Of a DNA stretch of 64,000 nucleotides, positions 1 to 64,000 are shown piece by piece. Source of the stretch: Malaciobacter pacificus (GTDB lineage: Bacteria; Campylobacterota; Campylobacteria; Campylobacterales; Arcobacteraceae). Location of the stretch: NCBI RefSeq assembly GCF_004214795.1, contig NZ_CP035928.1, forward strand, positions 1,178,001-1,242,000. The letters are read 5' to 3'. The notes beneath the pieces are model-generated. The model saw only the letters and a program-made list of their open reading frames with translations, did no database searches and was not told the origin of the DNA. The stretch's first letter is position 1. Each line of letters begins with the position of its first letter. A program made the translations under genes and the position numbers.

Positions 1-2189
1 GTATTAAAAATTTAAGTGTTTCAAAAAGAAGAGATTTAGCTTCTAAATGGCTTTATAATAATTTAAATGTTGTTGAAAAAATAAATTTATCTGAAACTGA
101 AAAAGAGTTCATATCAAAAAAACCAGTTATAACAGTTAGTAATGAAATAGACTATCCACCTTTTGATTTTACTTTAGATAATCAAGCTGTTGGATATAGT
201 ATTGATATGTTAAAACTTATTTCAAATAAAACAGGACTAGAGTTTGAATTTATAAATGGTTATAAATGGAATGAACTTCTTGAAATGTTTAAAGATAGAA
301 AAATTGATATTTTACATACTCTTTCAAAAACAAGTGAACGTTCAAAATTAGGAATTTATTCTAAGCCTTATGTTTGGTTTAGAAGTAAGTTTATAACAAG
401 AATTGATAACCCAGATATAAATGATATTGATGATTTAGAAAATAAAATTGTAGCTGTTGGAAAAAATTGGTCAATAGAAAAGTATTTGTATAAAAACCAT
501 CCGAAAATAAAACTATTAGTTTTAGACTCTTTAGAATCAATTTTAAGTGCAGTATCAAATGGTGAGGCAGATGCTGCAATAATAGACGATTTAACTGCAA
601 AATATAGTATAAAAAAGTATGGATATTATAATCTTAAAATCTCATCATGGTTTAGAAAATTTAATAATAATCAACCTTCATCTTATCATTTTTTAGTACA
701 AGAAAATATGAGTGTATTAAGTGATATTTTAAATAAAGCAATTGAAAGTATAAGTGTAAAAGAGTTGAATGATTTAGAAAAAAAGTGGTTTGGAAATAGA
801 CAAAGTGAATTAGATTTTCTATATTTAACTTCTGAAGAAAAAGAGTATTTAAATAATAAAAAAGTTATTAATATGTGTGTTGATCCAAATTGGATGCCTT
901 TAGAATCAATTAATAATGGTAAACATCAAGGTATTGCAGCAGATATAATTAATTTAATAAAAGATAAAACAGGTTTAAATATTCAATTAAAACCAACTAA
1001 GAATTGGACTGAGAGTTTAATTAAGATTGAGCAAAGGGAATGTGATATTGTTTCTTTAATTATGAAAACAGAAAGTAGAAGTATATATTTAGATTTCACA
1101 AAACCTTACTTAAGATATCCTTTTGTAATTGCAACATTAAATAGTGAAATGTATATAGATAAAATTGATTCTATAATAGATAAAAAAATTGCATTAGTTA
1201 GAAATTATGCAATCTCAGATATTTTAAAAGTTAGATTCCCTAATAAAGAGTTTATAGAAGTTGAATCTATTCAAGAAGGTTTAGAGTTATTAAAAAAAGG
1301 TGAAGTTTATGCCTTTATTGATACCTTGGTATCTGTTGCATATAATATCCAGAAATATAACTATGTAGATATTAAGATTTCTGGAAAATCTGATTTAGTT
1401 TGGGATTTATCAATTGGTACACGTAATGATGAAGTATTTTTAAAATCAATTATGCAAAAAGCTTTAAATTTAATAACTCAAAAAGAGATACAAGATGCAT
1501 ATAATCAGTGGTTTCATGTAAAATTTGAACAATCTGTAGACTATTCGTCATTAATAAAATATCTTCTTATAGTAGTTGTTATAATTTTTGTTTCAGTCTT
1601 TATGATTAATAAGCTTTATAATGAAAAAAGAAAAACTCAAAAAGCATTAAATAATTTAAAAGAACTACAAAAAGAGTTAGAATTAAAAAATGAAGAACTA
1701 GAAAAAATATCAATAACTGATAAACTTACAAATATTTATAATCGCCACAAAATTGATGAAGTTTTAAAATATGAATTATTAAGATTTGCAAGAACAAAAC
1801 AATCTTTTGGTTTAATTATTGTTGATGTAGACTATTTTAAATCTGTAAATGATGAGTTTGGTCATAATGTTGGAGATAATGTTTTAGTATCGATTGTAGA
1901 TGTTATAAGAAATAACATAAGACAAACAGACATATTAGGAAGATGGGGAGGAGAAGAGTTTGTTATAATTGTCACTGAAACTACAAAAGAGGATATAGTT
2001 TACTTCTCTCAAAAACTTAGAAAAATAATAGAATCAACCCCTATAGAAGATATTGGTTTTAAAACTTGTAGTTTTGGAGTAACATTATCAAAAAATGGTG
2101 ATAATTCTAATAAAATAATTGAAAGAGCTGATAGTGCACTTTATTTAGCTAAACAAAAAGGAAGAAATAAGGTTGAGTTTATAGATTAA
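1..2189 (+). CDS. Sensory diguanylate cyclase with tandem periplasmic substrate-binding domains (5' end outside window)
   Basis: The frame is open from the first bases, so the start lies upstream; the first ATG, at 207, falls inside a domain and is not the real start. Visible in order are the tail of one bacterial SBP_bac_3-type domain, a complete second (about 110-810), a third (about 830-1540), one membrane helix (about 1550-1605), a short coiled coil and a GGDEF domain. The GGDEF domain carries the intact signature GRWGGEEF, so it should make cyclic di-GMP from two GTP at the inner membrane in response to a periplasmic ligand, probably an amino acid or similar small solute. The stop overlaps the convergent gene at 2186 by 3 bp. 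The family call is firm; the ligand is unknown. Confidence 0.9.
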   Translation, partial: IKNLSVSKRRDLASKWLYNNLNVVEKINLSETEKEFISKKPVITVSNEIDYPPFDFTLDNQAVGYSIDMLKLISNKTGLEFEFINGYKWNELLEMFKDRKIDILHTLSKTSERSKLGIYSKPYVWFRSKFITRIDNPDINDIDDLENKIVAVGKNWSIEKYLYKNHPKIKLLVLDSLESILSAVSNGEADAAIIDDLTAKYSIKKYGYYNLKISSWFRKFNNNQPSSYHFLVQENMSVLSDILNKAIESISVKELNDLEKKWFGNRQSELDFLYLTSEEKEYLNNKKVINMCVDPNWMPLESINNGKHQGIAADIINLIKDKTGLNIQLKPTKNWTESLIKIEQRECDIVSLIMKTESRSIYLDFTKPYLRYPFVIATLNSEMYIDKIDSIIDKKIALVRNYAISDILKVRFPNKEFIEVESIQEGLELLKKGEVYAFIDTLVSVAYNIQKYNYVDIKISGKSDLVWDLSIGTRNDEVFLKSIMQKALNLITQKEIQDAYNQWFHVKFEQSVDYSSLIKYLLIVVVIIFVSVFMINKLYNEKRKTQKALNNLKELQKELELKNEELEKISITDKLTNIYNRHKIDEVLKYELLRFARTKQSFGLIIVDVDYFKSVNDEFGHNVGDNVLVSIVDVIRNNIRQTDILGRWGGEEFVIIVTETTKEDIVYFSQKLRKIIESTPIEDIGFKTCSFGVTLSKNGDNSNKIIERADSALYLAKQKGRNKVEFID

Positions 2190-2920
2190 TTATTTAAAAA
2201 TTCACTCATATAAGTTCTATAATAAAGTGGAACTTGGTTTTGTTGTAGTTTTAGATTTTCTCTCTCTTTTATGGAAACAGCATTAAAAAAACTTTTCCAT
2301 AATTTTTGAAATTTTTCTTCATTTTCACTAAATTTTGGAGTTTCAAAACTAGCTACTTCTTGAACTTGAATATAATCTTTATTTTTGATAAATGCAAGTT
2401 TTCTTTTTACATCATGGATTATGAAATTTTGGTTATTGAACCTTTTCATAAAATGTCTTGCTAAGAAAAGAAGTACATTAAACTTACTATCAATTTTGGC
2501 ATATAATGTTCCATCTTCAAGCTCTTCAAATCTAGCATAGGCATACATTCTATGAACTAGTGAGAAAAGCTCTTTTTCTAAGGCTCTTAAGTTAAATATA
2601 GTCTTAATATTGATATTAAATAAATCTTTTGGATTTTTAAATCCAAGTATGATGTAGTGAAGTAAATCAAGTTCAAATTCTCTTGTATCACATAAAAAGA
2701 TATTTAAAATTTTTTCAAGTGCTTTTTTGGGAAACTTCTCTTTTATTGCTGCTAACACTTTGATACTACTTTTTTTTGAAGTTTCTATCTCAATTAGTTC
2801 TTCAAGAATTAGTTCATTTGGAAGTTTTTTATATATTCTAGTTGGCTGCAATTTTTTATAATATACCTCATAAACAAGGCTTAAAAAACCTTCAAAACTG
2901 CCATCGTATATTAAAATCAT
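2186..2920 (-). CDS. TIGR03915-type putative DNA metabolism/repair protein
   Basis: This 244-residue protein opens with MILIYDGSFEGFLSLVYEVY, typical of the TIGR03915 family, which is found beside TIGR03916 radical-SAM proteins. No catalytic motif is obvious to me; the middle contains a conserved-looking HRMYAYARFEELEDG segment and several aromatic residues. The gene overlaps the upstream radical-SAM gene by 4 bp (ATGA), so the two are almost certainly co-translated and work together. Family knowledge links the pair to uracil-DNA-glycosylase-like proteins and suggests a DNA modification or repair role, but the reaction is unproven. Assignment rests on the N-terminus and the pairing. Confidence 0.8.
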   Translation of the reverse strand: MILIYDGSFEGFLSLVYEVYYKKLQPTRIYKKLPNELILEELIEIETSKKSSIKVLAAIKEKFPKKALEKILNIFLCDTREFELDLLHYIILGFKNPKDLFNINIKTIFNLRALEKELFSLVHRMYAYARFEELEDGTLYAKIDSKFNVLLFLARHFMKRFNNQNFIIHDVKRKLAFIKNKDYIQVQEVASFETPKFSENEEKFQKLWKSFFNAVSIKERENLKLQQNQVPLYYRTYMSEFLNN

Positions 2921-4161
2921 AATTCACCTGTGATATTACTATATTGTAGGTCAAATAGACTTGGTTGATGAATCTTTTTAGGTTCTGGTTTTGTAAGTGC
3001 TGCTTTGATATTTTCTCTATAAAAAGGTACTTGTTTTTGGAACTCTTTATTACATGTTATGAAGTATTTTGCTCTTTTTATAGAAATTTTTAACTTCTTT
3101 AAATCATCAAATGTAAGTCTTTTGAATCTCCTAGCACTAAGTATTTTCATAACACCTCTTGCTCCAATTCCTGGAACCCTAAGAAGTTCTTCTTTACTTG
3201 CAGTGTTTACTTCCATAGGAAAGTACTTTAAATTGTTTAATGCCCAAGATGTTTTAGGATCAACCTCTTCATCTAAATTTGGAAACTCATCACTAACTAT
3301 TTCATCCCAAGTAAAATCATAAAATCTAAGTAACCAATCAGCTTGATAAAGCCTATGCTCTCTTAAAAGTGGTGGCTTTGTGATAGTTGAAGGTAATAGT
3401 TTATTTTTATCATTTACAGGAATATATGCACTATAATATACTCTTTTTAAAAGTCCTTTATCATACAAAACAGAACTTAGTTTTAATATATCTTTATCAC
3501 TTTCAGGAGTTGCACCAACTATTAGTTGAGTACTCATACCTATAGGTTTTCTTTCACGCTCTAAGCTTATATCTCTTGCATATTTAAGTGGTTGCAGTAC
3601 ACTTGCTTTTGTTTTATTTGGCGCTAGTAGTTTTAAGCTTTTATCACTTGGAAGTTCTATGTTAGAGCTAACTCTATTTGCTAATTTTACAATTTCTTCT
3701 ACTAATTCCATACTTCCACCAGGGATTAATTTTACATGTATATAGCCATTAAATTTATACTCATTTCTTAGAATTTTTAGAGTTCTTAAAATTAAAGTCA
3801 TAGTATGGTCTTCATTTGAGATGATTCCAGAACTTAAAAAAAGACCTTCTATATAGTTTCTTTTATAAAAGTTTATTGTAATATCAGCTAGTTCTCTTGG
3901 ACTAAATGCAGCCCTTGGAATATCATTTGATACTCTATTTATACAATAAGCACAATCATAAATACAGTAATTTGTAAGTAGAACTTTTAATAGTGAAACA
4001 CATCTACCATCTGAAGTATATGTATGACAGATTCCACTACTATGGGTTGCTCCTAACTCTCCTTTTTTATAGTTTGACTCAACGCCACTTGAACTACATG
4101 AAACGTCATATTTAGCACTGTTACTAAGTATTTCCATTTTTTCATATATATCTTTTCTCAT
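2917..4161 (-). CDS. Putative DNA modification/repair radical SAM protein (TIGR03916 type)
   Basis: This 414-residue protein carries the radical-SAM cysteine cluster CX3CX2C in the segment NYCIYDCAYC (about residues 65-74), expected to bind a [4Fe-4S] cluster and S-adenosylmethionine. Further Cys residues lie upstream (SGICHTYTSDGRC). Near the C-terminus, VNTASKEELLRVPGIGARG is a helix-hairpin-helix motif typical of non-specific DNA binding, followed by basic helices. This combination is diagnostic of the TIGR03916 family. It is the first gene of a two-gene unit with the TIGR03915 partner. IS copy 1 sits only about 65 bp upstream of its start and may have separated it from its native promoter region. 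The substrate is unknown. Confidence 0.88.
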   Translation of the reverse strand: MRKDIYEKMEILSNSAKYDVSCSSSGVESNYKKGELGATHSSGICHTYTSDGRCVSLLKVLLTNYCIYDCAYCINRVSNDIPRAAFSPRELADITINFYKRNYIEGLFLSSGIISNEDHTMTLILRTLKILRNEYKFNGYIHVKLIPGGSMELVEEIVKLANRVSSNIELPSDKSLKLLAPNKTKASVLQPLKYARDISLERERKPIGMSTQLIVGATPESDKDILKLSSVLYDKGLLKRVYYSAYIPVNDKNKLLPSTITKPPLLREHRLYQADWLLRFYDFTWDEIVSDEFPNLDEEVDPKTSWALNNLKYFPMEVNTASKEELLRVPGIGARGVMKILSARRFKRLTFDDLKKLKISIKRAKYFITCNKEFQKQVPFYRENIKAALTKPEPKKIHQPSLFDLQYSNITGEL

Positions 4162-4226
4162 TTTAGTATCTTATATAAAAATTTTACAAATCTTTGATTT
4201 TATGTCATTTTGTAAGATTTAATTTT

Positions 4227-5790
4227 CTTAACTTTCGCACCTAAAACCAAGCAATTTTCCAGTCACATCTCTTAATAGATCAATGATAGCTGTAAAATCC
4301 TCATTTCTATTGACAACTTCTTCAATTTTTGCAATCTCATCTAAAATAGCTAAAAATGCTTGCATAGCTATTGCTAGAGTATGAAGTTCACATTCTAAAT
4401 CTTTAAACAATCCACCAATTGTTTTAGGTTCATTGCTGATACGATTTATATAGCTAACAACATTGTATGTAAAAAAAGATAGTGTAATTCTGGCTATCAA
4501 AGCTTCATAGATTCGATTCTCTTCTTTTCCGAATCCAAAGTGTTCACGAAGTTCTTTATACCCTTGTTCTATATCCCATCGTCTTTTATAAATATCTATA
4601 ATCTCTTCATCACTAAGTATAAGATTGGTTGATACGATTGGTATTAAATTCTCTTTTGTTTTTATAAAAACAATTTTTAATTTACCAGCTTTTTTATGTT
4701 CAACTATGGTTGAAAAATACTCAAACTTTATCTTTTTGCCATATTGACCCATCTTGATAGATTTAAGCTTTTTAAATTTGTTATAGATGCCATCAAGGGT
4801 CTTTTTCTCTCCTGTAAAATTCCATATCCTGTCATTGTTTACCATTCTTGAAATGACTTGCAATCCAAGTTCATTCATAGTTTCTATAAATACAGGTTTA
4901 GAATACCAGCTATCTACAAGCAGATAATCTGCATATATACCACTAGCTACTGCTCTTTTAATCATCTCTATAGCAATTTGTGATTTCCCTTTTAAGCTTT
5001 CCAATCTTCGCTTATGTGCATTGGTTCGATGATCAATAATATTTGTAAACTCTTCTATCTTTACCCTTGCATAACTGTTCATAGCAATTGCAAAGTCCAA
5101 CATAAAATTTGAATAACCATCACTATAGTTTAGTGATACAACATTTACACCTCTGATTTTTCTCTTTGCTTTATTGCTCCAAAGGTTGTCACAACTTCCC
5201 TCTATATTTTTACCAACTTTATCTTCAACAGTATCATCAAGTATAAGAACTCTTACTAGCTTTGAATCTTGCACTTTATGAAGTAGTGATAAGATCTTTA
5301 AAGAACTAAGAGATAATAGTTTTCTCCAATTATAAGAAGTATTGGAAAGTAATCGATAATATACATCTTTTTTGAAACTATCATTACTTTGATCCATAAA
5401 GGTTGATATTTTTTTATTCATAACCAGCATATATACAAAATGTAATACAACCATATGAACAGCAACTCCCTCTTTTTTAGAAAAATTGCTCTTGGTTAAA
5501 ATAGTTTTCATATTTAACAAACGTAATGTTTCATAGATTGGATTTTTTAACTTATCGTTTATAATACCGATGATCTTGGATTCTATCTGCATTCTTACCC
5601 TTTAATATAATAGATATTATAGCTAAAAGTGCCTATTTAAGGGCTTTATTGAGAGTTCAAAATAGAAAAATATCATAGAAAAACAACTAAATTATTTTTA
5701 TGTCAACAAGGATAAGATTATTAACTAAAGGAGTAATGTTTTAGGGAGATTTAGCTACAATTTTAATCAATTTAACGTGCGAAAGTTAAG
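4227..5790 (-). mobile_element. IS4-family insertion sequence, copy 1 (intact, with 8-bp target duplication)
   Basis: The element is 1564 bp. Its ends are 14-bp perfect inverted repeats, CTTAACTTTCGCAC at 4227-4240 and its complement at 5777-5790. An exact 8-bp direct repeat TTAATTTT flanks it at 4219-4226 and 5791-5798. The single transposase gene runs on the minus strand with about 200 bp of non-coding leader before the start codon, and its stop codon lies inside the terminal repeat. The insertion is at the very 3' end of the photolyase-family gene. Removing the element and one duplication gives a continuous reading frame, so this is a simple transposition product. Confidence 0.95.
4228..5592 (-). 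CDS. IS4-family DDE transposase (copy 1)
   Basis: This 454-residue protein has the RNase H-like DDE layout of IS4 transposases: LILDDTVEDK (first Asp about 119-120), YLLVDSWYS (second Asp about 227) and the YREK-like box YKRRWDIEQGYKELR with Glu342. The final residue of that box is Arg instead of Lys. It cuts and joins the element ends. The sequence is identical to the two other copies in the window, so all three are probably functional and recently mobile. The stop TAA is formed by the terminal inverted repeat. Confidence 0.95.
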   Translation of the reverse strand: MQIESKIIGIINDKLKNPIYETLRLLNMKTILTKSNFSKKEGVAVHMVVLHFVYMLVMNKKISTFMDQSNDSFKKDVYYRLLSNTSYNWRKLLSLSSLKILSLLHKVQDSKLVRVLILDDTVEDKVGKNIEGSCDNLWSNKAKRKIRGVNVVSLNYSDGYSNFMLDFAIAMNSYARVKIEEFTNIIDHRTNAHKRRLESLKGKSQIAIEMIKRAVASGIYADYLLVDSWYSKPVFIETMNELGLQVISRMVNNDRIWNFTGEKKTLDGIYNKFKKLKSIKMGQYGKKIKFEYFSTIVEHKKAGKLKIVFIKTKENLIPIVSTNLILSDEEIIDIYKRRWDIEQGYKELREHFGFGKEENRIYEALIARITLSFFTYNVVSYINRISNEPKTIGGLFKDLECELHTLAIAMQAFLAILDEIAKIEEVVNRNEDFTAIIDLLRDVTGKLLGFRCES

Positions 5791-7174
5791 TTAATTTTCT
5801 TAAAAAATCATTTGCTATTAAAAGATGTTTTGATAGCTTTTGTTCATCCATTTTTTTTAGTAAACTTATTTGCATTTTCATTCTTGGATTTTGTTCAAAT
5901 TTTGGCGAATGCACAAGTAAAAACCTCCAATATAAAGCATCTACAATCTCACACCAACTCTCACTTTTTTTATAATCACTCATCTTTATTATATAATTAG
6001 AACTAGCAATATAAGGCTTTGTAGTAATACTTCCACCATCACTAAAACCACTCATCCCATACACATTTCCTACCATTACCCAATCATATGCATCGATGTA
6101 ATATCTCATAAAAAATTCATAAACATCATTTGGTTTAATTTCAAGTAGTAAAAAAAGATTTCCAAGTATCATAAGTCTTTCTATATGATGATTATAAGCA
6201 CTTTTTTTAAGCTTTTTTACACAATCATCAAGTGGTGCAATACCAGTTGATGCATTTAATATCTCTTTTGGCATTGAGTTTTTAAATTCAAAGAAATTGG
6301 AGTTTCGTAAACTCACATGAGAGTCTTGATAGATTCTTAGCATAAACTCTCTCCAACCAATAATCTGTCTTATGAAACCTTCTTTTGCATTATAAGGAGC
6401 AGGGGCATTTATGATTTTGTCTATTAGCTCATTTAAATCAATTAATCCTATATTTAAACTAGAAGAGATATTTGAGTGAAATAAAAAGTGATGAGATTTA
6501 TCGCTAGTTATAGCATCTTGATAATCCCCAAATAACTCAAACTTCTCTTTTATAAAATATTCAAGTTGAAGTGATGCTTCATCATAAGTAGTAGGGGAGT
6601 AAAAATCATCATTTAATACACCTACTGTTTTAAACTTTTTACAGTATTCTTTGGCTTCAGTGATATATTTGTTTTCATAAGACAAAGTAGGGGGAACTTT
6701 AATATCTTTTGGTAGCTTCTTTCTGTTTTCACTATCAAAACTATATTTTCCGTGAAGTGGTTTGCCATTTTCCATAAATATATTTAGTTCATTTCTTCTA
6801 TTTATATAAAACTTATGCATGAACTTGTTTTTATCATTTGGGTTTATAAAGTTTGGATTTTTTAGTGTAGTTATATTTAAAAAGTTTGTATAAATTTTTT
6901 TTTCTAAATAATTATCAAAAAGTTCATATATAAAAATCTCTTCATTTTTATATTTACCTAAATAACTCTCATCTTCAAAGTATTCAACTATAACTCCATT
7001 TTTAATTAAATACTCTTCATAAAATTTCATACTAGCTCTATGCAGTACTAATTTTTGTATATGAAACTCATATTGAGTAAAAAATAGAGGCTCTTCAATT
7101 AGAAGTACTTTTTTATTTTTTAATTTTGTTATATCTTTGAATAGTTGATTAGGATAAATTATAAATATTTTCAT
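5786..7174 (-). CDS. Cryptochrome/photolyase family protein (Fe-S bacterial cryptochrome/(6-4) photolyase group)
   Basis: This 462-residue protein matches the deoxyribodipyrimidine photolyase-related group. It has an N-terminal Rossmann-like half (MKIFIIYPNQLF), then GFIRQIIGWREFMLRIY, YNHHIERLMILGN, DWVMVGNVYGMSGFSDGG and TKPYIASSNYI, the FAD-pocket signatures of FeS-BCP/prokaryotic (6-4) photolyases, which repair UV lesions with light. Usually four cysteines hold a [4Fe-4S] cluster. Here Cys318 and Cys408 remain, but the Cys-x-x-Cys after KMSDY is replaced by KKSE. IS copy 1 has altered the C-terminus: the original end rebuilds as RKLNLTK and is now RKLT. Repair activity is plausible but unproven given the lost ligands. 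Confidence 0.85.
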   Translation of the reverse strand: MKIFIIYPNQLFKDITKLKNKKVLLIEEPLFFTQYEFHIQKLVLHRASMKFYEEYLIKNGVIVEYFEDESYLGKYKNEEIFIYELFDNYLEKKIYTNFLNITTLKNPNFINPNDKNKFMHKFYINRRNELNIFMENGKPLHGKYSFDSENRKKLPKDIKVPPTLSYENKYITEAKEYCKKFKTVGVLNDDFYSPTTYDEASLQLEYFIKEKFELFGDYQDAITSDKSHHFLFHSNISSSLNIGLIDLNELIDKIINAPAPYNAKEGFIRQIIGWREFMLRIYQDSHVSLRNSNFFEFKNSMPKEILNASTGIAPLDDCVKKLKKSAYNHHIERLMILGNLFLLLEIKPNDVYEFFMRYYIDAYDWVMVGNVYGMSGFSDGGSITTKPYIASSNYIIKMSDYKKSESWCEIVDALYWRFLLVHSPKFEQNPRMKMQISLLKKMDEQKLSKHLLIANDFLRKLT

Positions 7175-7244
7175 AATTTAAATTTATAGTAATTTTGGAT
7201 TATTTTGTAGTAATTTTTTGTATTTTAGTTACTTAATAGATATT

Positions 7245-8717
7245 TTACTCTTCTTGTTTAAATTCTATTTGAAAACAAGCTCCCTTATAATGTTTATTAT
7301 TAAATTCGAAATTTTTGTTTGATACTGAAATATTACCATTCATACTATCTTTAATTATTTTATGGGACATGTATAAACCTAATCCCGTACCATGATAAGT
7401 GTGTTTTGTTGTGAAATAAGGTTCAAAAACTCTATTAATTATAGAGTCTTTAATTCCCCCTGCATTGTCTAGTATCGAAATAACTATACTATTATTTACT
7501 TTTTCTAGTTTTATAATAATAATTTGTTCGTCTCTATGATTTGTAATAAATGCATCTTTTGCATTAGTTAAAATATTCATAATAACTTGGCTAAATTCAT
7601 TATAGTAATTTGTGATAAAAATATCTTCATACTCTTTTATTATCTTAATTTTATTTTCAATTAAAACAGATTCAATTATTGATAAATTTTTATCAATATT
7701 TTCAGAAATATTAAAGTTTGTTTTTTCTTTATCATCTTTTAAAAATTGTCTGAAAACTTCTATTGTGTTAGATAAATGTTCAGTTGTTTCTACAATTTTA
7801 TTCATTGAATTTAATAAAAAATCATCATCAAGTTGATTGAGTTGTTGTTTTATTTTAGTACTTGAAGCTGCAACAGATACTATACTTAATGGTTGTCTCC
7901 ATTGGTGGGCGATATTGCTTAACATTTCACCCATTGATGCTAATTTACTTTGTTCTTGTAGTAAAATTTCCTTGTTTTTTAGTTCAGTTATATCTAATAG
8001 TGAAATAATTTTGCATATTTGATTATTAAAATTTGTTTGTTTAACATTTAAAAGTGCATAGGTTTGTTTTTTTAAATCCAACTTTATTTCAATTGGCTTT
8101 TCAGTTTGTGTGTTTAAAAGTTCACAATTTAAATGAAGTTTTTCAATTCCTTGATTAATAAACTCTTTTTTATCTTTAAAACCAAAAAATTTAACTGCTG
8201 TATCATTACAATCAATAATTTTTTTATCTCTTAATAAAACAATAGCTTCCATAGTTGTATTTAAAAGCAGATTTAATTGACTGTTTTTTTCTTCAATTTT
8301 CTCATTTTGTTGTTTTAGTTTCAAGTTTATTTCTGATAATAAAGTTGTATCATAAATATAAACTATTACCAACTCTTCGTCATAATCTAAAGGAGTTATA
8401 GTAATATTTTGTTGCATATTTTTGAAAACTTTGTCAGTTACTTTATTTAATTCTATTTCGATTAAATTTTCATTTACTTGAGATGTATAAAAAGTAGTTG
8501 ATTTTAATGTTAAAGCTGTAACAATTTTTCTTAGAAGTTTTTTTCCATTGATATTTGGGTAAACATCTGTAATAGTTTTACCAACTATATCATCAGCACT
8601 AATTTTTGTTCTAATCTCTAACCATCTATTCCAAAATTTTACTTCAAGTTTTTTATTTAATACTATTATCCCATTATCAACAGTATTACATATTACATCA
8701 TATTTGTTCTTATTCAT
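7245..8717 (-). CDS. Cytoplasmic PAS-domain sensor histidine kinase
   Basis: This 490-residue protein has no membrane segments. Two PAS-like domains (about 5-125 and 145-245) are joined by a coiled coil. They are followed by a dimerisation/phosphoacceptor helix with SMGEMLSNIAHQWRQPL (His271) and an ATPase domain with the N box NILTNAKDAF, the G1 box ILDNAGGI and the G2 box GTGLGLYMS. The HQWRQPL form is common in Campylobacterota kinases. It is the last gene of a trio with a CheC-like phosphatase and a single-domain response regulator, with 1-bp gaps, so it probably phosphorylates that regulator. The input signal is unknown; PAS domains suggest redox or a small ligand. Confidence 0.93.
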   Translation of the reverse strand: MNKNKYDVICNTVDNGIIVLNKKLEVKFWNRWLEIRTKISADDIVGKTITDVYPNINGKKLLRKIVTALTLKSTTFYTSQVNENLIEIELNKVTDKVFKNMQQNITITPLDYDEELVIVYIYDTTLLSEINLKLKQQNEKIEEKNSQLNLLLNTTMEAIVLLRDKKIIDCNDTAVKFFGFKDKKEFINQGIEKLHLNCELLNTQTEKPIEIKLDLKKQTYALLNVKQTNFNNQICKIISLLDITELKNKEILLQEQSKLASMGEMLSNIAHQWRQPLSIVSVAASSTKIKQQLNQLDDDFLLNSMNKIVETTEHLSNTIEVFRQFLKDDKEKTNFNISENIDKNLSIIESVLIENKIKIIKEYEDIFITNYYNEFSQVIMNILTNAKDAFITNHRDEQIIIIKLEKVNNSIVISILDNAGGIKDSIINRVFEPYFTTKHTYHGTGLGLYMSHKIIKDSMNGNISVSNKNFEFNNKHYKGACFQIEFKQEE

Positions 8718-8718
8718 T

Positions 8719-9336
8719 TTAAAAGCTATCGATTATATTGTTTAGTTTTTCTTTTATTAATAAAATAGAGTTATCAGTAGTTAAAATAAGAAGTTCTCCA
8801 TCTATATTTAAATCTTCAAAAATTAATCTTGTTGAAATAATAATAACCTTTTCGTAATTATTAATAAAATCATTATTTAAGTCATCTACGCTATTTATAA
8901 GTTTTATACTTGGTGGAGAAAATGATACATTACTTTGTATATCTTCCGCTAGTTTACCAATAGTTGAAGATGATAAGATATTTGTTATTTCTAATATAAT
9001 ATCTGATATTTCTAAATCATTAATTTCATCATCATCTAAACCAAATTTAAGGGCAACATTAGTAGCAGATTCTCTATCTATTACAAACATATTTTCACCA
9101 TTTAATGAACCATTGATTTCTTGTAGTGAGACAAAGTGCTCAGATTCTAAATCAAGTTCATCTTTTAGATAATTTTTTAGTTCACTAAGATTTAAAATTT
9201 TGATTCTAGGAATAGTTAATGTTGCAAAAGCATCAAAAATATCTGCAATTGCTGCTGTTGCTGAACCATATGCTATATTCATTAGTTCTTGTAAACAATC
9301 TATTTCATCTTCAGTTAAACTTATTTCTAAATTCAT
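8719..9336 (-). CDS. CheC-like chemotaxis phosphatase
   Basis: This 205-residue protein contains two copies of the CheC/CheX/FliY active-site pattern Glu-x-x-Asn ... Pro. The first is in ELMNIAYGSATAAIADIF (Glu17, Asn20), followed by TIP; the second is in ILEITNILSSSTIGKLAEDI, followed by FSPP. Proteins of this family remove the phosphoryl group from CheY-like regulators. It sits between a CheY-like regulator and a histidine kinase with 1-bp gaps, so its target is most likely the neighbouring regulator, giving a self-contained phosphorylation/dephosphorylation circuit. Direct control of flagellar rotation is not shown. Confidence 0.88.
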   Translation of the reverse strand: MNLEISLTEDEIDCLQELMNIAYGSATAAIADIFDAFATLTIPRIKILNLSELKNYLKDELDLESEHFVSLQEINGSLNGENMFVIDRESATNVALKFGLDDDEINDLEISDIILEITNILSSSTIGKLAEDIQSNVSFSPPSIKLINSVDDLNNDFINNYEKVIIISTRLIFEDLNIDGELLILTTDNSILLIKEKLNNIIDSF

Positions 9337-9337
9337 G

Positions 9338-9697
9338 TTAAATCTTTTCTATAATTTGATTCAATTTTGCTGCATCAATAGGTTTTTTTATAAAGCTTGT
9401 TGCACCTAATTCTCTAGCTTTTTCTATAGAGTTTTTTTGAATATCAGCTGATATTATTATAACTGTAGCGTTTTCATCAATTTCTTTGATTTTTTCCAAA
9501 GCTTCAAATCCATCCATTACAGGCATTGTTAAGTCTAAAAAAGTTAAATTCGGTTTATATAATTGATAAGATTCTACAGCCTCTTTTCCATTACAAGCTT
9601 CAATTATTTCAAAATCTTTTTTGTCTAAAATTTCATTTAATGTTTTTATTACCATTTTCCTTGCTATCTTTGTATCATCTGTAATTAAAATCTTCAT
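9338..9697 (-). CDS. Single-domain CheY-like response regulator
   Basis: This 119-residue protein is a receiver domain with no output domain. Acidic residues Asp7/Asp8, the phospho-acceptor Asp55 in TFLDLTMPVMDG, the switch Ser83 in IIISAD and the conserved Lys105 in FIKKP are all present. It is the first gene of the regulator-CheC-kinase trio and should be phosphorylated by the kinase at 7245-8717 and dephosphorylated by the CheC-like protein. Lacking a DNA-binding domain, it must act by protein contact, for example on a motor, a kinase complex or an enzyme. Confidence 0.93.
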   Translation of the reverse strand: MKILITDDTKIARKMVIKTLNEILDKKDFEIIEACNGKEAVESYQLYKPNLTFLDLTMPVMDGFEALEKIKEIDENATVIIISADIQKNSIEKARELGATSFIKKPIDAAKLNQIIEKI

Positions 9698-9862
9698 ATA
9701 AATCCCTATTTAAAAATAAAAGTGACATTCTATCAAAAAAATGATATGAAATTATTGATTTTTGGTTTATTTTATGTTTAATTTTTAATTTTGTTTTTAT
9801 AAAAGTACAATTTGATATTATAAATATTATAATATCTCCTTAACAATGCAAGGATAAAGTAA

Positions 9863-10792
9863 ATGAATCTATTTTTTATAATACTTTTAAAAGTATTTCC
9901 AATATATATAAATGTAATATTAGGTTTCTTATCTTCAAAATATTTAAAAGTACAAAGAGAATCAGTTGCAACTTTACTTATATATATTTTAGGACCAATT
10001 GTAGTTTTCTCTGCAACACTTAGTGTTAAGATTGATTTTGCAGTTGCTTTTTTACCAATTTTTTTATTTATATTTTGTTCAATCATTGCTTTTTCAGCCC
10101 TAGCTATATTTAAAAATCATTGGAATGATCCAACAGGAAATATATTAGCTTTTAGTGCAGGTACGGGAAATACTGGATATTTTGGTATTCCTTTAGCTAT
10201 TATCTTTTTCCCACCTTGGCTTGCTGATATTTATATTTTTACTGTTTTAGCTTCACTTTTATATGAAAGTACAACAGGATTTTATGTAACAGCAAAGGGA
10301 AATTTCACAGTAAAAGAAGCTTTAAAAAAGATGTCAAGACTTCCTATTTTATATGCATTTATTTTAGGAATTGCCCTAAATTTAGCAGGCTTTGAAATAC
10401 CTGAAGTTATTAGTTCATATACTGCACAATTTAAAGGTGCATATGGAATTTTAGGAATGATGATGCTTGGTATGGGACTTATGGGTCTTAAAAACTCTGA
10501 AGGAAACTTTGATATTAAATTTATTAGTATTACATACTTCTTAAAGTTTATCTTCTGGCCATTGGCAATTTTAGGAGTAATTTATTTAGATAGAACTATT
10601 TTTATGCTTTTAAATGAAGATTTATATAAAGTGTTATTTTTATTTGCAATTGTTCCATTAGCGGGAAATACAGTTACTTTAGCAGTTTTACTAAATGCAA
10701 AACCAGAAAAAGCTAGTTTAGCTGTATTTTTAAGTACGGTTGTATCAGTTATTACTATACCACTATTTATCTATTTATATGGTGGGTTTTAG
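9863..10792 (+). CDS. AEC (auxin efflux carrier) family transporter
   Basis: This 309-residue, highly hydrophobic protein has about ten predicted membrane helices in the two-times-five arrangement of the AEC family (PF03547). It starts MNLFFIILLKVFPIYINVILGF and has the conserved LIYILGPIVVFSA and SAGTGNTGYFGIPLA segments, and PLAGNTVTLAVLLNAKPEKA near the end. Bacterial members often move malonate, malate or other organic anions; the substrate cannot be read here. An AAGGA ribosome site precedes the ATG. The gene is single and converges on the EAL gene through a shared hairpin. Confidence 0.9.
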   Translation: MNLFFIILLKVFPIYINVILGFLSSKYLKVQRESVATLLIYILGPIVVFSATLSVKIDFAVAFLPIFLFIFCSIIAFSALAIFKNHWNDPTGNILAFSAGTGNTGYFGIPLAIIFFPPWLADIYIFTVLASLLYESTTGFYVTAKGNFTVKEALKKMSRLPILYAFILGIALNLAGFEIPEVISSYTAQFKGAYGILGMMMLGMGLMGLKNSEGNFDIKFISITYFLKFIFWPLAILGVIYLDRTIFMLLNEDLYKVLFLFAIVPLAGNTVTLAVLLNAKPEKASLAVFLSTVVSVITIPLFIYLYGGF

Positions 10793-10819
10793 AAAGATAA
10801 ATTAGATATTTATCTTTCT
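10791..10819. terminator. Hairpin shared by two convergent genes
   Basis: A 12-bp perfect inverted repeat (AGAAAGATAAAT, 5-base loop, ATTTATCTTTCT) contains the stop codons of both the AEC gene and the convergent EAL gene. There is no long T run, so termination in either direction is inferred from position and symmetry. Confidence 0.5.
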
Positions 10820-11866
10820 AATAATTTCTGAAGTAGGTTTAGCAAAATAGTAACCTTGAGCATAATCTACTCCAATCTCTTTTACTGTTTCAAGTTCATA
10901 AGGATTTTCTATCCCTTCTGCTAAGAGCTTAATATCATTTTCTCTACAAATTGTATGAAGTGCTTTATAAATAGATTTTTTCATAGTATCTTTATTTATA
11001 TTACTTATTATATTTCTATCTACTTTGATAATATCAGGCTTTATATCAATAATCATATTTAGTGAAGAGTATCCTTCTCCTACATCATCAAGTGCTATTA
11101 AAAAGCCTTTAGAACGATAATAATTTAATATAGTTTTTAAGTGTTCTTTATCTTTTACATTTTGAGTTTCAACAACTTCAAAAACTATATTTTTAGGATC
11201 AAACTCCAATTGCTTAGCCCACTTTACAGTTGAGTTTAAACAAAACTCTGGATCATATATTGAAGTTGGCAAAAAATTAATAAATACTTTAGCATTAATT
11301 TTTTTAACAGCAGTTGTTTTAAGAGCAGTTTCTCTACACAGCTTATCAAGTCTAAAATTCATATCATTCCTAGCTGATTTCATAAAGAGTTCATCAGGAT
11401 ACATTAATTCACCATTTGCTTTAACTCCACGAATTAATGATTCATAAGCAAAAATTTCATTTGTTTTAATATCAATTATAGGCTGAAAATGTGCAGTTAA
11501 ACTGCTATTTTCTATAATGTCAAAGAAGTTTTTATCACTGATAAAGTTTAAATATCTACTTAAAGGTTTAGTTTGTAAAATATTAGTTAAACTTAATTTA
11601 TTGTTTTCATTCTCAATAAAAATTTTAATTTCATCCTTTTCTAAATCATTATAACTATAACTTAAACAATCAATATTTTCTTGAAAAAACTCTCTAGGAT
11701 TTTTAAAATCAAAACTAATTATATTTCCATTGTTTTCAAAAGATATACCTAATTTATTTAAAATTTTTGATGATTTTAATATTAATTCATTAACTTGAGA
11801 AATAAAATGGATTTTACTTTTCTGTTCACTTATATAAAATATATCCTTGCATTTACAATTCATCAT
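10802..11866 (-). CDS. EAL-domain cyclic di-GMP phosphodiesterase
   Basis: This 354-residue protein has an EAL domain over about residues 125-350. Its signature is YESLIRG (Glu-Ser-Leu instead of Glu-Ala-Leu), with NFLPTSIYDP, FEVVE, LDDVGEGYSSL, DIIKVDR, LAEGIE and QGYYFAKP, so the metal and substrate residues appear intact. The N-terminal part (about 1-115), rich in Asn, Cys and Lys, is unassigned and has no membrane helix. It likely hydrolyses cyclic di-GMP in the cytoplasm. The start lies 2 bp after the stop of the DUF3833 gene, so it may be the last gene of the lipid/stress operon that starts at 18179. Confidence 0.9.
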   Translation of the reverse strand: MMNCKCKDIFYISEQKSKIHFISQVNELILKSSKILNKLGISFENNGNIISFDFKNPREFFQENIDCLSYSYNDLEKDEIKIFIENENNKLSLTNILQTKPLSRYLNFISDKNFFDIIENSSLTAHFQPIIDIKTNEIFAYESLIRGVKANGELMYPDELFMKSARNDMNFRLDKLCRETALKTTAVKKINAKVFINFLPTSIYDPEFCLNSTVKWAKQLEFDPKNIVFEVVETQNVKDKEHLKTILNYYRSKGFLIALDDVGEGYSSLNMIIDIKPDIIKVDRNIISNINKDTMKKSIYKALHTICRENDIKLLAEGIENPYELETVKEIGVDYAQGYYFAKPTSEIIRKINI

Positions 11867-11868
11867 GT

Positions 11869-12396
11869 TTAATCCTTAATAATTGTTATAACTAACTCCC
11901 CAACTACAAATCCAAACTTTTTCATTTTTGAGTGATTTATGATAACTCCATCATCTTGTAGATGTAGCCAATCTCTTACACTTAAATCAATAGTTCCATC
12001 TTTGTATGGTGTTCTCATGATATAATCTAACATTACAGTATTACCATTTGCTATCATTGGACTTTCTCCAATTATATCATCAGCAGTTGCTATAAATGTT
12101 TTTTCTCCATTTGGCTTTAAAGTCCAAACTCTTTTCATTTCTTCACCATCATCATATATAAAATACTCATCAAGTGTGCCAATTCCATTTTTATCCCAAG
12201 ACCCAACCATAGTACCTTTAAATGTTCTAATAATCTCTCCACTTCTATTTTTTACTAATCCATAGGCTCTTAGTTTTCCATTAAAGTACTCTTGTGGAAT
12301 AAACTCTGGTTTTGTGTTATTGAAATCTTCTATTTTCATGTTACTACATCCTGTAAATATAAATATTAAACTGATTATCAAAAGTAAGTTTTTCAT
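11869..12396 (-). CDS. DUF3833 family lipoprotein
   Basis: This 175-residue protein has a lipoprotein signal peptide, MKNLLLIISLIFIFTGC, with the lipobox Cys at 17. The mature part matches DUF3833 (YFNGKLRAYGLVKNRSGEII, later DWLHLQDDGVIINHSKMKKFG). It is probably membrane-anchored in the periplasm. Its start overlaps the stop of the cyclopropane synthase by 4 bp. DUF3833 genes recurrently travel with DUF1365, FAD oxidoreductase and cfa genes, which suggests a role in envelope lipid modification; the biochemical function is unknown. Confidence 0.85.
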   Translation of the reverse strand: MKNLLLIISLIFIFTGCSNMKIEDFNNTKPEFIPQEYFNGKLRAYGLVKNRSGEIIRTFKGTMVGSWDKNGIGTLDEYFIYDDGEEMKRVWTLKPNGEKTFIATADDIIGESPMIANGNTVMLDYIMRTPYKDGTIDLSVRDWLHLQDDGVIINHSKMKKFGFVVGELVITIIKD

Positions 12397-13622
12397 GCTG
12401 TTAAGCCTCTATTTAGATGAATATTTTGATCCCTTGTAAATACAAATTGATGAAGTCCTATGTTCCTTGTTAAAAATGCTGCTTCACAGTAGTTTAGATA
12501 CATTCTCCACATTTTTATAAAATAATCATCAAAACCTAAGTTCTTTACTTTATCAAGTTTATCTTCAAAATTTTTATGCCAAACATTTAATGTTTTTGCA
12601 TAATCTTCAGTAAACTCTTCTAAATGATGAAGATTAAATCTTGTATGTTTAGATGTAATTTCTAAAACTTTTGAAACTGAAGGCAGATGACCTCCTGGGA
12701 AAATATATTTTTGAATAAAGTCAGTTCCTTTTGCATAATCTTTATATCTTTGATCTGGCATTGTAATTACTTGAAGAACTAGTACACCATTTGGTTTTAG
12801 TAACTCTTGACATTTTTTAAAGAAGATATGAAAATACTCTTTTCCAACAGCTTCAAACATCTCAACTGCAATTATTGCATCAAATTTACCATCTAAATCT
12901 CTATAATCTTTTAATAAAATATCAATTTTATCTTCAACACTGTGATTTTTAAATCTATCTTCACAAAGCTTTTTTTGCTCAGCACTTAAAGTAACAGTTG
13001 TTACATCACATTTTTTTTCATTTGCTAAATGCAGTGCCATAGCTCCCCAACCTGAACCTATTTCAAGTACTTTTGAACCTTCTTTAACATTTAGTTTATT
13101 AGCTAATCTTTCTATTTTGTTTTTTTGTGCTTCATATAAAGTTTCATCTTTATGTGTATAAACTGCACTTGAATACATCATAGTTTCATCTAACATTAGT
13201 TTGTAAAAATCATTTGATAAGTCATAATGTGCAGAAATATTTTTTCTTGAATTTGTTTTTGAATTTTTTCTTAATGAGTGTTTTATTTTATTAAAAACTG
13301 GAAAAAGATTTATTAGTTTATTCTTTTCATTATCACTAGTTGTTCCTAAATATGATGCATTTAATAGTGCTAACTCTATTAGTTTTGTAAGATTTGATGT
13401 CTCAAAATCTCCATCTATATAACTCTCTGCAAAACCTATATCTCCATAAAGAGCAACTCTGTAAAAAAACTTGCTATTTATGATATGTAATTCTATTTGC
13501 TCATTTAAATCTTTTTGTCCATAAGTTTGAACTGTACCATCGCTGTAAGTTACCTTTAGCTTTCCTATTTGAATTTTTGAGAAAAACTTATGTCCATATT
13601 TATTCCATATATTTTTTATCAT
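12393..13622 (-). CDS. cfa: Cyclopropane-fatty-acyl-phospholipid synthase family methyltransferase
   Basis: This 409-residue protein (E. coli Cfa is 382) has the family N-terminal domain with ESYIDGDFETSNL, then HYDLSNDFYKLMLDETMMYSSAVY, the hallmark of CFA synthases, and the S-adenosylmethionine motif VLEIGSGWG (about 186-193). Later VAVEMFEAVGKEYF and FIQKYIFPGGHLPS are typical. It transfers a methylene or methyl group to unsaturated fatty acyl chains of membrane phospholipids. In related operons some members instead perform alternative methylations (for example on the route to furan fatty acids), so the exact product is open. It is 2 bp from DUF1365 and overlaps DUF3833. Confidence 0.9.
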   Translation of the reverse strand: MIKNIWNKYGHKFFSKIQIGKLKVTYSDGTVQTYGQKDLNEQIELHIINSKFFYRVALYGDIGFAESYIDGDFETSNLTKLIELALLNASYLGTTSDNEKNKLINLFPVFNKIKHSLRKNSKTNSRKNISAHYDLSNDFYKLMLDETMMYSSAVYTHKDETLYEAQKNKIERLANKLNVKEGSKVLEIGSGWGAMALHLANEKKCDVTTVTLSAEQKKLCEDRFKNHSVEDKIDILLKDYRDLDGKFDAIIAVEMFEAVGKEYFHIFFKKCQELLKPNGVLVLQVITMPDQRYKDYAKGTDFIQKYIFPGGHLPSVSKVLEITSKHTRFNLHHLEEFTEDYAKTLNVWHKNFEDKLDKVKNLGFDDYFIKMWRMYLNYCEAAFLTRNIGLHQFVFTRDQNIHLNRGLTA

Positions 13623-13624
13623 AA

Positions 13625-14365
13625 TTAATACCTCCTAACTTTATCAATATCTCTTGGCGAGTAAATTTTTAACCCTTTTATAAAAAGCTTAATAGCTTGA
13701 AAATATGTTCTTGTAACTACTAAAAAATTTGTAGGTAGATATTTAAAAAATATTTTCAAACTATTTGATTGATTAAAGTCCATGCTTTGAAGTCTCATTT
13801 GCGCTGTTAATTTATAAATATCATCTTCATAAAGATCGATTTTTATATCAAAATTGTGTTGATTGTATTTAAGTTCAAATTCATAAATACCTTCAGTTTT
13901 AAAATATGGAGATACATACATGTCTTTTTTTACTCTTCCTTTATATTTATTATTATTTTCTTCTAATTTAATAGGATATATAACTCTTCCACCATTGTAA
14001 TTGTGTACTTCAGCTAAAATATTAGTGATTTTATAATTATTAATTAATATTAAAACACTTATTGGGTTGAAAACAAAATTCAATACTCTAGGAAGTGTTA
14101 CAAATCTTAATTCATCAGGTTCTTCTAATCCAAGCTTCTCAATTAATTCATAAGCATTTTTAGTAAAATCATCGGATTTTCCAAAGTGGTCTTTTGTATT
14201 AAATGAAAATAAGTTAAATCTATTTTGGGAAAAATATCTATTTTTTAAAGATGATAATTTATGAACATTTATATCTAAAAAATAGAATTTGTATTTAAAC
14301 TTATTTGTTTTAGGATGAAACCTTTTATGAAAAATTTCTCCTTCATATAATTTATGGGAATTCAT
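13625..14365 (-). CDS. DUF1365 family protein
   Basis: This 246-residue protein has DUF1365 signatures: the N-terminal YEGEIFHKRFHPKTNKFKYK, FVTLPRVLNFVFNPISV, VHNYNGGRVIYP and the near-C-terminal PTNFLVVTRTYFQAIKLFIKG. Family members are encoded next to FAD-dependent oxidoreductases and cyclopropane synthases in many bacteria, and a lipid-related role is assumed. It overlaps the FAD oxidoreductase gene by 4 bp, which implies translational coupling. No signal peptide is visible; the C-terminal segment could contact the membrane. Confidence 0.88.
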   Translation of the reverse strand: MNSHKLYEGEIFHKRFHPKTNKFKYKFYFLDINVHKLSSLKNRYFSQNRFNLFSFNTKDHFGKSDDFTKNAYELIEKLGLEEPDELRFVTLPRVLNFVFNPISVLILINNYKITNILAEVHNYNGGRVIYPIKLEENNNKYKGRVKKDMYVSPYFKTEGIYEFELKYNQHNFDIKIDLYEDDIYKLTAQMRLQSMDFNQSNSLKIFFKYLPTNFLVVTRTYFQAIKLFIKGLKIYSPRDIDKVRRY

Positions 14366-15600
14366 AGCTCACACCCTAATTTTTTAGCTAGTTCATTTGC
14401 GCTAAAAAGTCCATCTTCATGGAATCCATATCTCCAATAAGCCCCTGCAAAATAGCTATTGTTTTTACCACAGATTTCATCTTTTCTTTTTTGTGATTTT
14501 ATTGCTAATCTTGTAAATTGTGGATGTTCATAAGTGATGTCTTCTATTTTTTTATTAATATTACTTGGTTCATTTAGTGTTACAAAATACTCTTTTTTTG
14601 TTTTAAGATTTTGTAGTGTGTTTATCCAATATGTTAAAGTTACAGCATTTTTGTTTTCACTTGAAGTTGTATAGTTCCATGCTGCATAAATTTTTTTATT
14701 TGGATATAAAATTGAAGTATCATTATGAAGTACTGCACGGTTTTCTTTATATTTAAAAGCACTTAATATTTCAACTTCTTGTAAAGTAGGGTTTTCTATC
14801 ATTTTTAAAGCATCAGGTGCATGCATTGCAAATACTACTTTATCATAAGTTGATTCTTTCCCATCCTCATGAATAAGTATTACTTTATCTTCTAGTCTTC
14901 TAACTTTTATAACATCACTATTTAAATATATATTTCCTTTGATATGCTCTTTGATTTTATTTACATAATTAATACTTCCATTTGATACAGTAAGCCATTG
15001 GTGATGAGTATCTACTCCAAGTAAACCATGATTTTTAAAAAAAGTTAAAAAAGTTCTAGCTGGAAATTTATTCATCTCATCTGTTGGAGTTGACCAAATA
15101 GCCCCACCCATAGGCAGAATATATCTATCTTTAAAAGCTTGTCCAAAACCTTCAATATATTCACCTAGGTTTAAGTCTAAATCCTTTGAGTTGTTTACTA
15201 AATCTGCATTTGCTTTTTCATTGAAAGTTAAAATATCTTTTATCATTTTATAGTGAACAAGATTTAGTAAGTTTCTTTTTTGAAAAAACATACCACCTAA
15301 AGATTGACCATTGTATGCTATATTTTTATCTTTGTCCCAAAAACCAAAACTCATATCAGAGTTTTCTATTTTTACATCAAGTTGTTCAAATAGTTTTGTA
15401 AGTAAAGGATAAGTTGCATAATTAAATACTAAAAAACCTGTATCAACTCCAAATTTTTTATTATCCTCTTCTAAAATAGTTGTTCGTGCATGACCACCAA
15501 GTCTGTTCTGTCTTTCATATACATCAACTTGATGTTTTTGACTTAGAATATAAGCACTTCCTAAGCCACTAATTCCTGCACCTAATACTGCAATTTTCAT
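14362..15600 (-). CDS. NAD(P)/FAD-dependent oxidoreductase (amine oxidase-like flavoprotein)
   Basis: This 412-residue protein starts with a dinucleotide-binding fold, VLGAGISGLGSAYILS, followed by VYERQNRLGGHARTT, typical of flavoproteins of the amine oxidase/phytoene desaturase type. The C-terminal FAGAYWRYGFHEDGLFSANELA supplies the second FAD contact. In the SDR/DUF1365/cfa context it probably acts on fatty acyl chains or an isoprenoid. It overlaps the lipocalin gene upstream and DUF1365 downstream by 4 bp each. The substrate is inferred from context only. Confidence 0.88.
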   Translation of the reverse strand: MKIAVLGAGISGLGSAYILSQKHQVDVYERQNRLGGHARTTILEEDNKKFGVDTGFLVFNYATYPLLTKLFEQLDVKIENSDMSFGFWDKDKNIAYNGQSLGGMFFQKRNLLNLVHYKMIKDILTFNEKANADLVNNSKDLDLNLGEYIEGFGQAFKDRYILPMGGAIWSTPTDEMNKFPARTFLTFFKNHGLLGVDTHHQWLTVSNGSINYVNKIKEHIKGNIYLNSDVIKVRRLEDKVILIHEDGKESTYDKVVFAMHAPDALKMIENPTLQEVEILSAFKYKENRAVLHNDTSILYPNKKIYAAWNYTTSSENKNAVTLTYWINTLQNLKTKKEYFVTLNEPSNINKKIEDITYEHPQFTRLAIKSQKRKDEICGKNNSYFAGAYWRYGFHEDGLFSANELAKKLGCEL

Positions 15601-16085
15601 TTATATTTTCCTTTTGGATGTAATTTTGTAAAAATAAGCTTTGATTTATCAATTTTGTTTTCTATTAGTTTTAAAATTTTGTTTAATTCTTTTTTGTCAA
15701 TACTTGGTGTTCTACTCATAATCCAAGCGTTTGAGTAATCATCATTTACAACAAGTGCAGTTTTATAATTGTTTGTATATTCTATATTATATTGTGCTGT
15801 AAAAAAAAGAAAATATCTCATTTTTAATCTATTATTTTCAAGTGTTGCTGAACCATTGTATTCTATGAGTTTCCCATCAAAAGTAGAATCAAAACATCTA
15901 TTATAAACATCATATTTATCATCTTCTAAAATGTACTCAACAGAAGATGCTACGCAAGATGTTTGAAAAGAGTTGTCAATTCTTGCTATTTCATACCAAA
16001 GACCTGAAAATTTTTTTATATCAATTAAAGAGGTATTTGCGTTTAGTGTTGATAAAGACATAATTATAAATATTAAAAATTTCAC
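15597..16085 (-). CDS. Lipocalin family protein (Blc-like)
   Basis: This 162-residue protein has a signal peptide (about 1-17). The lipocalin signature GLWYEIARIDNSFQ (Gly-x-Trp motif) follows, then CVASSVEYIL, YNGSA and NAWIMSRTPSID, all as in bacterial Blc. Two cysteines (in SCVA and NRCFD) could form the family disulfide. It is likely periplasmic, carrying lipids or lysophospholipids, which fits a membrane-lipid repair or modification operon. Unlike E. coli Blc it has no clear lipobox (LNAN precedes the mature part), so it is probably soluble. Confidence 0.87.
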   Translation of the reverse strand: MKFLIFIIMSLSTLNANTSLIDIKKFSGLWYEIARIDNSFQTSCVASSVEYILEDDKYDVYNRCFDSTFDGKLIEYNGSATLENNRLKMRYFLFFTAQYNIEYTNNYKTALVVNDDYSNAWIMSRTPSIDKKELNKILKLIENKIDKSKLIFTKLHPKGKYK

Positions 16086-16129
16086 AAATAACCCCTTTTA
16101 ATTGTAAATTTATAATAAAAATCAATTTT

Positions 16130-17377
16130 TTAGTAGGAATAATTTGTCTTTTTATATTTATGTATATTAACAATAGCAAAGATTTTTAATATTATGGGAA
16201 TTATTGAGTATAAAATAATCAATTTTATATTTGTGTTAGAATCAGTTGAAATATTTTCTAAATTGTAATCAAGTCCCAAAAATGCAATTAAAACAGCAAG
16301 TGATAAGGCAAGTTTTGTAATCATGGCCCAAAAACCAAATAGAATACCTTTTATTCTTTTATGCTTTTGTGCAATTGATGATTGAATAGAAGTTGGTATA
16401 GCCATATCAGAACCCAAGCACATACCTGTAAATATACAAATCATTAAAAAATAAAGATAATCACCTTCATTTAAAAAAGGAACAAAACTAAAGGCAATAA
16501 TACTAAATGAAATAGAGATAATCCAAGTATTTTCTAATCCAAATTTTTTTGATAATTTAATCCAAAATAAAAATGTAAATATAGAACTAAAAAAATATAT
16601 TAGTAAAAATTCACCACTTTTTTCCTCTAAATTCAATACATATTTCACATAAAATAAAAATAGTGTTGCAGGTAGTGCATTTGCTAAGTTATTTAATAAA
16701 AAAGCATATAGAATTTTTTTATTATTAGGATGTTTATTAAAAAAAACTAAAAGATACTTAATAAACTTTTGCTCTTTTTTCTTTTGTTTTTTGGGTTCAT
16801 CTATACCTTTAATAAATATAAATAAACTAATAGGAATAATTATTAATAGTAAATTTAGTAATAAATTCAAGGTATCTTCACTATTTTGTGAAACATTGAA
16901 AATATAAGGTAGAAGTAGAGCTATAATTACCCCTAATATTATGAAAAATTCCCTTGAAAAGGAGAGTTTAGTAAAGTGTTCTTTTTTTACTATTTCACTA
17001 TTTAAAGTTAAATAAGGAATTAAAATAAAGCTGTATGATATATAAGTTAAAGTTGAAAAAATAAAAAGCCAATACAAAGATTTACTAAAAGGATTTATAA
17101 GAAAATAAATACCAATAATTAAAAATATATATGAAAATAAAATAATAGTTTTTTTTGTAAGATAATTATCTGTAAAGTTACCTATAATAGGATCTAAAAA
17201 CATATCAATTATTCTTGAAAAAAATAGTATTATACCAACACTACTTAAAGTAAATCCTAAGTATTCCACATAAAAATTTGGTAGATAAATAAATAAAGGA
17301 AACCCTAAAAAAGCTAATGGAATTCCTAATATTCCATAGGAAAAAACTTTAGTTTTTAGGGCTTCGTTATTATTCAC
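16130..17377 (-). CDS. MFS transporter of the GPH/Na+-melibiose symporter type
   Basis: This 415-residue protein has about twelve hydrophobic helices. The N-terminal KVFSYGILGIPLAFLGFPLFIYLPNFY and DMFLDPIIGNFTD match the MFS_2 (glycoside-pentoside-hexuronide) group. The cargo is unlikely to be a sugar here: similar carriers occur in SDR/FAD-oxidoreductase/cfa clusters, so it may move a lipid-related compound. It lies 10 bp after the SDR gene and 44 bp before the lipocalin gene, consistent with one transcript. Confidence 0.85.
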   Translation of the reverse strand: MNNNEALKTKVFSYGILGIPLAFLGFPLFIYLPNFYVEYLGFTLSSVGIILFFSRIIDMFLDPIIGNFTDNYLTKKTIILFSYIFLIIGIYFLINPFSKSLYWLFIFSTLTYISYSFILIPYLTLNSEIVKKEHFTKLSFSREFFIILGVIIALLLPYIFNVSQNSEDTLNLLLNLLLIIIPISLFIFIKGIDEPKKQKKKEQKFIKYLLVFFNKHPNNKKILYAFLLNNLANALPATLFLFYVKYVLNLEEKSGEFLLIYFFSSIFTFLFWIKLSKKFGLENTWIISISFSIIAFSFVPFLNEGDYLYFLMICIFTGMCLGSDMAIPTSIQSSIAQKHKRIKGILFGFWAMITKLALSLAVLIAFLGLDYNLENISTDSNTNIKLIILYSIIPIILKIFAIVNIHKYKKTNYSY

Positions 17378-17387
17378 AATCTAAATC

Positions 17388-18179
17388 TTAATCTTTATTT
17401 TTTAAGCTTTCAGGTTTTAAAAATTTTTTAGTAATTAAAAGACTTAAACTATATGGTAAAAGGCTAATTAAACGTAAAACTTTTGATAAAATAAAAGGAA
17501 AATAAATCTCAAAAGTGTATGGCTTATTTAATTTATCATAAATCTTTTTTGCTGCTTCATTTGCTTCCATTAACTGAGGCATATCAAAATCATTTTTTGA
17601 TGTTAATCTAGTTTTTACAAAACCGTGATTAATTATTTGAATATTAATATTATTCAATTTCAATTCAGGTTGAATTGATTGGGCAAAATTAACTAAGGCA
17701 GCTTTTGAAGAACCATAAGCTGCTCCATATGGTAGTCCAAAATAACTTGATAAACTTGCATTAAATATTACGTTTGATTTATTATTGTCTTTTTTATTTT
17801 CTAAAAAATATTTTAAAACTCTTACAGCACCTAAATAATTAATGTTTATCATGGATTCAAATTCGCTAAGATCTAGTTTTTTTAAATTTGTAACTTCATA
17901 GACTCCTGCATTATAAAGACAAATATCTAATTTCCCGAAAGTATCGAAAACTTTATTTACACAACTCGAAACTGACTTTTCACATGACACATCGATATTT
18001 TCTAAATTTAATCTATTTGGATATTTGCTTTTTAGTTCATTTAGTTTTGTATTTGAAATGGCATTTGTAGAGCTTGCAATAACTTTACAATTGGCGTCAC
18101 ATAAGTAAAGCTTAACAAGTTCAAAACCTATGCCACTGCTAGATCCTATTATCCAAACTATCTTATCCATGATAAACAA
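17388..18179 (-). CDS. Short-chain dehydrogenase/reductase, first gene of the lipid/stress operon
   Basis: This 263-residue Rossmann-fold enzyme has the cofactor loop GSSSGIG near the N-terminus, the NAG motif in CLYNAGV, a catalytic Ser in FNASLSSYFG and the YGSSK motif with Tyr and Lys in place. A hydrophobic C-terminal stretch (LSKVLRLISLLPYSLSLL) may attach it to the membrane. It reduces or oxidises a carbonyl/alcohol, probably on a lipid given its neighbours. About 85 bp separate it from thiD upstream, so the operon promoter should lie in 18180-18263. Confidence 0.88.
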   Translation of the reverse strand: MFIMDKIVWIIGSSSGIGFELVKLYLCDANCKVIASSTNAISNTKLNELKSKYPNRLNLENIDVSCEKSVSSCVNKVFDTFGKLDICLYNAGVYEVTNLKKLDLSEFESMININYLGAVRVLKYFLENKKDNNKSNVIFNASLSSYFGLPYGAAYGSSKAALVNFAQSIQPELKLNNINIQIINHGFVKTRLTSKNDFDMPQLMEANEAAKKIYDKLNKPYTFEIYFPFILSKVLRLISLLPYSLSLLITKKFLKPESLKNKD

Positions 18180-18263
18180 CCTTAAATTAGTTAAGCTAGT
18201 TTTGTACTAACTTGAAGAAATTATATGATGTTAAAAAGTTTTTTTGTATTGATATATTGTTTT

Positions 18264-19022
18264 TTAATCAACTAATATATGATTTATTGGACCATTTCCT
18301 TTACCTAAATTAGGAGCACTTTTTATAGCTTTATAAATATAGTTTTTAGAAACTTCTATAGAATCTTCCAATGTAAAGTCTCTAGCTATTAATGATGCAA
18401 TGGATGAGCTAAAACTACAACCAGTGCCGTGAGTGTTGGAGCTATTAGCTTTTAAAGATGTAAACTTTTTAATCTCTTTATTTTTATTTATAAGTACATC
18501 TATAGTTTTATCTTCGTATTTATTAAGATTTTTAAATAAAATATTTGTTCCATAGTTATTAACAGTTGAAATATCTTCTTCTTTTTCAACGTTAAAAAAG
18601 AGTTTCGCTTCATGACTATTTGGTGTAATTAGTGTAGCTATTGGAAATAATTTTTTTAAGCTTTCAATAGCTTCATCTTCAATCAGTTTTGCACCAGCTC
18701 TTGAAATAGCAACAGGATCTAAGATTATTGGAATATCTATATGTTTTAAAGATTCATATACTGCATTTATAAGTTCACAGTTACCTAACATTCCTATTTT
18801 TATGGCACTAATTTCAAAATCATCTAAAATTGATTTTATTTGAAGTTGGACAAATGAAGGTTCTAAAGCTACAACTCCTTGTACTCCTTGTGTATTTTGA
18901 GCAGTTATTGCAGTTATTGCAGTTGTTACAAATACTTTGTGAAATTGACTAGCTTTTATATCAGCTTGAATTCCAGCACCACCACCACTATCACTTCCTG
19001 CTATTATTAATATTGATTTCAT
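18264..19022 (-). CDS. thiD: Hydroxymethylpyrimidine/phosphomethylpyrimidine kinase
   Basis: This 252-residue ribokinase-fold enzyme has GSDSGGGAGIQADIKA at the N-terminus, TAQNTQGVQGV, IKIGMLG, DPVAISRAGAKLI, TPNSHEA and the catalytic anion-hole loop NTHGTGCSFSSSIAS. It phosphorylates HMP and HMP-phosphate for thiamine biosynthesis in the cytoplasm. All key motifs are intact and the length is normal. It stands alone between the lipid operon and the leucine-rich-like gene on the other strand. Confidence 0.95.
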   Translation of the reverse strand: MKSILIIAGSDSGGGAGIQADIKASQFHKVFVTTAITAITAQNTQGVQGVVALEPSFVQLQIKSILDDFEISAIKIGMLGNCELINAVYESLKHIDIPIILDPVAISRAGAKLIEDEAIESLKKLFPIATLITPNSHEAKLFFNVEKEEDISTVNNYGTNILFKNLNKYEDKTIDVLINKNKEIKKFTSLKANSSNTHGTGCSFSSSIASLIARDFTLEDSIEVSKNYIYKAIKSAPNLGKGNGPINHILVD

Positions 19023-19106
19023 TACTTCTCCAAAAGATTTATTTTAATTATAATAATAAGATGTTAAAATAATGTCAATTAATTTGTAAATAATTTAAGG
19101 TGAATA

Positions 19107-20600
19107 ATGAATAGTATAGAAATAGAGGAGTGGCTAGAAAGACACAATATAAATAATTTTTTGATTGATGAAAAATTACAAGTTACTGTTCATGGTAATG
19201 TAAATTTGCATTCTAAACTTAATGAAAAAAAACTACCCATAAAATTTAAACTTGTTGATGGTTATTTTGATATTAGTGATAACCAGTTAGTATCTTTAGA
19301 AGGAAGTCCAGAGATTATAACTAGAGATTTCAATTGTTCTAAAAATAATTTAGAATCATTATTTGATGGACCTAAAGAAGTAGGGGATTTTGATTGTTCA
19401 TATAATAAACTTAAAAATTTATCTTATGCTCCAAAAGATGTGAAAGGTTATTTTAATTGTTCAAATAATGATATAACATCATTAAAAGGAAGTCCTAGGA
19501 CAATAAAGGGTTATTTTAATTGTTCACACAATAAAATTTCATCTTTAAAGGGTGGTCCAAAATATATTGAATTATATTTTGATTGTTCTTTTAACTTGCT
19601 TGATAAACTTACAGGTGGCCCAAATAGTGTAGGTCGTGATTATATTTGTAATGGAAATACTTTATTTGATTTAGATGGTGTTGCTGATGAAATTGGTTGG
19701 GATTTATTAACTGAAGTTAGAATGAATCATGTTGATAGTGTTTTTACAGAAGATACAGGTGTATATAAATATAAAGGTTCAGATGCAGTATCACATATTT
19801 ATAAATCAATAGTAGCTTTAACTAATGTTGATGACATTAGTAGATGGCTTGTAAAACATGAAATAAAAGAGTTTTCTATTTTAAAAGATAATAGTGTTGA
19901 TGTACATCAAGATGTTAGACTAAAAGATAAACTTGTAAATCTAGTAAAATTGCCTCTAAAGTTTAATGAAGTTGATGGGGATTTTGATATAAGTGATAAT
20001 CAATTAACATCCCTTGAAGGATGTCCTAAAAAAGTCACAGGAAGTTTTTTAGCTTTTAAAAATGAGATTTCATCTTTAAAAGGTGCACCAAAAGAGGTTG
20101 GTGGAAGCTTTATTGTATTACAGAATAATATTGGAAGTTTAAAATTCTCTCCTTCTATGGTTAAAGAAGATTACATTTGCTCTCATAATCCTTTAAAAGA
20201 ATTAGATGGATTAAATGTAGTATTGGGACATGTTTTTACAGGAGTTTATTTACCAAAAGTTAAAAATCAAAAGTATGTTTATAATGGCGTAGCTACTTAT
20301 AAGTATCCAGGTGACTTTGTTATGAAGTACTTAGAAAAAAAATATGTAACTTTAACAGATGAAGAAGAGGCTTTTGAAAAAACGAGAAATAATATTGAAA
20401 AAGTAATTACCCAAATGCTTAATAATGGTAGTATAACAGTTGATAAAGTTACAGACTCTTTGTTAAACAATTTAAAAAAGTATAGATTAGATAATTTAAG
20501 GGAAAGAGTACTTTTAATCAAATATCCAACAAATATTAAAAAAGACAATAGTTTAACAGAAGATGAAATAAAAGATAATATTTTTGATGTAGATCTATAA
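19107..20600 (+). CDS. Leucine-rich-repeat-like protein with internal duplication
   Basis: This 497-residue protein has no signal peptide. It carries short repeats of about 20 residues with the pattern Gly-x-Phe-x-Cys-Ser-x-Asn-x-Ile/Leu-x-Ser-Leu-x-Gly-x-Pro (for example GYFNCSNNDITSLKGSP and GYFNCSHNKISSLKGGP). The repeat block is preceded by EIEEWLERHNINNF, and the whole arrangement recurs in a second, shorter half from about residue 245 (DISRWLVKHEIKEF, then DGDFDISDNQLTSLEGCP). The C-terminal 100 residues are charged and helical. Similar Pro-Lys-Glu-Val/Cys-Ser-x-Asn repeats are frequent in phage-encoded proteins. It is probably a cytoplasmic binding scaffold; no function can be assigned. 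A GTGAAT-ATG start with upstream AAGG supports the start used. Confidence 0.75.
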   Translation: MNSIEIEEWLERHNINNFLIDEKLQVTVHGNVNLHSKLNEKKLPIKFKLVDGYFDISDNQLVSLEGSPEIITRDFNCSKNNLESLFDGPKEVGDFDCSYNKLKNLSYAPKDVKGYFNCSNNDITSLKGSPRTIKGYFNCSHNKISSLKGGPKYIELYFDCSFNLLDKLTGGPNSVGRDYICNGNTLFDLDGVADEIGWDLLTEVRMNHVDSVFTEDTGVYKYKGSDAVSHIYKSIVALTNVDDISRWLVKHEIKEFSILKDNSVDVHQDVRLKDKLVNLVKLPLKFNEVDGDFDISDNQLTSLEGCPKKVTGSFLAFKNEISSLKGAPKEVGGSFIVLQNNIGSLKFSPSMVKEDYICSHNPLKELDGLNVVLGHVFTGVYLPKVKNQKYVYNGVATYKYPGDFVMKYLEKKYVTLTDEEEAFEKTRNNIEKVITQMLNNGSITVDKVTDSLLNNLKKYRLDNLRERVLLIKYPTNIKKDNSLTEDEIKDNIFDVDL

Positions 20601-20682
20601 AAAGTATTAAGCCTTACATAGTTTTTTTTAGATATAATCCTAGAAAATTGAGAAAAATAAATAAATTGGAGAAGAATAAAAT

Positions 20683-22278
20683 ATGGTTCAAACTGTTAAT
20701 CTAAAAAAAGCTTTTGGTCCAAAAGTACTATTTCAAGATATTAATATCAAACTTGATACAGGTAAAAGATACGGACTTATTGGAGCAAATGGAGCTGGAA
20801 AAACTACATTTTTAAAAATCCTTTCAGGTGAAGAAGATGCAACTGAGGGTGAAGTTCAAGTACAAAGTGGGAAAAAAGTTGGTACTTTATCTCAAAATCA
20901 ATTTGCATATGAAGAGTATACAATTTTTGATACAGTACTTAAAGGAAATCCAAGACTTTTTGATGCTATTAAAGAAAAAGAAAAATTATATATGTCAGAA
21001 GAATTCACTGATGAAATCAATGAAAGATTAGGTGAATTAGAAATTATTTGTTGTGAAGAAGATCCAACATATGAGTATGATATTAAAATTACTAAAATAT
21101 TAGAAGATTTAGGATTTCCAGCAGATCAACACCAAGATTTAATGAGTACTATCACAGGTGGTGATAAATTCAAAGTTTTATTAGCACAAGTTTTATACCC
21201 AAAACCTGATGTACTGTTTTTAGATGAGCCTACGAATAACCTTGATATTGAAACTATTGGTTGGTTAGAAAATCAATTACAACATCACGAAGGTACAATG
21301 GTTGTTATCTCTCACGATAGACACTTCTTAAATGCAGTATGTACTCATATCTTAGATGTTGACTATAAACAAATTAGAGAGTTTACTGGTAACTATGATG
21401 ATTGGTATATCGCTTCAACTGTAATAGCAAAACAACAAAATGCTGATAGAGATAAAAAACTTAAAGAAAAAGAAGAGTTAGAAAAATTCATCGCTAGATT
21501 TAGTGCAAATGCTTCAAAAGCAAAACAAGCAACTTCTAGACAAAAACAACTTGATAAATTAGATGTTGGAGCAATTCAATTATCTTCAAGAAGAGACCCT
21601 TCAATTATCTTTAGACAAAAAAGAGAAGTTGGTAAAGAACTATTATCAATCAAAGATATTTCAAAATCTTATGATGGAGAAACTGTATTAAAAGATATTT
21701 CATTTACAGTGGATAAAGATGATAAAATCGCTTTAATTGGACCAAATGGTATTGGTAAAACTACATTATGTGAAATCATAGTAGAAAATATCAAACCAGA
21801 TAGTGGTGAAGTTCATTGGGGTGCAACTATTGAAAAATCTTATTTCCCTCAAAATGCAACTGATATTATTAAAGGTGATATGACTTTATACGATTGGTTA
21901 AGAAGTTTTGATAGAGATGCAGATATTTCTGAAATTAGAAACTGTTTAGGTAGAATGCTATTTAATGGTCAAGACCAAGAAAAAAAAGTGGAGAAATGTT
22001 CTGGGGGAGAAAAACACAGAATGATGCTTTCTAAGATTATGTTAGAGCAGGGTAACTTTTTAGTATTAGATGAGCCTACTAACCACTTAGACTTAGAAGC
22101 AATTATTGCACTTGGTGAGGGATTATTGGATTATCCAGGTAGTGTAATTTGTGTGTCTCACGATAGGGAATTATTAGATGCGTATGCAAATAGAATTATT
22201 GAAATTCAAGCTGATGGTTCTATTGTTGACTTTAAAGGTTCTTATGAAGAGTATTTAGAGACAAAAGTTTCTAAATAA
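20683..22278 (+). CDS. ABC-F family ATP-binding protein, YbiT type
   Basis: This 531-residue protein has two ABC ATPase domains in tandem and no membrane part. Walker A motifs are GANGAGKTT and GPNGIGKTT, and Walker B/D loops are LFLDEPTNNLD and LVLDEPTNHLD, with the linker PtIM region rich in Lys between them. The second signature is the usual CSGGEKHR, but the first reads ITGGDKFK instead of LSGG. Domain order and length match YbiT, a ribosome-associated ABC-F factor. It acts on translating ribosomes at the E site. A TATAAT box lies at 20633-20638 and a strong terminator follows. Confidence 0.92.
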   Translation: MVQTVNLKKAFGPKVLFQDINIKLDTGKRYGLIGANGAGKTTFLKILSGEEDATEGEVQVQSGKKVGTLSQNQFAYEEYTIFDTVLKGNPRLFDAIKEKEKLYMSEEFTDEINERLGELEIICCEEDPTYEYDIKITKILEDLGFPADQHQDLMSTITGGDKFKVLLAQVLYPKPDVLFLDEPTNNLDIETIGWLENQLQHHEGTMVVISHDRHFLNAVCTHILDVDYKQIREFTGNYDDWYIASTVIAKQQNADRDKKLKEKEELEKFIARFSANASKAKQATSRQKQLDKLDVGAIQLSSRRDPSIIFRQKREVGKELLSIKDISKSYDGETVLKDISFTVDKDDKIALIGPNGIGKTTLCEIIVENIKPDSGEVHWGATIEKSYFPQNATDIIKGDMTLYDWLRSFDRDADISEIRNCLGRMLFNGQDQEKKVEKCSGGEKHRMMLSKIMLEQGNFLVLDEPTNHLDLEAIIALGEGLLDYPGSVICVSHDRELLDAYANRIIEIQADGSIVDFKGSYEEYLETKVSK

Positions 22279-22286
22279 TCACTATA

Positions 22287-22324
22287 AAAAAAAGGGGGAA
22301 GTGATATCACTTCCCCCTTTTTTT
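22287..22324. terminator. Bidirectional rho-independent terminator
   Basis: A perfect 19-bp inverted repeat with G5/C5 cores is bordered by A7 on the left and T7 on the right (AAAAAAAGGGGGAAGTGAT and its complement). It lies between the convergent ABC-F and thioesterase genes and should stop transcription from both sides. Confidence 0.92.
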
Positions 22325-22346
22325 ATGTTTAGAAAATAGAAAAACT

Positions 22347-22820
22347 CTATTTCCCATGTCTTGAGTTCATTCTAATTTCTCTTCTTTTTATAGCGTCATT
22401 ATATCTTCTCTTATCATCTTCTGTTAATAACTCTAATTTTGGAACTGGTGTTGGTTTACCTTCTTCATCAACAGAAATCATAGTAAAGTAACAAACATTT
22501 GTGTTCTTAATTGTGTGGTCTTTTATATCTTCTGAAATTACTTTAATACCAATCTCCATAGAAGTTCTACCAGTATAGTTAACTGATGCATGGAAAGTAA
22601 CAAGAGAACCAATTTTAATTGGATTTTTAAATAAAACCATATCTACTGATAGTGTAACCGCATACATTCCTGTATATCTAGCTGCACAAGCGTAGGCTAC
22701 ATGGTCTAGCATTTTTAAAATTTCACCTCCATGTACATTTTGTCCTGAAAAGTTTGCTTTATCTGGAGTCATTAACATAGTCATTGTTAATGATTTTTCT
22801 CTTTTTACTTCTTCACTCAT
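22347..22820 (-). CDS. Hotdog-fold acyl-CoA thioesterase
   Basis: This 157-residue protein resembles the YciA/BFIT acyl-CoA thioesterase group: TMLMTPDKANFSGQNVHGGEILKMLDHVAYACAARY has the active-site Asn/His-Gly-Gly and Asp of the family, followed by VDMVLFKNPIKIGSLV and a second conserved GRTSMEIGI block. It hydrolyses acyl-CoA to free acid and CoA in the cytoplasm; chain-length preference cannot be read. The gene is monocistronic. Confidence 0.9.
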   Translation of the reverse strand: MSEEVKREKSLTMTMLMTPDKANFSGQNVHGGEILKMLDHVAYACAARYTGMYAVTLSVDMVLFKNPIKIGSLVTFHASVNYTGRTSMEIGIKVISEDIKDHTIKNTNVCYFTMISVDEEGKPTPVPKLELLTEDDKRRYNDAIKRREIRMNSRHGK

Positions 22821-23137
22821 TATTCTTAACCTTATATTGTTGTTTCATAAAATTTGTTTAATTATAAACTAAAAACGTAGTATAAACATAGCAAATTTAC
22901 TATTTAGTTTTAAAGATTTCAAAAATATATAAAAAAGTAACATAAATTACAATTATTTAAAAAAACTATGATTTTTTGGAAGATTATTCTGTGTATTTTA
23001 GTATCAATATATAAAAGTAAAAAAAATAAATACTTGATTAGATAAGATAAAAAATGTTACAATGAAGTTACAAAATATGATTTTAGAAATAAAAATAATT
23101 TTTTCATGTAGAATAACTCAAAACTTAAAGGTTTAAG
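22821..23137. other. 317-bp intergenic region between divergent genes
   Basis: The region is very A+T rich. It must hold the promoters of the divergent thioesterase and PhnD-like genes. A plausible rightward promoter is TTGATT (23034-23039), 18 bp, TACAAT (23058-23063), and two GTTACA direct repeats occur near 23056 and 23068. An AAAGGTTTAAG ribosome site precedes the ATG at 23138. I see no RNA gene or mobile-element remnant in it. Confidence 0.4.
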
Positions 23138-23926
23138 ATGAAAAAGATAGTATTAATTTTATTAGTATTTACATTATCTCTTTTTGCTAATAATTTAGTG
23201 TTGGGTGTAGTTCCTCAACAAAGTCCTCTTGTTTTATCAAAAAAATGGCTAGAAGTAGCTAATTATTTAAAACAACATACAGGTTTAAATGTGATTTTTA
23301 GTACAGAAAAGTCTATTCCTGAGTTTGAAAAAACATTATATGAAGGTTTTTATGATATCGCATATATGAATCCTTATCACTTTATTGTAGCTAATAAAAA
23401 ACAAAACTATAATGCTTTTCTTAGGGCTGATAAAGACATAATTGGAATTTTAGTTTCGAAAAGAAAAGATATTAACTTTGAAGATAAAAATTTCTTAAAA
23501 GATAAAAGATTTTTATTCCCAGCTCCAAATGCTTTTGCTGCAACACTGTTAACTAAGTTTGAATTAAAAAAAATTTATAATTTTGATATAGATAAAGAAG
23601 CAAAAGTCTTATATGTAAATTCCCATGATTCAGTTTATAAAGGCATATCAAGAGATATAGGTTATCTAGGTGGGGGTATAGTTAGAACATTTAATAATTT
23701 TTCTGATATTAAAGATAAAAACAGTTTAAATATAGTTTATAAAACTAAGTCTTATCCAAGTCACCCTTTTGCGTATCATCCAAGAGTTTCAAAAGATGTT
23801 ATAGAAAGATTTGAAATAGCTATTTTAAATATGCCAGAAGATTTAAAAAAGTTATTAAGTATTAAAAATTTTAAAAAAATTGATAGCTCTGAATATGATG
23901 TAATAAAAGATATTAATATAAAGTAA
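23138..23926 (+). CDS. PhnD/SsuA/transferrin-type periplasmic binding protein
   Basis: This 262-residue protein has a signal peptide (MKKIVLILLVFTLSLFAN) and a PBP-fold of the phosphonate-binding PhnD group: LGVVPQQSPLVLSKKWLEVANYLKQHTGL, then YDIAYMNPYHFIVAN, RFLFPAPNAFAATLLTK and YPSHPFAYHPRVSKDVIERF. No ABC transporter follows. Instead a histidine kinase starts 4 bp later, so it probably served as the ligand-binding input of that kinase, a common Campylobacterota arrangement. Because the kinase is now broken by an IS, the protein may have lost its purpose. Confidence 0.88.
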   Translation: MKKIVLILLVFTLSLFANNLVLGVVPQQSPLVLSKKWLEVANYLKQHTGLNVIFSTEKSIPEFEKTLYEGFYDIAYMNPYHFIVANKKQNYNAFLRADKDIIGILVSKRKDINFEDKNFLKDKRFLFPAPNAFAATLLTKFELKKIYNFDIDKEAKVLYVNSHDSVYKGISRDIGYLGGGIVRTFNNFSDIKDKNSLNIVYKTKSYPSHPFAYHPRVSKDVIERFEIAILNMPEDLKKLLSIKNFKKIDSSEYDVIKDINIK

Positions 23927-23930
23927 AAAT

Positions 23931-24728
23931 ATGTCATTTAAATATAGATTAATTTTATTCTACATTATAATTGAAGTTTTTTTTATAACTTTAATTGTAG
24001 GTGTTAATTTTTCAGCACTAAATTTTGCTTCAGAGAAATTAACAAAAGAAAAAATTACATCTAATATCTCTTTAATTGAAGATCTAATAAAAGTACCTTT
24101 AAGTATATATGATTTAGCTACCCTAGATAATATTGTTGAAAAAACAGTTAATAGAAATATAATTAATACACTGATTATCTATGATAATCAAAATATTATA
24201 TTATCTAGTAAAAGTAAATATCCTGAATTTTTAGATAAAGGAATTGAATTTTTTAATAGTGAAAAGTTTAAATATAATAATGAACAATTAAAAACAAAAT
24301 TTATTAGTGTAAAAGAAAATAATATGATTTTAGGATCATTTATAATTATATTTGATTTAAAAACTAGTAATGAGTTTATAGAAGAAAATAGAAATATGAC
24401 ACTATTATTGATATTATTTGAAATTTTGATATCTCTATTTGTTTCTTATTATACAGGTAACAAATTGACAAGAATGCTTGATATTCTAACTAACAAAGCA
24501 AAAGAAATAGGGGAAGGTGGAGACCCTGAAATACCTTATTTAAATAAAAATGACGAAATTGGTACTTTAGCTAAAGCTATGAATAAAATGAAATTAGATT
24601 TAGAAACAAGAAGAAATAATGTTTTAAACATACAAAAACAAAAAGATAATTTCTTTGCAAATATGAGTCATGAATTAAAAACTCCTTTAAATTCTATAAA
24701 TATAATATCAAAACTTATGCTTACTTAA
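23931..24728 (+). pseudogene. Sensor histidine kinase truncated by IS copy 2
   Basis: The remaining 265 residues contain a first membrane helix (about 5-27), a periplasmic domain, a second helix (about 155-175), a HAMP domain and the phospho-acceptor box NFFANMSHELKTPLN. The frame then runs into the IS end and stops (LML, then Thr and stop supplied by the element). The ATPase domain is absent, and it is not found on the other side of the IS or elsewhere in the window, so this cannot act as a kinase. It follows the PhnD-like gene by 4 bp and was most likely its signalling partner. Confidence 0.93.
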
Positions 24729-26287
24729 CTTTCGCACGTTAAATTGATTAAAATTGTAGCTAAATCTCCCTAAAACATTACTCCTTTAGTTAATAATCTT
24801 ATCCTTGTTGACATAAAAATAATTTAGTTGTTTTTCTATGATATTTTTCTATTTTGAACTCTCAATAAAGCCCTTAAATAGGCACTTTTAGCTATAATAT
24901 CTATTATATTAAAGGGTAAGAATGCAGATAGAATCCAAGATCATCGGTATTATAAACGATAAGTTAAAAAATCCAATCTATGAAACATTACGTTTGTTAA
25001 ATATGAAAACTATTTTAACCAAGAGCAATTTTTCTAAAAAAGAGGGAGTTGCTGTTCATATGGTTGTATTACATTTTGTATATATGCTGGTTATGAATAA
25101 AAAAATATCAACCTTTATGGATCAAAGTAATGATAGTTTCAAAAAAGATGTATATTATCGATTACTTTCCAATACTTCTTATAATTGGAGAAAACTATTA
25201 TCTCTTAGTTCTTTAAAGATCTTATCACTACTTCATAAAGTGCAAGATTCAAAGCTAGTAAGAGTTCTTATACTTGATGATACTGTTGAAGATAAAGTTG
25301 GTAAAAATATAGAGGGAAGTTGTGACAACCTTTGGAGCAATAAAGCAAAGAGAAAAATCAGAGGTGTAAATGTTGTATCACTAAACTATAGTGATGGTTA
25401 TTCAAATTTTATGTTGGACTTTGCAATTGCTATGAACAGTTATGCAAGGGTAAAGATAGAAGAGTTTACAAATATTATTGATCATCGAACCAATGCACAT
25501 AAGCGAAGATTGGAAAGCTTAAAAGGGAAATCACAAATTGCTATAGAGATGATTAAAAGAGCAGTAGCTAGTGGTATATATGCAGATTATCTGCTTGTAG
25601 ATAGCTGGTATTCTAAACCTGTATTTATAGAAACTATGAATGAACTTGGATTGCAAGTCATTTCAAGAATGGTAAACAATGACAGGATATGGAATTTTAC
25701 AGGAGAGAAAAAGACCCTTGATGGCATCTATAACAAATTTAAAAAGCTTAAATCTATCAAGATGGGTCAATATGGCAAAAAGATAAAGTTTGAGTATTTT
25801 TCAACCATAGTTGAACATAAAAAAGCTGGTAAATTAAAAATTGTTTTTATAAAAACAAAAGAGAATTTAATACCAATCGTATCAACCAATCTTATACTTA
25901 GTGATGAAGAGATTATAGATATTTATAAAAGACGATGGGATATAGAACAAGGGTATAAAGAACTTCGTGAACACTTTGGATTCGGAAAAGAAGAGAATCG
26001 AATCTATGAAGCTTTGATAGCCAGAATTACACTATCTTTTTTTACATACAATGTTGTTAGCTATATAAATCGTATCAGCAATGAACCTAAAACAATTGGT
26101 GGATTGTTTAAAGATTTAGAATGTGAACTTCATACTCTAGCAATAGCTATGCAAGCATTTTTAGCTATTTTAGATGAGATTGCAAAAATTGAAGAAGTTG
26201 TCAATAGAAATGAGGATTTTACAGCTATCATTGATCTATTAAGAGATGTGACTGGAAAATTGCTTGGTTTTAGGTGCGAAAGTTAAG
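24724..26287 (+). mobile_element. IS4-family insertion sequence, copy 2 (no matching target duplication)
   Basis: The element is 1564 bp with the same 14-bp inverted ends as the other copies. The 8 bp on its left are TATGCTTA and on its right TTATGTAA, so no target duplication is present. The left flank is the middle of a histidine kinase gene, while the right flank is the upstream region of a WYL regulator gene. This mismatch indicates that the element marks a recombination, deletion or inversion junction, not a simple insertion. Confidence 0.95.
24922..26286 (+). CDS. IS4-family DDE transposase (copy 2)
   Basis: It encodes the same 454 residues as the genes at 4228-5592 and 29427-30791, with Asp119/120, Asp227 and Glu342 as the likely DDE triad. 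AAAGGG lies just before the ATG, and TATAAT at 24893-24898 could be the -10 box in the element's own leader. It is transcribed in the same direction as the truncated kinase. It is intact and probably active. Confidence 0.95.
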   Translation: MQIESKIIGIINDKLKNPIYETLRLLNMKTILTKSNFSKKEGVAVHMVVLHFVYMLVMNKKISTFMDQSNDSFKKDVYYRLLSNTSYNWRKLLSLSSLKILSLLHKVQDSKLVRVLILDDTVEDKVGKNIEGSCDNLWSNKAKRKIRGVNVVSLNYSDGYSNFMLDFAIAMNSYARVKIEEFTNIIDHRTNAHKRRLESLKGKSQIAIEMIKRAVASGIYADYLLVDSWYSKPVFIETMNELGLQVISRMVNNDRIWNFTGEKKTLDGIYNKFKKLKSIKMGQYGKKIKFEYFSTIVEHKKAGKLKIVFIKTKENLIPIVSTNLILSDEEIIDIYKRRWDIEQGYKELREHFGFGKEENRIYEALIARITLSFFTYNVVSYINRISNEPKTIGGLFKDLECELHTLAIAMQAFLAILDEIAKIEEVVNRNEDFTAIIDLLRDVTGKLLGFRCES

Positions 26288-26324
26288 TTATGTAAAATAA
26301 ATAATATTTTATACAGGAATATTA

Positions 26325-27248
26325 ATGCCACAATTTATAAAAAAACAAACTGATAATTCAAAATATAATAGACTAAATCAAATATATGAGATATTAAAAA
26401 ATAATACTCATGGTATTAATATAACTGAATTGGCTAATGAGTTTGATGTTAGTACTAAAACAATACAAAGAGATTTAAAAGAATTAGAAAAATTTGGAGC
26501 AATAAGAGAAGGTAGAACTTGGAAAATTGATCCAAAATTAAAAGAAGATAATCTATCTTCAAATGAAAAAATGATTTTAGGAATATTAGATGAAATGGCA
26601 AAAGGTGCTGGTAAAATCTTTTATTCAAAAGCTCATTCTTTATTATCACAAGTAACTCAACAACTAGATCATCCAATTTTTGCAAATATAAATAGTGAAT
26701 ATTTAGAAGAAAAAAATATGATTTTATTTAACGAAATAGAAAGAGTAATTAAACAAAAAATAGAAATTGAATTTGAATATGAAAATCACTCTTTTCATGT
26801 TAAACCTTTAAAACTAGCTTTTTTTGATGGCTTTTGGTATTTACTTGCATTGCACGTAAAAAAAGATAAAGAGATATTTAAAAAGTTTCACTTAAAAACA
26901 ATCAAAAATATTCAAGTTTTAGATACAAAATTTGAAATACCTGATATTGTTGAAGAGAGATTAAAACATGCAAACTCTGTTTGGTTTAATCTAGATGAAC
27001 AATTTGTAGTAAGACTATTTTTAGATAAAACTATTAGAAAATATTTTGAAAGAAAACCACTTAGAGGTCAAAGAATAATAGGTGAAGATAAAGATGGTTC
27101 AATTGAAATAGAAATTACAATTAGTAATGAAATGGAAATAATTCCACTAATTTATTGGTATATTCCATATATAAAAGTAATAGAACCTCAATGGCTAGCT
27201 GATGATGTCAAACAAAGAGTTCAAACTTATTTAGAAGAGATTAATTAA
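26325..27248 (+). CDS. WYL-domain transcriptional regulator
   Basis: This 307-residue protein has an N-terminal helix-turn-helix (YEILKNNTHGINITELANEFDVSTKTIQRDLKELE) of the HTH_11/DeoR-like type and a WYL domain centred on FFDGFWYLLALHVKKDKEIFKKFHLKTI, followed by a C-terminal WCX-like extension. Such proteins are DNA-binding regulators that sense nucleic acids or nucleotides. The stop is immediately followed by the start of the permease gene, so it may control that operon. The upstream region now begins at an IS end, so its native promoter may have been lost or replaced. Confidence 0.9.
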   Translation: MPQFIKKQTDNSKYNRLNQIYEILKNNTHGINITELANEFDVSTKTIQRDLKELEKFGAIREGRTWKIDPKLKEDNLSSNEKMILGILDEMAKGAGKIFYSKAHSLLSQVTQQLDHPIFANINSEYLEEKNMILFNEIERVIKQKIEIEFEYENHSFHVKPLKLAFFDGFWYLLALHVKKDKEIFKKFHLKTIKNIQVLDTKFEIPDIVEERLKHANSVWFNLDEQFVVRLFLDKTIRKYFERKPLRGQRIIGEDKDGSIEIEITISNEMEIIPLIYWYIPYIKVIEPQWLADDVKQRVQTYLEEIN

Positions 27249-28556
27249 ATGAATAAAATCCATAGAAACAGAGATAAATCTTTAGGTTTATTAGAACTTA
27301 TTGCCATAGCACTTGGTGGAATGGTAGGTGGTGGGATTTTTACAATCTTAGGTGTTTCAGTTTCCATGATTGGAGTGTATACTCCTTTGGCTATTCTTTT
27401 TGGAGGAGTTATTGCAGGTTTTGCTTCTTATTCATATATAAAATTAGGGGTTTATTACAAAGATGAGGGGGCTTCATACTCTTTTATAAAAAGAACATAT
27501 CCAAATTCTAAGTTTGAAGCCTCGCTTATTGGTTGGTGGGTTATCTTTGGATATATAAGTACCATAGCTTTATACTCTTATACTTTTTCTTCTTATGCAA
27601 CAAGTACATTTGATACTAGTGAATTAGTTAGAAAATTAGTTGCAGGGCTTATCATTTTAGTTTTTGTTTTTATTAACGTATGGAGCGTTAAAGGAATGGG
27701 AAAATTAGAAGATTTGATGGTATATACTAAACTTTTAATTTTAATAGTTATCTCATTTGTTTTAATAAATAATTCTCAAACAACATTACCTGTACTGATT
27801 GAGAATAATAGTGAAGTTAGTTTAGGTGCTATTTTAATAGTTTCATCTATAACTTTTGTGGCATATGAAGGTTTCCAATTAGTTATAAATGCAGTAAATG
27901 AGATGGATAACCCATCAAAAAATATTCCCAAAGCAATATATAGTGCTATTGGCTTAGCAATACTTATTTATGTGATAATAGCACTTGGGGCAATATTAGC
28001 TATTTCATTTGAAGATATTATTGCAAATGAAGAGTATGCTTTAGCAGCAGGAGCTAATAAAGTTTTAGGTCATTGGGGAAATGATTTAGTGATATTTGGA
28101 GCCTTATTAGCAACTTCAAGTGCTATTAGTAGTACCGTATTTGGAGCTTCAAGACAAATGGCAATTATTGCAAATGATGGATTATTCCCAAGGTTTTTAA
28201 GAAAAAGAAATGAACACAATATTCCAGTGAATGCTATTTGGACTATGTCTATATTAGCTTTTATTTTAGTTTTAAGTGGTTCCTTAACTTTAATATTAGA
28301 GTTTGGAAGTATTACATTTTTGATAGTATCTTTAATAATGGCAATTGCTAATTTTAAAATAAAAGATGAAACAAAATCTTCAACTATTGTTTTGATTATT
28401 TCTATATTTGTATTAGCTCTTAGTACATTTTTCATAATCTATTATGAATATGTAAATGCCATAGAACAATTATACTTTATAGTATTTATTTACCTAATAC
28501 TAACTATAGCTTCATATTATTATTCAAAAAAATCTAAATTGGAAGAAAACCTATAG
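27249..28556 (+). CDS. APC superfamily amino-acid permease
   Basis: This 435-residue protein has twelve predicted helices. The N-terminal GLLELIAIALGGMVGGGIFTILGVSV contains the Gly-rich unwound helix 1 of APC transporters. TFVAYEGFQLVINAVNEMDNPSKNIPKAI matches the conserved helix 6-loop motif, and FGASRQMAIIANDGLFPRFL is typical. It is an inner-membrane amino-acid carrier of unknown specificity. It directly abuts the WYL regulator and overlaps the end of the convergent pseudouridine synthase fragment by 37 bp. Confidence 0.92.
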   Translation: MNKIHRNRDKSLGLLELIAIALGGMVGGGIFTILGVSVSMIGVYTPLAILFGGVIAGFASYSYIKLGVYYKDEGASYSFIKRTYPNSKFEASLIGWWVIFGYISTIALYSYTFSSYATSTFDTSELVRKLVAGLIILVFVFINVWSVKGMGKLEDLMVYTKLLILIVISFVLINNSQTTLPVLIENNSEVSLGAILIVSSITFVAYEGFQLVINAVNEMDNPSKNIPKAIYSAIGLAILIYVIIALGAILAISFEDIIANEEYALAAGANKVLGHWGNDLVIFGALLATSSAISSTVFGASRQMAIIANDGLFPRFLRKRNEHNIPVNAIWTMSILAFILVLSGSLTLILEFGSITFLIVSLIMAIANFKIKDETKSSTIVLIISIFVLALSTFFIIYYEYVNAIEQLYFIVFIYLILTIASYYYSKKSKLEENL

Positions 28557-29242
28557 ATTGTATCTAAAAACTCAAACTCTAAATATTGTGCTTGAAGGAG
28601 AAGTCTTGAACTTTTTGTATAAAGAGTTCTTTCTTCTTTTGATATTTTTTTATTTAATATATCATTAGCTATATTTTCATCTATTCCATATATAGGATCC
28701 CCAATTATATTATGACCAATAGAATCAAGGTGTACTCTTATTTGATGTTGTCTTCCTGTTAGTGGAATAGCTTCAATTAGAGTTTGATTTTTTTCTTTAT
28801 TATATTTTATAGGTGTGATTATAGTTCTTGATTCTTTACCTTTTTCATCAGTTGCCATTTTTATTTTTATTTGAGAATCTGAATTTGATATAGGTTTGTG
28901 TATATCAATCTTTTTTTCAATTTTACCTTTTACAACTGCTTTATAAATTTTTTTATACTCTTTATTTTCAAACATTTGTTTTAATACAGCTTCACTGAAC
29001 TTATTTTTTGAAACTAATACAAGTCCTGAAGTCTCTTTATCTATTCTATGAACTAAACTAGCATTATTTCCATATAAGTATCTGATTTCATCAAGTAAAG
29101 TATATGAATAATCTTTTGTAGAACTTGGATGAACTAAAATACCACTTGGTTTATCAAAAATAGCAAAGAAAAAATTTTCAAAAATTGGCTTTAAATTATT
29201 CGTTTTAGCTTCAAAAATAGTTATATAACTTAACTTTCGCAC
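28520..29242 (-). pseudogene. RluA-family pseudouridine synthase, catalytic part (gene split by IS copy 3)
   Basis: This fragment holds the catalytic domain of an RluA-type rRNA pseudouridine synthase: FAIFDKPSGILVHPS, the active-site HRIDKETSGLVLVSKN with catalytic Asp, and RQHQIRVHLDSIGHNIIGDPIYG. The native N-terminus lies beyond the IS at 30793-30976. The frame remains open into the IS end, where a GTG at 29240-29242 could serve as a new start, but no ribosome site is evident. Any product would lack the RNA-binding N-terminal domain. The function is therefore probably lost or reduced. Confidence 0.9.
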
Positions 29243-30792
29243 GTTAAATTGATTAAAATTGTAGCTAAATCTCCCTAAAACATTACTCCTTTAGTTAATA
29301 ATCTTATCCTTGTTGACATAAAAATAATTTAGTTGTTTTTCTATGATATTTTTCTATTTTGAACTCTCAATAAAGCCCTTAAATAGGCACTTTTAGCTAT
29401 AATATCTATTATATTAAAGGGTAAGAATGCAGATAGAATCCAAGATCATCGGTATTATAAACGATAAGTTAAAAAATCCAATCTATGAAACATTACGTTT
29501 GTTAAATATGAAAACTATTTTAACCAAGAGCAATTTTTCTAAAAAAGAGGGAGTTGCTGTTCATATGGTTGTATTACATTTTGTATATATGCTGGTTATG
29601 AATAAAAAAATATCAACCTTTATGGATCAAAGTAATGATAGTTTCAAAAAAGATGTATATTATCGATTACTTTCCAATACTTCTTATAATTGGAGAAAAC
29701 TATTATCTCTTAGTTCTTTAAAGATCTTATCACTACTTCATAAAGTGCAAGATTCAAAGCTAGTAAGAGTTCTTATACTTGATGATACTGTTGAAGATAA
29801 AGTTGGTAAAAATATAGAGGGAAGTTGTGACAACCTTTGGAGCAATAAAGCAAAGAGAAAAATCAGAGGTGTAAATGTTGTATCACTAAACTATAGTGAT
29901 GGTTATTCAAATTTTATGTTGGACTTTGCAATTGCTATGAACAGTTATGCAAGGGTAAAGATAGAAGAGTTTACAAATATTATTGATCATCGAACCAATG
30001 CACATAAGCGAAGATTGGAAAGCTTAAAAGGGAAATCACAAATTGCTATAGAGATGATTAAAAGAGCAGTAGCTAGTGGTATATATGCAGATTATCTGCT
30101 TGTAGATAGCTGGTATTCTAAACCTGTATTTATAGAAACTATGAATGAACTTGGATTGCAAGTCATTTCAAGAATGGTAAACAATGACAGGATATGGAAT
30201 TTTACAGGAGAGAAAAAGACCCTTGATGGCATCTATAACAAATTTAAAAAGCTTAAATCTATCAAGATGGGTCAATATGGCAAAAAGATAAAGTTTGAGT
30301 ATTTTTCAACCATAGTTGAACATAAAAAAGCTGGTAAATTAAAAATTGTTTTTATAAAAACAAAAGAGAATTTAATACCAATCGTATCAACCAATCTTAT
30401 ACTTAGTGATGAAGAGATTATAGATATTTATAAAAGACGATGGGATATAGAACAAGGGTATAAAGAACTTCGTGAACACTTTGGATTCGGAAAAGAAGAG
30501 AATCGAATCTATGAAGCTTTGATAGCCAGAATTACACTATCTTTTTTTACATACAATGTTGTTAGCTATATAAATCGTATCAGCAATGAACCTAAAACAA
30601 TTGGTGGATTGTTTAAAGATTTAGAATGTGAACTTCATACTCTAGCAATAGCTATGCAAGCATTTTTAGCTATTTTAGATGAGATTGCAAAAATTGAAGA
30701 AGTTGTCAATAGAAATGAGGATTTTACAGCTATCATTGATCTATTAAGAGATGTGACTGGAAAATTGCTTGGTTTTAGGTGCGAAAGTTAAG
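29229..30792 (+). mobile_element. IS4-family insertion sequence, copy 3 (intact, with 8-bp target duplication)
   Basis: The 1564-bp element is flanked by a perfect 8-bp duplication TTATATAA (29221-29228 and 30793-30800). Its ends are the same 14-bp inverted repeats as in the other copies. It is inserted within an RluA-family gene in the orientation opposite to that gene. Deleting the element and one repeat restores the reading frame, so it is a simple and recent insertion. Confidence 0.96.
29427..30791 (+). CDS. IS4-family DDE transposase (copy 3)
   Basis: It is the third identical copy of the 454-residue transposase. All motifs (DDT, VDSWYS, YKRRWDIEQGYKELR) are intact and the TAA stop is again in the terminal repeat. 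Identity of three copies, including the non-coding leader as far as I compared it, implies very recent spread. Confidence 0.95.
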   Translation: MQIESKIIGIINDKLKNPIYETLRLLNMKTILTKSNFSKKEGVAVHMVVLHFVYMLVMNKKISTFMDQSNDSFKKDVYYRLLSNTSYNWRKLLSLSSLKILSLLHKVQDSKLVRVLILDDTVEDKVGKNIEGSCDNLWSNKAKRKIRGVNVVSLNYSDGYSNFMLDFAIAMNSYARVKIEEFTNIIDHRTNAHKRRLESLKGKSQIAIEMIKRAVASGIYADYLLVDSWYSKPVFIETMNELGLQVISRMVNNDRIWNFTGEKKTLDGIYNKFKKLKSIKMGQYGKKIKFEYFSTIVEHKKAGKLKIVFIKTKENLIPIVSTNLILSDEEIIDIYKRRWDIEQGYKELREHFGFGKEENRIYEALIARITLSFFTYNVVSYINRISNEPKTIGGLFKDLECELHTLAIAMQAFLAILDEIAKIEEVVNRNEDFTAIIDLLRDVTGKLLGFRCES

Positions 30793-30976
30793 TTATATAA
30801 ATAAACTTTGATTTTAGTTTAGCGTTTTGCTGGATTCTTCTTCCTGTTTCATCTGTGATTTTGCCTTTTTTTAAAAGTTCTAAAGTTAAAGTAGTATCAT
30901 ATAAAACATCATCTTTTAAAAAATCTTCTATTTTTTTGTTCTTTACAGTAATAAACTCTTTTTTTATGTATGGCAA
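30788..30976 (-). pseudogene. RluA-family pseudouridine synthase, N-terminal part (gene split by IS copy 3)
   Basis: These 62 codons begin at a TTG (30974-30976) preceded at 6 bp by AAGGA. They encode the S4-like start of the pseudouridine synthase (IEDFLKDDVLYDTTLTLELLKKGKITDETG). Translation runs into the IS and stops (YI, Thr, stop). Joining Ile-Tyr-Ile-Thr here to Ile-Phe-Glu-Ala-Lys of the fragment at 28520 through the single TTATATAA gives a continuous protein of about 294 residues, normal for the family. Confidence 0.85.
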
Positions 30977-31055
30977 AATATATCCTTCAATGTAATGAAA
31001 GTATACAAAAAGTAAACTAATAAGTATTATCTAAAATTATTAAAAAGAGTCGTAT

Positions 31056-32624
31056 ATGCCTAAACTGTTTAAAAACTTTATAATCTTTGGTGCAATATCT
31101 ATTATTGTTTTATCTTTATTTCATAACTTATTTATGTGGTTAACTATTATTTATTTTGCAATAGTGCTATTAGGAATATATGATTTAAGACAAACTAAAC
31201 ATTCTCTTTGGAGAAATTTTCCTGTTGTTGGTAGGTTAAGATGGGTTTTAGAAGAGCTTAGACCTCCTATTAGACAATATTTTATAGAATCAGACATAGA
31301 TGGTGTTCCAATAAATAGACAACAAAGATCTGTAGTGTATAGAAGATCTAAAAAACTTGCAAGTACAATTCCTTTTGGGACTAAAATGGATGTATATAAA
31401 GAAGGCTATGAATGGATAGGTCATTCTATGAATGCTTTAAAAGCACATGATTTAGATCTAAATCCAAGAGTAAAAATTGGTGGAATTGATTGTAAGAAAC
31501 CTTATGATGCATCACTGTTAAATATTTCAGCTATGAGTTTTGGCTCACTTAGTGCAAATGCAGTATTAGCTTTAGGACATGGAGCAAAAATCGGAGACTT
31601 TGCTTTAAATACAGGTGAGGGTGGTTTAAGTAGATATCATTTAGCAACTAATTGTGATTTAATTTGGCAAATAGGAACTGGATATTTTGGTTGTAGAACA
31701 GAAGATGGAAACTTTGATGAAGAGAAGTTTAAAGTAAAAAGTAGAATTGAAAATGTAAAAATGATAGAGATAAAACTATCGCAAGGTGCAAAGCCAGGTC
31801 ATGGAGGAATCCTTCCTGCTAATAAAAATACACCTGAAATTGCAGAAGATAGAGGAGTAAAAGCTCATACAAGAGTTGATTCTCCTCCAACTCACAGTGC
31901 TTTTTCAAATGCAAAAGGATTAATACAGTTTGTAGAAAAGTTAAGAAAACTAAGTGATGGAAAACCCATAGGTTTTAAGCTTTGTGTGGGTAGAAAAGAA
32001 GAGTTTATAGATATTTGTAAAGCAATGATTGAATTAAATATAAAACCTGATTTTATAACTGTAGATGGTGGAGAAGGTGGAACAGGTGCTGCTCCATTGG
32101 AGTATACAAACTCAGTTGGTATGCCTTTAAGAGAAGCTTTAGTTTTTGTTACAGATTGTCTTATTGGATTTGATTTAAAAGATGATATTAAAGTAATAGC
32201 TTCTGGAAAAATATTAAATGGAATGGATATTACAAAAGCTTTATGTATTGGTGCTGATTTATGTGCAAGTGCTAGGGGGATGATGTTGAGTTTAGGATGT
32301 ATTCAAGCTTTACAGTGTCATAAAAATAATTGTCCAACAGGAGTTGCTACACAAGACCAAAGTTTAGCAAAAGGTTTAGTTGTTGAAGACAAAAAGCAAA
32401 GGGTAGCAAATTTCCATGAGATGACAATAGAGAGTTTTGTGGAGATACTTGCTTCTGCTGGACTTGATAAGCCAGAAAAATTAGATAGAACTCATATTTT
32501 TAGAAGGTTAGATCAAACAAGTTATAAAAGATATGATGAGTTATTTAAACCTATGAAAAATGGTGATTTATTAAGTGCTCCTTATCCTAAATCTTTTGAT
32601 AGATTTATGATTCCTAATTTTTGA
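31056..32624 (+). CDS. FMN-binding glutamate synthase-family protein
   Basis: This 522-residue protein has two N-terminal membrane helices (about 5-45) followed by a GltS-type alpha/beta-barrel. Motifs are ISAMSFGSLSANAVLALGHGA, GEGGLSRYH, KLSQGAKPGHGGILPANKNT, TVDGGEGGTGAAP (FMN/2-oxoglutarate region) and CIQALQCHKNNCPTGVATQ, whose three cysteines match the [3Fe-4S] ligands of glutamate synthase. It lacks the glutaminase domain, so it cannot by itself be a classical glutamine-dependent synthase; its physiological substrate is uncertain. It is followed 13 bp later by a methyltransferase gene. Confidence 0.9.
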   Translation: MPKLFKNFIIFGAISIIVLSLFHNLFMWLTIIYFAIVLLGIYDLRQTKHSLWRNFPVVGRLRWVLEELRPPIRQYFIESDIDGVPINRQQRSVVYRRSKKLASTIPFGTKMDVYKEGYEWIGHSMNALKAHDLDLNPRVKIGGIDCKKPYDASLLNISAMSFGSLSANAVLALGHGAKIGDFALNTGEGGLSRYHLATNCDLIWQIGTGYFGCRTEDGNFDEEKFKVKSRIENVKMIEIKLSQGAKPGHGGILPANKNTPEIAEDRGVKAHTRVDSPPTHSAFSNAKGLIQFVEKLRKLSDGKPIGFKLCVGRKEEFIDICKAMIELNIKPDFITVDGGEGGTGAAPLEYTNSVGMPLREALVFVTDCLIGFDLKDDIKVIASGKILNGMDITKALCIGADLCASARGMMLSLGCIQALQCHKNNCPTGVATQDQSLAKGLVVEDKKQRVANFHEMTIESFVEILASAGLDKPEKLDRTHIFRRLDQTSYKRYDELFKPMKNGDLLSAPYPKSFDRFMIPNF

Positions 32625-32637
32625 TATAATTCATTTT

Positions 32638-33546
32638 ATGAATAAAGAACAATTAAAAAATGAAATATTAAAAAATATAAAAAATACCTCTATAGAGATA
32701 AAAAGAGTTTTTCATGGACGTGGGAATTTTTATGATGATTATGAATATTTAACTATAGATAGTTTAAATAATTTATTACTTATATCTATCTTTGAAGAAA
32801 TTAGCGAAAATGTTTACAAAGAGATTTTAGAGGTTATTGATGAGGTTGTAAAAGAAAACGACTATGAAATAGTTTTGGTTCAACACAGATATAAAAAAGA
32901 AGAAATTTATGAAGTGATAAAGGGATTTATCCCTAATGAATTTATAGCTATTGAAAATGGTTTAAAATACAAGTTAAGTTTTAAGAATCAAAATATAGGT
33001 TTATTTTTTGATATGAAAGCTGGAAGAGAATATATTTCTAGTATTTGTAAAGATAAAAATGTATTAAATCTCTTTTCTTATACTTGTGCTTTTAGTGTAA
33101 GTGCTATAAATAGTGGAGCATCTAAAGTAGTAAATGTTGATATGTCAAAGGGATCTTTAACTACAGGAAGAGAGAATCATCATCTAAATAATTTAGATAC
33201 AAAAAAAGTAAAATTCATGCCTTATAATATTTTAAAATCTTGGAGCAGAATAAAAAAAGAAGCTCCTTATGATATTATAATTATTGATCCACCTTCTTTT
33301 CAAAAAGGAAGTTTTGCTGCAACTAAAGATTATGAAAAGATTATAAAAAAGCTTGATGAATTAGCAAGTACTAAATGTATTGTTTTGTCATGTTTAAATG
33401 CTCCTGAATTAAATACTCAATTTATTAAAGATAAGTTTGAACAGTTCTCTCCTAATTTTAAATATTATGATAGATTAGACAATTTAAAAGAGTTTGTTAC
33501 AAATAATGAAGAAAAAACATTAAAGAATTTAATTTTTATTAAGTGA
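32638..33546 (+). CDS. Class I SAM-dependent methyltransferase, RlmI/RlmK-like
   Basis: This 302-residue protein has the SAM-binding motif NVLNLFSYTCAFSVSAINSGASKVVNVDMSKGSL and the catalytic DPPSFQKGSF motif, the same pattern as rRNA cytosine-5/guanine methyltransferases of the RlmI/RlmK type. The N-terminal 110 residues replace the usual PUA domain with something shorter. It probably methylates an rRNA base. It likely forms an operon with the glutamate-synthase-like gene. Confidence 0.85.
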   Translation: MNKEQLKNEILKNIKNTSIEIKRVFHGRGNFYDDYEYLTIDSLNNLLLISIFEEISENVYKEILEVIDEVVKENDYEIVLVQHRYKKEEIYEVIKGFIPNEFIAIENGLKYKLSFKNQNIGLFFDMKAGREYISSICKDKNVLNLFSYTCAFSVSAINSGASKVVNVDMSKGSLTTGRENHHLNNLDTKKVKFMPYNILKSWSRIKKEAPYDIIIIDPPSFQKGSFAATKDYEKIIKKLDELASTKCIVLSCLNAPELNTQFIKDKFEQFSPNFKYYDRLDNLKEFVTNNEEKTLKNLIFIK

Positions 33547-33609
33547 ATTCTTAAATCTAATTAAGTTTTAGATAAAATCCCGACTTTAATACTACACAAG
33601 GAAAAATAA

Positions 33610-34848
33610 GTGGAAAAAAATAGATGGCTTATGGCACTAAGTGCTGTGGGTGTGCATATCTGTATAGGTTCAGTTTATGCATGGAGTGTGTATGTTAAAC
33701 CTATTCAAACTCAAATGAATTGGGATTTAACTGATGTTACTATTGCCTTTAGTGTTGCAATATTTTTCTTAGGTTTAAGTGCAGCCTTAATGGGTAAATT
33801 TGTTGAAAAAAATGGTCCTAGAGTTTCTGCAATAATCGCTGCGTCATTATTTGGTTTAGGTACTATGGGTTCAGGATTAGCAATTATGATGGAATCTAAG
33901 ATTTTATTATACTTCTTTTATGGTGTACTAGGTGGATGTGGACTTGGTATTGGGTATATTTCACCAGTTTCAACACTAGTAAAATGGTTCCCTGATAAAA
34001 GAGGTATGGCAACAGGTCTAGCTATTATGGGATTTGGTTTTGCTTCAGCTGTTTGGGGTCCAACAATCAAAGTTTTAATTGAAGCAGTTGGAATTTCTGG
34101 AACATTCTTTATTTTAGGTGCAGTTTATTTTGTAGTAATGTTTGCTTCAGCTTTATATTTAGAAAAGCCAGAAGAGGGTTACTTACCTGAAGGATTTAAG
34201 AAAAAAGTTGAATCTGGTAAAAAGAAAATCAAAAAAGACCTTGCTAACTTAGGATTAAGTGAAGCTGTTAAAACACCAAGATTTTATGGGCTTTGGATTA
34301 TGTTATTTATTAACGTAACTTGTGGTATTGCTATTATTGGTGTTGCGTCACCTTTATTACAAGAAGTACTTGGGGTTTCAGCAATCGCTGCAGCTGCAGC
34401 TGTTGGTTTAATGGGTATTTTTAATGGTGCAGGAAGAATCATGTGGGCATCACTATCTGATTTTTTAACAAGACCAGTAGTATATGTAATTTTCTTTGCA
34501 ACTCAAGCAATTGCATTTTATATGTTACCTTCAATTACTGAGATTGTTGTATTCCAAGTAGTATTATACTTTATCATGACTTGTTATGGTGGTGGTTTTG
34601 CTTCAATTCCAGCTTATATTGGGGATATCTTTGGAACAAAAGAGCTTGGTGCAATACATGGTTATATCTTAACAGCATGGGCAGCAGCAGGACTTGTAGG
34701 ACCACTAATTATCTCTATGGTTAAAGATGCTACTGGTTCATACTCTCAAACACTATATGTATTTGCAGCGTTCTTCGTAGTTGCATTTATAGTATCAATT
34801 TTAATGATTATAAATATTAAACAAGTGAAAAAACAAAACAAACACTAA
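33610..34848 (+). CDS. OFA-family MFS transporter (oxalate/formate or lactate carrier type)
   Basis: This 412-residue protein has twelve helices. Its start, at a GTG preceded by AAGGAAAAATAA, gives MEKNRWLMALSAVGVHICIGSVYAWSVYVKP, the characteristic N-terminus of the OFA family, followed by GCGLGIGYISPVSTLVKWFPDKRGMATGLAIMGFGF. Members carry oxalate/formate, lactate or other small monocarboxylates. The substrate is not determinable from sequence. Its stop codon lies in a hairpin shared with the convergent SDR gene. Confidence 0.92.
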   Translation: MEKNRWLMALSAVGVHICIGSVYAWSVYVKPIQTQMNWDLTDVTIAFSVAIFFLGLSAALMGKFVEKNGPRVSAIIAASLFGLGTMGSGLAIMMESKILLYFFYGVLGGCGLGIGYISPVSTLVKWFPDKRGMATGLAIMGFGFASAVWGPTIKVLIEAVGISGTFFILGAVYFVVMFASALYLEKPEEGYLPEGFKKKVESGKKKIKKDLANLGLSEAVKTPRFYGLWIMLFINVTCGIAIIGVASPLLQEVLGVSAIAAAAAVGLMGIFNGAGRIMWASLSDFLTRPVVYVIFFATQAIAFYMLPSITEIVVFQVVLYFIMTCYGGGFASIPAYIGDIFGTKELGAIHGYILTAWAAAGLVGPLIISMVKDATGSYSQTLYVFAAFFVVAFIVSILMIINIKQVKKQNKH

Positions 34849-34869
34849 AAAGAGTTAAACTCTTTTTAG
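34845..34869. terminator. Bidirectional terminator hairpin
   Basis: CTAAAAAGAGTT and AACTCTTTTTAG form a 12-bp inverted repeat around a single base. It contains the stop codons of both the OFA carrier and the convergent SDR gene, with A5 and T5 tracts inside the arms. Confidence 0.7.
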
Positions 34870-35552
34870 ATGTTTCTCACATCAATAAAACTTCCTGATT
34901 CAAACTTATCAAAACTATCAACAACTTTATCTAATCTAGCTGCTGCTTGTGTAGGAGTTTGTATTTCTCCATTTTTTAACCTTTGAGCACTTGTAAATAC
35001 TGTATCATCTATTTCAAATCTAATATAGTCAGTCATTGGAGTTTCTATTACTCCTGGTGCTATACATAAAAGTTTTGTATTTATCATCTCTTTTGAGTAT
35101 AAATTTATTAACATATTAAGCCCAGCTTTTGATAAAGAGTATGAACCCCAACCTTTAGAGCCATTTACAGCAGCTCCTGATGAGATAGCAATTATATTTT
35201 TTGTTTCAATTTTAGATAGAATATCTAGTAATTCTTTATTTGCATAGACATTTAAATTATATACTTCATTTAATTCTTCTATTGATAAATCAAAAGAGGA
35301 TTTTATTTCTCCTAGCATTCCAGCATTTAAGTATACTATTTCAAATTTATTAATATTTAATATCTCTTTTTCTAAGTTTCTTTTGATGTTTTTAGTATCT
35401 GATAAATCACATTTAATAAATTTAAAGTTTTTATTCTCTATTTTTGGCTCACTTCTATTTATACCATATACTTTATACCCTTTTTCTAAATAAAGCATTG
35501 TTAGTGCATATCCTAATCCTGAACTACAACCAGTTATTAATATATTTTTCAT
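34866..35552 (-). CDS. Short-chain dehydrogenase/reductase
   Basis: This 228-residue Rossmann-fold protein has ILITGCSSGLGYAL at the N-terminus, YLNAGML, AISSGAAVNG with the catalytic Ser, and SYSLSKAGL with Tyr/Lys. It is slightly short for the family but complete. It is an NAD(P)-dependent oxidoreductase of unknown substrate. It is the only gene of its transcription unit, diverging from the gene at 35664. Confidence 0.88.
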   Translation of the reverse strand: MKNILITGCSSGLGYALTMLYLEKGYKVYGINRSEPKIENKNFKFIKCDLSDTKNIKRNLEKEILNINKFEIVYLNAGMLGEIKSSFDLSIEELNEVYNLNVYANKELLDILSKIETKNIIAISSGAAVNGSKGWGSYSLSKAGLNMLINLYSKEMINTKLLCIAPGVIETPMTDYIRFEIDDTVFTSAQRLKNGEIQTPTQAAARLDKVVDSFDKFESGSFIDVRNI

Positions 35553-35608
35553 TTATATCCTTTTACTAATTGTTATGGTAGATTAAAGTTGATTAAAATT
35601 AATTTAGA

Positions 35609-35655
35609 TATAATCAATTCACTTTAGAAAAGGAAAAAAGTATTTAAATACTTTT
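35609..35655 (+). promoter_or_regulatory. Promoter -10 box and 20-bp palindrome before the nuclease-like gene
   Basis: TATAAT lies at 35609-35614. About 20 bp downstream, in the presumed leader, 35636-35655 is a perfect 20-bp palindrome (AAAAGTATTT and its complement) directly after an AAAAGGAA ribosome-site-like stretch. It could be an operator or an RNA hairpin affecting translation. Confidence 0.45.
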
Positions 35656-35663
35656 ACTTAAAA

Positions 35664-36800
35664 TTGCAACAGTTTAAAATAACAGAAAAAATTAAGAATT
35701 TACAAATAGATAATATTGAAGAAAAACTATTCCACTATTCATATGATAATAGAAGTTTAAGGGCATTATTAAATAATAATGTTTCAAAAGAAGACTTATC
35801 ATACATCTCTGCATATAGTAGTTTTAGAGGTGAGGTCTATGAAAATGTTATTTATGAATTACTTTTAGATTATGCTTTAACAAATGATGATATTACAAAG
35901 TTTGTATTAAAAGGCCCTTATCAAGATAAAGAGAACTTATATATCAAAAGTGGACTTTTAATAGATAGTAGTTCTCAAATTGTGTATAGATCTGCTTATA
36001 AAGATATATCAGAGTTTGACGCACTGTTTTTTACTCATGATAGTATTTATTTTGTAGAGATGAGTACTTCAAAAAAAACTGCAAGTTTAAATAAAAGACT
36101 TGCGAAAAAACATGCACTCTTAAAATTAATTTTTCCAAATTTAAATATAAAAGCTTTAATTGTTGTAACAAAAGGTTCTGTTGGATTAAAAAACTTCCCA
36201 GATTATGCAACAATTTGGGTAACAGATGATTTAGATGATGATGAACTATTAGAAAAAATCATTTTTGCAAAAAGAGCTAAAAAAGATATAAAAACATTAA
36301 GTGTTCCTAAAAATAAAAAGTTTATAGAGACTTTAAAAGTTAGGTATAAAAAGTTTCAATATTTTCCAACTTTACAATGGATTTTGGATAAATCAAGAGC
36401 TCATAAGTTTTTTGATGTAGATTTGAAATTTTTTTCTTCATCAAAATTAAGTTTATACTTTGATGTGTATACAAAATTGTATATTGGTTATTTATCAACT
36501 TTAGAGTTTAAAAAACTTTTTCCTGCCTTTGAGTTCAACGTAAAAACAGATAGAATTATAGTAACTATTGAAAAAGTTAATCAAACTCAATTAGATATTG
36601 TTTATTATGCAAAATTAACAAATGGAAAATTAAAAAGAATTAGACTTCAAGAAGATGAAGTATCAATAAAAGATAAAGAACCAGATGGTTTTACAAATGC
36701 TGAAGTAAGATTTTTTATGAAAGTGCTTGAAGAGAAACATGCTTTAAATGAAAATAATATAAAGCATATTTCTAATAATTTAGATTTAATTGATTATTAA
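35664..36800 (+). CDS. Uncharacterised protein with a possible PD-(D/E)XK nuclease-like core
   Basis: This 378-residue cytoplasmic protein belongs to no family I recognise with certainty. Residues about 50-180 look like a restriction-endonuclease fold: a Glu in FRGEVYENVIYELLLDYA, then SEFDALFF, then IYFVEMSTSKK, and a further beta-alpha stretch LNIKALIVVTKG. The usual Lys of the ExK motif is replaced (EMS), so activity is uncertain. The rest is basic and mixed alpha/beta. The start is not secure: TTG at 35664 is used, but the best ribosome-site-like sequence is about 25 bp upstream. It overlaps the convergent L,D-transpeptidase gene by 4 bp. Confidence 0.6.
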   Translation: MQQFKITEKIKNLQIDNIEEKLFHYSYDNRSLRALLNNNVSKEDLSYISAYSSFRGEVYENVIYELLLDYALTNDDITKFVLKGPYQDKENLYIKSGLLIDSSSQIVYRSAYKDISEFDALFFTHDSIYFVEMSTSKKTASLNKRLAKKHALLKLIFPNLNIKALIVVTKGSVGLKNFPDYATIWVTDDLDDDELLEKIIFAKRAKKDIKTLSVPKNKKFIETLKVRYKKFQYFPTLQWILDKSRAHKFFDVDLKFFSSSKLSLYFDVYTKLYIGYLSTLEFKKLFPAFEFNVKTDRIIVTIEKVNQTQLDIVYYAKLTNGKLKRIRLQEDEVSIKDKEPDGFTNAEVRFFMKVLEEKHALNENNIKHISNNLDLIDY

Positions 36801-38713
36801 AAAATTAAATCTTTTTGCATTCTGTCATATTTATATATATCATCTCTAAATTGAAGTTTCCCATTTTCATCAACCCATGATGTTAAGTACACAATATGTA
36901 CAGGAATTCTTTTTTTTAATCCAATATCTTTTTTTTCACTCTCTTGTAAAACTTCATCTGCTTTGGTGATATTTATATTTGAATCATATTTTGAAATAGT
37001 TTTGAGTAACTCTTTTGGTTCAGCTAGCCTAATACATCCATGTGAAAATGCTCTAGTTGTTCTTCTAAATAAAGATTTTGCATTTGTATCATGCATATAT
37101 ACTGAATATTTATTTGGGAACATAAATTTCATTCTACCAAGTGGATTATTATTACTTGGAGTTTGAATGAATCTTAAAGCAGGAAGTGCTAAAGTCTCTT
37201 CACTTACTTCAATTGGTTCAACATTTTTATCTTTTTTAATTGCTTCTTTGTTTTCTAAATAAGCATGATACTCTTGCCAATTAATTGAATTTGCATCAAG
37301 TGGTAAGGTATTAGGGTCCCACCCCTCATGAATTCGGATACCTTTTTCATTTACATAGTTGGGATTATCAACTAATTTTGGGATTAATTCTTTTTGTGCA
37401 ATTCTTCTTGGTATTTTCCAATAAGGATTTAAAACAATATATGACATCTCATTTGAAAAAATTGGAGTAGGGTGTTTTTTCTCTCCTACTACAACATTCA
37501 TATCTAATTTAACTTCTCCATTGTCATACATTTTTAGTTTATAATCAGGAATATTAACTAGTAGAAATTTTTCACCTAAATCTCTAGGTAGCCATCTCAT
37601 TCTTTCTAAATTTAATCTGATTTGGTCAATTTTATTTTTTGCAGAAATATTTAAAAATTTTCTTGTATTTGGTCCAACTACACCATCAGGTGTTAATCCA
37701 TGGTTTTTTTGGAAAGATATTACAGCTTCTTTTAACTCTTCATCAAATATTGTTTCACAGTCAATTTGTTTTAATTCATTTGAAACTAATTTTTCTTTTT
37801 GAGCTATTTGAGAAGATGTTTCATTAGTTTGAATATTATTTGTAATAATTTCATCAGCTACTATAGTTTGTACACAGTTACTAGTTAAATCATTACTTTG
37901 AATTAATCTTTTTCTAAGAACTTTAATTGTTTCTGATTTATCACCGACTCTTAAACTTTTTTTGAAATTTGGAGTTTTTACATAATCACCATTTTCTAAG
38001 ATTTCTTCTAGTTTATCAATTTCACTAATTAATTTATCTGAGTTTGGATATGTGAAATTTACTTGGGAAAAAGCGATATTTAAATCATTTTTATTAATAG
38101 CTTCAATAAGTAGTTTTTTACTATCAGTTTTTACGTTAAATTTTTCCCAATCTGCTAAAATATCTTTTCTCTTTAGTTCATTTAATCTTCTTTGAAACTT
38201 CTTCCAATTTATAGTACCTTTTGATAAATATCTCATATATCTATCATAAATTTCTGTTAGCATAAAATCAATTTGAATCATTGACTTATTATAGTTTTCA
38301 GGAGATTTATCAATATTTGAAAGAGCATCTAATATTTTTTCAAGTTTAAATGCTTTTGTAGCATGGGGTTCGATTACGGGATCATTTTTAATACTATCTA
38401 AAAGAGTTAAAGATATCTCTTTTATACCTTTTTCATCAAACCAAAATGGTAAATAATTATTTTGTTTGTAGTATGTTCTTAAGTATTTATTTGTTGTAAA
38501 AAGAAGTTTTTGCTTCAATTTTAATTCATTTTTTAAATCAATACTTATTAATTCTTCAAATGTTGGTTCTATCTCTTTTATCTCTAAATTATTTGTGCTA
38601 GTAGTTGGTACAGTATTAATTATAGTTTCATTAGTAGTATTATTTTCTAAATTTGCGAATAGATTAGTTGCAGTTAGTAAGCAAATTGAAAAAATAAATT
38701 TATTTTTTGACAT
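36797..38713 (-). CDS. L,D-transpeptidase (YcbB/LdtD-like) with signal peptide
   Basis: This 638-residue protein has an N-terminal signal sequence (FIFSICLLTATNLFAN). A scaffold domain with the LdtD-type YYKQNNYLPFWFDEKG segment follows, then a peptidoglycan-binding repeat (SFQKNHGLTPDGVVGPNTRKFLN) and a YkuD catalytic domain. The active site HGCIRL (Cys560, His558) is intact, with VVVGEKKHPTPIFSNEMSYIVLNPYW before it. It forms 3-3 cross-links in periplasmic peptidoglycan or attaches proteins to it. A long Asn/Thr/Gln-rich insertion (about 270-315) separates two parts of the scaffold region. The gene is single. Confidence 0.93.
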   Translation of the reverse strand: MSKNKFIFSICLLTATNLFANLENNTTNETIINTVPTTSTNNLEIKEIEPTFEELISIDLKNELKLKQKLLFTTNKYLRTYYKQNNYLPFWFDEKGIKEISLTLLDSIKNDPVIEPHATKAFKLEKILDALSNIDKSPENYNKSMIQIDFMLTEIYDRYMRYLSKGTINWKKFQRRLNELKRKDILADWEKFNVKTDSKKLLIEAINKNDLNIAFSQVNFTYPNSDKLISEIDKLEEILENGDYVKTPNFKKSLRVGDKSETIKVLRKRLIQSNDLTSNCVQTIVADEIITNNIQTNETSSQIAQKEKLVSNELKQIDCETIFDEELKEAVISFQKNHGLTPDGVVGPNTRKFLNISAKNKIDQIRLNLERMRWLPRDLGEKFLLVNIPDYKLKMYDNGEVKLDMNVVVGEKKHPTPIFSNEMSYIVLNPYWKIPRRIAQKELIPKLVDNPNYVNEKGIRIHEGWDPNTLPLDANSINWQEYHAYLENKEAIKKDKNVEPIEVSEETLALPALRFIQTPSNNNPLGRMKFMFPNKYSVYMHDTNAKSLFRRTTRAFSHGCIRLAEPKELLKTISKYDSNINITKADEVLQESEKKDIGLKKRIPVHIVYLTSWVDENGKLQFRDDIYKYDRMQKDLIF

Positions 38714-38885
38714 TATATTCCCTTATAGTTTCTTTGTCATATTAAATTATTAAAATACCAAAAAACTGTTTAAAAAATACTGTTAATTATAATTTTTTAA
38801 TAATATTTTTTAGAATTTCTCATTATTCTAATATTAATTAAAATTAAAAAGGGTATAATAAAGTTATTTTATTTTTAGGAATCAT

Positions 38886-40148
38886 ATGAAAGTATTGTTT
38901 GGATGGATTATTTTAATTGTTTTGATTTTAACTGGATTCTATTATATAAATCAAAACTTAGAGAAAACAGTACTACTTCATGAATTTCTAAAACTTGATG
39001 AAAACCCTGATAAAATGGTCTATTCTGCAAAAGCTAAAGAGCTAGAGAATAATGTAATTACTTTTGATATCTTTAAAGACAGTGAAGTGGTTGTATTAAG
39101 TGAAAGTAATTTAAGTAGAGCTAATAAAACAATAAAAATAAATGTAGATAAGCCAGGTAAAAATATTATTTTAGTGTTATTATCAAAACAAAAAGTAATA
39201 TGGGATGTTAGTTTAGGTGATGATACAAATATAAATTTAGTTGTCTTTAATAATCAGGAATCAAAAGTTGTTTCAAAAAGTAAATTTTATAAAAAATATG
39301 AAGAATTGGTATATTTAGAAAATCTAGAAAACTTAGATTTTTTGAATTTTGCCAAATATTTAAAAAATAGTTATAGTCAAAATAGAGTTTCATACTTTTA
39401 TAAGCAAATAAATGATGAAACAATTATTGTAAATGAAAATAAATCTGAAAATAAAATAGTTGCCAAGCTAGCACAATCTAATAAAGTTCAAAGTGAAGTT
39501 GATTTTGAATTATTATCAGAAAAATTAGATTTTATAAAGTTTAATTTATATGGCCCACTTGATAGTAGTTATTCTAATACAAAAATTAAGAAAAAGGTAT
39601 CTTTTAATCCAAGTAAATCAAAAGTTTATGAAGTATTAGATGATGGAATAAAAATTATAAATATTGATACAAAAGAAGAAAGTATTAATAAAATACCAGT
39701 TGGAAGAAAAATTTTTAATTCAAAAGGAATAGCCTATGATAGGCTAAGTGATAGAGTTTTTGTATCTGGTAAATATGGTAAATTTTATATCTTTGATGCT
39801 GTAGATGAAAAATGGTTGTCTATTAGAAAATATATTGAAGACTTTGATATCAACTCTTTAAGTTATGATTTAATATCAAATATCTATTTATCTTCTACTT
39901 GGAAAAATGAAGGTTTGTTATTATTTGACCAAAATGGTAATTTTGTTAAAAGAGTAGATTTAGAAAATAGATTAGAGGGCCTTTCATATTATTATGATAA
40001 AGAAACACAAGAAGTTCCTCAACTATATGTTGTTGCTCAAGGTAATGATATTGCATTGGTTTTGATTAGAGATTTTGTAGAACAAATTTGGTTATATGAA
40101 AAATCTAAAGATTTAGTAACTTTAACATATAACTATTATGATAGTTAA
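38886..40148 (+). CDS. Membrane-anchored protein with a beta-propeller-like C-terminal half, function unknown
   Basis: This 420-residue protein has one N-terminal membrane helix (MKVLFGWIILIVLILTGFYYI) and a long extracytoplasmic part. The C-terminal half (about 220-410) shows repeated strand patterns such as GIAYDRLSDRVFVSGKYGKFYIFD and LSYDLISNIYLSSTWKNEGLLLFDQNGNFVKRVDL, resembling SdiA-regulated/SMP-30-like propellers that read as calcium- or sugar-binding domains. I do not recognise a named family. A TATAAT box is at 38857-38862. It is transcribed alone and converges on the DTW-domain gene with a 4-bp overlap. Confidence 0.65.
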   Translation: MKVLFGWIILIVLILTGFYYINQNLEKTVLLHEFLKLDENPDKMVYSAKAKELENNVITFDIFKDSEVVVLSESNLSRANKTIKINVDKPGKNIILVLLSKQKVIWDVSLGDDTNINLVVFNNQESKVVSKSKFYKKYEELVYLENLENLDFLNFAKYLKNSYSQNRVSYFYKQINDETIIVNENKSENKIVAKLAQSNKVQSEVDFELLSEKLDFIKFNLYGPLDSSYSNTKIKKKVSFNPSKSKVYEVLDDGIKIINIDTKEESINKIPVGRKIFNSKGIAYDRLSDRVFVSGKYGKFYIFDAVDEKWLSIRKYIEDFDINSLSYDLISNIYLSSTWKNEGLLLFDQNGNFVKRVDLENRLEGLSYYYDKETQEVPQLYVVAQGNDIALVLIRDFVEQIWLYEKSKDLVTLTYNYYDS

Positions 40149-40810
40149 GTAGAAAGATTTTCTTTATATCTAATACTTTTTTTTTCTTCACTTGTAAAAT
40201 CGAGTTGATAATTAACCATTTGTTCAAATGGATTTAAAAACTCACTTAAAGATTCATTTTCTATATCTTCTATTTTTTGTTCATTTAATAGTTGTAAAAT
40301 AATTTTTGTTGATTCTATAGTTGATAAACAATAGTTTTTTGGTTGAGTTTTTATTTTAAAATTTGATATTTCTTTATGCGTAAAACTCAATCTTTTTATC
40401 TTCTGTAGGTTTTTACTAACTCTTAATATCTTTCTTGAACAAGGCCAAGTTGAATCAATAATAAATAGTAGTAAATTTTTCGAAGATTTTATATTTTCAT
40501 TATTTAAACTGATACTATTTTCTCCTGGATAAAGTATATATGATTCGTAATTAGTATCATTGATTAGTTCATTAACTCTATTATGATTAGAAAAGTCTAT
40601 CCCTACATATAGTTCACTATTAATTAAAGAGTTTCTTGTCATATGACCAGTACCATTTTTAGTTTTTCTATACTCTTTAGGGTGCATTAAAATTACAAAT
40701 TTAGTATTTGTATTAATAGGTTTTTTAATAAAGTCACAAATACACGAAGCTTGAGGTCTATAACATTTATAACACGTTTTTCTATTAGTAGTTTGATTCA
40801 TTTTTTCCAT
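40145..40810 (-). CDS. DTW-domain tRNA-uridine aminocarboxypropyltransferase
   Basis: This 221-residue protein has an N-terminal zinc-ribbon-like CYKCYRPQASCIC (Cys13, 16, 23, 25), then MHPKEYRKTKNGTGHMTRNSL and the DxTW signature DSTWPCSRKIL (Asp119-Trp122), the hallmark of DTW enzymes such as TapT/YfiP. It transfers the 3-amino-3-carboxypropyl group of S-adenosylmethionine to a tRNA uridine (acp3U). Translation could start at Met1 or Met4. Family assignment is secure; the modified position is inferred from homologues. Confidence 0.88.
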   Translation of the reverse strand: MEKMNQTTNRKTCYKCYRPQASCICDFIKKPINTNTKFVILMHPKEYRKTKNGTGHMTRNSLINSELYVGIDFSNHNRVNELINDTNYESYILYPGENSISLNNENIKSSKNLLLFIIDSTWPCSRKILRVSKNLQKIKRLSFTHKEISNFKIKTQPKNYCLSTIESTKIILQLLNEQKIEDIENESLSEFLNPFEQMVNYQLDFTSEEKKSIRYKENLST

Positions 40811-40870
40811 TTAAGATAGATTTCATATAAGATTTTTGTTATTATATACAAAATTATTTAAAGGCAGATT

Positions 40871-41971
40871 TTGGATTTTTTAGAAAAGAATATAGTTACT
40901 GATAAAAACGATATAACAAAGGTTTATAATACTAACTTCACAGCAGCATTTTATTTTTTAGCGTTTATGAGTTTAGTTGTGTTTGCTTTGAGTAGTTTAA
41001 GTGATATTTTAACACCAATTGCAATTGCAATTTTAATTTGGTTTTTAATAAATGCCTTAGCAAATCAAATAAAAAAGTTACCATTTATGAATTCAAATTT
41101 TGGAGAAATCATGGCTATACCAATCTCTTTGATTGTTATAGTCTATTTTATGTTTGAAATTGGAAGTTTTATTGCAAGTTCAATGGTTGAACTAAGTTCT
41201 ACAATTTCTCAACTAGATGGAAAGTTTGCACTGATTTTAGAAAAAATATCAGCATATACATCTTATGATATTATAACTCCAATTGAAAAACTTTTTGAGC
41301 AATTTAGTTTAGCAACACTTATAAATAAAGTAATAGCAGCATTTAGTTCAATTTTTAGTAATATAATTCAAATATTACTATATGTACTTTTTTTACTTTT
41401 AGACCAAAGATTTTTTAATGCAAAAATTAATGCACTTTTTTCTAATTATGAAACAAGAAATAAGGCAAAAGAAGTATTAACATCTATTTCTAAAACAATT
41501 AGAATGTATTTATCAATTACTACAATAATAAGTTTATTAACAGGTGTATTAACTTATTTTATATGTCTATTTTTTGGATTAGAAGGGGCAGTTTTATGGG
41601 GCTTCATTGCCTTTGTATTAAACTTTATTCCAACTATTGGAAGTATTATAGCTGTTGTAATTCCATTTTCTTTTGCATTAGTCCAGTTTACAGATTTCTC
41701 AACTATTTTTGCATTATTGATTTGTTTAATCATAGTTCAATTTAGTGTAGGAAATATTTTATATCCTAAACTTATGGGAAATAAGTTAAATATCTCTCAA
41801 TTTGTTGTTATTCTTTCTTTGGTAATTTGGGGTGCTATGTGGGGAACAGTTGGGATGTTTTTATCAGTACCTTTGATGATGATATTATTAATTATTCTAT
41901 CACAGTTTGAAAATACTAAACCAATGGCAATATTAATTTCGGGTGATGGAAAAATATTTAAAGCTACTTAA
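40871..41971 (+). CDS. AI-2E family transporter
   Basis: This 366-residue membrane protein has about eight helices: paired hydrophobic N-terminal segments, a long amphipathic central region, and the conserved AVLWGFIAFVLNFIPTIGSIIAVVIP and LVIWGAMWGTVGMFLSVPLM segments of the AI-2E (PF01594) family. It starts at TTG (40871). Despite the name, most members are exporters or sodium/proton-linked carriers of unknown cargo; an autoinducer role should not be assumed. It sits just upstream of the NiSOD gene but the latter has its own promoter. Confidence 0.9.
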   Translation: MDFLEKNIVTDKNDITKVYNTNFTAAFYFLAFMSLVVFALSSLSDILTPIAIAILIWFLINALANQIKKLPFMNSNFGEIMAIPISLIVIVYFMFEIGSFIASSMVELSSTISQLDGKFALILEKISAYTSYDIITPIEKLFEQFSLATLINKVIAAFSSIFSNIIQILLYVLFLLLDQRFFNAKINALFSNYETRNKAKEVLTSISKTIRMYLSITTIISLLTGVLTYFICLFFGLEGAVLWGFIAFVLNFIPTIGSIIAVVIPFSFALVQFTDFSTIFALLICLIIVQFSVGNILYPKLMGNKLNISQFVVILSLVIWGAMWGTVGMFLSVPLMMILLIILSQFENTKPMAILISGDGKIFKAT

Positions 41972-41977
41972 TAAGTA

Positions 41978-42005
41978 TTGACTATTAATTTAAAAGTTGT
42001 ATAAT
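41978..42005 (+). promoter_or_regulatory. Sigma-70-type promoter of the nickel superoxide dismutase gene
   Basis: TTGACT (41978-41983), a 16-bp spacer and TATAAT (42000-42005) lie 29 bp before the sodN start, with AAAGAAAGGA as the ribosome site. This is an unusually complete -35/-10 pair for this A+T-rich genome. Confidence 0.7.
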
Positions 42006-42033
42006 GAATTAAATTTAAAGAAAGGATTGCTTT

Positions 42034-42501
42034 ATGAAAAACTTATTTAAAATAGATACGGTAAAAGCGCATTGTGATGTACCTTGTGGGATTTATGACC
42101 CAATTGTAGCTCAAATTGCAGCTTTAAGTGTAATAAGAATGGTTGACCTTATGGAAGGTTTAGAAAAGTCTGACTCTTTAGAATATATAAACACAATTTC
42201 AAGACATGTAGCTGTTAAAGAAGAAGAAGCAGAAAAAGTTAAACATGAAATTAGAATTATTTGGGGAGATTTTATTAAGCCACCTCAAATAGAGAAGTAT
42301 CCTGAAATTCATACTATTGTTCATAATATTATGATGTTAGGAAGTGCAAATAGACAACATGTTTCTAGAGAAAAAGCTGTTGAATTACTTAAAGAAGTAA
42401 ATAAATTTGCAGAAATCTTCTGGGCAGTAAAAGAAAAAGAGACAAAAAGAGTTAAAGCAGCTTACGCTCCAAATGAGGAAATTGTAGTTCCTGTTTTATG
42501 A
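42034..42501 (+). CDS. sodN: Nickel superoxide dismutase precursor
   Basis: This 155-residue protein contains the nickel hook HCDVPCGIYDP starting at residue 13. Cleavage after Ala12 would expose His1 of the mature enzyme with Cys2 and Cys6, exactly the NiSOD ligands. The rest is the family four-helix bundle (EEEAEKVKHEIRIIWGDFIKPP, IHTIVHNIMMLGS). It disproportionates superoxide to oxygen and peroxide. The maturation protease gene follows with a 4-bp overlap. No twin-arginine signal is seen, so the enzyme should be cytoplasmic. Confidence 0.96.
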   Translation: MKNLFKIDTVKAHCDVPCGIYDPIVAQIAALSVIRMVDLMEGLEKSDSLEYINTISRHVAVKEEEAEKVKHEIRIIWGDFIKPPQIEKYPEIHTIVHNIMMLGSANRQHVSREKAVELLKEVNKFAEIFWAVKEKETKRVKAAYAPNEEIVVPVL

Positions 42502-42776
42502 TAAAACTTTTTAAGTGTGAGGGAAATTCACTTTTCCCTCTATATAAAAATGGACAAATAGTTCTAAGTATTAAATCTAAATTTTCAAATCTAAAAGTAG
42601 GGGATATTGTAGTATTTTTCCAAAAAGATTATGGAATGATGATTAAACAAATCAAAGAAATCCAAAATAATAAATATTTTCTTGTAGGAACAAATCCTGA
42701 TAGTATCGATAGTAGAAACTTTGGATTCATATCAAAAAGTGATATAAAATACAAAGTTCTATTTAAAATTTTTTAA
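42498..42776 (+). CDS. sodX: NiSOD maturation protease (SodX-like, signal-peptidase fold)
   Basis: This 92-residue protein resembles a miniature S24/S26 peptidase. GNSLFPLYKNGQIVL contains the presumed nucleophile Ser11, DYGMMIKQI contains the presumed base Lys50, and GTNPDSIDSRNFGFI is the conserved third box. It would cut the 12-residue propeptide of NiSOD to free the nickel-binding N-terminal His. The start codon overlaps the sodN stop (ATGA), giving co-translation. There is no membrane anchor, consistent with a cytoplasmic substrate. Confidence 0.9.
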   Translation: MIKLFKCEGNSLFPLYKNGQIVLSIKSKFSNLKVGDIVVFFQKDYGMMIKQIKEIQNNKYFLVGTNPDSIDSRNFGFISKSDIKYKVLFKIF

Positions 42777-42779
42777 AGG

Positions 42780-43283
42780 CTATTTTTTACCATGACCATG
42801 GCCGTGACCTGATTGACCAGCTCTTTGTATTAGTTCATCAAAGTTTTCACCACCAACATTATAAGCTTTCCCAAAACCAAAAACAGCTTCACCATAAATA
42901 GGTGTAAATTCAAAAACATAAAAATCAGACATTTTTTCTAACATTGAAACCATATCTGAATCAAATTTTGATTTAAATTCATTTAATACTTTTTTTTCTT
43001 CTTCACTATTTTGTTTAAATTTTTTTGCATGACACTGTAATGATACTCTTTTTCTAGCAAAAATATTTTTACAATCTTTTTCATCTTCAATAAATAGTAA
43101 AGAACACTTGTTATTTATTATTAGATTTTGTGAATGCTTAGCCATAAGGGATAGGTAAACATAGTATTTATTGTTATACCTTACATATGGTGCATAAGAT
43201 GAAAAAGGAAACTCTTTATCATCAAGTGAGTTTATACAAACACTTTGAATAGAGTCTAAAAAATCTATCAAATTATCTTTCAT
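42780..43283 (-). CDS. HugZ/HutZ-like heme-utilisation protein (PNPOx-like fold) with His-Gly tail
   Basis: This 167-residue protein starts at the ATG overlapping the upstream stop (TAATG), with GGAAGGA 6 bp before it; an ATG five codons earlier (43298) is possible but lacks a good ribosome site. The split-barrel flavin-reductase-like fold (SSYAPYVRYNNKYYVYLSLMAKHSQNL, SLLFIEDE, ARKRVSLQCHA) and the C-terminal FGFGKAYNV match HugZ-type heme oxygenases. It ends SGHGHGHGKK, a short histidine-rich tail that could bind heme or metal. It is encoded opposite and immediately next to the NiSOD pair. Confidence 0.82.
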   Translation of the reverse strand: MKDNLIDFLDSIQSVCINSLDDKEFPFSSYAPYVRYNNKYYVYLSLMAKHSQNLIINNKCSLLFIEDEKDCKNIFARKRVSLQCHAKKFKQNSEEEKKVLNEFKSKFDSDMVSMLEKMSDFYVFEFTPIYGEAVFGFGKAYNVGGENFDELIQRAGQSGHGHGHGKK

Positions 43284-45673
43284 TATTCTTCCTTCCATAA
43301 AAGTTCAACTTTTATATCATAAATATCATTTCTTCTTGGTTTTATAAATATCTCTTCAATTTCATAGTTTTTTATTTGATAGTTTTCATTAATTTGCTCA
43401 ATCTCTTTTTCTAGCTCTTTTTGTAAATCAGAAATTTCATTTTGAACATCATTTATCTCTTCTTGAACATATTTTATATCATTTCTTTCTTTTATGACTT
43501 TTCCAGCTTTTCTTGCACTTGTAGCAACTTTTCCTATATTTGTTTTAGAAACTATTGATTTACCAAAGAATGCTCCTAAAAGTGATGTTCCAATTGCTAT
43601 TAGAGTATCTGTAGTTGTTGCACTTGCTTGTGCTTCTTCTTTCTCTAATTTGTCATATAAAGATTCAAGTTTTTTTTCTAATCTATCTTCTTGTTTTTCA
43701 AATTTTTCTTGTAGTTTTTCTACATCTTCATCAATTGCTTCATTTAATCTATCTTGTAATCTGATTTTAAAATCTTCTAAACTTTCATCTTGTTTTGAAA
43801 TAAGTTTTAATTTACTATTTGAGAATAGAGTTAACTTTTTGTTTCTATAAATAAAATTATCAAACTCTTTTTCAATAGCTTTTATCTCTTTATCATTTTG
43901 AATAAAAGTAGGAATATCATAATAGTTAGTATTTATTCTCTCTTTTGTTTCAAGCTTAACTTCATCAAAAGTCTCAATCTCTTCAAAGTCGATTTGTGAA
44001 ACTTTTCTATTTAAGTATAGTTTATATTTAAACTCTTCTTTTTTATCTATATTTTTTGAACTATTTACAAAGTGTACATCACAAGAAAATGCTAAATAAG
44101 GTTGTAAATAGTAACTATCACTTTGAGATATATAAGAGTATTTTTCTTCTAAGTTATTTGCAATTATTGGTTTAATATTTTTTTGCTCAGTTTGTTTTGG
44201 TACATCTCTTTTCACTTCATTTTTTTCTTGAAGATTATTTGAACTATGAGTTATAAATGATTTTAATTTCTCAATCTTTTCACTCATAAGTTTTTTAATA
44301 TCATCTTTTGAAATTGGACCTTTTAAATATGAAAGTACCCATCTTGTCTGGAAAACTTTTATACCGTCTTCATTTATATTTTTCATAATAAATGTTCTCT
44401 TGTCTAAATTAGAGATTAATTTTGCGATTGAGTTTTTATCAATTCCTTCTTCATTGGCTGAACTTAATCCATCAATAACTTTTTCAATATCTTGTTTAGT
44501 TTGTAATCTTCCTATAAACCATGTACCAATATTTGATAAACCTTTATAATCAATATCAACTGGGTTTTGAGTAGATAAAATAACTCCAACTCCAAAAGAC
44601 CTAGCTTGTTTTAAAAGTGTAAGCATAGGTTGTTTTGAAGGAGGGTTTGCATTTGGAGGGAAGTAACCAAAAATTTCATCCATGTAAAGTAGGGCTTTTA
44701 ATGAACTTGTTCCTTCTTGTCTTCTCATCCATGAAACCATTTGATTTAAAAGTAGTGAAACAAAAAACATTCTTTGAGTATCATTTAAATGAGCAATTGA
44801 AAAAATTGAAACTTTTGCCTTACCATTTTCATCATATAAAAGATTTGAAATATCTAAAGCTTGCCCCTCAATCCATTGTTTAAATGAAGGATTAGCAATA
44901 ATAGTGTTTAACTTTAATGCTAATTTTAATCTATCATCTTGAGCAAAGAAAGTCTCTAAATCAAAAATACCAACTTTTGCAAAAGGTGGAGTAACAATAA
45001 GTGTAATAAGTTCTTCTAAACTTAAATCTTTTCCTTGAGTATAGTAGTTCATAAAAATAGAAGAGATTAATATAGCCTCTTTTGAAGAAGTGTCATTTTT
45101 AGCATCTATTAATGAAAGTATAGATGAAACTGTAGAGTTTACAAGTGAAACTAATAAGTCATGGTCTTGTAATACTTCATTTGAAGGTGCTTTAAATGTA
45201 GATAAAATTGATATTTGAACACCTGCACTACTACCTGGAGTATAAATAGTAAAATCAGCACTATCTTTTAATTTTTGAATTCTATCACTACTTTGATAGT
45301 CTCCTTTTATTCCTTTTTCCCAAAGTTCAGCAGTTTTTTTTGCTTCTTCTTCTAATGTAATACCATTGTTAATTGCATCTTGTGGATCAATCCAAGGCTT
45401 AAAATCACTTCCTTTTAAATTGGGAAATGTAAGTAAAAGGTTTCCCATATCACCTTTTGGGTCAATAATTATTGAAGGTATATTATCAATAGCAGCTTCT
45501 TCAAGTAATGAAATACCAAGTCCTGTTTTACCACTTCCTGTCATACCAATAATAGCTGCATGAGTTCTTAAATGTTTGTTTTTATATACTAATGGTATTG
45601 ATGTATTTTCATCAATTTTCTCTTTTCCTATGTAAAATAGTTTTAACTTTTCATAATCAAAAGTACTACTCAT
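43283..45673 (-). CDS. HerA-type ATPase/helicase-like protein with coiled-coil tail
   Basis: This 796-residue protein has an ATPase core of the HerA/FtsK superfamily: Walker A GMTGSGKTG (about 43-51), IIIDPKGDMGNLL, Walker B ALLYMDEIFGYFP, LLKQARSFGVGVILSTQNPVD and an arginine-rich GTWFIGRLQ sensor region. After about residue 470 comes a separate domain, then a long coiled coil (about 610-770) interrupted by a hydrophobic segment (TTTDTLIAIGTSLLGAFFGKSIV). Related bacterial proteins are annotated as DUF853-like or 'ATP-binding' and may move DNA or remodel a complex. No NurA nuclease gene is beside it. Translation is coupled to the HugZ-like gene by TAATG. Confidence 0.82.
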   Translation of the reverse strand: MSSTFDYEKLKLFYIGKEKIDENTSIPLVYKNKHLRTHAAIIGMTGSGKTGLGISLLEEAAIDNIPSIIIDPKGDMGNLLLTFPNLKGSDFKPWIDPQDAINNGITLEEEAKKTAELWEKGIKGDYQSSDRIQKLKDSADFTIYTPGSSAGVQISILSTFKAPSNEVLQDHDLLVSLVNSTVSSILSLIDAKNDTSSKEAILISSIFMNYYTQGKDLSLEELITLIVTPPFAKVGIFDLETFFAQDDRLKLALKLNTIIANPSFKQWIEGQALDISNLLYDENGKAKVSIFSIAHLNDTQRMFFVSLLLNQMVSWMRRQEGTSSLKALLYMDEIFGYFPPNANPPSKQPMLTLLKQARSFGVGVILSTQNPVDIDYKGLSNIGTWFIGRLQTKQDIEKVIDGLSSANEEGIDKNSIAKLISNLDKRTFIMKNINEDGIKVFQTRWVLSYLKGPISKDDIKKLMSEKIEKLKSFITHSSNNLQEKNEVKRDVPKQTEQKNIKPIIANNLEEKYSYISQSDSYYLQPYLAFSCDVHFVNSSKNIDKKEEFKYKLYLNRKVSQIDFEEIETFDEVKLETKERINTNYYDIPTFIQNDKEIKAIEKEFDNFIYRNKKLTLFSNSKLKLISKQDESLEDFKIRLQDRLNEAIDEDVEKLQEKFEKQEDRLEKKLESLYDKLEKEEAQASATTTDTLIAIGTSLLGAFFGKSIVSKTNIGKVATSARKAGKVIKERNDIKYVQEEINDVQNEISDLQKELEKEIEQINENYQIKNYEIEEIFIKPRRNDIYDIKVELLWKEE

Positions 45674-45710
45674 AATAAACCTTTTGTGATATTAAATTTT
45701 AGATTATAGC

Positions 45711-45743
45711 AAAAAAAAAGTGAATGCCTAAAAGACATTCACT
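45711..45743 (-). terminator. Rho-independent terminator of the DUF1508 gene
   Basis: On the minus strand AGTGAATG, a 9-base loop and CATTCACT form an 8-bp stem followed by T9. It is placed 24 bp after the DUF1508 stop and separates that gene from the ATPase gene. Confidence 0.88.
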
Positions 45744-45767
45744 CTTGAACTAATAGTTAGTATAAAA

Positions 45768-46094
45768 TTATTCTTCAATAATCTCAGCACTTTCACTATC
45801 TACTTTTAATTCTGCAATAGCAGCTGTTCTATCAGCTTCTGTATCAAATAATGCACTTGTTCCTACAATTTGACCATTTGTTGATTTAATGTTGAAAAAA
45901 GGTTTTCCATTAGATGACTCTTTTAACTCATATCTTGAATCTTCTAAACAATTTTTCTTAACTGATTCAATACCATTTTTAGCACTTGCTTTTTGAGCAT
46001 AGTTTTCACTTTTAACTATAGTTTTACCTTCTGCATTTAAAAAAACAAATGAAAATGGCTCTTTAGCATCACTTTTTCTTAATTTAATTGTCAT
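45768..46094 (-). CDS. DUF1508 (YegP-like) small protein
   Basis: This 108-residue protein has two copies of the YegP beta-beta-alpha unit: FSFVFLNAEGKTIVKSENYAQKASAKNGIESVKKNC, then KPFFNIKSTNGQIVGTSALFDTEADRTAAIAEL. DUF1508 proteins are small, highly expressed cytoplasmic proteins of unknown function. A strong terminator follows and a good ribosome site (AAGGAA) precedes the start, suggesting an independently expressed gene. Confidence 0.92.
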   Translation of the reverse strand: MTIKLRKSDAKEPFSFVFLNAEGKTIVKSENYAQKASAKNGIESVKKNCLEDSRYELKESSNGKPFFNIKSTNGQIVGTSALFDTEADRTAAIAELKVDSESAEIIEE

Positions 46095-46225
46095 CTTAAT
46101 TCCTTATAAATAGATTTATAAATATTCTATTTAAAAATAATTTAAAAATTTCTTATTTTATATGTATCTGAAAAATTTATTTGTTAGAAAATATATAGAA
46201 AATTAATTCTATATATTTTTCAGTA

Positions 46226-46987
46226 TTAGTGTAGAATAGTTCTAGCGTTAATTTCTTGAATAGGTCTATTATTTTTAGGCATTACTTTTGTAAAATCATC
46301 TAATTGACTTTTTGATATTTTAACTGCATTTTTTAATACAAACCATTTTACTCCTTCATTACAAGGAGGAGTAGTTAAAGATCCATTATATAAATAGTAA
46401 TCTCTATTTTCAGGAAGTATTTCATATCCTGTAACAATAGATTTTACGTTTTCTGTAATAATCTCATCTTCATATTTTTCAGGAAGATTTCTTAATAATT
46501 TATTTAATGTTAAATTATCATTATTACCTTCTTCAAACATTACAGCAATTACTGCAATATTGTCATAAGAATCTGTATGAACTAAGTGAGCCTCCATAGG
46601 ATAACTTTTCCCTTTAATCTGATTTTCACTTGGTGTATGAAAATGAATCTGTTTTAGAGAGTATTTTTTATCACTAATATTGATATAACTTCCATTGTTA
46701 AAGTTAACTTGAACTGAATGTCCATTATTAACAAATGTTTCCGCTTTTGATTCACCTTTTAATCTTAAAGGTAAAAGTTCCGCATCAATAGAATCTGTTA
46801 TATTTATAGGAGATTGATTTTTACCTTCTCCACACATATTATATCTCTCATCAAGGTTTGCCCATTCTTTAGGACCTTTGTCTTCACTATAATCCCAGTG
46901 GGCTAATTTCTTAGGTTCACCTTCACTTAAAAGTAAAGCTACTACAAAAACAATAAAAATAGCTATAATAGTATTTTTTTGACTCAT
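46226..46987 (-). CDS. Alpha-class carbonic anhydrase, exported
   Basis: This 253-residue protein has an N-terminal hydrophobic signal or anchor (about 6-21). The alpha-class core follows: WDYSEDKGPKEWANLDERYNMCGEGKNQSPINI, zinc ligands His115, His117 (QIHFHTPSEN) and His134 (EAHLVH), and YNGSLTTPPCNEGVKWFV. Two cysteines (in NMCGEG and PPCNEG) can form the family disulfide. It interconverts CO2 and bicarbonate in the periplasm. The gene abuts the CNNM gene (stop of that gene directly before this ATG), so the two are co-transcribed. Confidence 0.95.
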   Translation of the reverse strand: MSQKNTIIAIFIVFVVALLLSEGEPKKLAHWDYSEDKGPKEWANLDERYNMCGEGKNQSPINITDSIDAELLPLRLKGESKAETFVNNGHSVQVNFNNGSYINISDKKYSLKQIHFHTPSENQIKGKSYPMEAHLVHTDSYDNIAVIAVMFEEGNNDNLTLNKLLRNLPEKYEDEIITENVKSIVTGYEILPENRDYYLYNGSLTTPPCNEGVKWFVLKNAVKISKSQLDDFTKVMPKNNRPIQEINARTILH

Positions 46988-48031
46988 TTAGTTTCCTTTC
47001 TCTTTTTCTTTTCTTTTTGCTTTCATTTTATTTAAAGCTAGTCTTCTCATGTCTGCAGTTGTATCTGACTCATCCATAATTTCTAAACCTAAAAGTGTTT
47101 CAATACAATCTTCAAGTGTAACAATACCTTCTGTTTGATCATAAGAATCATGAACAATAAACATATGCTCTTTTTTCTGAATGAACATATTTAAAGCTTT
47201 TGAAACAGGAATGTTTTCATGTAAAGAAATTACCGGTTTCATTATGGTTTCAATGCAAACATCATTATCAACAATTGCTTGTTTAAATAGTTTTTTTGTT
47301 AATACAATCCCAACAATATTATCAACACTACCATCATAAATAGGAACTCTTGAAAACTTAAAAGTCCTTTTATCTTCTGTAATATCTTTAATTATTGCAT
47401 CTTTTGGAATAGCATACATTACAGATCTAGGAGTTAAAATATCTTTAACTTTAATGTTGTTTAATGTTAAAGTATTTTCAATAATATCAGACTCTAAGTC
47501 ACCAATTATTCCCTCTTCTTCACTAAGTAAAGTAGAGTGAATTAACTCCTCTCTTGATATTGTATCATTATTTTCTTTACCTATTTTTTTTGTGACAAAT
47601 TGAGTCATAATAATTATTGGATATGTTACGAAAATAAAAAAGTTTATAATTCTTGCTGCATAAGGGGCAAGTTGTTTCCAGTAAACTGCACCTATAGTTT
47701 TAGGAATTATTTCAGCAAAAAATAAAATCATAAAAGTTAGTACAATAGAAACAATCATTACTAAAGTTTTATCACCACCAAAAACATTTTGAGCTTGAAC
47801 ACCAATTGCTGTTGCACCTAAAGTATTTGCAATTGTATTTAATATTAAAATAGAAGCAATAGAACTATCTATGTCTGTCTTTAATTTTTTTAGAAGTTTA
47901 CCAGCTTTAGGATTGTTGTTTTCTAATACTGATATATAAGAAATGTTCGTAGATAATAGAATTGATTCTAAAATTGAACATAAAAACGATGTACCGATAA
48001 CCGCAACAAATAGTAAGATTAAAATTTCCAT
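46988..48031 (-). CDS. CNNM/CBS-domain membrane protein (CorC/HlyC-family relative)
   Basis: This 347-residue protein has an N-terminal CNNM transmembrane domain with about four helices (including NTIANTLGATAIG and FFAEIIPKTIGAVYW), then two CBS domains (LTPRSVMYAIPKDA; TIMKPVISLHENIPVSKALNMFI, ... EGIVTLEDCIETLLG). The C-terminal CorC_HlyC transport-associated domain is absent: the protein ends with a short basic tail. Relatives move or sense Mg2+ or other divalent cations. The leader carries a possible mini-ORF. It is the first gene of a pair with the carbonic anhydrase. Confidence 0.9.
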   Translation of the reverse strand: MEILILLFVAVIGTSFLCSILESILLSTNISYISVLENNNPKAGKLLKKLKTDIDSSIASILILNTIANTLGATAIGVQAQNVFGGDKTLVMIVSIVLTFMILFFAEIIPKTIGAVYWKQLAPYAARIINFFIFVTYPIIIMTQFVTKKIGKENNDTISREELIHSTLLSEEEGIIGDLESDIIENTLTLNNIKVKDILTPRSVMYAIPKDAIIKDITEDKRTFKFSRVPIYDGSVDNIVGIVLTKKLFKQAIVDNDVCIETIMKPVISLHENIPVSKALNMFIQKKEHMFIVHDSYDQTEGIVTLEDCIETLLGLEIMDESDTTADMRRLALNKMKAKRKEKEKGN

Positions 48032-48067
48032 ATTATCTTACCTTTAAATAAACTGCACTTCGGGGAA

Positions 48068-48082
48068 CTATCTTCCAATCAT
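48068..48082 (-). other. Possible 4-codon leader ORF upstream of the CNNM gene
   Basis: A strong ribosome site (AAGGAG) stands 3 bases before an ATG that opens ATG-ATT-GGA-AGA-TAG, ending 36 bp before the CNNM start. The same segment includes a small hairpin, GGAA/TTCC, across the stop codon. It could be a regulatory leader peptide or a chance site; the main gene has its own weaker site (AAAGG). Confidence 0.3.
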
Positions 48083-48156
48083 TACTCCTTGAATTTTTAA
48101 ATTTAATAACTAATAATATCAAATTATACTTAATTTTAAAGTCTTTTTGTAATATT

Positions 48157-48186
48157 TTGACAAAAAACACATTTTTTTTGTATAAT
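48157..48186 (+). promoter_or_regulatory. Consensus sigma-70 promoter of the small FlaG-like gene
   Basis: A perfect TTGACA (48157-48162), an 18-bp T-rich spacer and a perfect TATAAT (48181-48186) lie 40 bp before the start, followed by an AAAGGAG ribosome site at 48214-48220. This is the strongest promoter match I see in the window. Confidence 0.75.
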
Positions 48187-48226
48187 TTTATAAGAGAGGT
48201 TATTTTTTAATTTAAAGGAGTAAGTT

Positions 48227-48580
48227 ATGGAATATGGATTAATACCAACTATTGATCAATACGCAGATAATAAATCTTTAGAAATTCAAAAAATTCAACC
48301 TAGTGAAGAAAGCTCAAAAATCAATTCAAAAGGACAGTTGCAACAACTACAACAAGCTGCAATTGATAAAGAAAAAGAGGTTTCAGAAACTAAAAAGATT
48401 GAATCTCAGGTTCAGGATAATACATTTGAAGTAGTTTTATCGAATACTAATTTTGGTTATAATGATAAATCTAAAGATTTTTATGTGAAAGTTCAAAGAG
48501 GAGATACTGAAAATCAGTATCCAACTGAACAAATGATGAAAATGAAAGCATATATGATGAGTTTAGATACTGCATCATAA
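48227..48580 (+). CDS. Small FlaG-like protein, function unassigned
   Basis: This 117-residue cytoplasmic protein has a disordered, Gln/Lys/Ser-rich N-terminal half and a compact end: EVVLSNTNFGYNDKSKDFYVKVQRGD followed by YPTEQMMKMKAYMM. This layout (variable charged start, then Phe-x-Tyr ... Val-Lys-Val ... Pro-x-Glu-x-Met/Leu) resembles FlaG proteins, which influence flagellar filament length, but no flagellar gene is near and similarity is only in pattern. A consensus promoter and ribosome site suggest strong expression. Confidence 0.6.
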   Translation: MEYGLIPTIDQYADNKSLEIQKIQPSEESSKINSKGQLQQLQQAAIDKEKEVSETKKIESQVQDNTFEVVLSNTNFGYNDKSKDFYVKVQRGDTENQYPTEQMMKMKAYMMSLDTAS

Positions 48581-48594
48581 TATATTGGAAGAAA

Positions 48595-49989
48595 TTATTT
48601 TAAGTCTGATGATACTATAACTTGATTTCTTCCATTTTGCTTTGCATTATACATCGCAATATCTGCTTTTGCTAAAACATCTTTTATTGATGTTTTTTTG
48701 TTAGCTTCACTTACTCCAAAAGATGCTGTTACTTTTCTAATTTTAAAATCGTTTTCTTCAATTAATTTTCTTAATCTTTCAGCAATCAAGTAAGCTTCAT
48801 GTTCTTTTGTGTTTTTACAAATCAATAAAAATTCTTCACCACCCCATCTTCCCAACACATCGTTAGAATTAATATTATTTTTAAGTAATTCAGCAATTTT
48901 TATTAGTACTTTATCTCCTTCAAGATGTCCAAATACATCATTTATTTCTTTAAAATTATCAATATCTAATAGGATTAAAGAGTATTTTTTATTTTGCAAT
49001 TTATTTAAAATTTCGTCAATTTTTCTTCTATTATATAGTTTTGTAAGTGCATCTGTTTTTGAAAGTTCTTCAAGTTGTCTATTGTATCTTTTTAAGTCTT
49101 TTTGTTTAAAAATATAAAAGATTAATAGAATGATTAAAAGTATCAAAGCCTGATAAAAGTATTCGTAGTCTACTAATCTTTTATCAAATTTTACAGTTAG
49201 CCATTGATTTATAAGATTAGCTTTATCCATAGGGGTAATTTGAGCAATATGTTTATTTACAATACTAAGTAATTCAGGATAATCACTTCTTATCATAAAA
49301 GAAATATTAACTCTCTCTTCACTTGTTCCTGAAATTTTTAGATTATAATAACCATTTATAGATATTAAATGCGCAATAACAGGAAGTATATCAATTACAG
49401 CATCAACTTTTCCTGCACTTAATAGTTTCATTGCAACTTCTGTATTTTTTACTTGCACAAAATTAATTTTAGGATATTTTTTTTTCATAATTACGTAAGA
49501 ACTATAGTTTTCACCCACAGCAACTTTTTTCCCTTCTAAAAAAGAACCCTTGGGAATAAATCTTTTATCAAATAGTGTTGCAAATGCAATTGGGAAAGAT
49601 ATATAAGGGGTGGTAAAGTTAGCATACTCTTTTTTCTTCGTATCGTATGTAGTTCCTAATGTTATATCTGCTGTTCTATTTTTAATAGATTCTAAAACTT
49701 CATTCCAATCTTTTGCAATAATTGTTTCTGAATTAATATTAGCTCTTTTAGAGATTAAATTCCAAAAATCTACAGCAATACCAGCAAGTTTTTCTTCCTC
49801 ATTATTCATATTTATAGGTGCCCAAGTTTTTGATGAAATGACTTTTACTCTATTGTTTTCTAAAAAAGTATTCTCTTCCTCACTTAATAATATATAAGAA
49901 GAATCATCTACTATATTATCTTTTCCATTGGCATATATTAAGTTTGTAAATATAAAACAAAAACATATGATTTTAAAAAAAATATTCAT
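48595..49989 (-). CDS. Sensory diguanylate cyclase with one periplasmic substrate-binding domain
   Basis: This 464-residue protein has a signal peptide (about 1-20), one SBP_bac_3-type domain (about 30-265: KTWAPINMNNEEEKLAGIAVDFWNLISKRA ... VAVGENYSSYVIMKKKYP), a membrane helix (about 280-298) and a GGDEF domain with the intact GRWGGEEF signature. It should synthesise cyclic di-GMP when a periplasmic solute binds. It is shorter than, but clearly related to, the cyclase at the left edge. The DUF309 gene lies 8 bp upstream. Confidence 0.92.
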   Translation of the reverse strand: MNIFFKIICFCFIFTNLIYANGKDNIVDDSSYILLSEEENTFLENNRVKVISSKTWAPINMNNEEEKLAGIAVDFWNLISKRANINSETIIAKDWNEVLESIKNRTADITLGTTYDTKKKEYANFTTPYISFPIAFATLFDKRFIPKGSFLEGKKVAVGENYSSYVIMKKKYPKINFVQVKNTEVAMKLLSAGKVDAVIDILPVIAHLISINGYYNLKISGTSEERVNISFMIRSDYPELLSIVNKHIAQITPMDKANLINQWLTVKFDKRLVDYEYFYQALILLIILLIFYIFKQKDLKRYNRQLEELSKTDALTKLYNRRKIDEILNKLQNKKYSLILLDIDNFKEINDVFGHLEGDKVLIKIAELLKNNINSNDVLGRWGGEEFLLICKNTKEHEAYLIAERLRKLIEENDFKIRKVTASFGVSEANKKTSIKDVLAKADIAMYNAKQNGRNQVIVSSDLK

Positions 49990-49997
49990 ACTAACCT

Positions 49998-50339
49998 TTA
50001 TATTTGAGAATTAAGGTTCAATAAAATTTCTTTAGCTTTATAATATTTATCTTTTTCCTCAAAGTTAACTTCATCTAATAAAGGTATGTATTTTATAAAA
50101 GCAGGCCATACTTTATCAAAACCATGAGGTCTTTTTTTTATATGATATAAAGCTAAAGCCGTAGCTCCATTGATTAAACCTTTTAAAACAAGGGCTTTTT
50201 CTTTTTCCCCTTGTTTTTTATACATATTCCAATCATCTTCTAATAATTCATGGGCTTCAACATAGTAGCCATTTTCAATTGCGAATATAAATCTATCTAT
50301 AGCAGTTTTTTGTGTAAAAATTGTATAATCAATCTTCAT
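49998..50339 (-). CDS. DUF309 family protein
   Basis: This 113-residue helical protein has the DUF309 signature FAIENGYYVEAHELLEDDWNMYKKQGEKEKALVLKGLINGATALALYH, with the Glu-Ala-His-Glu core conserved. The family is small, cytoplasmic and uncharacterised. It starts 4 bp after the uvrA stop, and the diguanylate cyclase follows after 8 bp, so all three may share a transcript. Confidence 0.88.
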   Translation of the reverse strand: MKIDYTIFTQKTAIDRFIFAIENGYYVEAHELLEDDWNMYKKQGEKEKALVLKGLINGATALALYHIKKRPHGFDKVWPAFIKYIPLLDEVNFEEKDKYYKAKEILLNLNSQI

Positions 50340-50343
50340 ATGG

Positions 50344-53160
50344 TCACTTTTGATTTAGTTCTTTATCTAAATAATATCCTGTGTAAGAACCTGATTTTTT
50401 ATGGTTTTTGGCTAAGTATTCTGGAGTTCCTTCATCAACAATTAGTCCTCCTTTACTTCCACCCTCAGGTCCCATATCAATTACCCAATCTGAATTTTTA
50501 ATTACATCAAGATTATGCTCAATTACTAATACTGAATTACCAACTTCAACTAAATGATGAAGTACTTTTGTAAGTCTATCAACATCTGCAAAGTGTAGAC
50601 CAGTTGTTGGTTCATCTAAAACATAAAGTGTATTTCCAGTATCTTTTTTACTTAACTCTTTTGATAATTTGATTCTTTGAGCCTCACCACCTGAAAGAGT
50701 GACTGCATTTTGTCCTAAAGTAATATATCCAAGTCCAACATCACTTAGTGTTTGAAGTTTTGCTTTGATTTTTGGAACCTTTGCAAAAAACTCTAAAGCT
50801 TCATCAACACTCATATTTAATACTTCCGAAATATTTTTTCCTTTGTATAAAATTTCTAATGTTTGAGCATTATATCTTTGACCTTGACAATCATCACATT
50901 TAACCATGATATCCGGTAAGAAGTGCATTTCAATTTTTATTTCACCTTCACCTTGACACTTCTCACATCTTCCACCTTTAACATTAAATGAGAACCTTCC
51001 TATTTTATATCCTCTCAAACTTGCCTCTTTTGTTTTAGAAAATAGTGTTCTAATCTCATCCATAAGACCAGTATAAGTAGCAGGATTTGATCTTGGAGTT
51101 CTTCCAATTGGACTTTGGTCTAGGTAAATTACTTTGTCAAGCTTTTCTAAACCAGTAATTTCAACTCCATCAACTTTATTTACTTTTCTAGCATGATTTA
51201 AAAGCTCTTTAGCAACAGGAAGTAGGGTTTGTAAAATAAGTGAAGATTTACCACTACCACTAACTCCTGTAATTGCACAAAGGTTTTTTAATGGAATTTG
51301 TACATCTAAATCTTTAATGTTGTTGATGGTTACATTTTTGATTTCTATAAATTCTTCTTGGGGTCTATTATGAACATAATCGATTTTTTTCTTTCCACTT
51401 ACATATTGTGCAGTTAAAGTTTTTGCTTTATTCATTTGAGCTAAAGTTCCATTAAAAACAATTTCTCCACCATATTTTCCAGCATTTGGTCCAATATCAA
51501 CTATATAATCAGCTGCTTCAATAGTCTCTTTATCATGTTCAACAACTATTACAGTGTTACCTTTTTCTTGTAATGCTTTTAATGTTTTAATTAATTTACT
51601 TGTATCTCTTTCATGTAATCCAATTGAAGGTTCATCAAGAACATACATAACTCCTGTAAGTCCAGAACCAATTTGACTTGCAACTCTAATTCTTTGAGCC
51701 TCTCCACCTGAAATAGTTCTAGCGTCTCTTCCAAGTGTAATATAACCAAGTCCAACATCATGTAAGAAGAAAATTCTCTCTTTAATCTCTTTTAAAATAG
51801 GTTTTGAAATCATTCTATTTTGTTCATTAAAGTATTCAAAGTTTTTTTCATCTTGGAAAAAGGCATGGGCATCTTCAATAGGTTGATTTATAATATCTGA
51901 AATAGTTTTTTTTGCTACAAAAACACTTTGGGAAGAGGGTTTTAGTCTATTTCCATTACAATCACTACATTTCTTTTCAGTCATGTATTCAGCCATATCT
52001 TTTTCATCTTTTATCATGTCGTAGGCAAGTTTTATTATACCTTCCCATTTTCTAGTAAGTTTATGTCTTTTCCAAGTAAATTTAGCTTCTTCAACTCCAC
52101 CATGCAAGATTGATTTTCTTTGATGTTCTGGTAACTCTCTAAAAGGAATTTTAATATCAATTCCAGCTGCTTCACAATAAGCCATAAGCATTTTAAAATA
52201 GAAACCTTTATTAAAACCATAAATAACTTTTATGGCACCATCTTCTAATGGTAACTCTTCATTAACTACTTTTTTCATATCAAGTGCATATCTAATACCT
52301 AATCCATCACAAGAACTACAAGCACCCTTTGGTGAATTAAATGAGAAAGATAAAGGTTCTAATGGTTCAAAAGAGATTTTACAATCAAAACATGCCATAT
52401 GTTCAGAATAGTGAATATGTTTTTCAACTCCTACTTCTTCATGGTTTAAAACTTCAATTTCAAGTTCTCCAAAACTCTCTTTTAAACCTTTTTCTACATC
52501 TTGTGCAATTCTATCTTTATTATCTTCTTTTATAACAACTCTATCAATTACTACTTTGATAGTGTGCATTTTATTTTTTTCTAACTCGATTTCTTCATCA
52601 AGTCTTGCCATAACGCCATCAATCATGGCTCTTACATAACCTTTACCCCTTAAGCTTTCAAGTAAATCAGCAAATGTACCTTTTTTTCTATTGATAAGTG
52701 GTGCTAAAATTACAACTTTTGAGTTATCAGGTAGTTTTAAAACTTGATCAATTACATCACTTGCACTCATTTGTGAAATTGGTTCACCACATTTATGACA
52801 GTGCTGTTTCCCAACTCTTGCATATAATAACCTTAGATAATCATATACTTCAGTAATTGTTCCAACTGTTGACCTTGGGTTTTTTGATGTTGTTTTTTGA
52901 TCAATTGCAATTGCAGGAGTTAATCCTTCAATTCTTTCAACATCAGGTTTTCCTACTTTATCTAAGAATTGTCTAGCATAAGCACTAAGACTCTCTATAT
53001 ATCTTCTCTGACCCTCTGCATAAAGTGTGTCAAAAGCAAGGGTTGATTTACCAGAACCTGATAGTCCTGTAAATACGATAAGTTTATTTTTTGGTATTTC
53101 TAAATTAATATTTTTTAAATTATTTTCTTTTGCATTAAAAATTTTGATTGAATCTTTCAT
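50344..53160 (-). CDS. uvrA: Excinuclease ABC subunit A
   Basis: This 938-residue protein is full length. It has the first P-loop GLSGSGKSTLAFDT, the zinc modules CHKCGEPISQM..., CFDCKISFEPLEPLSFSFNSPKGACSSCDGLG and CEKCQGEGEIKIEMHFLPDIMVKCDDCQGQRYN, signature motifs TISGGEAQRIR and TLSGGEAQRIK, and Walker B regions YVLDEPSIGLHERD and YVLDEPTTGLHFAD. It recognises bulky DNA damage and loads UvrB for nucleotide excision repair. No anomalies are seen. Confidence 0.98.
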   Translation of the reverse strand: MKDSIKIFNAKENNLKNINLEIPKNKLIVFTGLSGSGKSTLAFDTLYAEGQRRYIESLSAYARQFLDKVGKPDVERIEGLTPAIAIDQKTTSKNPRSTVGTITEVYDYLRLLYARVGKQHCHKCGEPISQMSASDVIDQVLKLPDNSKVVILAPLINRKKGTFADLLESLRGKGYVRAMIDGVMARLDEEIELEKNKMHTIKVVIDRVVIKEDNKDRIAQDVEKGLKESFGELEIEVLNHEEVGVEKHIHYSEHMACFDCKISFEPLEPLSFSFNSPKGACSSCDGLGIRYALDMKKVVNEELPLEDGAIKVIYGFNKGFYFKMLMAYCEAAGIDIKIPFRELPEHQRKSILHGGVEEAKFTWKRHKLTRKWEGIIKLAYDMIKDEKDMAEYMTEKKCSDCNGNRLKPSSQSVFVAKKTISDIINQPIEDAHAFFQDEKNFEYFNEQNRMISKPILKEIKERIFFLHDVGLGYITLGRDARTISGGEAQRIRVASQIGSGLTGVMYVLDEPSIGLHERDTSKLIKTLKALQEKGNTVIVVEHDKETIEAADYIVDIGPNAGKYGGEIVFNGTLAQMNKAKTLTAQYVSGKKKIDYVHNRPQEEFIEIKNVTINNIKDLDVQIPLKNLCAITGVSGSGKSSLILQTLLPVAKELLNHARKVNKVDGVEITGLEKLDKVIYLDQSPIGRTPRSNPATYTGLMDEIRTLFSKTKEASLRGYKIGRFSFNVKGGRCEKCQGEGEIKIEMHFLPDIMVKCDDCQGQRYNAQTLEILYKGKNISEVLNMSVDEALEFFAKVPKIKAKLQTLSDVGLGYITLGQNAVTLSGGEAQRIKLSKELSKKDTGNTLYVLDEPTTGLHFADVDRLTKVLHHLVEVGNSVLVIEHNLDVIKNSDWVIDMGPEGGSKGGLIVDEGTPEYLAKNHKKSGSYTGYYLDKELNQK

Positions 53161-53272
53161 AAATAGCTGCCTTTAAAATTTTGAAGCTGATATTATAAGA
53201 TAGATTAGATAATAATCTATTAAAGATAATTTGGATATCTTAAAAAGTTACTAACATAAAAAGGTTATTAGT

Positions 53273-55810
53273 GTGAATAGATATATTAATAATTTTAAAT
53301 TTGGTGATAATACATTTTATTACTGTGATTTAAAGAGAATATTTAATGACTATCCTGCTTTAGAGAAACTTCCAAATTGTTTAAAAATATTATTAGAAGT
53401 TAATTTAAGAACTTGTGAAGAAAATAATATAAATAAGGTTATTGATATATTTATATCAAAGATTAAAAATAAAAAAATAGTTTTTGAACCAACTAGAATC
53501 ATAATGCAAGATTTAAGTGCAATTCCAATACTAATTGATTTAGCAACAATGCGAGATCAAGCAGAGAATTTTGGAGTTGATTTAAAGAAGGTTAATCCCC
53601 AGATTATGGTTGATTTAGTGGTTGATCATTCTTTAAATATTGAAAAAACTAGTTCCTTTGACAGTGTTGAAATAAATTTAGAAAATGAAATAAAAAGAAA
53701 TTCAGAAAGATATAAATTTATAAAATGGGCAAGTTCTCAATTTGAAAATCTTTCTGTAGTTCCACCTGGTTTTGGAATTTCCCATCAAGTAAATTTAGAA
53801 TATTTATCAACAATGATAAATATAAAAGAAATAGAAGATAAGTTTTTTATTTTCCCTGAGTGTATTGTAGGAACTGACTTACACACAAGTATGGTAAATG
53901 CTTTAGGTATTTTAGCTTGGGAAGTAGGGGAAATGGAATCTCAAAGTATTATGTTTGGTTTAAATTCGCCTTTTTATTTACCAAAAGTTACGGGAATAAA
54001 AATTGAGGGAAAATTACAAAGTGGTATTACTATAAATGATGTGGTTTTAAGTTTAACAAAATTTATAAATGAGCAAGAAACACATCAAGAGTTTGTAGAA
54101 TTTTTTGGTGAAGGTGTTAAAGAATTATCCTTAGAAGATAGGGCAGCAATATCAAATATGGCAAATGAGTATAATGTAGCTGTTTCATTTTTTGGGGTAG
54201 ATGATAATACAATAGCATATATTGAAAAGACTAGGGGAGTTGATGCTTCATTTATAAAAGAGTATTTTAAACTTCAAGATATGTATAATAAATATGAAGA
54301 TTTTGACTTTGATGAAGTTTTAGAATTTGATTTATCACAAGTAAAATCAGTTGTTGCGGGACCTTCTAGAAGTGAAGAAAAAGTTTTAGTAAATAAAGTT
54401 CCAAGTAAATTAAAGAGTTTTAAAAGAGGAAACCTTTTAAAAGCAAATGACATAGTTTTAGCAAGTATTACTTCTTGTTTAAGTACTTCAAACCCAAGTT
54501 TAATTATTCAAGCTGGATTATTAATAAAAAATGCAATAGAGTTTGGATTAGAAATTAATCCAAATATCAAAAAAATATTCACACCTGGTTCTCATAGTGT
54601 TACAAGCTATTTAAAGCATTTAGATTTATTAAAGTTTTTTGAATATGTTGGTTTTAATATTTCTGGTTATGGTTGTGTAAGTTGTATTGGAAATAGTGGG
54701 AAACTATTGCCAGGAATTGAAGAAGAAATAGTTAATTATGATTTGGATGTTAGTTCTGTAAGTAGTGGGAACAGAAATTTTAAAGAAAATTCTAATCCTT
54801 TAATAAAATCAAACTGGTTAATGTCTCCAGCTCTTGTTATTGCATATTGTTTTAAGGGAACTATTAATTGTAATATTATTGATGATGAAATTGCAAAGGG
54901 TGTTTACTTAAAAGATATTTGGCCAAGTAATAAAGAGTTAAATGAATATTTAAAAAAGATACAAAGTGATATTTATTTAAAAAGTTACAATAACCTTTTT
55001 TTAGGAAATATTTATTGGCAATCATTAGATATTGCAACAACAGCAAAATATGAGTGGGATGATGATTCTACTTATATTCACTCATCATTATCTTTCAAAA
55101 ATCTAGACCTTGAAAAAATAGAGATTAAAAATGCAAGGGTTTTAGCTGTATTGGGCGATAATATTTTAAATGAAGATATTTCTGCGATTGGTAAGATTAA
55201 AGAAGATTCCTTAGCTGGACAGTATCTGCTATCAAAAAATATTAAAAGTAATGAATTAGATACCTTTGAAAATAGAAAAGGGAATATTGATTTAATGATT
55301 AGAGGGATTCTTTCAAGTCCTAATTTAGAAAATCTATTAATATCTCCCAAAAAGGGTAGTTTAACTAGAGACTTTCAAACTAAAGAGATAGTTGGTATTT
55401 TTGAATATTGTGAGAAAATGAAAAAGATGAATATTCCTTTGGTTTTATTTGCAGGTGAAAATTTTGGTGGAGGAGTTGTTCGAGATTGGGCTTCAAGAGG
55501 ATTGAGTTTACTTGGAGTAAAAGCAATTATTGCAAAATCTTTTGACCATAGTTTTAAAACTAATTTAGTAAGGGTAGGAGTTTTACCTTTAGAGTTTGAT
55601 AAAGAAGGATTAGAAAATATAGAATTAACAGGAGATGAATTAATATCTATAAAAAGAAGAAATTTAATTCCAAATGAAAAAATTGAGCTTAATATTTTAA
55701 AAAAAGGTTTAAATAAAACTCTTGTTCTTAGATCGAAATTAGAAAATTTACAAGAAGTTGAGTTTTATAGAAATGGTGGGGTATTATCTTATATATTAAA
55801 ACATTTATAG
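53273..55810 (+). CDS. Divergent aconitase-like protein lacking key catalytic residues
   Basis: This 845-residue protein has all four aconitase domains in AcnA order. Conserved parts are QDLSAIPILIDLATMRD, DLVVDHSLN, PPGFGISHQVNLEYL, NMANEYN, the [4Fe-4S] cysteines Cys402 (SITSCLSTSNPS), Cys468 and Cys471 (GYGCVSCIGNSG), and LGVKAIIAKSF. Active-site positions differ: the Gly-Ser-Ser-Arg-Asp-Trp motif is GVVRDW (Val735, Val736), the arginine of Asn-Phe-Glu-Gly-Arg is Asn506 (RNFKEN) and GTDSHT is GTDLHT. Citrate/isocitrate isomerisation is therefore unlikely; a different substrate or an RNA-binding, iron-sensing role is possible. It starts at GTG with AAAAGG upstream. Codon use and A+T content resemble the neighbours. 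Confidence 0.85.
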   Translation: MNRYINNFKFGDNTFYYCDLKRIFNDYPALEKLPNCLKILLEVNLRTCEENNINKVIDIFISKIKNKKIVFEPTRIIMQDLSAIPILIDLATMRDQAENFGVDLKKVNPQIMVDLVVDHSLNIEKTSSFDSVEINLENEIKRNSERYKFIKWASSQFENLSVVPPGFGISHQVNLEYLSTMINIKEIEDKFFIFPECIVGTDLHTSMVNALGILAWEVGEMESQSIMFGLNSPFYLPKVTGIKIEGKLQSGITINDVVLSLTKFINEQETHQEFVEFFGEGVKELSLEDRAAISNMANEYNVAVSFFGVDDNTIAYIEKTRGVDASFIKEYFKLQDMYNKYEDFDFDEVLEFDLSQVKSVVAGPSRSEEKVLVNKVPSKLKSFKRGNLLKANDIVLASITSCLSTSNPSLIIQAGLLIKNAIEFGLEINPNIKKIFTPGSHSVTSYLKHLDLLKFFEYVGFNISGYGCVSCIGNSGKLLPGIEEEIVNYDLDVSSVSSGNRNFKENSNPLIKSNWLMSPALVIAYCFKGTINCNIIDDEIAKGVYLKDIWPSNKELNEYLKKIQSDIYLKSYNNLFLGNIYWQSLDIATTAKYEWDDDSTYIHSSLSFKNLDLEKIEIKNARVLAVLGDNILNEDISAIGKIKEDSLAGQYLLSKNIKSNELDTFENRKGNIDLMIRGILSSPNLENLLISPKKGSLTRDFQTKEIVGIFEYCEKMKKMNIPLVLFAGENFGGGVVRDWASRGLSLLGVKAIIAKSFDHSFKTNLVRVGVLPLEFDKEGLENIELTGDELISIKRRNLIPNEKIELNILKKGLNKTLVLRSKLENLQEVEFYRNGGVLSYILKHL

Positions 55811-55830
55811 GATTATGATATAAATGTTTT
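55798..55830. terminator. Hairpin between convergent aconitase-like and TSUP genes
   Basis: AAAACATTTATA and its complement (12 bp, 9-base loop) end in a T4 tract on the plus strand and A4 (T4 on the minus strand) on the other side. The stop codons of both genes fall inside it. Confidence 0.6.
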
Positions 55831-56553
55831 ATATATCATTATAATAAGTATTAAAATATTTAATATTAAGATATATTTTTTATAAGAGTTTGAATTTATA
55901 GTGTGTTTAGCTTTTATTCCAAAAAATACGCCAATTAATGAAGCTATACCTACAATGGCACCTTCTAAAAATAGCATATGCCCATGTAAAGACATTGATG
56001 TAAATCCAGCAATTGAAGAAAATATTACGAAAAATAGTCCTAGTGAAGTTGCAGATTTTAAATCATATCTTAAAAATCCTACTAATATTGGTGTTAATAA
56101 AATAGAACCACCAACACCTATACTCATAGCAAAAATACCAATTACAAAACCTATAATAAATAAAACTAATTTATTTTGTTTTTTAGATTCTTCATTGTGT
56201 TCAGCAGGGGAGAAGAAAATTTTTACAATTGAGAAAATTAAAATCCCAATAAAAATATATTGTAGAGTTTCATTTGATACATTTGAAACAATTAAACCAC
56301 TTTGAAGACCACCTACAAAGCCTCCAATACCAATAATAATTCCATCTTTTAATACATTTTTTGCTTTTTTAGCATTTAAAAATGAGCCATAAATTGAACT
56401 AAATACCATTTGCATGATAGAAATCGCAATTGCTTGCTTCATTAAAAACCCAGCAAGCAATAGCATTGGAACAAGAACCATTCCTCCCCCAACTCCAAAA
56501 AAGCCAGAGATAAATCCTGTTAATACACCAAATAGTAAAAGTTCAATAATCAT
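55813..56553 (-). CDS. TSUP (TauE/SafE) family membrane carrier
   Basis: This 246-residue protein has about eight hydrophobic helices in two halves. It opens LLLFGVLTGFISGFFGVGGGMVLVPMLL, the TauE/SafE signature, repeated in the second half as IGFVIGIFAMSIGVGGSILLTPIL. Members export sulfite, sulfoacetate or related organosulfur anions. It is encoded 2 bp after cysE, so a link with cysteine/sulfur metabolism is plausible but inferred from context. Confidence 0.9.
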   Translation of the reverse strand: MIIELLLFGVLTGFISGFFGVGGGMVLVPMLLLAGFLMKQAIAISIMQMVFSSIYGSFLNAKKAKNVLKDGIIIGIGGFVGGLQSGLIVSNVSNETLQYIFIGILIFSIVKIFFSPAEHNEESKKQNKLVLFIIGFVIGIFAMSIGVGGSILLTPILVGFLRYDLKSATSLGLFFVIFSSIAGFTSMSLHGHMLFLEGAIVGIASLIGVFFGIKAKHTINSNSYKKYILILNILILIIMIYKTFIS

Positions 56554-56555
56554 AT

Positions 56556-57311
56556 TTATTTCTTTTTAATAGAATTCATAGCATTTATAAATTTATTATA
56601 ATCTTCTTCAAGTTTTCTATCTTTATCACTAACATCAATTCCATCTTCTTCTTTTAAAGCAGTCTCTAAAACATGGATTCTCTCTATTAGATATTTAAAC
56701 ATCTCTTTGTTAATATCTGGTAAATCAGCATGATCAAGTTTACAATTTTTGTTGTCTTTTTTTATAATTTTAGCTGGAACTCCAACTGCTGTTGAATTTT
56801 TAGGTACATCACAAACAACAACAGAATTAGCACCGATTTTAGAGTTTTTACCAATAGTAATATTTCCTAAAACTTTTGCACCGCTTCCTATAACAACATT
56901 TGATTTTATAGTAGGGTGACGTTTCCCTTTATCAAGACTTACTCCACCTAAAGTTACACCTTGGTAAATTAATACATCATCTTCAATTATTGTTGTTGCA
57001 CCAATTACAACTCCAATTGCATGGTCAATAAAAACTCTTCTACCAATAGTTGCAGCTGGATGGATATCTGTTTTTGTAAATAGTGAAGAAATACCAGTTA
57101 ATGCTCTTGAAAGTTTCTTCCAGCCTTTATTATATAACCTATTAGAAATTCTGTGATTTATAATAGCCCAAACACCAGGGTAATTAAAAAATAGTTCAAA
57201 ACTTGAATCTAGTGCTGGATCATTTAATTTTGGAACAGAAAAATCTTCTTTTATTTGTTGCCATAAAGATAGTTCTTCTTTTATTTTATTATCTTTTTCA
57301 TTATTCGTCAT
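56556..57311 (-). CDS. cysE: Serine O-acetyltransferase
   Basis: This 251-residue protein has an N-terminal helical domain and a left-handed beta-helix made of hexapeptide repeats: TDIHPAATIGRRVFIDHAIGVVIGATTIIEDDVLIYQGVTLGG, with the catalytic His/Asp in FIDHA, and then KRHPTIKSNVVIGSGAKVLGNITIG. It acetylates serine with acetyl-CoA, the first step of cysteine biosynthesis. It overlaps speA by 11 bp and is followed by the TSUP carrier. The length is normal, and a charged C-terminal tail follows the helix. Confidence 0.95.
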   Translation of the reverse strand: MTNNEKDNKIKEELSLWQQIKEDFSVPKLNDPALDSSFELFFNYPGVWAIINHRISNRLYNKGWKKLSRALTGISSLFTKTDIHPAATIGRRVFIDHAIGVVIGATTIIEDDVLIYQGVTLGGVSLDKGKRHPTIKSNVVIGSGAKVLGNITIGKNSKIGANSVVVCDVPKNSTAVGVPAKIIKKDNKNCKLDHADLPDINKEMFKYLIERIHVLETALKEEDGIDVSDKDRKLEEDYNKFINAMNSIKKK

Positions 57312-59109
57312 AATAACTCCATATAGTTTTTAAATAACTATTTTCATTTAAATATTTTTCTAGTTTTATAAATATATCTTGCTTTAAATTTGCTTTTAAA
57401 ATTGACTTCATCTCTTCAGTATCATAATCAATATCTTCTAAAATATCTATCACCTTTTGAGATTCTATGATTTTTTCTAATATAACTTCATCATTTTTAA
57501 ATACTACATTTACTTCTGTTGGATGAGAAAATAAATTATGTTTCATTCCTAATGTATCTTGATATGCTCCAACATTGAAGAATCCTAAGAAGTAGTCCTC
57601 TTTATTTAAATTAATATCATGCAGATATAAAGGTTTTTTCATATCAAATGGCAGCTCTCCATCACTATCACATGTAATATCCCATAAAGAAGCACTTCTT
57701 GTAGGTTTTTTATTTAGATGTGTAATAGGCATTATTGGGAATTCTTGATCTATTCCCCAATAATCTGGAAGAGATTGAAACATAGAAAAGTTTAATAGAT
57801 ATTTTTCTTGAATATTTTCATCAATTCTTTTTAACTCTTCTGAGTCTTCAATCTCTAAAAGTGTGATTGCTTTTTTAATAATTTGATGTGTTAAAATTTC
57901 TGCATTTGATCTATCTTGTAAATCAATATAACCTAAATCAAATAGAGTTAAAAGAGACTCCATATGATCCATACTATCATGCATATACTCATAAGCAGTT
58001 CTTTTTGTCATATCTCTGTGTAAATCATGTAATTCTTGAATTAATGGTGGATTTGTCTCTTTTAATTTTAAATGATCTAATTCATATTCTGAAGAAAATA
58101 GTTCTAAAACAGGTGTTATTAATACAGTTGAGGAAGCACTAATAAATCTTCCTGATTCAGTGAAAATATTAGGCTCTTCTACACCTTTTTGTTTTGCAAT
58201 CTCTTTTAATGTAAATACTACATCATTTGCAAACTCATTTAATGAGTAAAATCTAGTTTTTTCATAAGCACTATATTCAACAGCCAATCCTCCACCAATA
58301 TTAATTGATGTTAATCCAGTAGCTCCAAGATTTTTAAGTTCGGCATAAATATGTCCAGACTCTCTTAAAGCTTTCTTTAAAGGCTTTATTGAATTCATAG
58401 CAGAACCTATATGAAAATGAATCATTGTTAAATGATTAACCATATTATTGTCTTCCATTAATTCATAGGCTTCAAGTATTTCAGTTGATGTTAATCCAAA
58501 TTTTGAATTAATACCTCCACTTTTCGCCCATAAGCCACTTCCACCACTATGTAGTCTAACTCTTAACCCTATATTAGGAGAAGACATTTTAGTTTCTTTT
58601 AATACCTCTATAATCATTTCCAGTTCATTTAAACCTTCTATGATTACTGTAATGTTATGTCCCATACTTTTTGCAATGAAACAAAGGTGTATCATCTCTT
58701 TATCTTTAAATCCATTTATTGTAATAGGTGAGCCAATAGCATTATATGTCATAGCAATTATAAGTTCTGCTTTACTACCTGCTTCTAGTCCATATCCATA
58801 TTTTTTACCACTTGCAATTAGGGGATGTATAAAGTTGGGTAATTGATTTACTTTTAAAGGGAAAACAGCATTAAAACTACCTTTATAATCATAAGTTTTG
58901 ATACTAGTATTAAATGTTTTGTATAAAGTATCAATTTGTTTTTGCGTAATATGTGGAAACCTAAGAAGTAAAGGACCTTTAAAGTCCTGCTCTCTGATTT
59001 CTTTAACAATAGAAATAAGTGATGGTTTAGATTTATGATTTACTTTTGCTAAGCCATTTTCAATAATAAAATTATTATCACTCCAGTTATCAATACCGTA
59101 ATTATTCAC
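57301..59109 (-). CDS. speA: Biosynthetic arginine decarboxylase
   Basis: This 602-residue PLP enzyme has an N-terminal barrel with FNAVFPLKVNQLPNFI (pyridoxal-phosphate lysine), GLEAGSKAELIIAM, LRVRLHSGGSGLWAKSGGINSKFGL, TSINIGGGLAVEYSA, and a C-terminal part with SLWDITCDSDGELPF containing the substrate-binding Cys-Asp. It converts arginine to agmatine for polyamine synthesis. It starts at GTG and its first base overlaps the hisS stop. The length is slightly below the typical 630, but no domain is missing. Confidence 0.95.
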   Translation of the reverse strand: MNNYGIDNWSDNNFIIENGLAKVNHKSKPSLISIVKEIREQDFKGPLLLRFPHITQKQIDTLYKTFNTSIKTYDYKGSFNAVFPLKVNQLPNFIHPLIASGKKYGYGLEAGSKAELIIAMTYNAIGSPITINGFKDKEMIHLCFIAKSMGHNITVIIEGLNELEMIIEVLKETKMSSPNIGLRVRLHSGGSGLWAKSGGINSKFGLTSTEILEAYELMEDNNMVNHLTMIHFHIGSAMNSIKPLKKALRESGHIYAELKNLGATGLTSINIGGGLAVEYSAYEKTRFYSLNEFANDVVFTLKEIAKQKGVEEPNIFTESGRFISASSTVLITPVLELFSSEYELDHLKLKETNPPLIQELHDLHRDMTKRTAYEYMHDSMDHMESLLTLFDLGYIDLQDRSNAEILTHQIIKKAITLLEIEDSEELKRIDENIQEKYLLNFSMFQSLPDYWGIDQEFPIMPITHLNKKPTRSASLWDITCDSDGELPFDMKKPLYLHDINLNKEDYFLGFFNVGAYQDTLGMKHNLFSHPTEVNVVFKNDEVILEKIIESQKVIDILEDIDYDTEEMKSILKANLKQDIFIKLEKYLNENSYLKTIWSYYDE

Positions 59110-60335
59110 TAAAAATCCTCAAGTTTTAAATTTTGTTCTTCTTGTGTTGTAATATTTTTTACAAAAATAGTACCTTCATTTAACTCTTTTTCACCAATTA
59201 AAGCAACAATATTTGCTTCTACTTTTTCTGCAAGTTTAAAGTGTTTACCAAAACCTCTTGGTGCATACTCAACAAATGTCTTAGTTGTTTTTCTTTTCTT
59301 ATTTGCCATTTTTAATACTGTATTTAAAGAAGGTTCATCTAAAGCACCAATATAAATTATATCTTCTTTTGTTTCTTTCATTTTTACTAATTCAAGTAAT
59401 CTTTCAATACCAATTGCAAAACCTATACCAGCAGTTGGTCTTCCACCTAGGAATTCAACTAATCTATCGTATCTTCCTCCACCAGCAATTGCACTTTGTG
59501 CTCCAATTTCATTACTAACAAATTCAAAAGCAGTTTTAGAGTAATAATCTAATCCTCTAACTAAGCTTGTATCAACTTCATACTCTACACCATTAAAGTC
59601 TAAAATTTCTTTTAACTTTTCAAAGTCACTATCGCAAGATTCACATAAATTATGAGTGATTCTTGGAGCATCTGTTAAAAGCTTTTGGCAGTTTTCATTT
59701 TTACAGTCAAGTACTCTAATTGGGTTTGTAGAAATCCTTCTATTACAGTCTTCACATAGTTCATCTTTAATATCTGTTAAATAGTTAACTAGATTATCTT
59801 TGTACGGTGGCATACATACATTACATCCTAAAGAATTTAGTTGTAATTTAAAGCCAATCTCAAAGAAATCTAAAATGTCTTTTATCATCATAATGATATT
59901 TGCATCTTCTAAAACAGAATCAACTCCAAATACTTCACAACCAAATTGATGAAACTCTCTTAGTCTTCCTTTTTGAGGTCTTTCATATCTAAACATAGGT
60001 CCATAATAATACCATCTGTAGTTTCCTCCAGCTCGGTCTAACTTATGTTGTACAAAGTGTCTTACAACTCCAGCTGTTCCTTCAGGTCTTAAGCATACGT
60101 CATTTTCACCCTTGTCAATAAACTGATACATCTCTTTATTAACAATATCACTACTTTCTCCAACTGATCTTTTAAATAAAGCAGTTTCTTCTAATAGTGG
60201 AGTTTCAAGGTAACTAAAACCATAGTTTTTAGCTATTCTTGAAGCATTTTCAACAAAATAAGTAAATAAAGTGCTCTCTTCATTTACAATATCTTTCATT
60301 CCTCTTAAGCTTTGTATTGTTTTTTCTTTAGACAT
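59109..60335 (-). CDS. hisS: Histidyl-tRNA synthetase
   Basis: This 408-residue class II synthetase has motif 2 YRWYYYGPMFRYERPQKGRLREFHQFGCEVFG, histidine-specific motifs LVRGLDYYSKTAFEF and AGGGRYDRLVEFLGG, motif 3 AGIGFAIGIERL, and a C-terminal anticodon-binding domain. A cysteine-rich segment, CEDCNRRISTNPIRVLDCKNENCQ, is the usual insertion domain of this lineage. It charges tRNA-His. Its start overlaps tmk by 8 bp. Confidence 0.98.
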   Translation of the reverse strand: MSKEKTIQSLRGMKDIVNEESTLFTYFVENASRIAKNYGFSYLETPLLEETALFKRSVGESSDIVNKEMYQFIDKGENDVCLRPEGTAGVVRHFVQHKLDRAGGNYRWYYYGPMFRYERPQKGRLREFHQFGCEVFGVDSVLEDANIIMMIKDILDFFEIGFKLQLNSLGCNVCMPPYKDNLVNYLTDIKDELCEDCNRRISTNPIRVLDCKNENCQKLLTDAPRITHNLCESCDSDFEKLKEILDFNGVEYEVDTSLVRGLDYYSKTAFEFVSNEIGAQSAIAGGGRYDRLVEFLGGRPTAGIGFAIGIERLLELVKMKETKEDIIYIGALDEPSLNTVLKMANKKRKTTKTFVEYAPRGFGKHFKLAEKVEANIVALIGEKELNEGTIFVKNITTQEEQNLKLEDF

Positions 60336-60894
60336 TTAAAAAATCCTCTATCTTTTTTTCAATTTCTTCTATTTTTAAACTTGCATCAATTGCAATATAG
60401 TTTATATTTAGTTTTTCAAGTGTTATTTTCATTCTATTTTGAATATTAATTAGATAATCAATTCCTCTTAATTCTATAGAATCATTCTCTTTTTGAGAAA
60501 GTCTAAATTTTAGTTCTTCAGGTGTTAATTCTAATAAAATTACATGACTTGGGAGTATATTCTCTGTTGCAATTAAATTTAAATCAACTAATTTATCAAT
60601 ATCAAGTTGTGAAGCATAGGCAATCCCCGATATTACAGACCTATCAGATATGATTGTATTATTAATATTGGGCTTTATTACTTCTTCAATATGTTCAGCT
60701 CTATCCGCTAAAAAAAGAAACATTTCTGCAATTTTTGATTTTGCTTCACCACCTAAAGCCATAGCTCTGAGTTTAACTCCAAGTTGTGTTCCACCTGGCT
60801 CTTTTGTAAAAATTGCATCTTTGAATTTTTTTTGTAATAAATCAAGTTGTGTTGATTTACCAGCTGTATCAATACCTTCTATAACGACATACAT
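60328..60894 (-). CDS. tmk: Thymidylate kinase
   Basis: This 188-residue protein has the P-loop EGIDTAGKSTQ, FTKEPGGTQLG, the DR-x region LFLADRAEHIEEVI and the TMP-binding SDRSVISGIAYA. It phosphorylates dTMP to dTDP. It overlaps coaD by 16 bp and hisS by 8 bp. The order coaD-tmk next to ubiX is conserved in Campylobacterota. Confidence 0.97.
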   Translation of the reverse strand: MYVVIEGIDTAGKSTQLDLLQKKFKDAIFTKEPGGTQLGVKLRAMALGGEAKSKIAEMFLFLADRAEHIEEVIKPNINNTIISDRSVISGIAYASQLDIDKLVDLNLIATENILPSHVILLELTPEELKFRLSQKENDSIELRGIDYLINIQNRMKITLEKLNINYIAIDASLKIEEIEKKIEDFLNV

Positions 60895-61382
60895 TTCACA
60901 ACTTCTTTAGGAACTAAATGTTCAAATTTACCATCAAATCTAATAATTTCTCTAACTATTGTTGAAGAAACGAAAGCATTTTCAAGTGTTGGCATAAGAT
61001 ACAAAGTCTCTATTTTATTGTTTATTGATGAGTTTGCATAACCCATTTGTAGTTCAAATTCAAAATCAGAAACAGCTCTAAGTCCTCTAATGATAGTATT
61101 TACTCCAAGTTGTGTTGCCAAATCTACAAGTAAAGTGTCAAAGCCAACAACTTTTACTCCTGGAATATCTTTAGTTGCAGCAATTACAAACTCTTCTCTT
61201 TCATAATGTGAAAACATAGGTTTTTTAAGTTCACTTTTTGCAACAGCTATAATAACTTCATCAAATATATTAGCTGCTCTTCTAATAATATCTAAATGAC
61301 CATTGGTAATAGGGTCAAACGTGCCACTGTAAATGGCTTTTTTGTGTGATTTAACACATTCAGTATTTTCTAAATTTGACAT
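60879..61382 (-). CDS. coaD: Phosphopantetheine adenylyltransferase
   Basis: This 167-residue protein has the nucleotidyltransferase motif YSGTFDPITNGHLDIIRRA (Thr/Asn-Gly-His), GLRAVSDFEFELQMGYAN and FVSSTIVREI. It adenylates 4'-phosphopantetheine in coenzyme A synthesis. An N-terminal extension of about 12 residues (MSNLENTECVKS) precedes the core; translation could also start at an inner codon, but the position 1 bp after ubiX supports this start. Confidence 0.97.
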   Translation of the reverse strand: MSNLENTECVKSHKKAIYSGTFDPITNGHLDIIRRAANIFDEVIIAVAKSELKKPMFSHYEREEFVIAATKDIPGVKVVGFDTLLVDLATQLGVNTIIRGLRAVSDFEFELQMGYANSSINNKIETLYLMPTLENAFVSSTIVREIIRFDGKFEHLVPKEVVKCMSL

Positions 61383-61383
61383 C

Positions 61384-61938
61384 TTACTCCCATCTTTTGT
61401 ATAAATTATTGTTTATTTTTAACATATCTAACCATTTACCAATCATAAAATTTTCCATATCTTCAAGTGATTGTTGATTTGAATAATATCCTAAAACAGG
61501 AGGAGCTATAGTAACCCCAAGTTTACATAGTTTTAGCATATTTTCTAAAGCAATTTGATTAAGAGGCATTTCTCTTGGGGAAACTATTATCTCCCTTTTT
61601 TCTTTTAACATAACTGTAAATGCTCTTGTTATTAAAGAATCAGAAATTCCTACGGCACATTTTGCAAGAGTATTCATAGAACAAGGTAGTATAATCATTT
61701 TATCTATATGAAATGAACCAGATGCTATACAAGCCCCAATATCACTATCTTTTAAAATTGTAATATTTTTATATCCATCAAATAGTTTTCTTGCTGAAAT
61801 TTTTGTTTCAAGTTTTAAAGCTCTTTTTGCACTGTTTGAAAATACTAAAAAAACTTCAATATCTTTAGGTAGTTGTTTTACAAATCGAATAGCTAGATTT
61901 GTTCCACTAGCACCTGAAATAGCTACAGTTAGTTTCAA
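61384..61938 (-). CDS. ubiX: UbiX-family flavin prenyltransferase
   Basis: This enzyme has the N-terminal ISGASGTNLAIRFVKQLP flavin loop, LVFSNSAKRAL, DIGACIASGSFHIDKMIILPCSMNTLAKCAVGISDSLITRA and the C-terminal REMPLNQIALENMLKLCKLG. It prenylates FMN for UbiD decarboxylases. I chose the TTG at 61938, preceded at 7 bp by AAAGG, because it gives the family-typical start MKLTVAISGASG. An ATG at 62001 would add 21 hydrophobic residues not expected in this soluble enzyme. It is the first gene of the operon running through coaD, tmk, hisS, speA and cysE. Confidence 0.93.
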   Translation of the reverse strand: MKLTVAISGASGTNLAIRFVKQLPKDIEVFLVFSNSAKRALKLETKISARKLFDGYKNITILKDSDIGACIASGSFHIDKMIILPCSMNTLAKCAVGISDSLITRAFTVMLKEKREIIVSPREMPLNQIALENMLKLCKLGVTIAPPVLGYYSNQQSLEDMENFMIGKWLDMLKINNNLYKRWE

Positions 61939-62060
61939 TCTTAAGCCTTTATGTTTTATTAAGATAATCAAGATAATAGCGAAAAAAAACTTTGAATTCA
62001 ATCACATTTTTTACCCATATTTTTTATTGTAATTTAAGCTTTTATTAATATTATAAATGT

Positions 62061-62136
62061 TAACATTATGTATAAATATAAAATATATTAAATATAACAT
62101 TATGTTTGTAAAAATATTTTATATATAATATTATGT
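62061..62136 (+). repeat. Three direct repeats upstream of the recombinase-like gene
   Basis: TAACATTATGT occurs at 62061-62071 and 62095-62105 and, with one change, as TAATATTATGT at 62126-62136. Spacings are 34 and 31 bp, close to three helical turns, so a protein bound to each would lie on one face of the DNA. The last copy ends just before the AAAAGGAA ribosome site of the gene at 62151. Confidence 0.55.
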
Positions 62137-62150
62137 AAAAGGAATTTGCT

Positions 62151-62792
62151 ATGAGTAATATTTTTTCTTATGTAAGAGTTAATAAAAATAATGAATCGTA
62201 TACACAAAAGCAAAAGGCGTCAATAAGTAAATATATTGATCAACATAATATTTCTATTTACAAAGAGTTTGAAATTGAAATTTCAAGTTCAAGTGAAGAA
62301 AAAAATATTTTAGAATTATTAAAAAACTGTGAAAAAAACTCTACTCTTTTGGTTTCGGATTTAAATGTATTTGGAAGAAGTATTGAAACAATTTTAGAGA
62401 TTGTTAAATTTTTACTATCTAACAAAGTGAGAATTTTAGTAGTAAATCAAAATCTTGATTTAGTTGATGATAAAGATATGCTTACTCAAATGATTCTTGG
62501 TGTTATATCTATGACTATGAATTTAGAAAAAGATTTAATGAGTCTAAGAACAAAAGAAGCATTAAGTGTTAAAAAACAAAATGGAATTGCATTAGGAAAA
62601 CCTAAAGGTACAATTCAAAAGTCAAAATTTGATGAACAAAGAGATAAGATTGAAGAGTTATTACAACTTGGATTATCTGTTAGAAAAATTGCAAAACTTC
62701 TTGGTTATAACAATCATATAGGATTGAATAACTATGTTAAGAAGAGAAAGATTCGAGAAAATTTGCCTAATACTCTTAATATTGCAAGTTAA
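62151..62792 (+). CDS. Serine-recombinase-like protein with degenerate active site
   Basis: This 213-residue protein has a resolvase N-terminal domain (FSYVRVNKNNESYTQKQKASI), an extended E-helix (EKDLMSLRTKEALSVKKQNGIALGKPKG) and a C-terminal helix-turn-helix (EELLQLGLSVRKIAKLLGYNN). The catalytic Ser of the Arg-Val-Ser motif is Asn11, and the Asp-Arg-Leu-x-Arg motif reads NVFGR (one active-site Arg lost, Arg76 kept). It therefore probably binds DNA without cutting it. Direct repeats in front of it may be its own operator. It stands alone, and no invertible segment or integrated element is recognisable beside it. Confidence 0.85.
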   Translation: MSNIFSYVRVNKNNESYTQKQKASISKYIDQHNISIYKEFEIEISSSSEEKNILELLKNCEKNSTLLVSDLNVFGRSIETILEIVKFLLSNKVRILVVNQNLDLVDDKDMLTQMILGVISMTMNLEKDLMSLRTKEALSVKKQNGIALGKPKGTIQKSKFDEQRDKIEELLQLGLSVRKIAKLLGYNNHIGLNNYVKKRKIRENLPNTLNIAS

Positions 62793-62816
62793 TAAACTTC
62801 AATATTAAGAGTTTCT
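62772..62816 (+). terminator. Terminator hairpin of the recombinase-like gene
   Basis: ACTCTTAATATTGCAAGTT and AACTTCAATATTAAGAGT pair with a single bulge around a 4-base loop, followed by TTCTT. The 3' end of the coding sequence and its stop lie within the structure. Confidence 0.65.
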
Positions 62817-62888
62817 TATACTTACTAATTAATATAAACTTATCTTACTAAAAGTTTAAATTATAAAAAAATTTTATATAATTCCGCC

Positions 62889-63854
62889 ATGGATAAATTA
62901 TACGGAATTTTTTTATGTGTTGTTATTGCCCTAGGTGCAATATTCCTTTCAAATTACATAATAATAGGCTCAGTGGCAATAGCAGTTATTTTAGGCGCTT
63001 TAATTGGTAATACAATGCCATTAAGTTCAAAATTTAATAGCGGTATAACTTTTAGTGAGAAAACACTTTTAGCAATAGCAATTTCTCTATTAGGAATTAA
63101 TTTAGATTTTAATATTTTAATGCAACTAGGTTTTAATACAATCATAATTATTATTCTCTCTTTAATTGCAACTATATTCTTTGGAACTTATATAGCAAAT
63201 CAAAGAAATTTTGATAAAACATTTGCTCAAATTTTATCTATTGGTAATGGTGTTTGTGGAAGTGCTGCTATTGCTGCAACAAAAGATATAGTAAAACTTG
63301 ATAAACAAAAAGCTGCTTTAGCTGTTGCAATTGTTAATTTATTAGGAACAGTAGGATTATTTATTTTACCAATCATAGGATTGCTTCTTGGTTTAAATGA
63401 TGTTGATATGGGAATTTTACTAGGAAATACCCTTCAATCAGTTGGTCATGCAATTGCAGCTGGGTTTAGTGTAAATGAAACAGTAGGTCAAAGTGCAACA
63501 ATTACTAAAATGGGAAGAATACTACTTTTAACACCAATTATCATTTGGCTTATATTTCAGGTTTCAAAAAATAGTACAACACAAACAAGTTTAAAAGAGA
63601 AAATTAGCGTACCTTTTTTTATTGTTGGATTCATAATTACTTCAATTTTAGCAACAAGTGGAATTTTACCAAAAGAGACTATTGATTTAATTTCAAATAT
63701 AAGTGAATTAACTCTTATCATCGCAATGAGTGCCATTGGTTTAAAAATTAGTTTTAATGCTATTAAACAAAGTGGATGGGATGCATTTGTTTTAGCAGGA
63801 TATATTTTTAAATTTCAAATTATTTTAACAATATTATTAATTGCTATTTTATAA
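62889..63854 (+). CDS. YeiH family putative sulfate exporter
   Basis: This 321-residue protein has about ten helices of the PF03601 (YeiH/YadS) family: LGALIGNTMPLSSKFNSGITFSEKTLLAIAISLLGINLDF, IGNGVCGSAAIAATKDIV and GNTLQSVGHAIAAGF are the usual conserved stretches. It is an inner-membrane protein; sulfate export is the family annotation but is not well proven. It is a single gene preceding rplI by 59 bp. Confidence 0.9.
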   Translation: MDKLYGIFLCVVIALGAIFLSNYIIIGSVAIAVILGALIGNTMPLSSKFNSGITFSEKTLLAIAISLLGINLDFNILMQLGFNTIIIIILSLIATIFFGTYIANQRNFDKTFAQILSIGNGVCGSAAIAATKDIVKLDKQKAALAVAIVNLLGTVGLFILPIIGLLLGLNDVDMGILLGNTLQSVGHAIAAGFSVNETVGQSATITKMGRILLLTPIIIWLIFQVSKNSTTQTSLKEKISVPFFIVGFIITSILATSGILPKETIDLISNISELTLIIAMSAIGLKISFNAIKQSGWDAFVLAGYIFKFQIILTILLIAIL

Positions 63855-63913
63855 TTTCTAATTAATACAGGCTATTGTAGAATATCACCAATAAAATTGA
63901 ATTGGAGATATTG

Positions 63914-64000
63914 TGAAAGTATTATTAATTAAAGATGTTAAAAGTTTAGGTAAAGCTGGAGAGATTAAAGAAGTAAAAGATGGATATGGAAAAAACTTTT
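63914..64000 (+). CDS. rplI: 50S ribosomal protein L9 (3' end outside window)
   Basis: From the GTG at 63914, preceded by TTGGAGA at a 4-bp distance, the frame reads [20 protein letters not shown] and then VKDGYGKNF, the strongly conserved L9 N-terminus. It binds 23S rRNA at the base of the L1 stalk. Only 29 codons are inside the window. Confidence 0.95.

Follow-up and report, generated by a model that had tools for sequence, protein, structure and literature searches.

A retained, probably non-catalytic AcnA-family paralogue in Arcobacteraceae, tentatively likened to the RNA-binding protein IRP2

What is an aconitase kept for when its catalytic residues are gone? The question is raised by a gene in the 64,000-nucleotide stretch of Malaciobacter pacificus DNA analysed here (the window; the genome is a single contig of 2.66 Mb). 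An initial annotation had described its product as an aconitase-fold protein with the Fe-S cysteines but without catalytic serines, and had suggested either an IRP-like RNA-binding sensor or a hydro-lyase with a new substrate. The frame contains no internal stop over 845 codons, and the protein matches both the Pfam Aconitase and Aconitase_C models. It scores above the cut-off of the NCBIfam AcnA model NF006757 (863 bits against 686), below that of the AcnA equivalog TIGR01341, which stands for the same function (840.6 against 945), and below that of the AcnD model TIGR02333 (538.9 against 1419.85). Since the gene also lies in a uvrA/tauE context and not among methylcitrate genes, it does not belong to AcnD. 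Its coordinates and those of the features discussed below are collected in Table 1.

In pig mitochondrial aconitase, Ser642 is the catalytic base, three cysteines are the cluster ligands and Arg447, Arg452, Arg580 and Arg644 contact the substrate. The M. pacificus protein was aligned with human IRP1 and IRP2 (taken from the PDB) and with 21 canonical AcnA/AcnD rows; motif names follow the pig numbering and residues that of the M. pacificus protein. The alignments bear out the residues named initially, that is, the three cysteines in aconitase contexts and the Val735-Val736, Asn506 and Asp-Leu-His substitutions, and the intact frame with a ribosome site was likewise confirmed (GTG start, AAAAAGG). 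They add two changes that had gone unnamed: Thr-Asp-His at residues 633-635 has become Asn-Glu-Asp, and SCLSTSNP stands in the loop that is canonically SCTNTSNP. The sequence to either side of the motifs is preserved, so that an accidental alignment of these positions was rejected. In all, 14 of the 20 canonical active-site and ligand positions are kept in the M. pacificus protein, compared with 2-16 across its clade (described below) and 18-20 in the 21 canonical rows. The protein thus retains the three cluster cysteines of AcnA and lacks the catalytic set (Ser642-Ser643, Arg452 and Asp-Ser-His), so that normal aconitase turnover has very likely been lost.

Table 1. Features of the pseudo-aconitase locus, in positions of the window.
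Feature	Position	Strand	Basis
uvrA, divergent neighbour, same side in carriers	50344..53160	-	synteny
Promoter-like block (TTAAAGATAATTTGGATATCTTAA), common to orthologues	53220..53243	+	upstream alignments
Ribosome-binding-like AAAAAGG	53258..53264	+	sequence read; ends 8 bases 5' of GTG
Pseudo-aconitase gene, AcnA family, 845 aa, GTG start	53273..55810	+	ORF translation, HMM matches, 34 intact syntenic orthologues
Asp118-His119 (Asp100-His101 of pig aconitase), kept in M. pacificus	53624..53629	+	alignment; His kept in 8/34 orthologues
Asp202-Leu203-His204-Thr205, standing for Asp-Ser-His-Thr	53876..53887	+	alignment
Cys402, first cluster ligand, kept	54476..54478	+	alignment; 20/34 orthologues
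Cys468 and Cys471, second and third cluster ligands, kept	54674..54685	+	alignment; 12/34 and 4/34 orthologues
Asn506 replacing substrate Arg452	54788..54790	+	alignment
Glu634-Asp635 replacing Asp-His of conserved TTDHIS	55172..55177	+	alignment
Arg668 (Arg580 of pig aconitase)	55274..55276	+	alignment; kept in 34/34 orthologues
Val735-Val736-Arg737 replacing Ser642-Ser643-Arg644	55475..55483	+	alignment
tauE-like permease gene; marks the other side of the slot with cysE, speA and hisS	55813..56553	-	synteny

Four members of the aconitase family were found in the M. pacificus genome, this gene included. One is AcnD (L001, 865 aa), which stands next to a citrate-synthase-type gene, falls in the AcnD clade of the tree and keeps 18 of the 20 active-site residues; another is AcnB; the fourth, a 445-codon frame, was assigned to the LeuC type by frame size and family only. 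AcnB occurs in 99 of 104 Arcobacteraceae genomes, with 72-95% identity where near full length. In the A. butzleri genome paper AcnB is assigned the TCA cycle step and AcnD that of the methylcitrate pathway, and only these two are described (PMC2147049). The search for a second, canonical aconitase was therefore answered by two enzymes, and with AcnB and AcnD in the genome the enzymatic steps are covered without the pseudo-aconitase.

The carriers belong to the Arcobacteraceae, which live mostly in the sea. To place the gene in its family, 104 Arcobacteraceae genomes were searched, several of the relatives being metagenome assemblies; besides AcnD, intact orthologues were found in 34 of them and fragments in three. 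The orthologues share a syntenic slot, with uvrA on one side and tauE-cysE-speA-hisS-tmk-coaD-ubiX on the other and at times a few inserted genes; in this comparison the truncated G089 copy was recognised by the tauE side only and the flanks of G088 were left out. No conserved operon partner was found in the slot, whose neighbours are unrelated housekeeping genes. A gene for a solute-binding plus GGDEF protein (48595-49989) is present in about a third of otherwise syntenic loci. In a tree built without the active-site columns, by a quick search, the 34 proteins group as a single separate clade with support 100, adjoining canonical AcnA and set off by a long stem of 0.76 changes per column; the sister is the canonical AcnA L028 (support 88), its closest canonical relative in the tree. 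L028 (1486-4131 on contig 5 of G033) keeps 20 of 20 active-site residues and lies at another locus than the pseudo-aconitase of the same genome. Recent horizontal transfer was rejected on the grounds that the slot is the same throughout and that the canonical AcnA of G033 lies elsewhere. No member of the degenerate clade was seen outside Arcobacteraceae among 399 genomes drawn from the order, where the matches inspected outside the family were canonical AcnA or AcnD. A contig search with the single M. pacificus protein gave no match, and one with the clade alignment gave 14 loci, all in Arcobacter-type records and apparently from genomes already counted; the named carriers are Poseidonibacter, Arcobacter species or uncultured Campylobacterales.

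The same catalytic site is lost across this whole clade and the replacements differ, which argues that the substitutions in M. pacificus are not due to chance. A serine stands at the Ser642 position in one of the 34 proteins, the others having E, K, N, D, V, T, Q or Y, while Arg452 is kept in 4/34 and His101 in 8/34. Loss of Ser642 in 33/34 supports the early view that normal turnover is unlikely. The Val-Val pair, sought in relatives, proved particular to M. pacificus, whereas loss of the first serine is clade-wide. Where canonical proteins are invariant, the clade retains the canonical residue at a mean frequency of 0.38 in the active site and of 0.58 in the rest of the protein (p 0.007). 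Given the variety of residues at these positions, catalysis at the old site appears very unlikely for the clade, and this bears directly on the suggested hydro-lyase, in which a rebuilt active site would act on a new substrate. The M. pacificus protein does keep the cluster ligands, Arg668, Arg737, Asp202 and His204, as such an enzyme might; among the orthologues, however, many different residues occupy the former catalytic positions, and cluster ligands are missing from most of the proteins, making a common chemistry at the old site implausible. We consider a hydro-lyase of this kind highly improbable.

The cluster ligands have fared little better than the catalytic residues. With the caveat that loss counts depend on the alignment of gap-rich loops, Cys358 is kept in 20/34 orthologues, Cys421 in 12/34 and Cys424 in 4/34. 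The triad is complete in three proteins only (M. pacificus, L008 and L009); two cysteines remain in 10 of the others, one in 7 and none in 14. Loss of the whole triad requires at least two changes by parsimony, or five if regain is excluded. In G065 and G067, which sit on different branches of the tree, the cluster domain itself has been removed by an in-frame deletion of about residues 345-570 (frames L105 9056-10900 and L107 8865-10865, with lengths of 668 and 619 codons between the two). The most parsimonious order would be that catalysis was lost first, with one change at Ser642, and the cluster afterwards. This distribution weighs heavily on the reading of the protein as an IRP1-like sensor, in which an oxidant- or iron-labile Fe-S cluster would switch RNA binding. 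Retention of three cysteines and both ligand loops in the M. pacificus protein, L008 and L009 speaks for it, but 31 of 34 orthologues at the same locus lack at least one ligand, 14 lack all of them, two genomes lack the cluster domain, and purifying selection is just as evident in pairs that have no cysteine of the triad (below). As judged from these residue patterns, a cluster-based sensor is ruled out as the common function of the clade, though it could still apply to the M. pacificus protein alone; overall we regard it as improbable.

Fifteen residues are fixed, or nearly so, specifically in the clade, and four of these are acid-to-lysine changes (at 190, 329, 444 and 755), of which the one at 444 is missing from the M. 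pacificus protein. These four changes could form a new polyanion- or partner-binding surface.

Is the protein simply decaying? An unneeded acnA, its frames still intact by inertia, would explain why uvrA and tauE are directly adjacent in three genomes without the gene, and why other copies are damaged: that of G098 (L108 8906-10546) is disrupted by frame changes and has also lost about 230 codons, in a deletion that extends into domain 4, and G088 and G089 retain C-terminal parts only, although in all three an assembly error is possible. The broken and truncated copies imply that the gene is dispensable in some lineages, and its absence or breakage in many relatives means that any role is not essential. 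Slow decay would also fit the rapid evolution of the protein. Median identity to the M. pacificus protein is 43% among orthologues and 90% for uvrA, with uvrA, cysE, speA, tauE and hisS spanning 72-90%. By a simple Nei-Gojobori estimate, however, dN/dS in close pairs (82-95% identical) is 0.06-0.19, three to four times that of uvrA, cysE and speA in the same pairs (0.03-0.05) and yet low in all domains, with medians of 0.14, 0.14, 0.19 (linker) and 0.12. Hence the former cluster domain 3 is as constrained as the rest in most lineages, and the cysteine-less pairs L010-L011 and L032-L033 show the same purifying selection. The existence of 34 intact frames at 33-49% identity rules out a sequencing or frameshift artefact and, together with invariant residues such as Arg668, also speaks against a relic, an explanation that we hold to be distinctly unlikely. 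By these comparisons the protein is fast-evolving but constrained, in agreement with the earlier proposal that it is under selection as a protein. Loss of catalytic residues and purifying selection, the two marks of a selected pseudoenzyme, are thus found together, and we conclude with considerable confidence that the gene encodes a selected, non-catalytic pseudo-aconitase.

We then compared this protein with known systems that might indicate its role. IRP1 and bacterial AcnA belong to the same family, and their apo form is open and RNA-binding; the difference is that the cluster switches them between enzyme and RNA binder, whereas in the pseudo-aconitase the residues needed for catalysis in the enzyme state are missing. 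The nearest canonical relatives of the clade are AcnA proteins (NF006757, TIGR01341), which keep Ser642 and the other residues lost in the clade, and AcnD, the 2-methylisocitrate dehydratase of the same superfamily and the same genome, keeps its catalytic site and forms a separate clade. For the substitutions in M. pacificus the nearest precedent, from the alignment, is IRP2: it has the AcnA-type fold, its first catalytic serine is replaced (by Asn), the Arg580-type residue and the three cysteines are kept as in the M. pacificus protein, and in IRP2 Arg447 is replaced by Lys. IRP2 is a vertebrate protein with a 73-residue insert, FBXL5-controlled degradation and known RNA targets. A further difference is that most members of the bacterial clade have lost cysteines. 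IRP2 has been described as being without aconitase activity (PMC4056636), the apo form of mycobacterial AcnA binds RNA (PMC7527780), and so does the apo form of E. coli AcnB (PMC4150767).

An AlphaFold2 model of the M. pacificus protein, built on an alignment of 31 clade members, has a confident aconitase fold (pLDDT 86, pTM 0.85). It is least certain for residues 120-134, 168-171, 403-405 and 469-474, which lie close to the former active site and within the cluster loops. The model resembles the IRP1 structures 3sn2 and 3snp: it fits open, RNA-bound IRP1 (3sn2; TM 0.80, rmsd 4.9), with domain 4 placed alike, better than closed IRP1 (2b3x; TM 0.71, rmsd 8.1), and IRP2 (6vcd; Z 40.8, rmsd 2.7) is the top fit, tied with RNA-bound IRP1. 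A control model of the canonical AcnA L028 with 19 canonical relatives gave the reverse (2b3x, TM 0.88 and rmsd 3.9; 3sn2, TM 0.59 and rmsd 12.3). The pseudo-aconitase is thus predicted open and the canonical control closed, a clear contrast, with alignments of different depth behind the two predictions. Openness may stem from the input alignment, whose members have lost interdomain contacts, rather than from the protein itself, and an open form alone is no proof of RNA binding. Nor does charge speak for RNA binding, since overall the protein is not shifted towards the basic side relative to canonical AcnA (pI about 5.4). Of the IRP analogy first drawn for this protein, the part that stands is the open, apo, RNA-bound-like predicted arrangement together with the IRP2 precedent; the cluster-based switch does not, as a function common to the clade.

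The IRP2 precedent and the bacterial apo-aconitases that bind RNA lead us to rank an RNA binder first and a protein scaffold second. RNA as the ligand is, by this analogy, possible rather than probable: at the locus neither an operon partner nor an IRE-like element points to RNA, no IRE or other known RNA was matched in Rfam at gathering threshold between 47 and 62 kb, and two genomes have lost domain 3, which in IRP1 contributes to the RNA-binding cleft. Tolerance of that deletion would suit a protein that uses an AcnA surface to bind and regulate TCA enzymes such as isocitrate dehydrogenase, citrate synthase, AcnB or AcnD, as would the conservation of the fold and many scaffold positions but not of the active site. 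Pseudoenzymes often regulate their active relatives, and a model of an AcnA-isocitrate dehydrogenase complex is present in the PDB (9a4j). Against such a scaffold, no partner is encoded nearby, the neighbours being housekeeping genes of other kinds, and we judge it unlikely, if less so than a cluster sensor or a relic.

We therefore put forward the following scheme tentatively, as a whole somewhat less probable than even. In an ancestral member of the Arcobacteraceae, an AcnA-type gene lying between uvrA and tauE would have lost the Ser642 base and one substrate arginine, the folded protein then being kept for a non-enzymatic role. Following this loss of catalysis, the cluster ligands and what remained of the active site would have drifted away repeatedly, the M. 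pacificus protein being a less eroded member in which the three cysteines are still present. The protein would act as a permanently apo, open-cleft binder like IRP2 or apo-IRP1, most likely of RNA, and so as a post-transcriptional regulator. The fuller proposition, that this paralogue is the equivalent of IRP2 in Arcobacteraceae, always apo and devoted to post-transcriptional regulation by binding RNA, is more doubtful.

The start codon is TTG in 28 of the 34 orthologues and ATG in five, GTG being confined to the M. pacificus gene, and an AGG-type ribosome site precedes it in most. Conservation of a weak start codon in the clade suggests tuned low expression. The upstream block of the orthologues resembles ATTAAA..ATTTGGATATCTTAA / ATTTGCTATTTTA. 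It was not seen by eye in the three empty uvrA-tauE slots, and in M. pacificus it is possibly a promoter or regulator site.

Among open-access papers we found none that uses the term pseudo-aconitase, and those on Arcobacter and aconitate hydratase, covered mostly as titles and abstracts, made no such paralogue evident; no account of a bacterial pseudo-aconitase family was met in the open-access literature searched. Bacterial aconitases have been described as moonlighting proteins that bind RNA once the cluster is lost. The vertically inherited clade described here constitutes a natural experiment, in which catalysis appears to have been dropped first and the cluster several times later while the protein is still selected, and which separates a non-catalytic role from the enzyme. 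If the IRP2-like reading is true, the lineage would show the stepwise passage from a moonlighting enzyme to a single-function regulator. Metabolic models of these bacteria should take into account that many Arcobacteraceae genes likely to carry the annotation aconitate hydratase AcnA probably do not encode aconitases.
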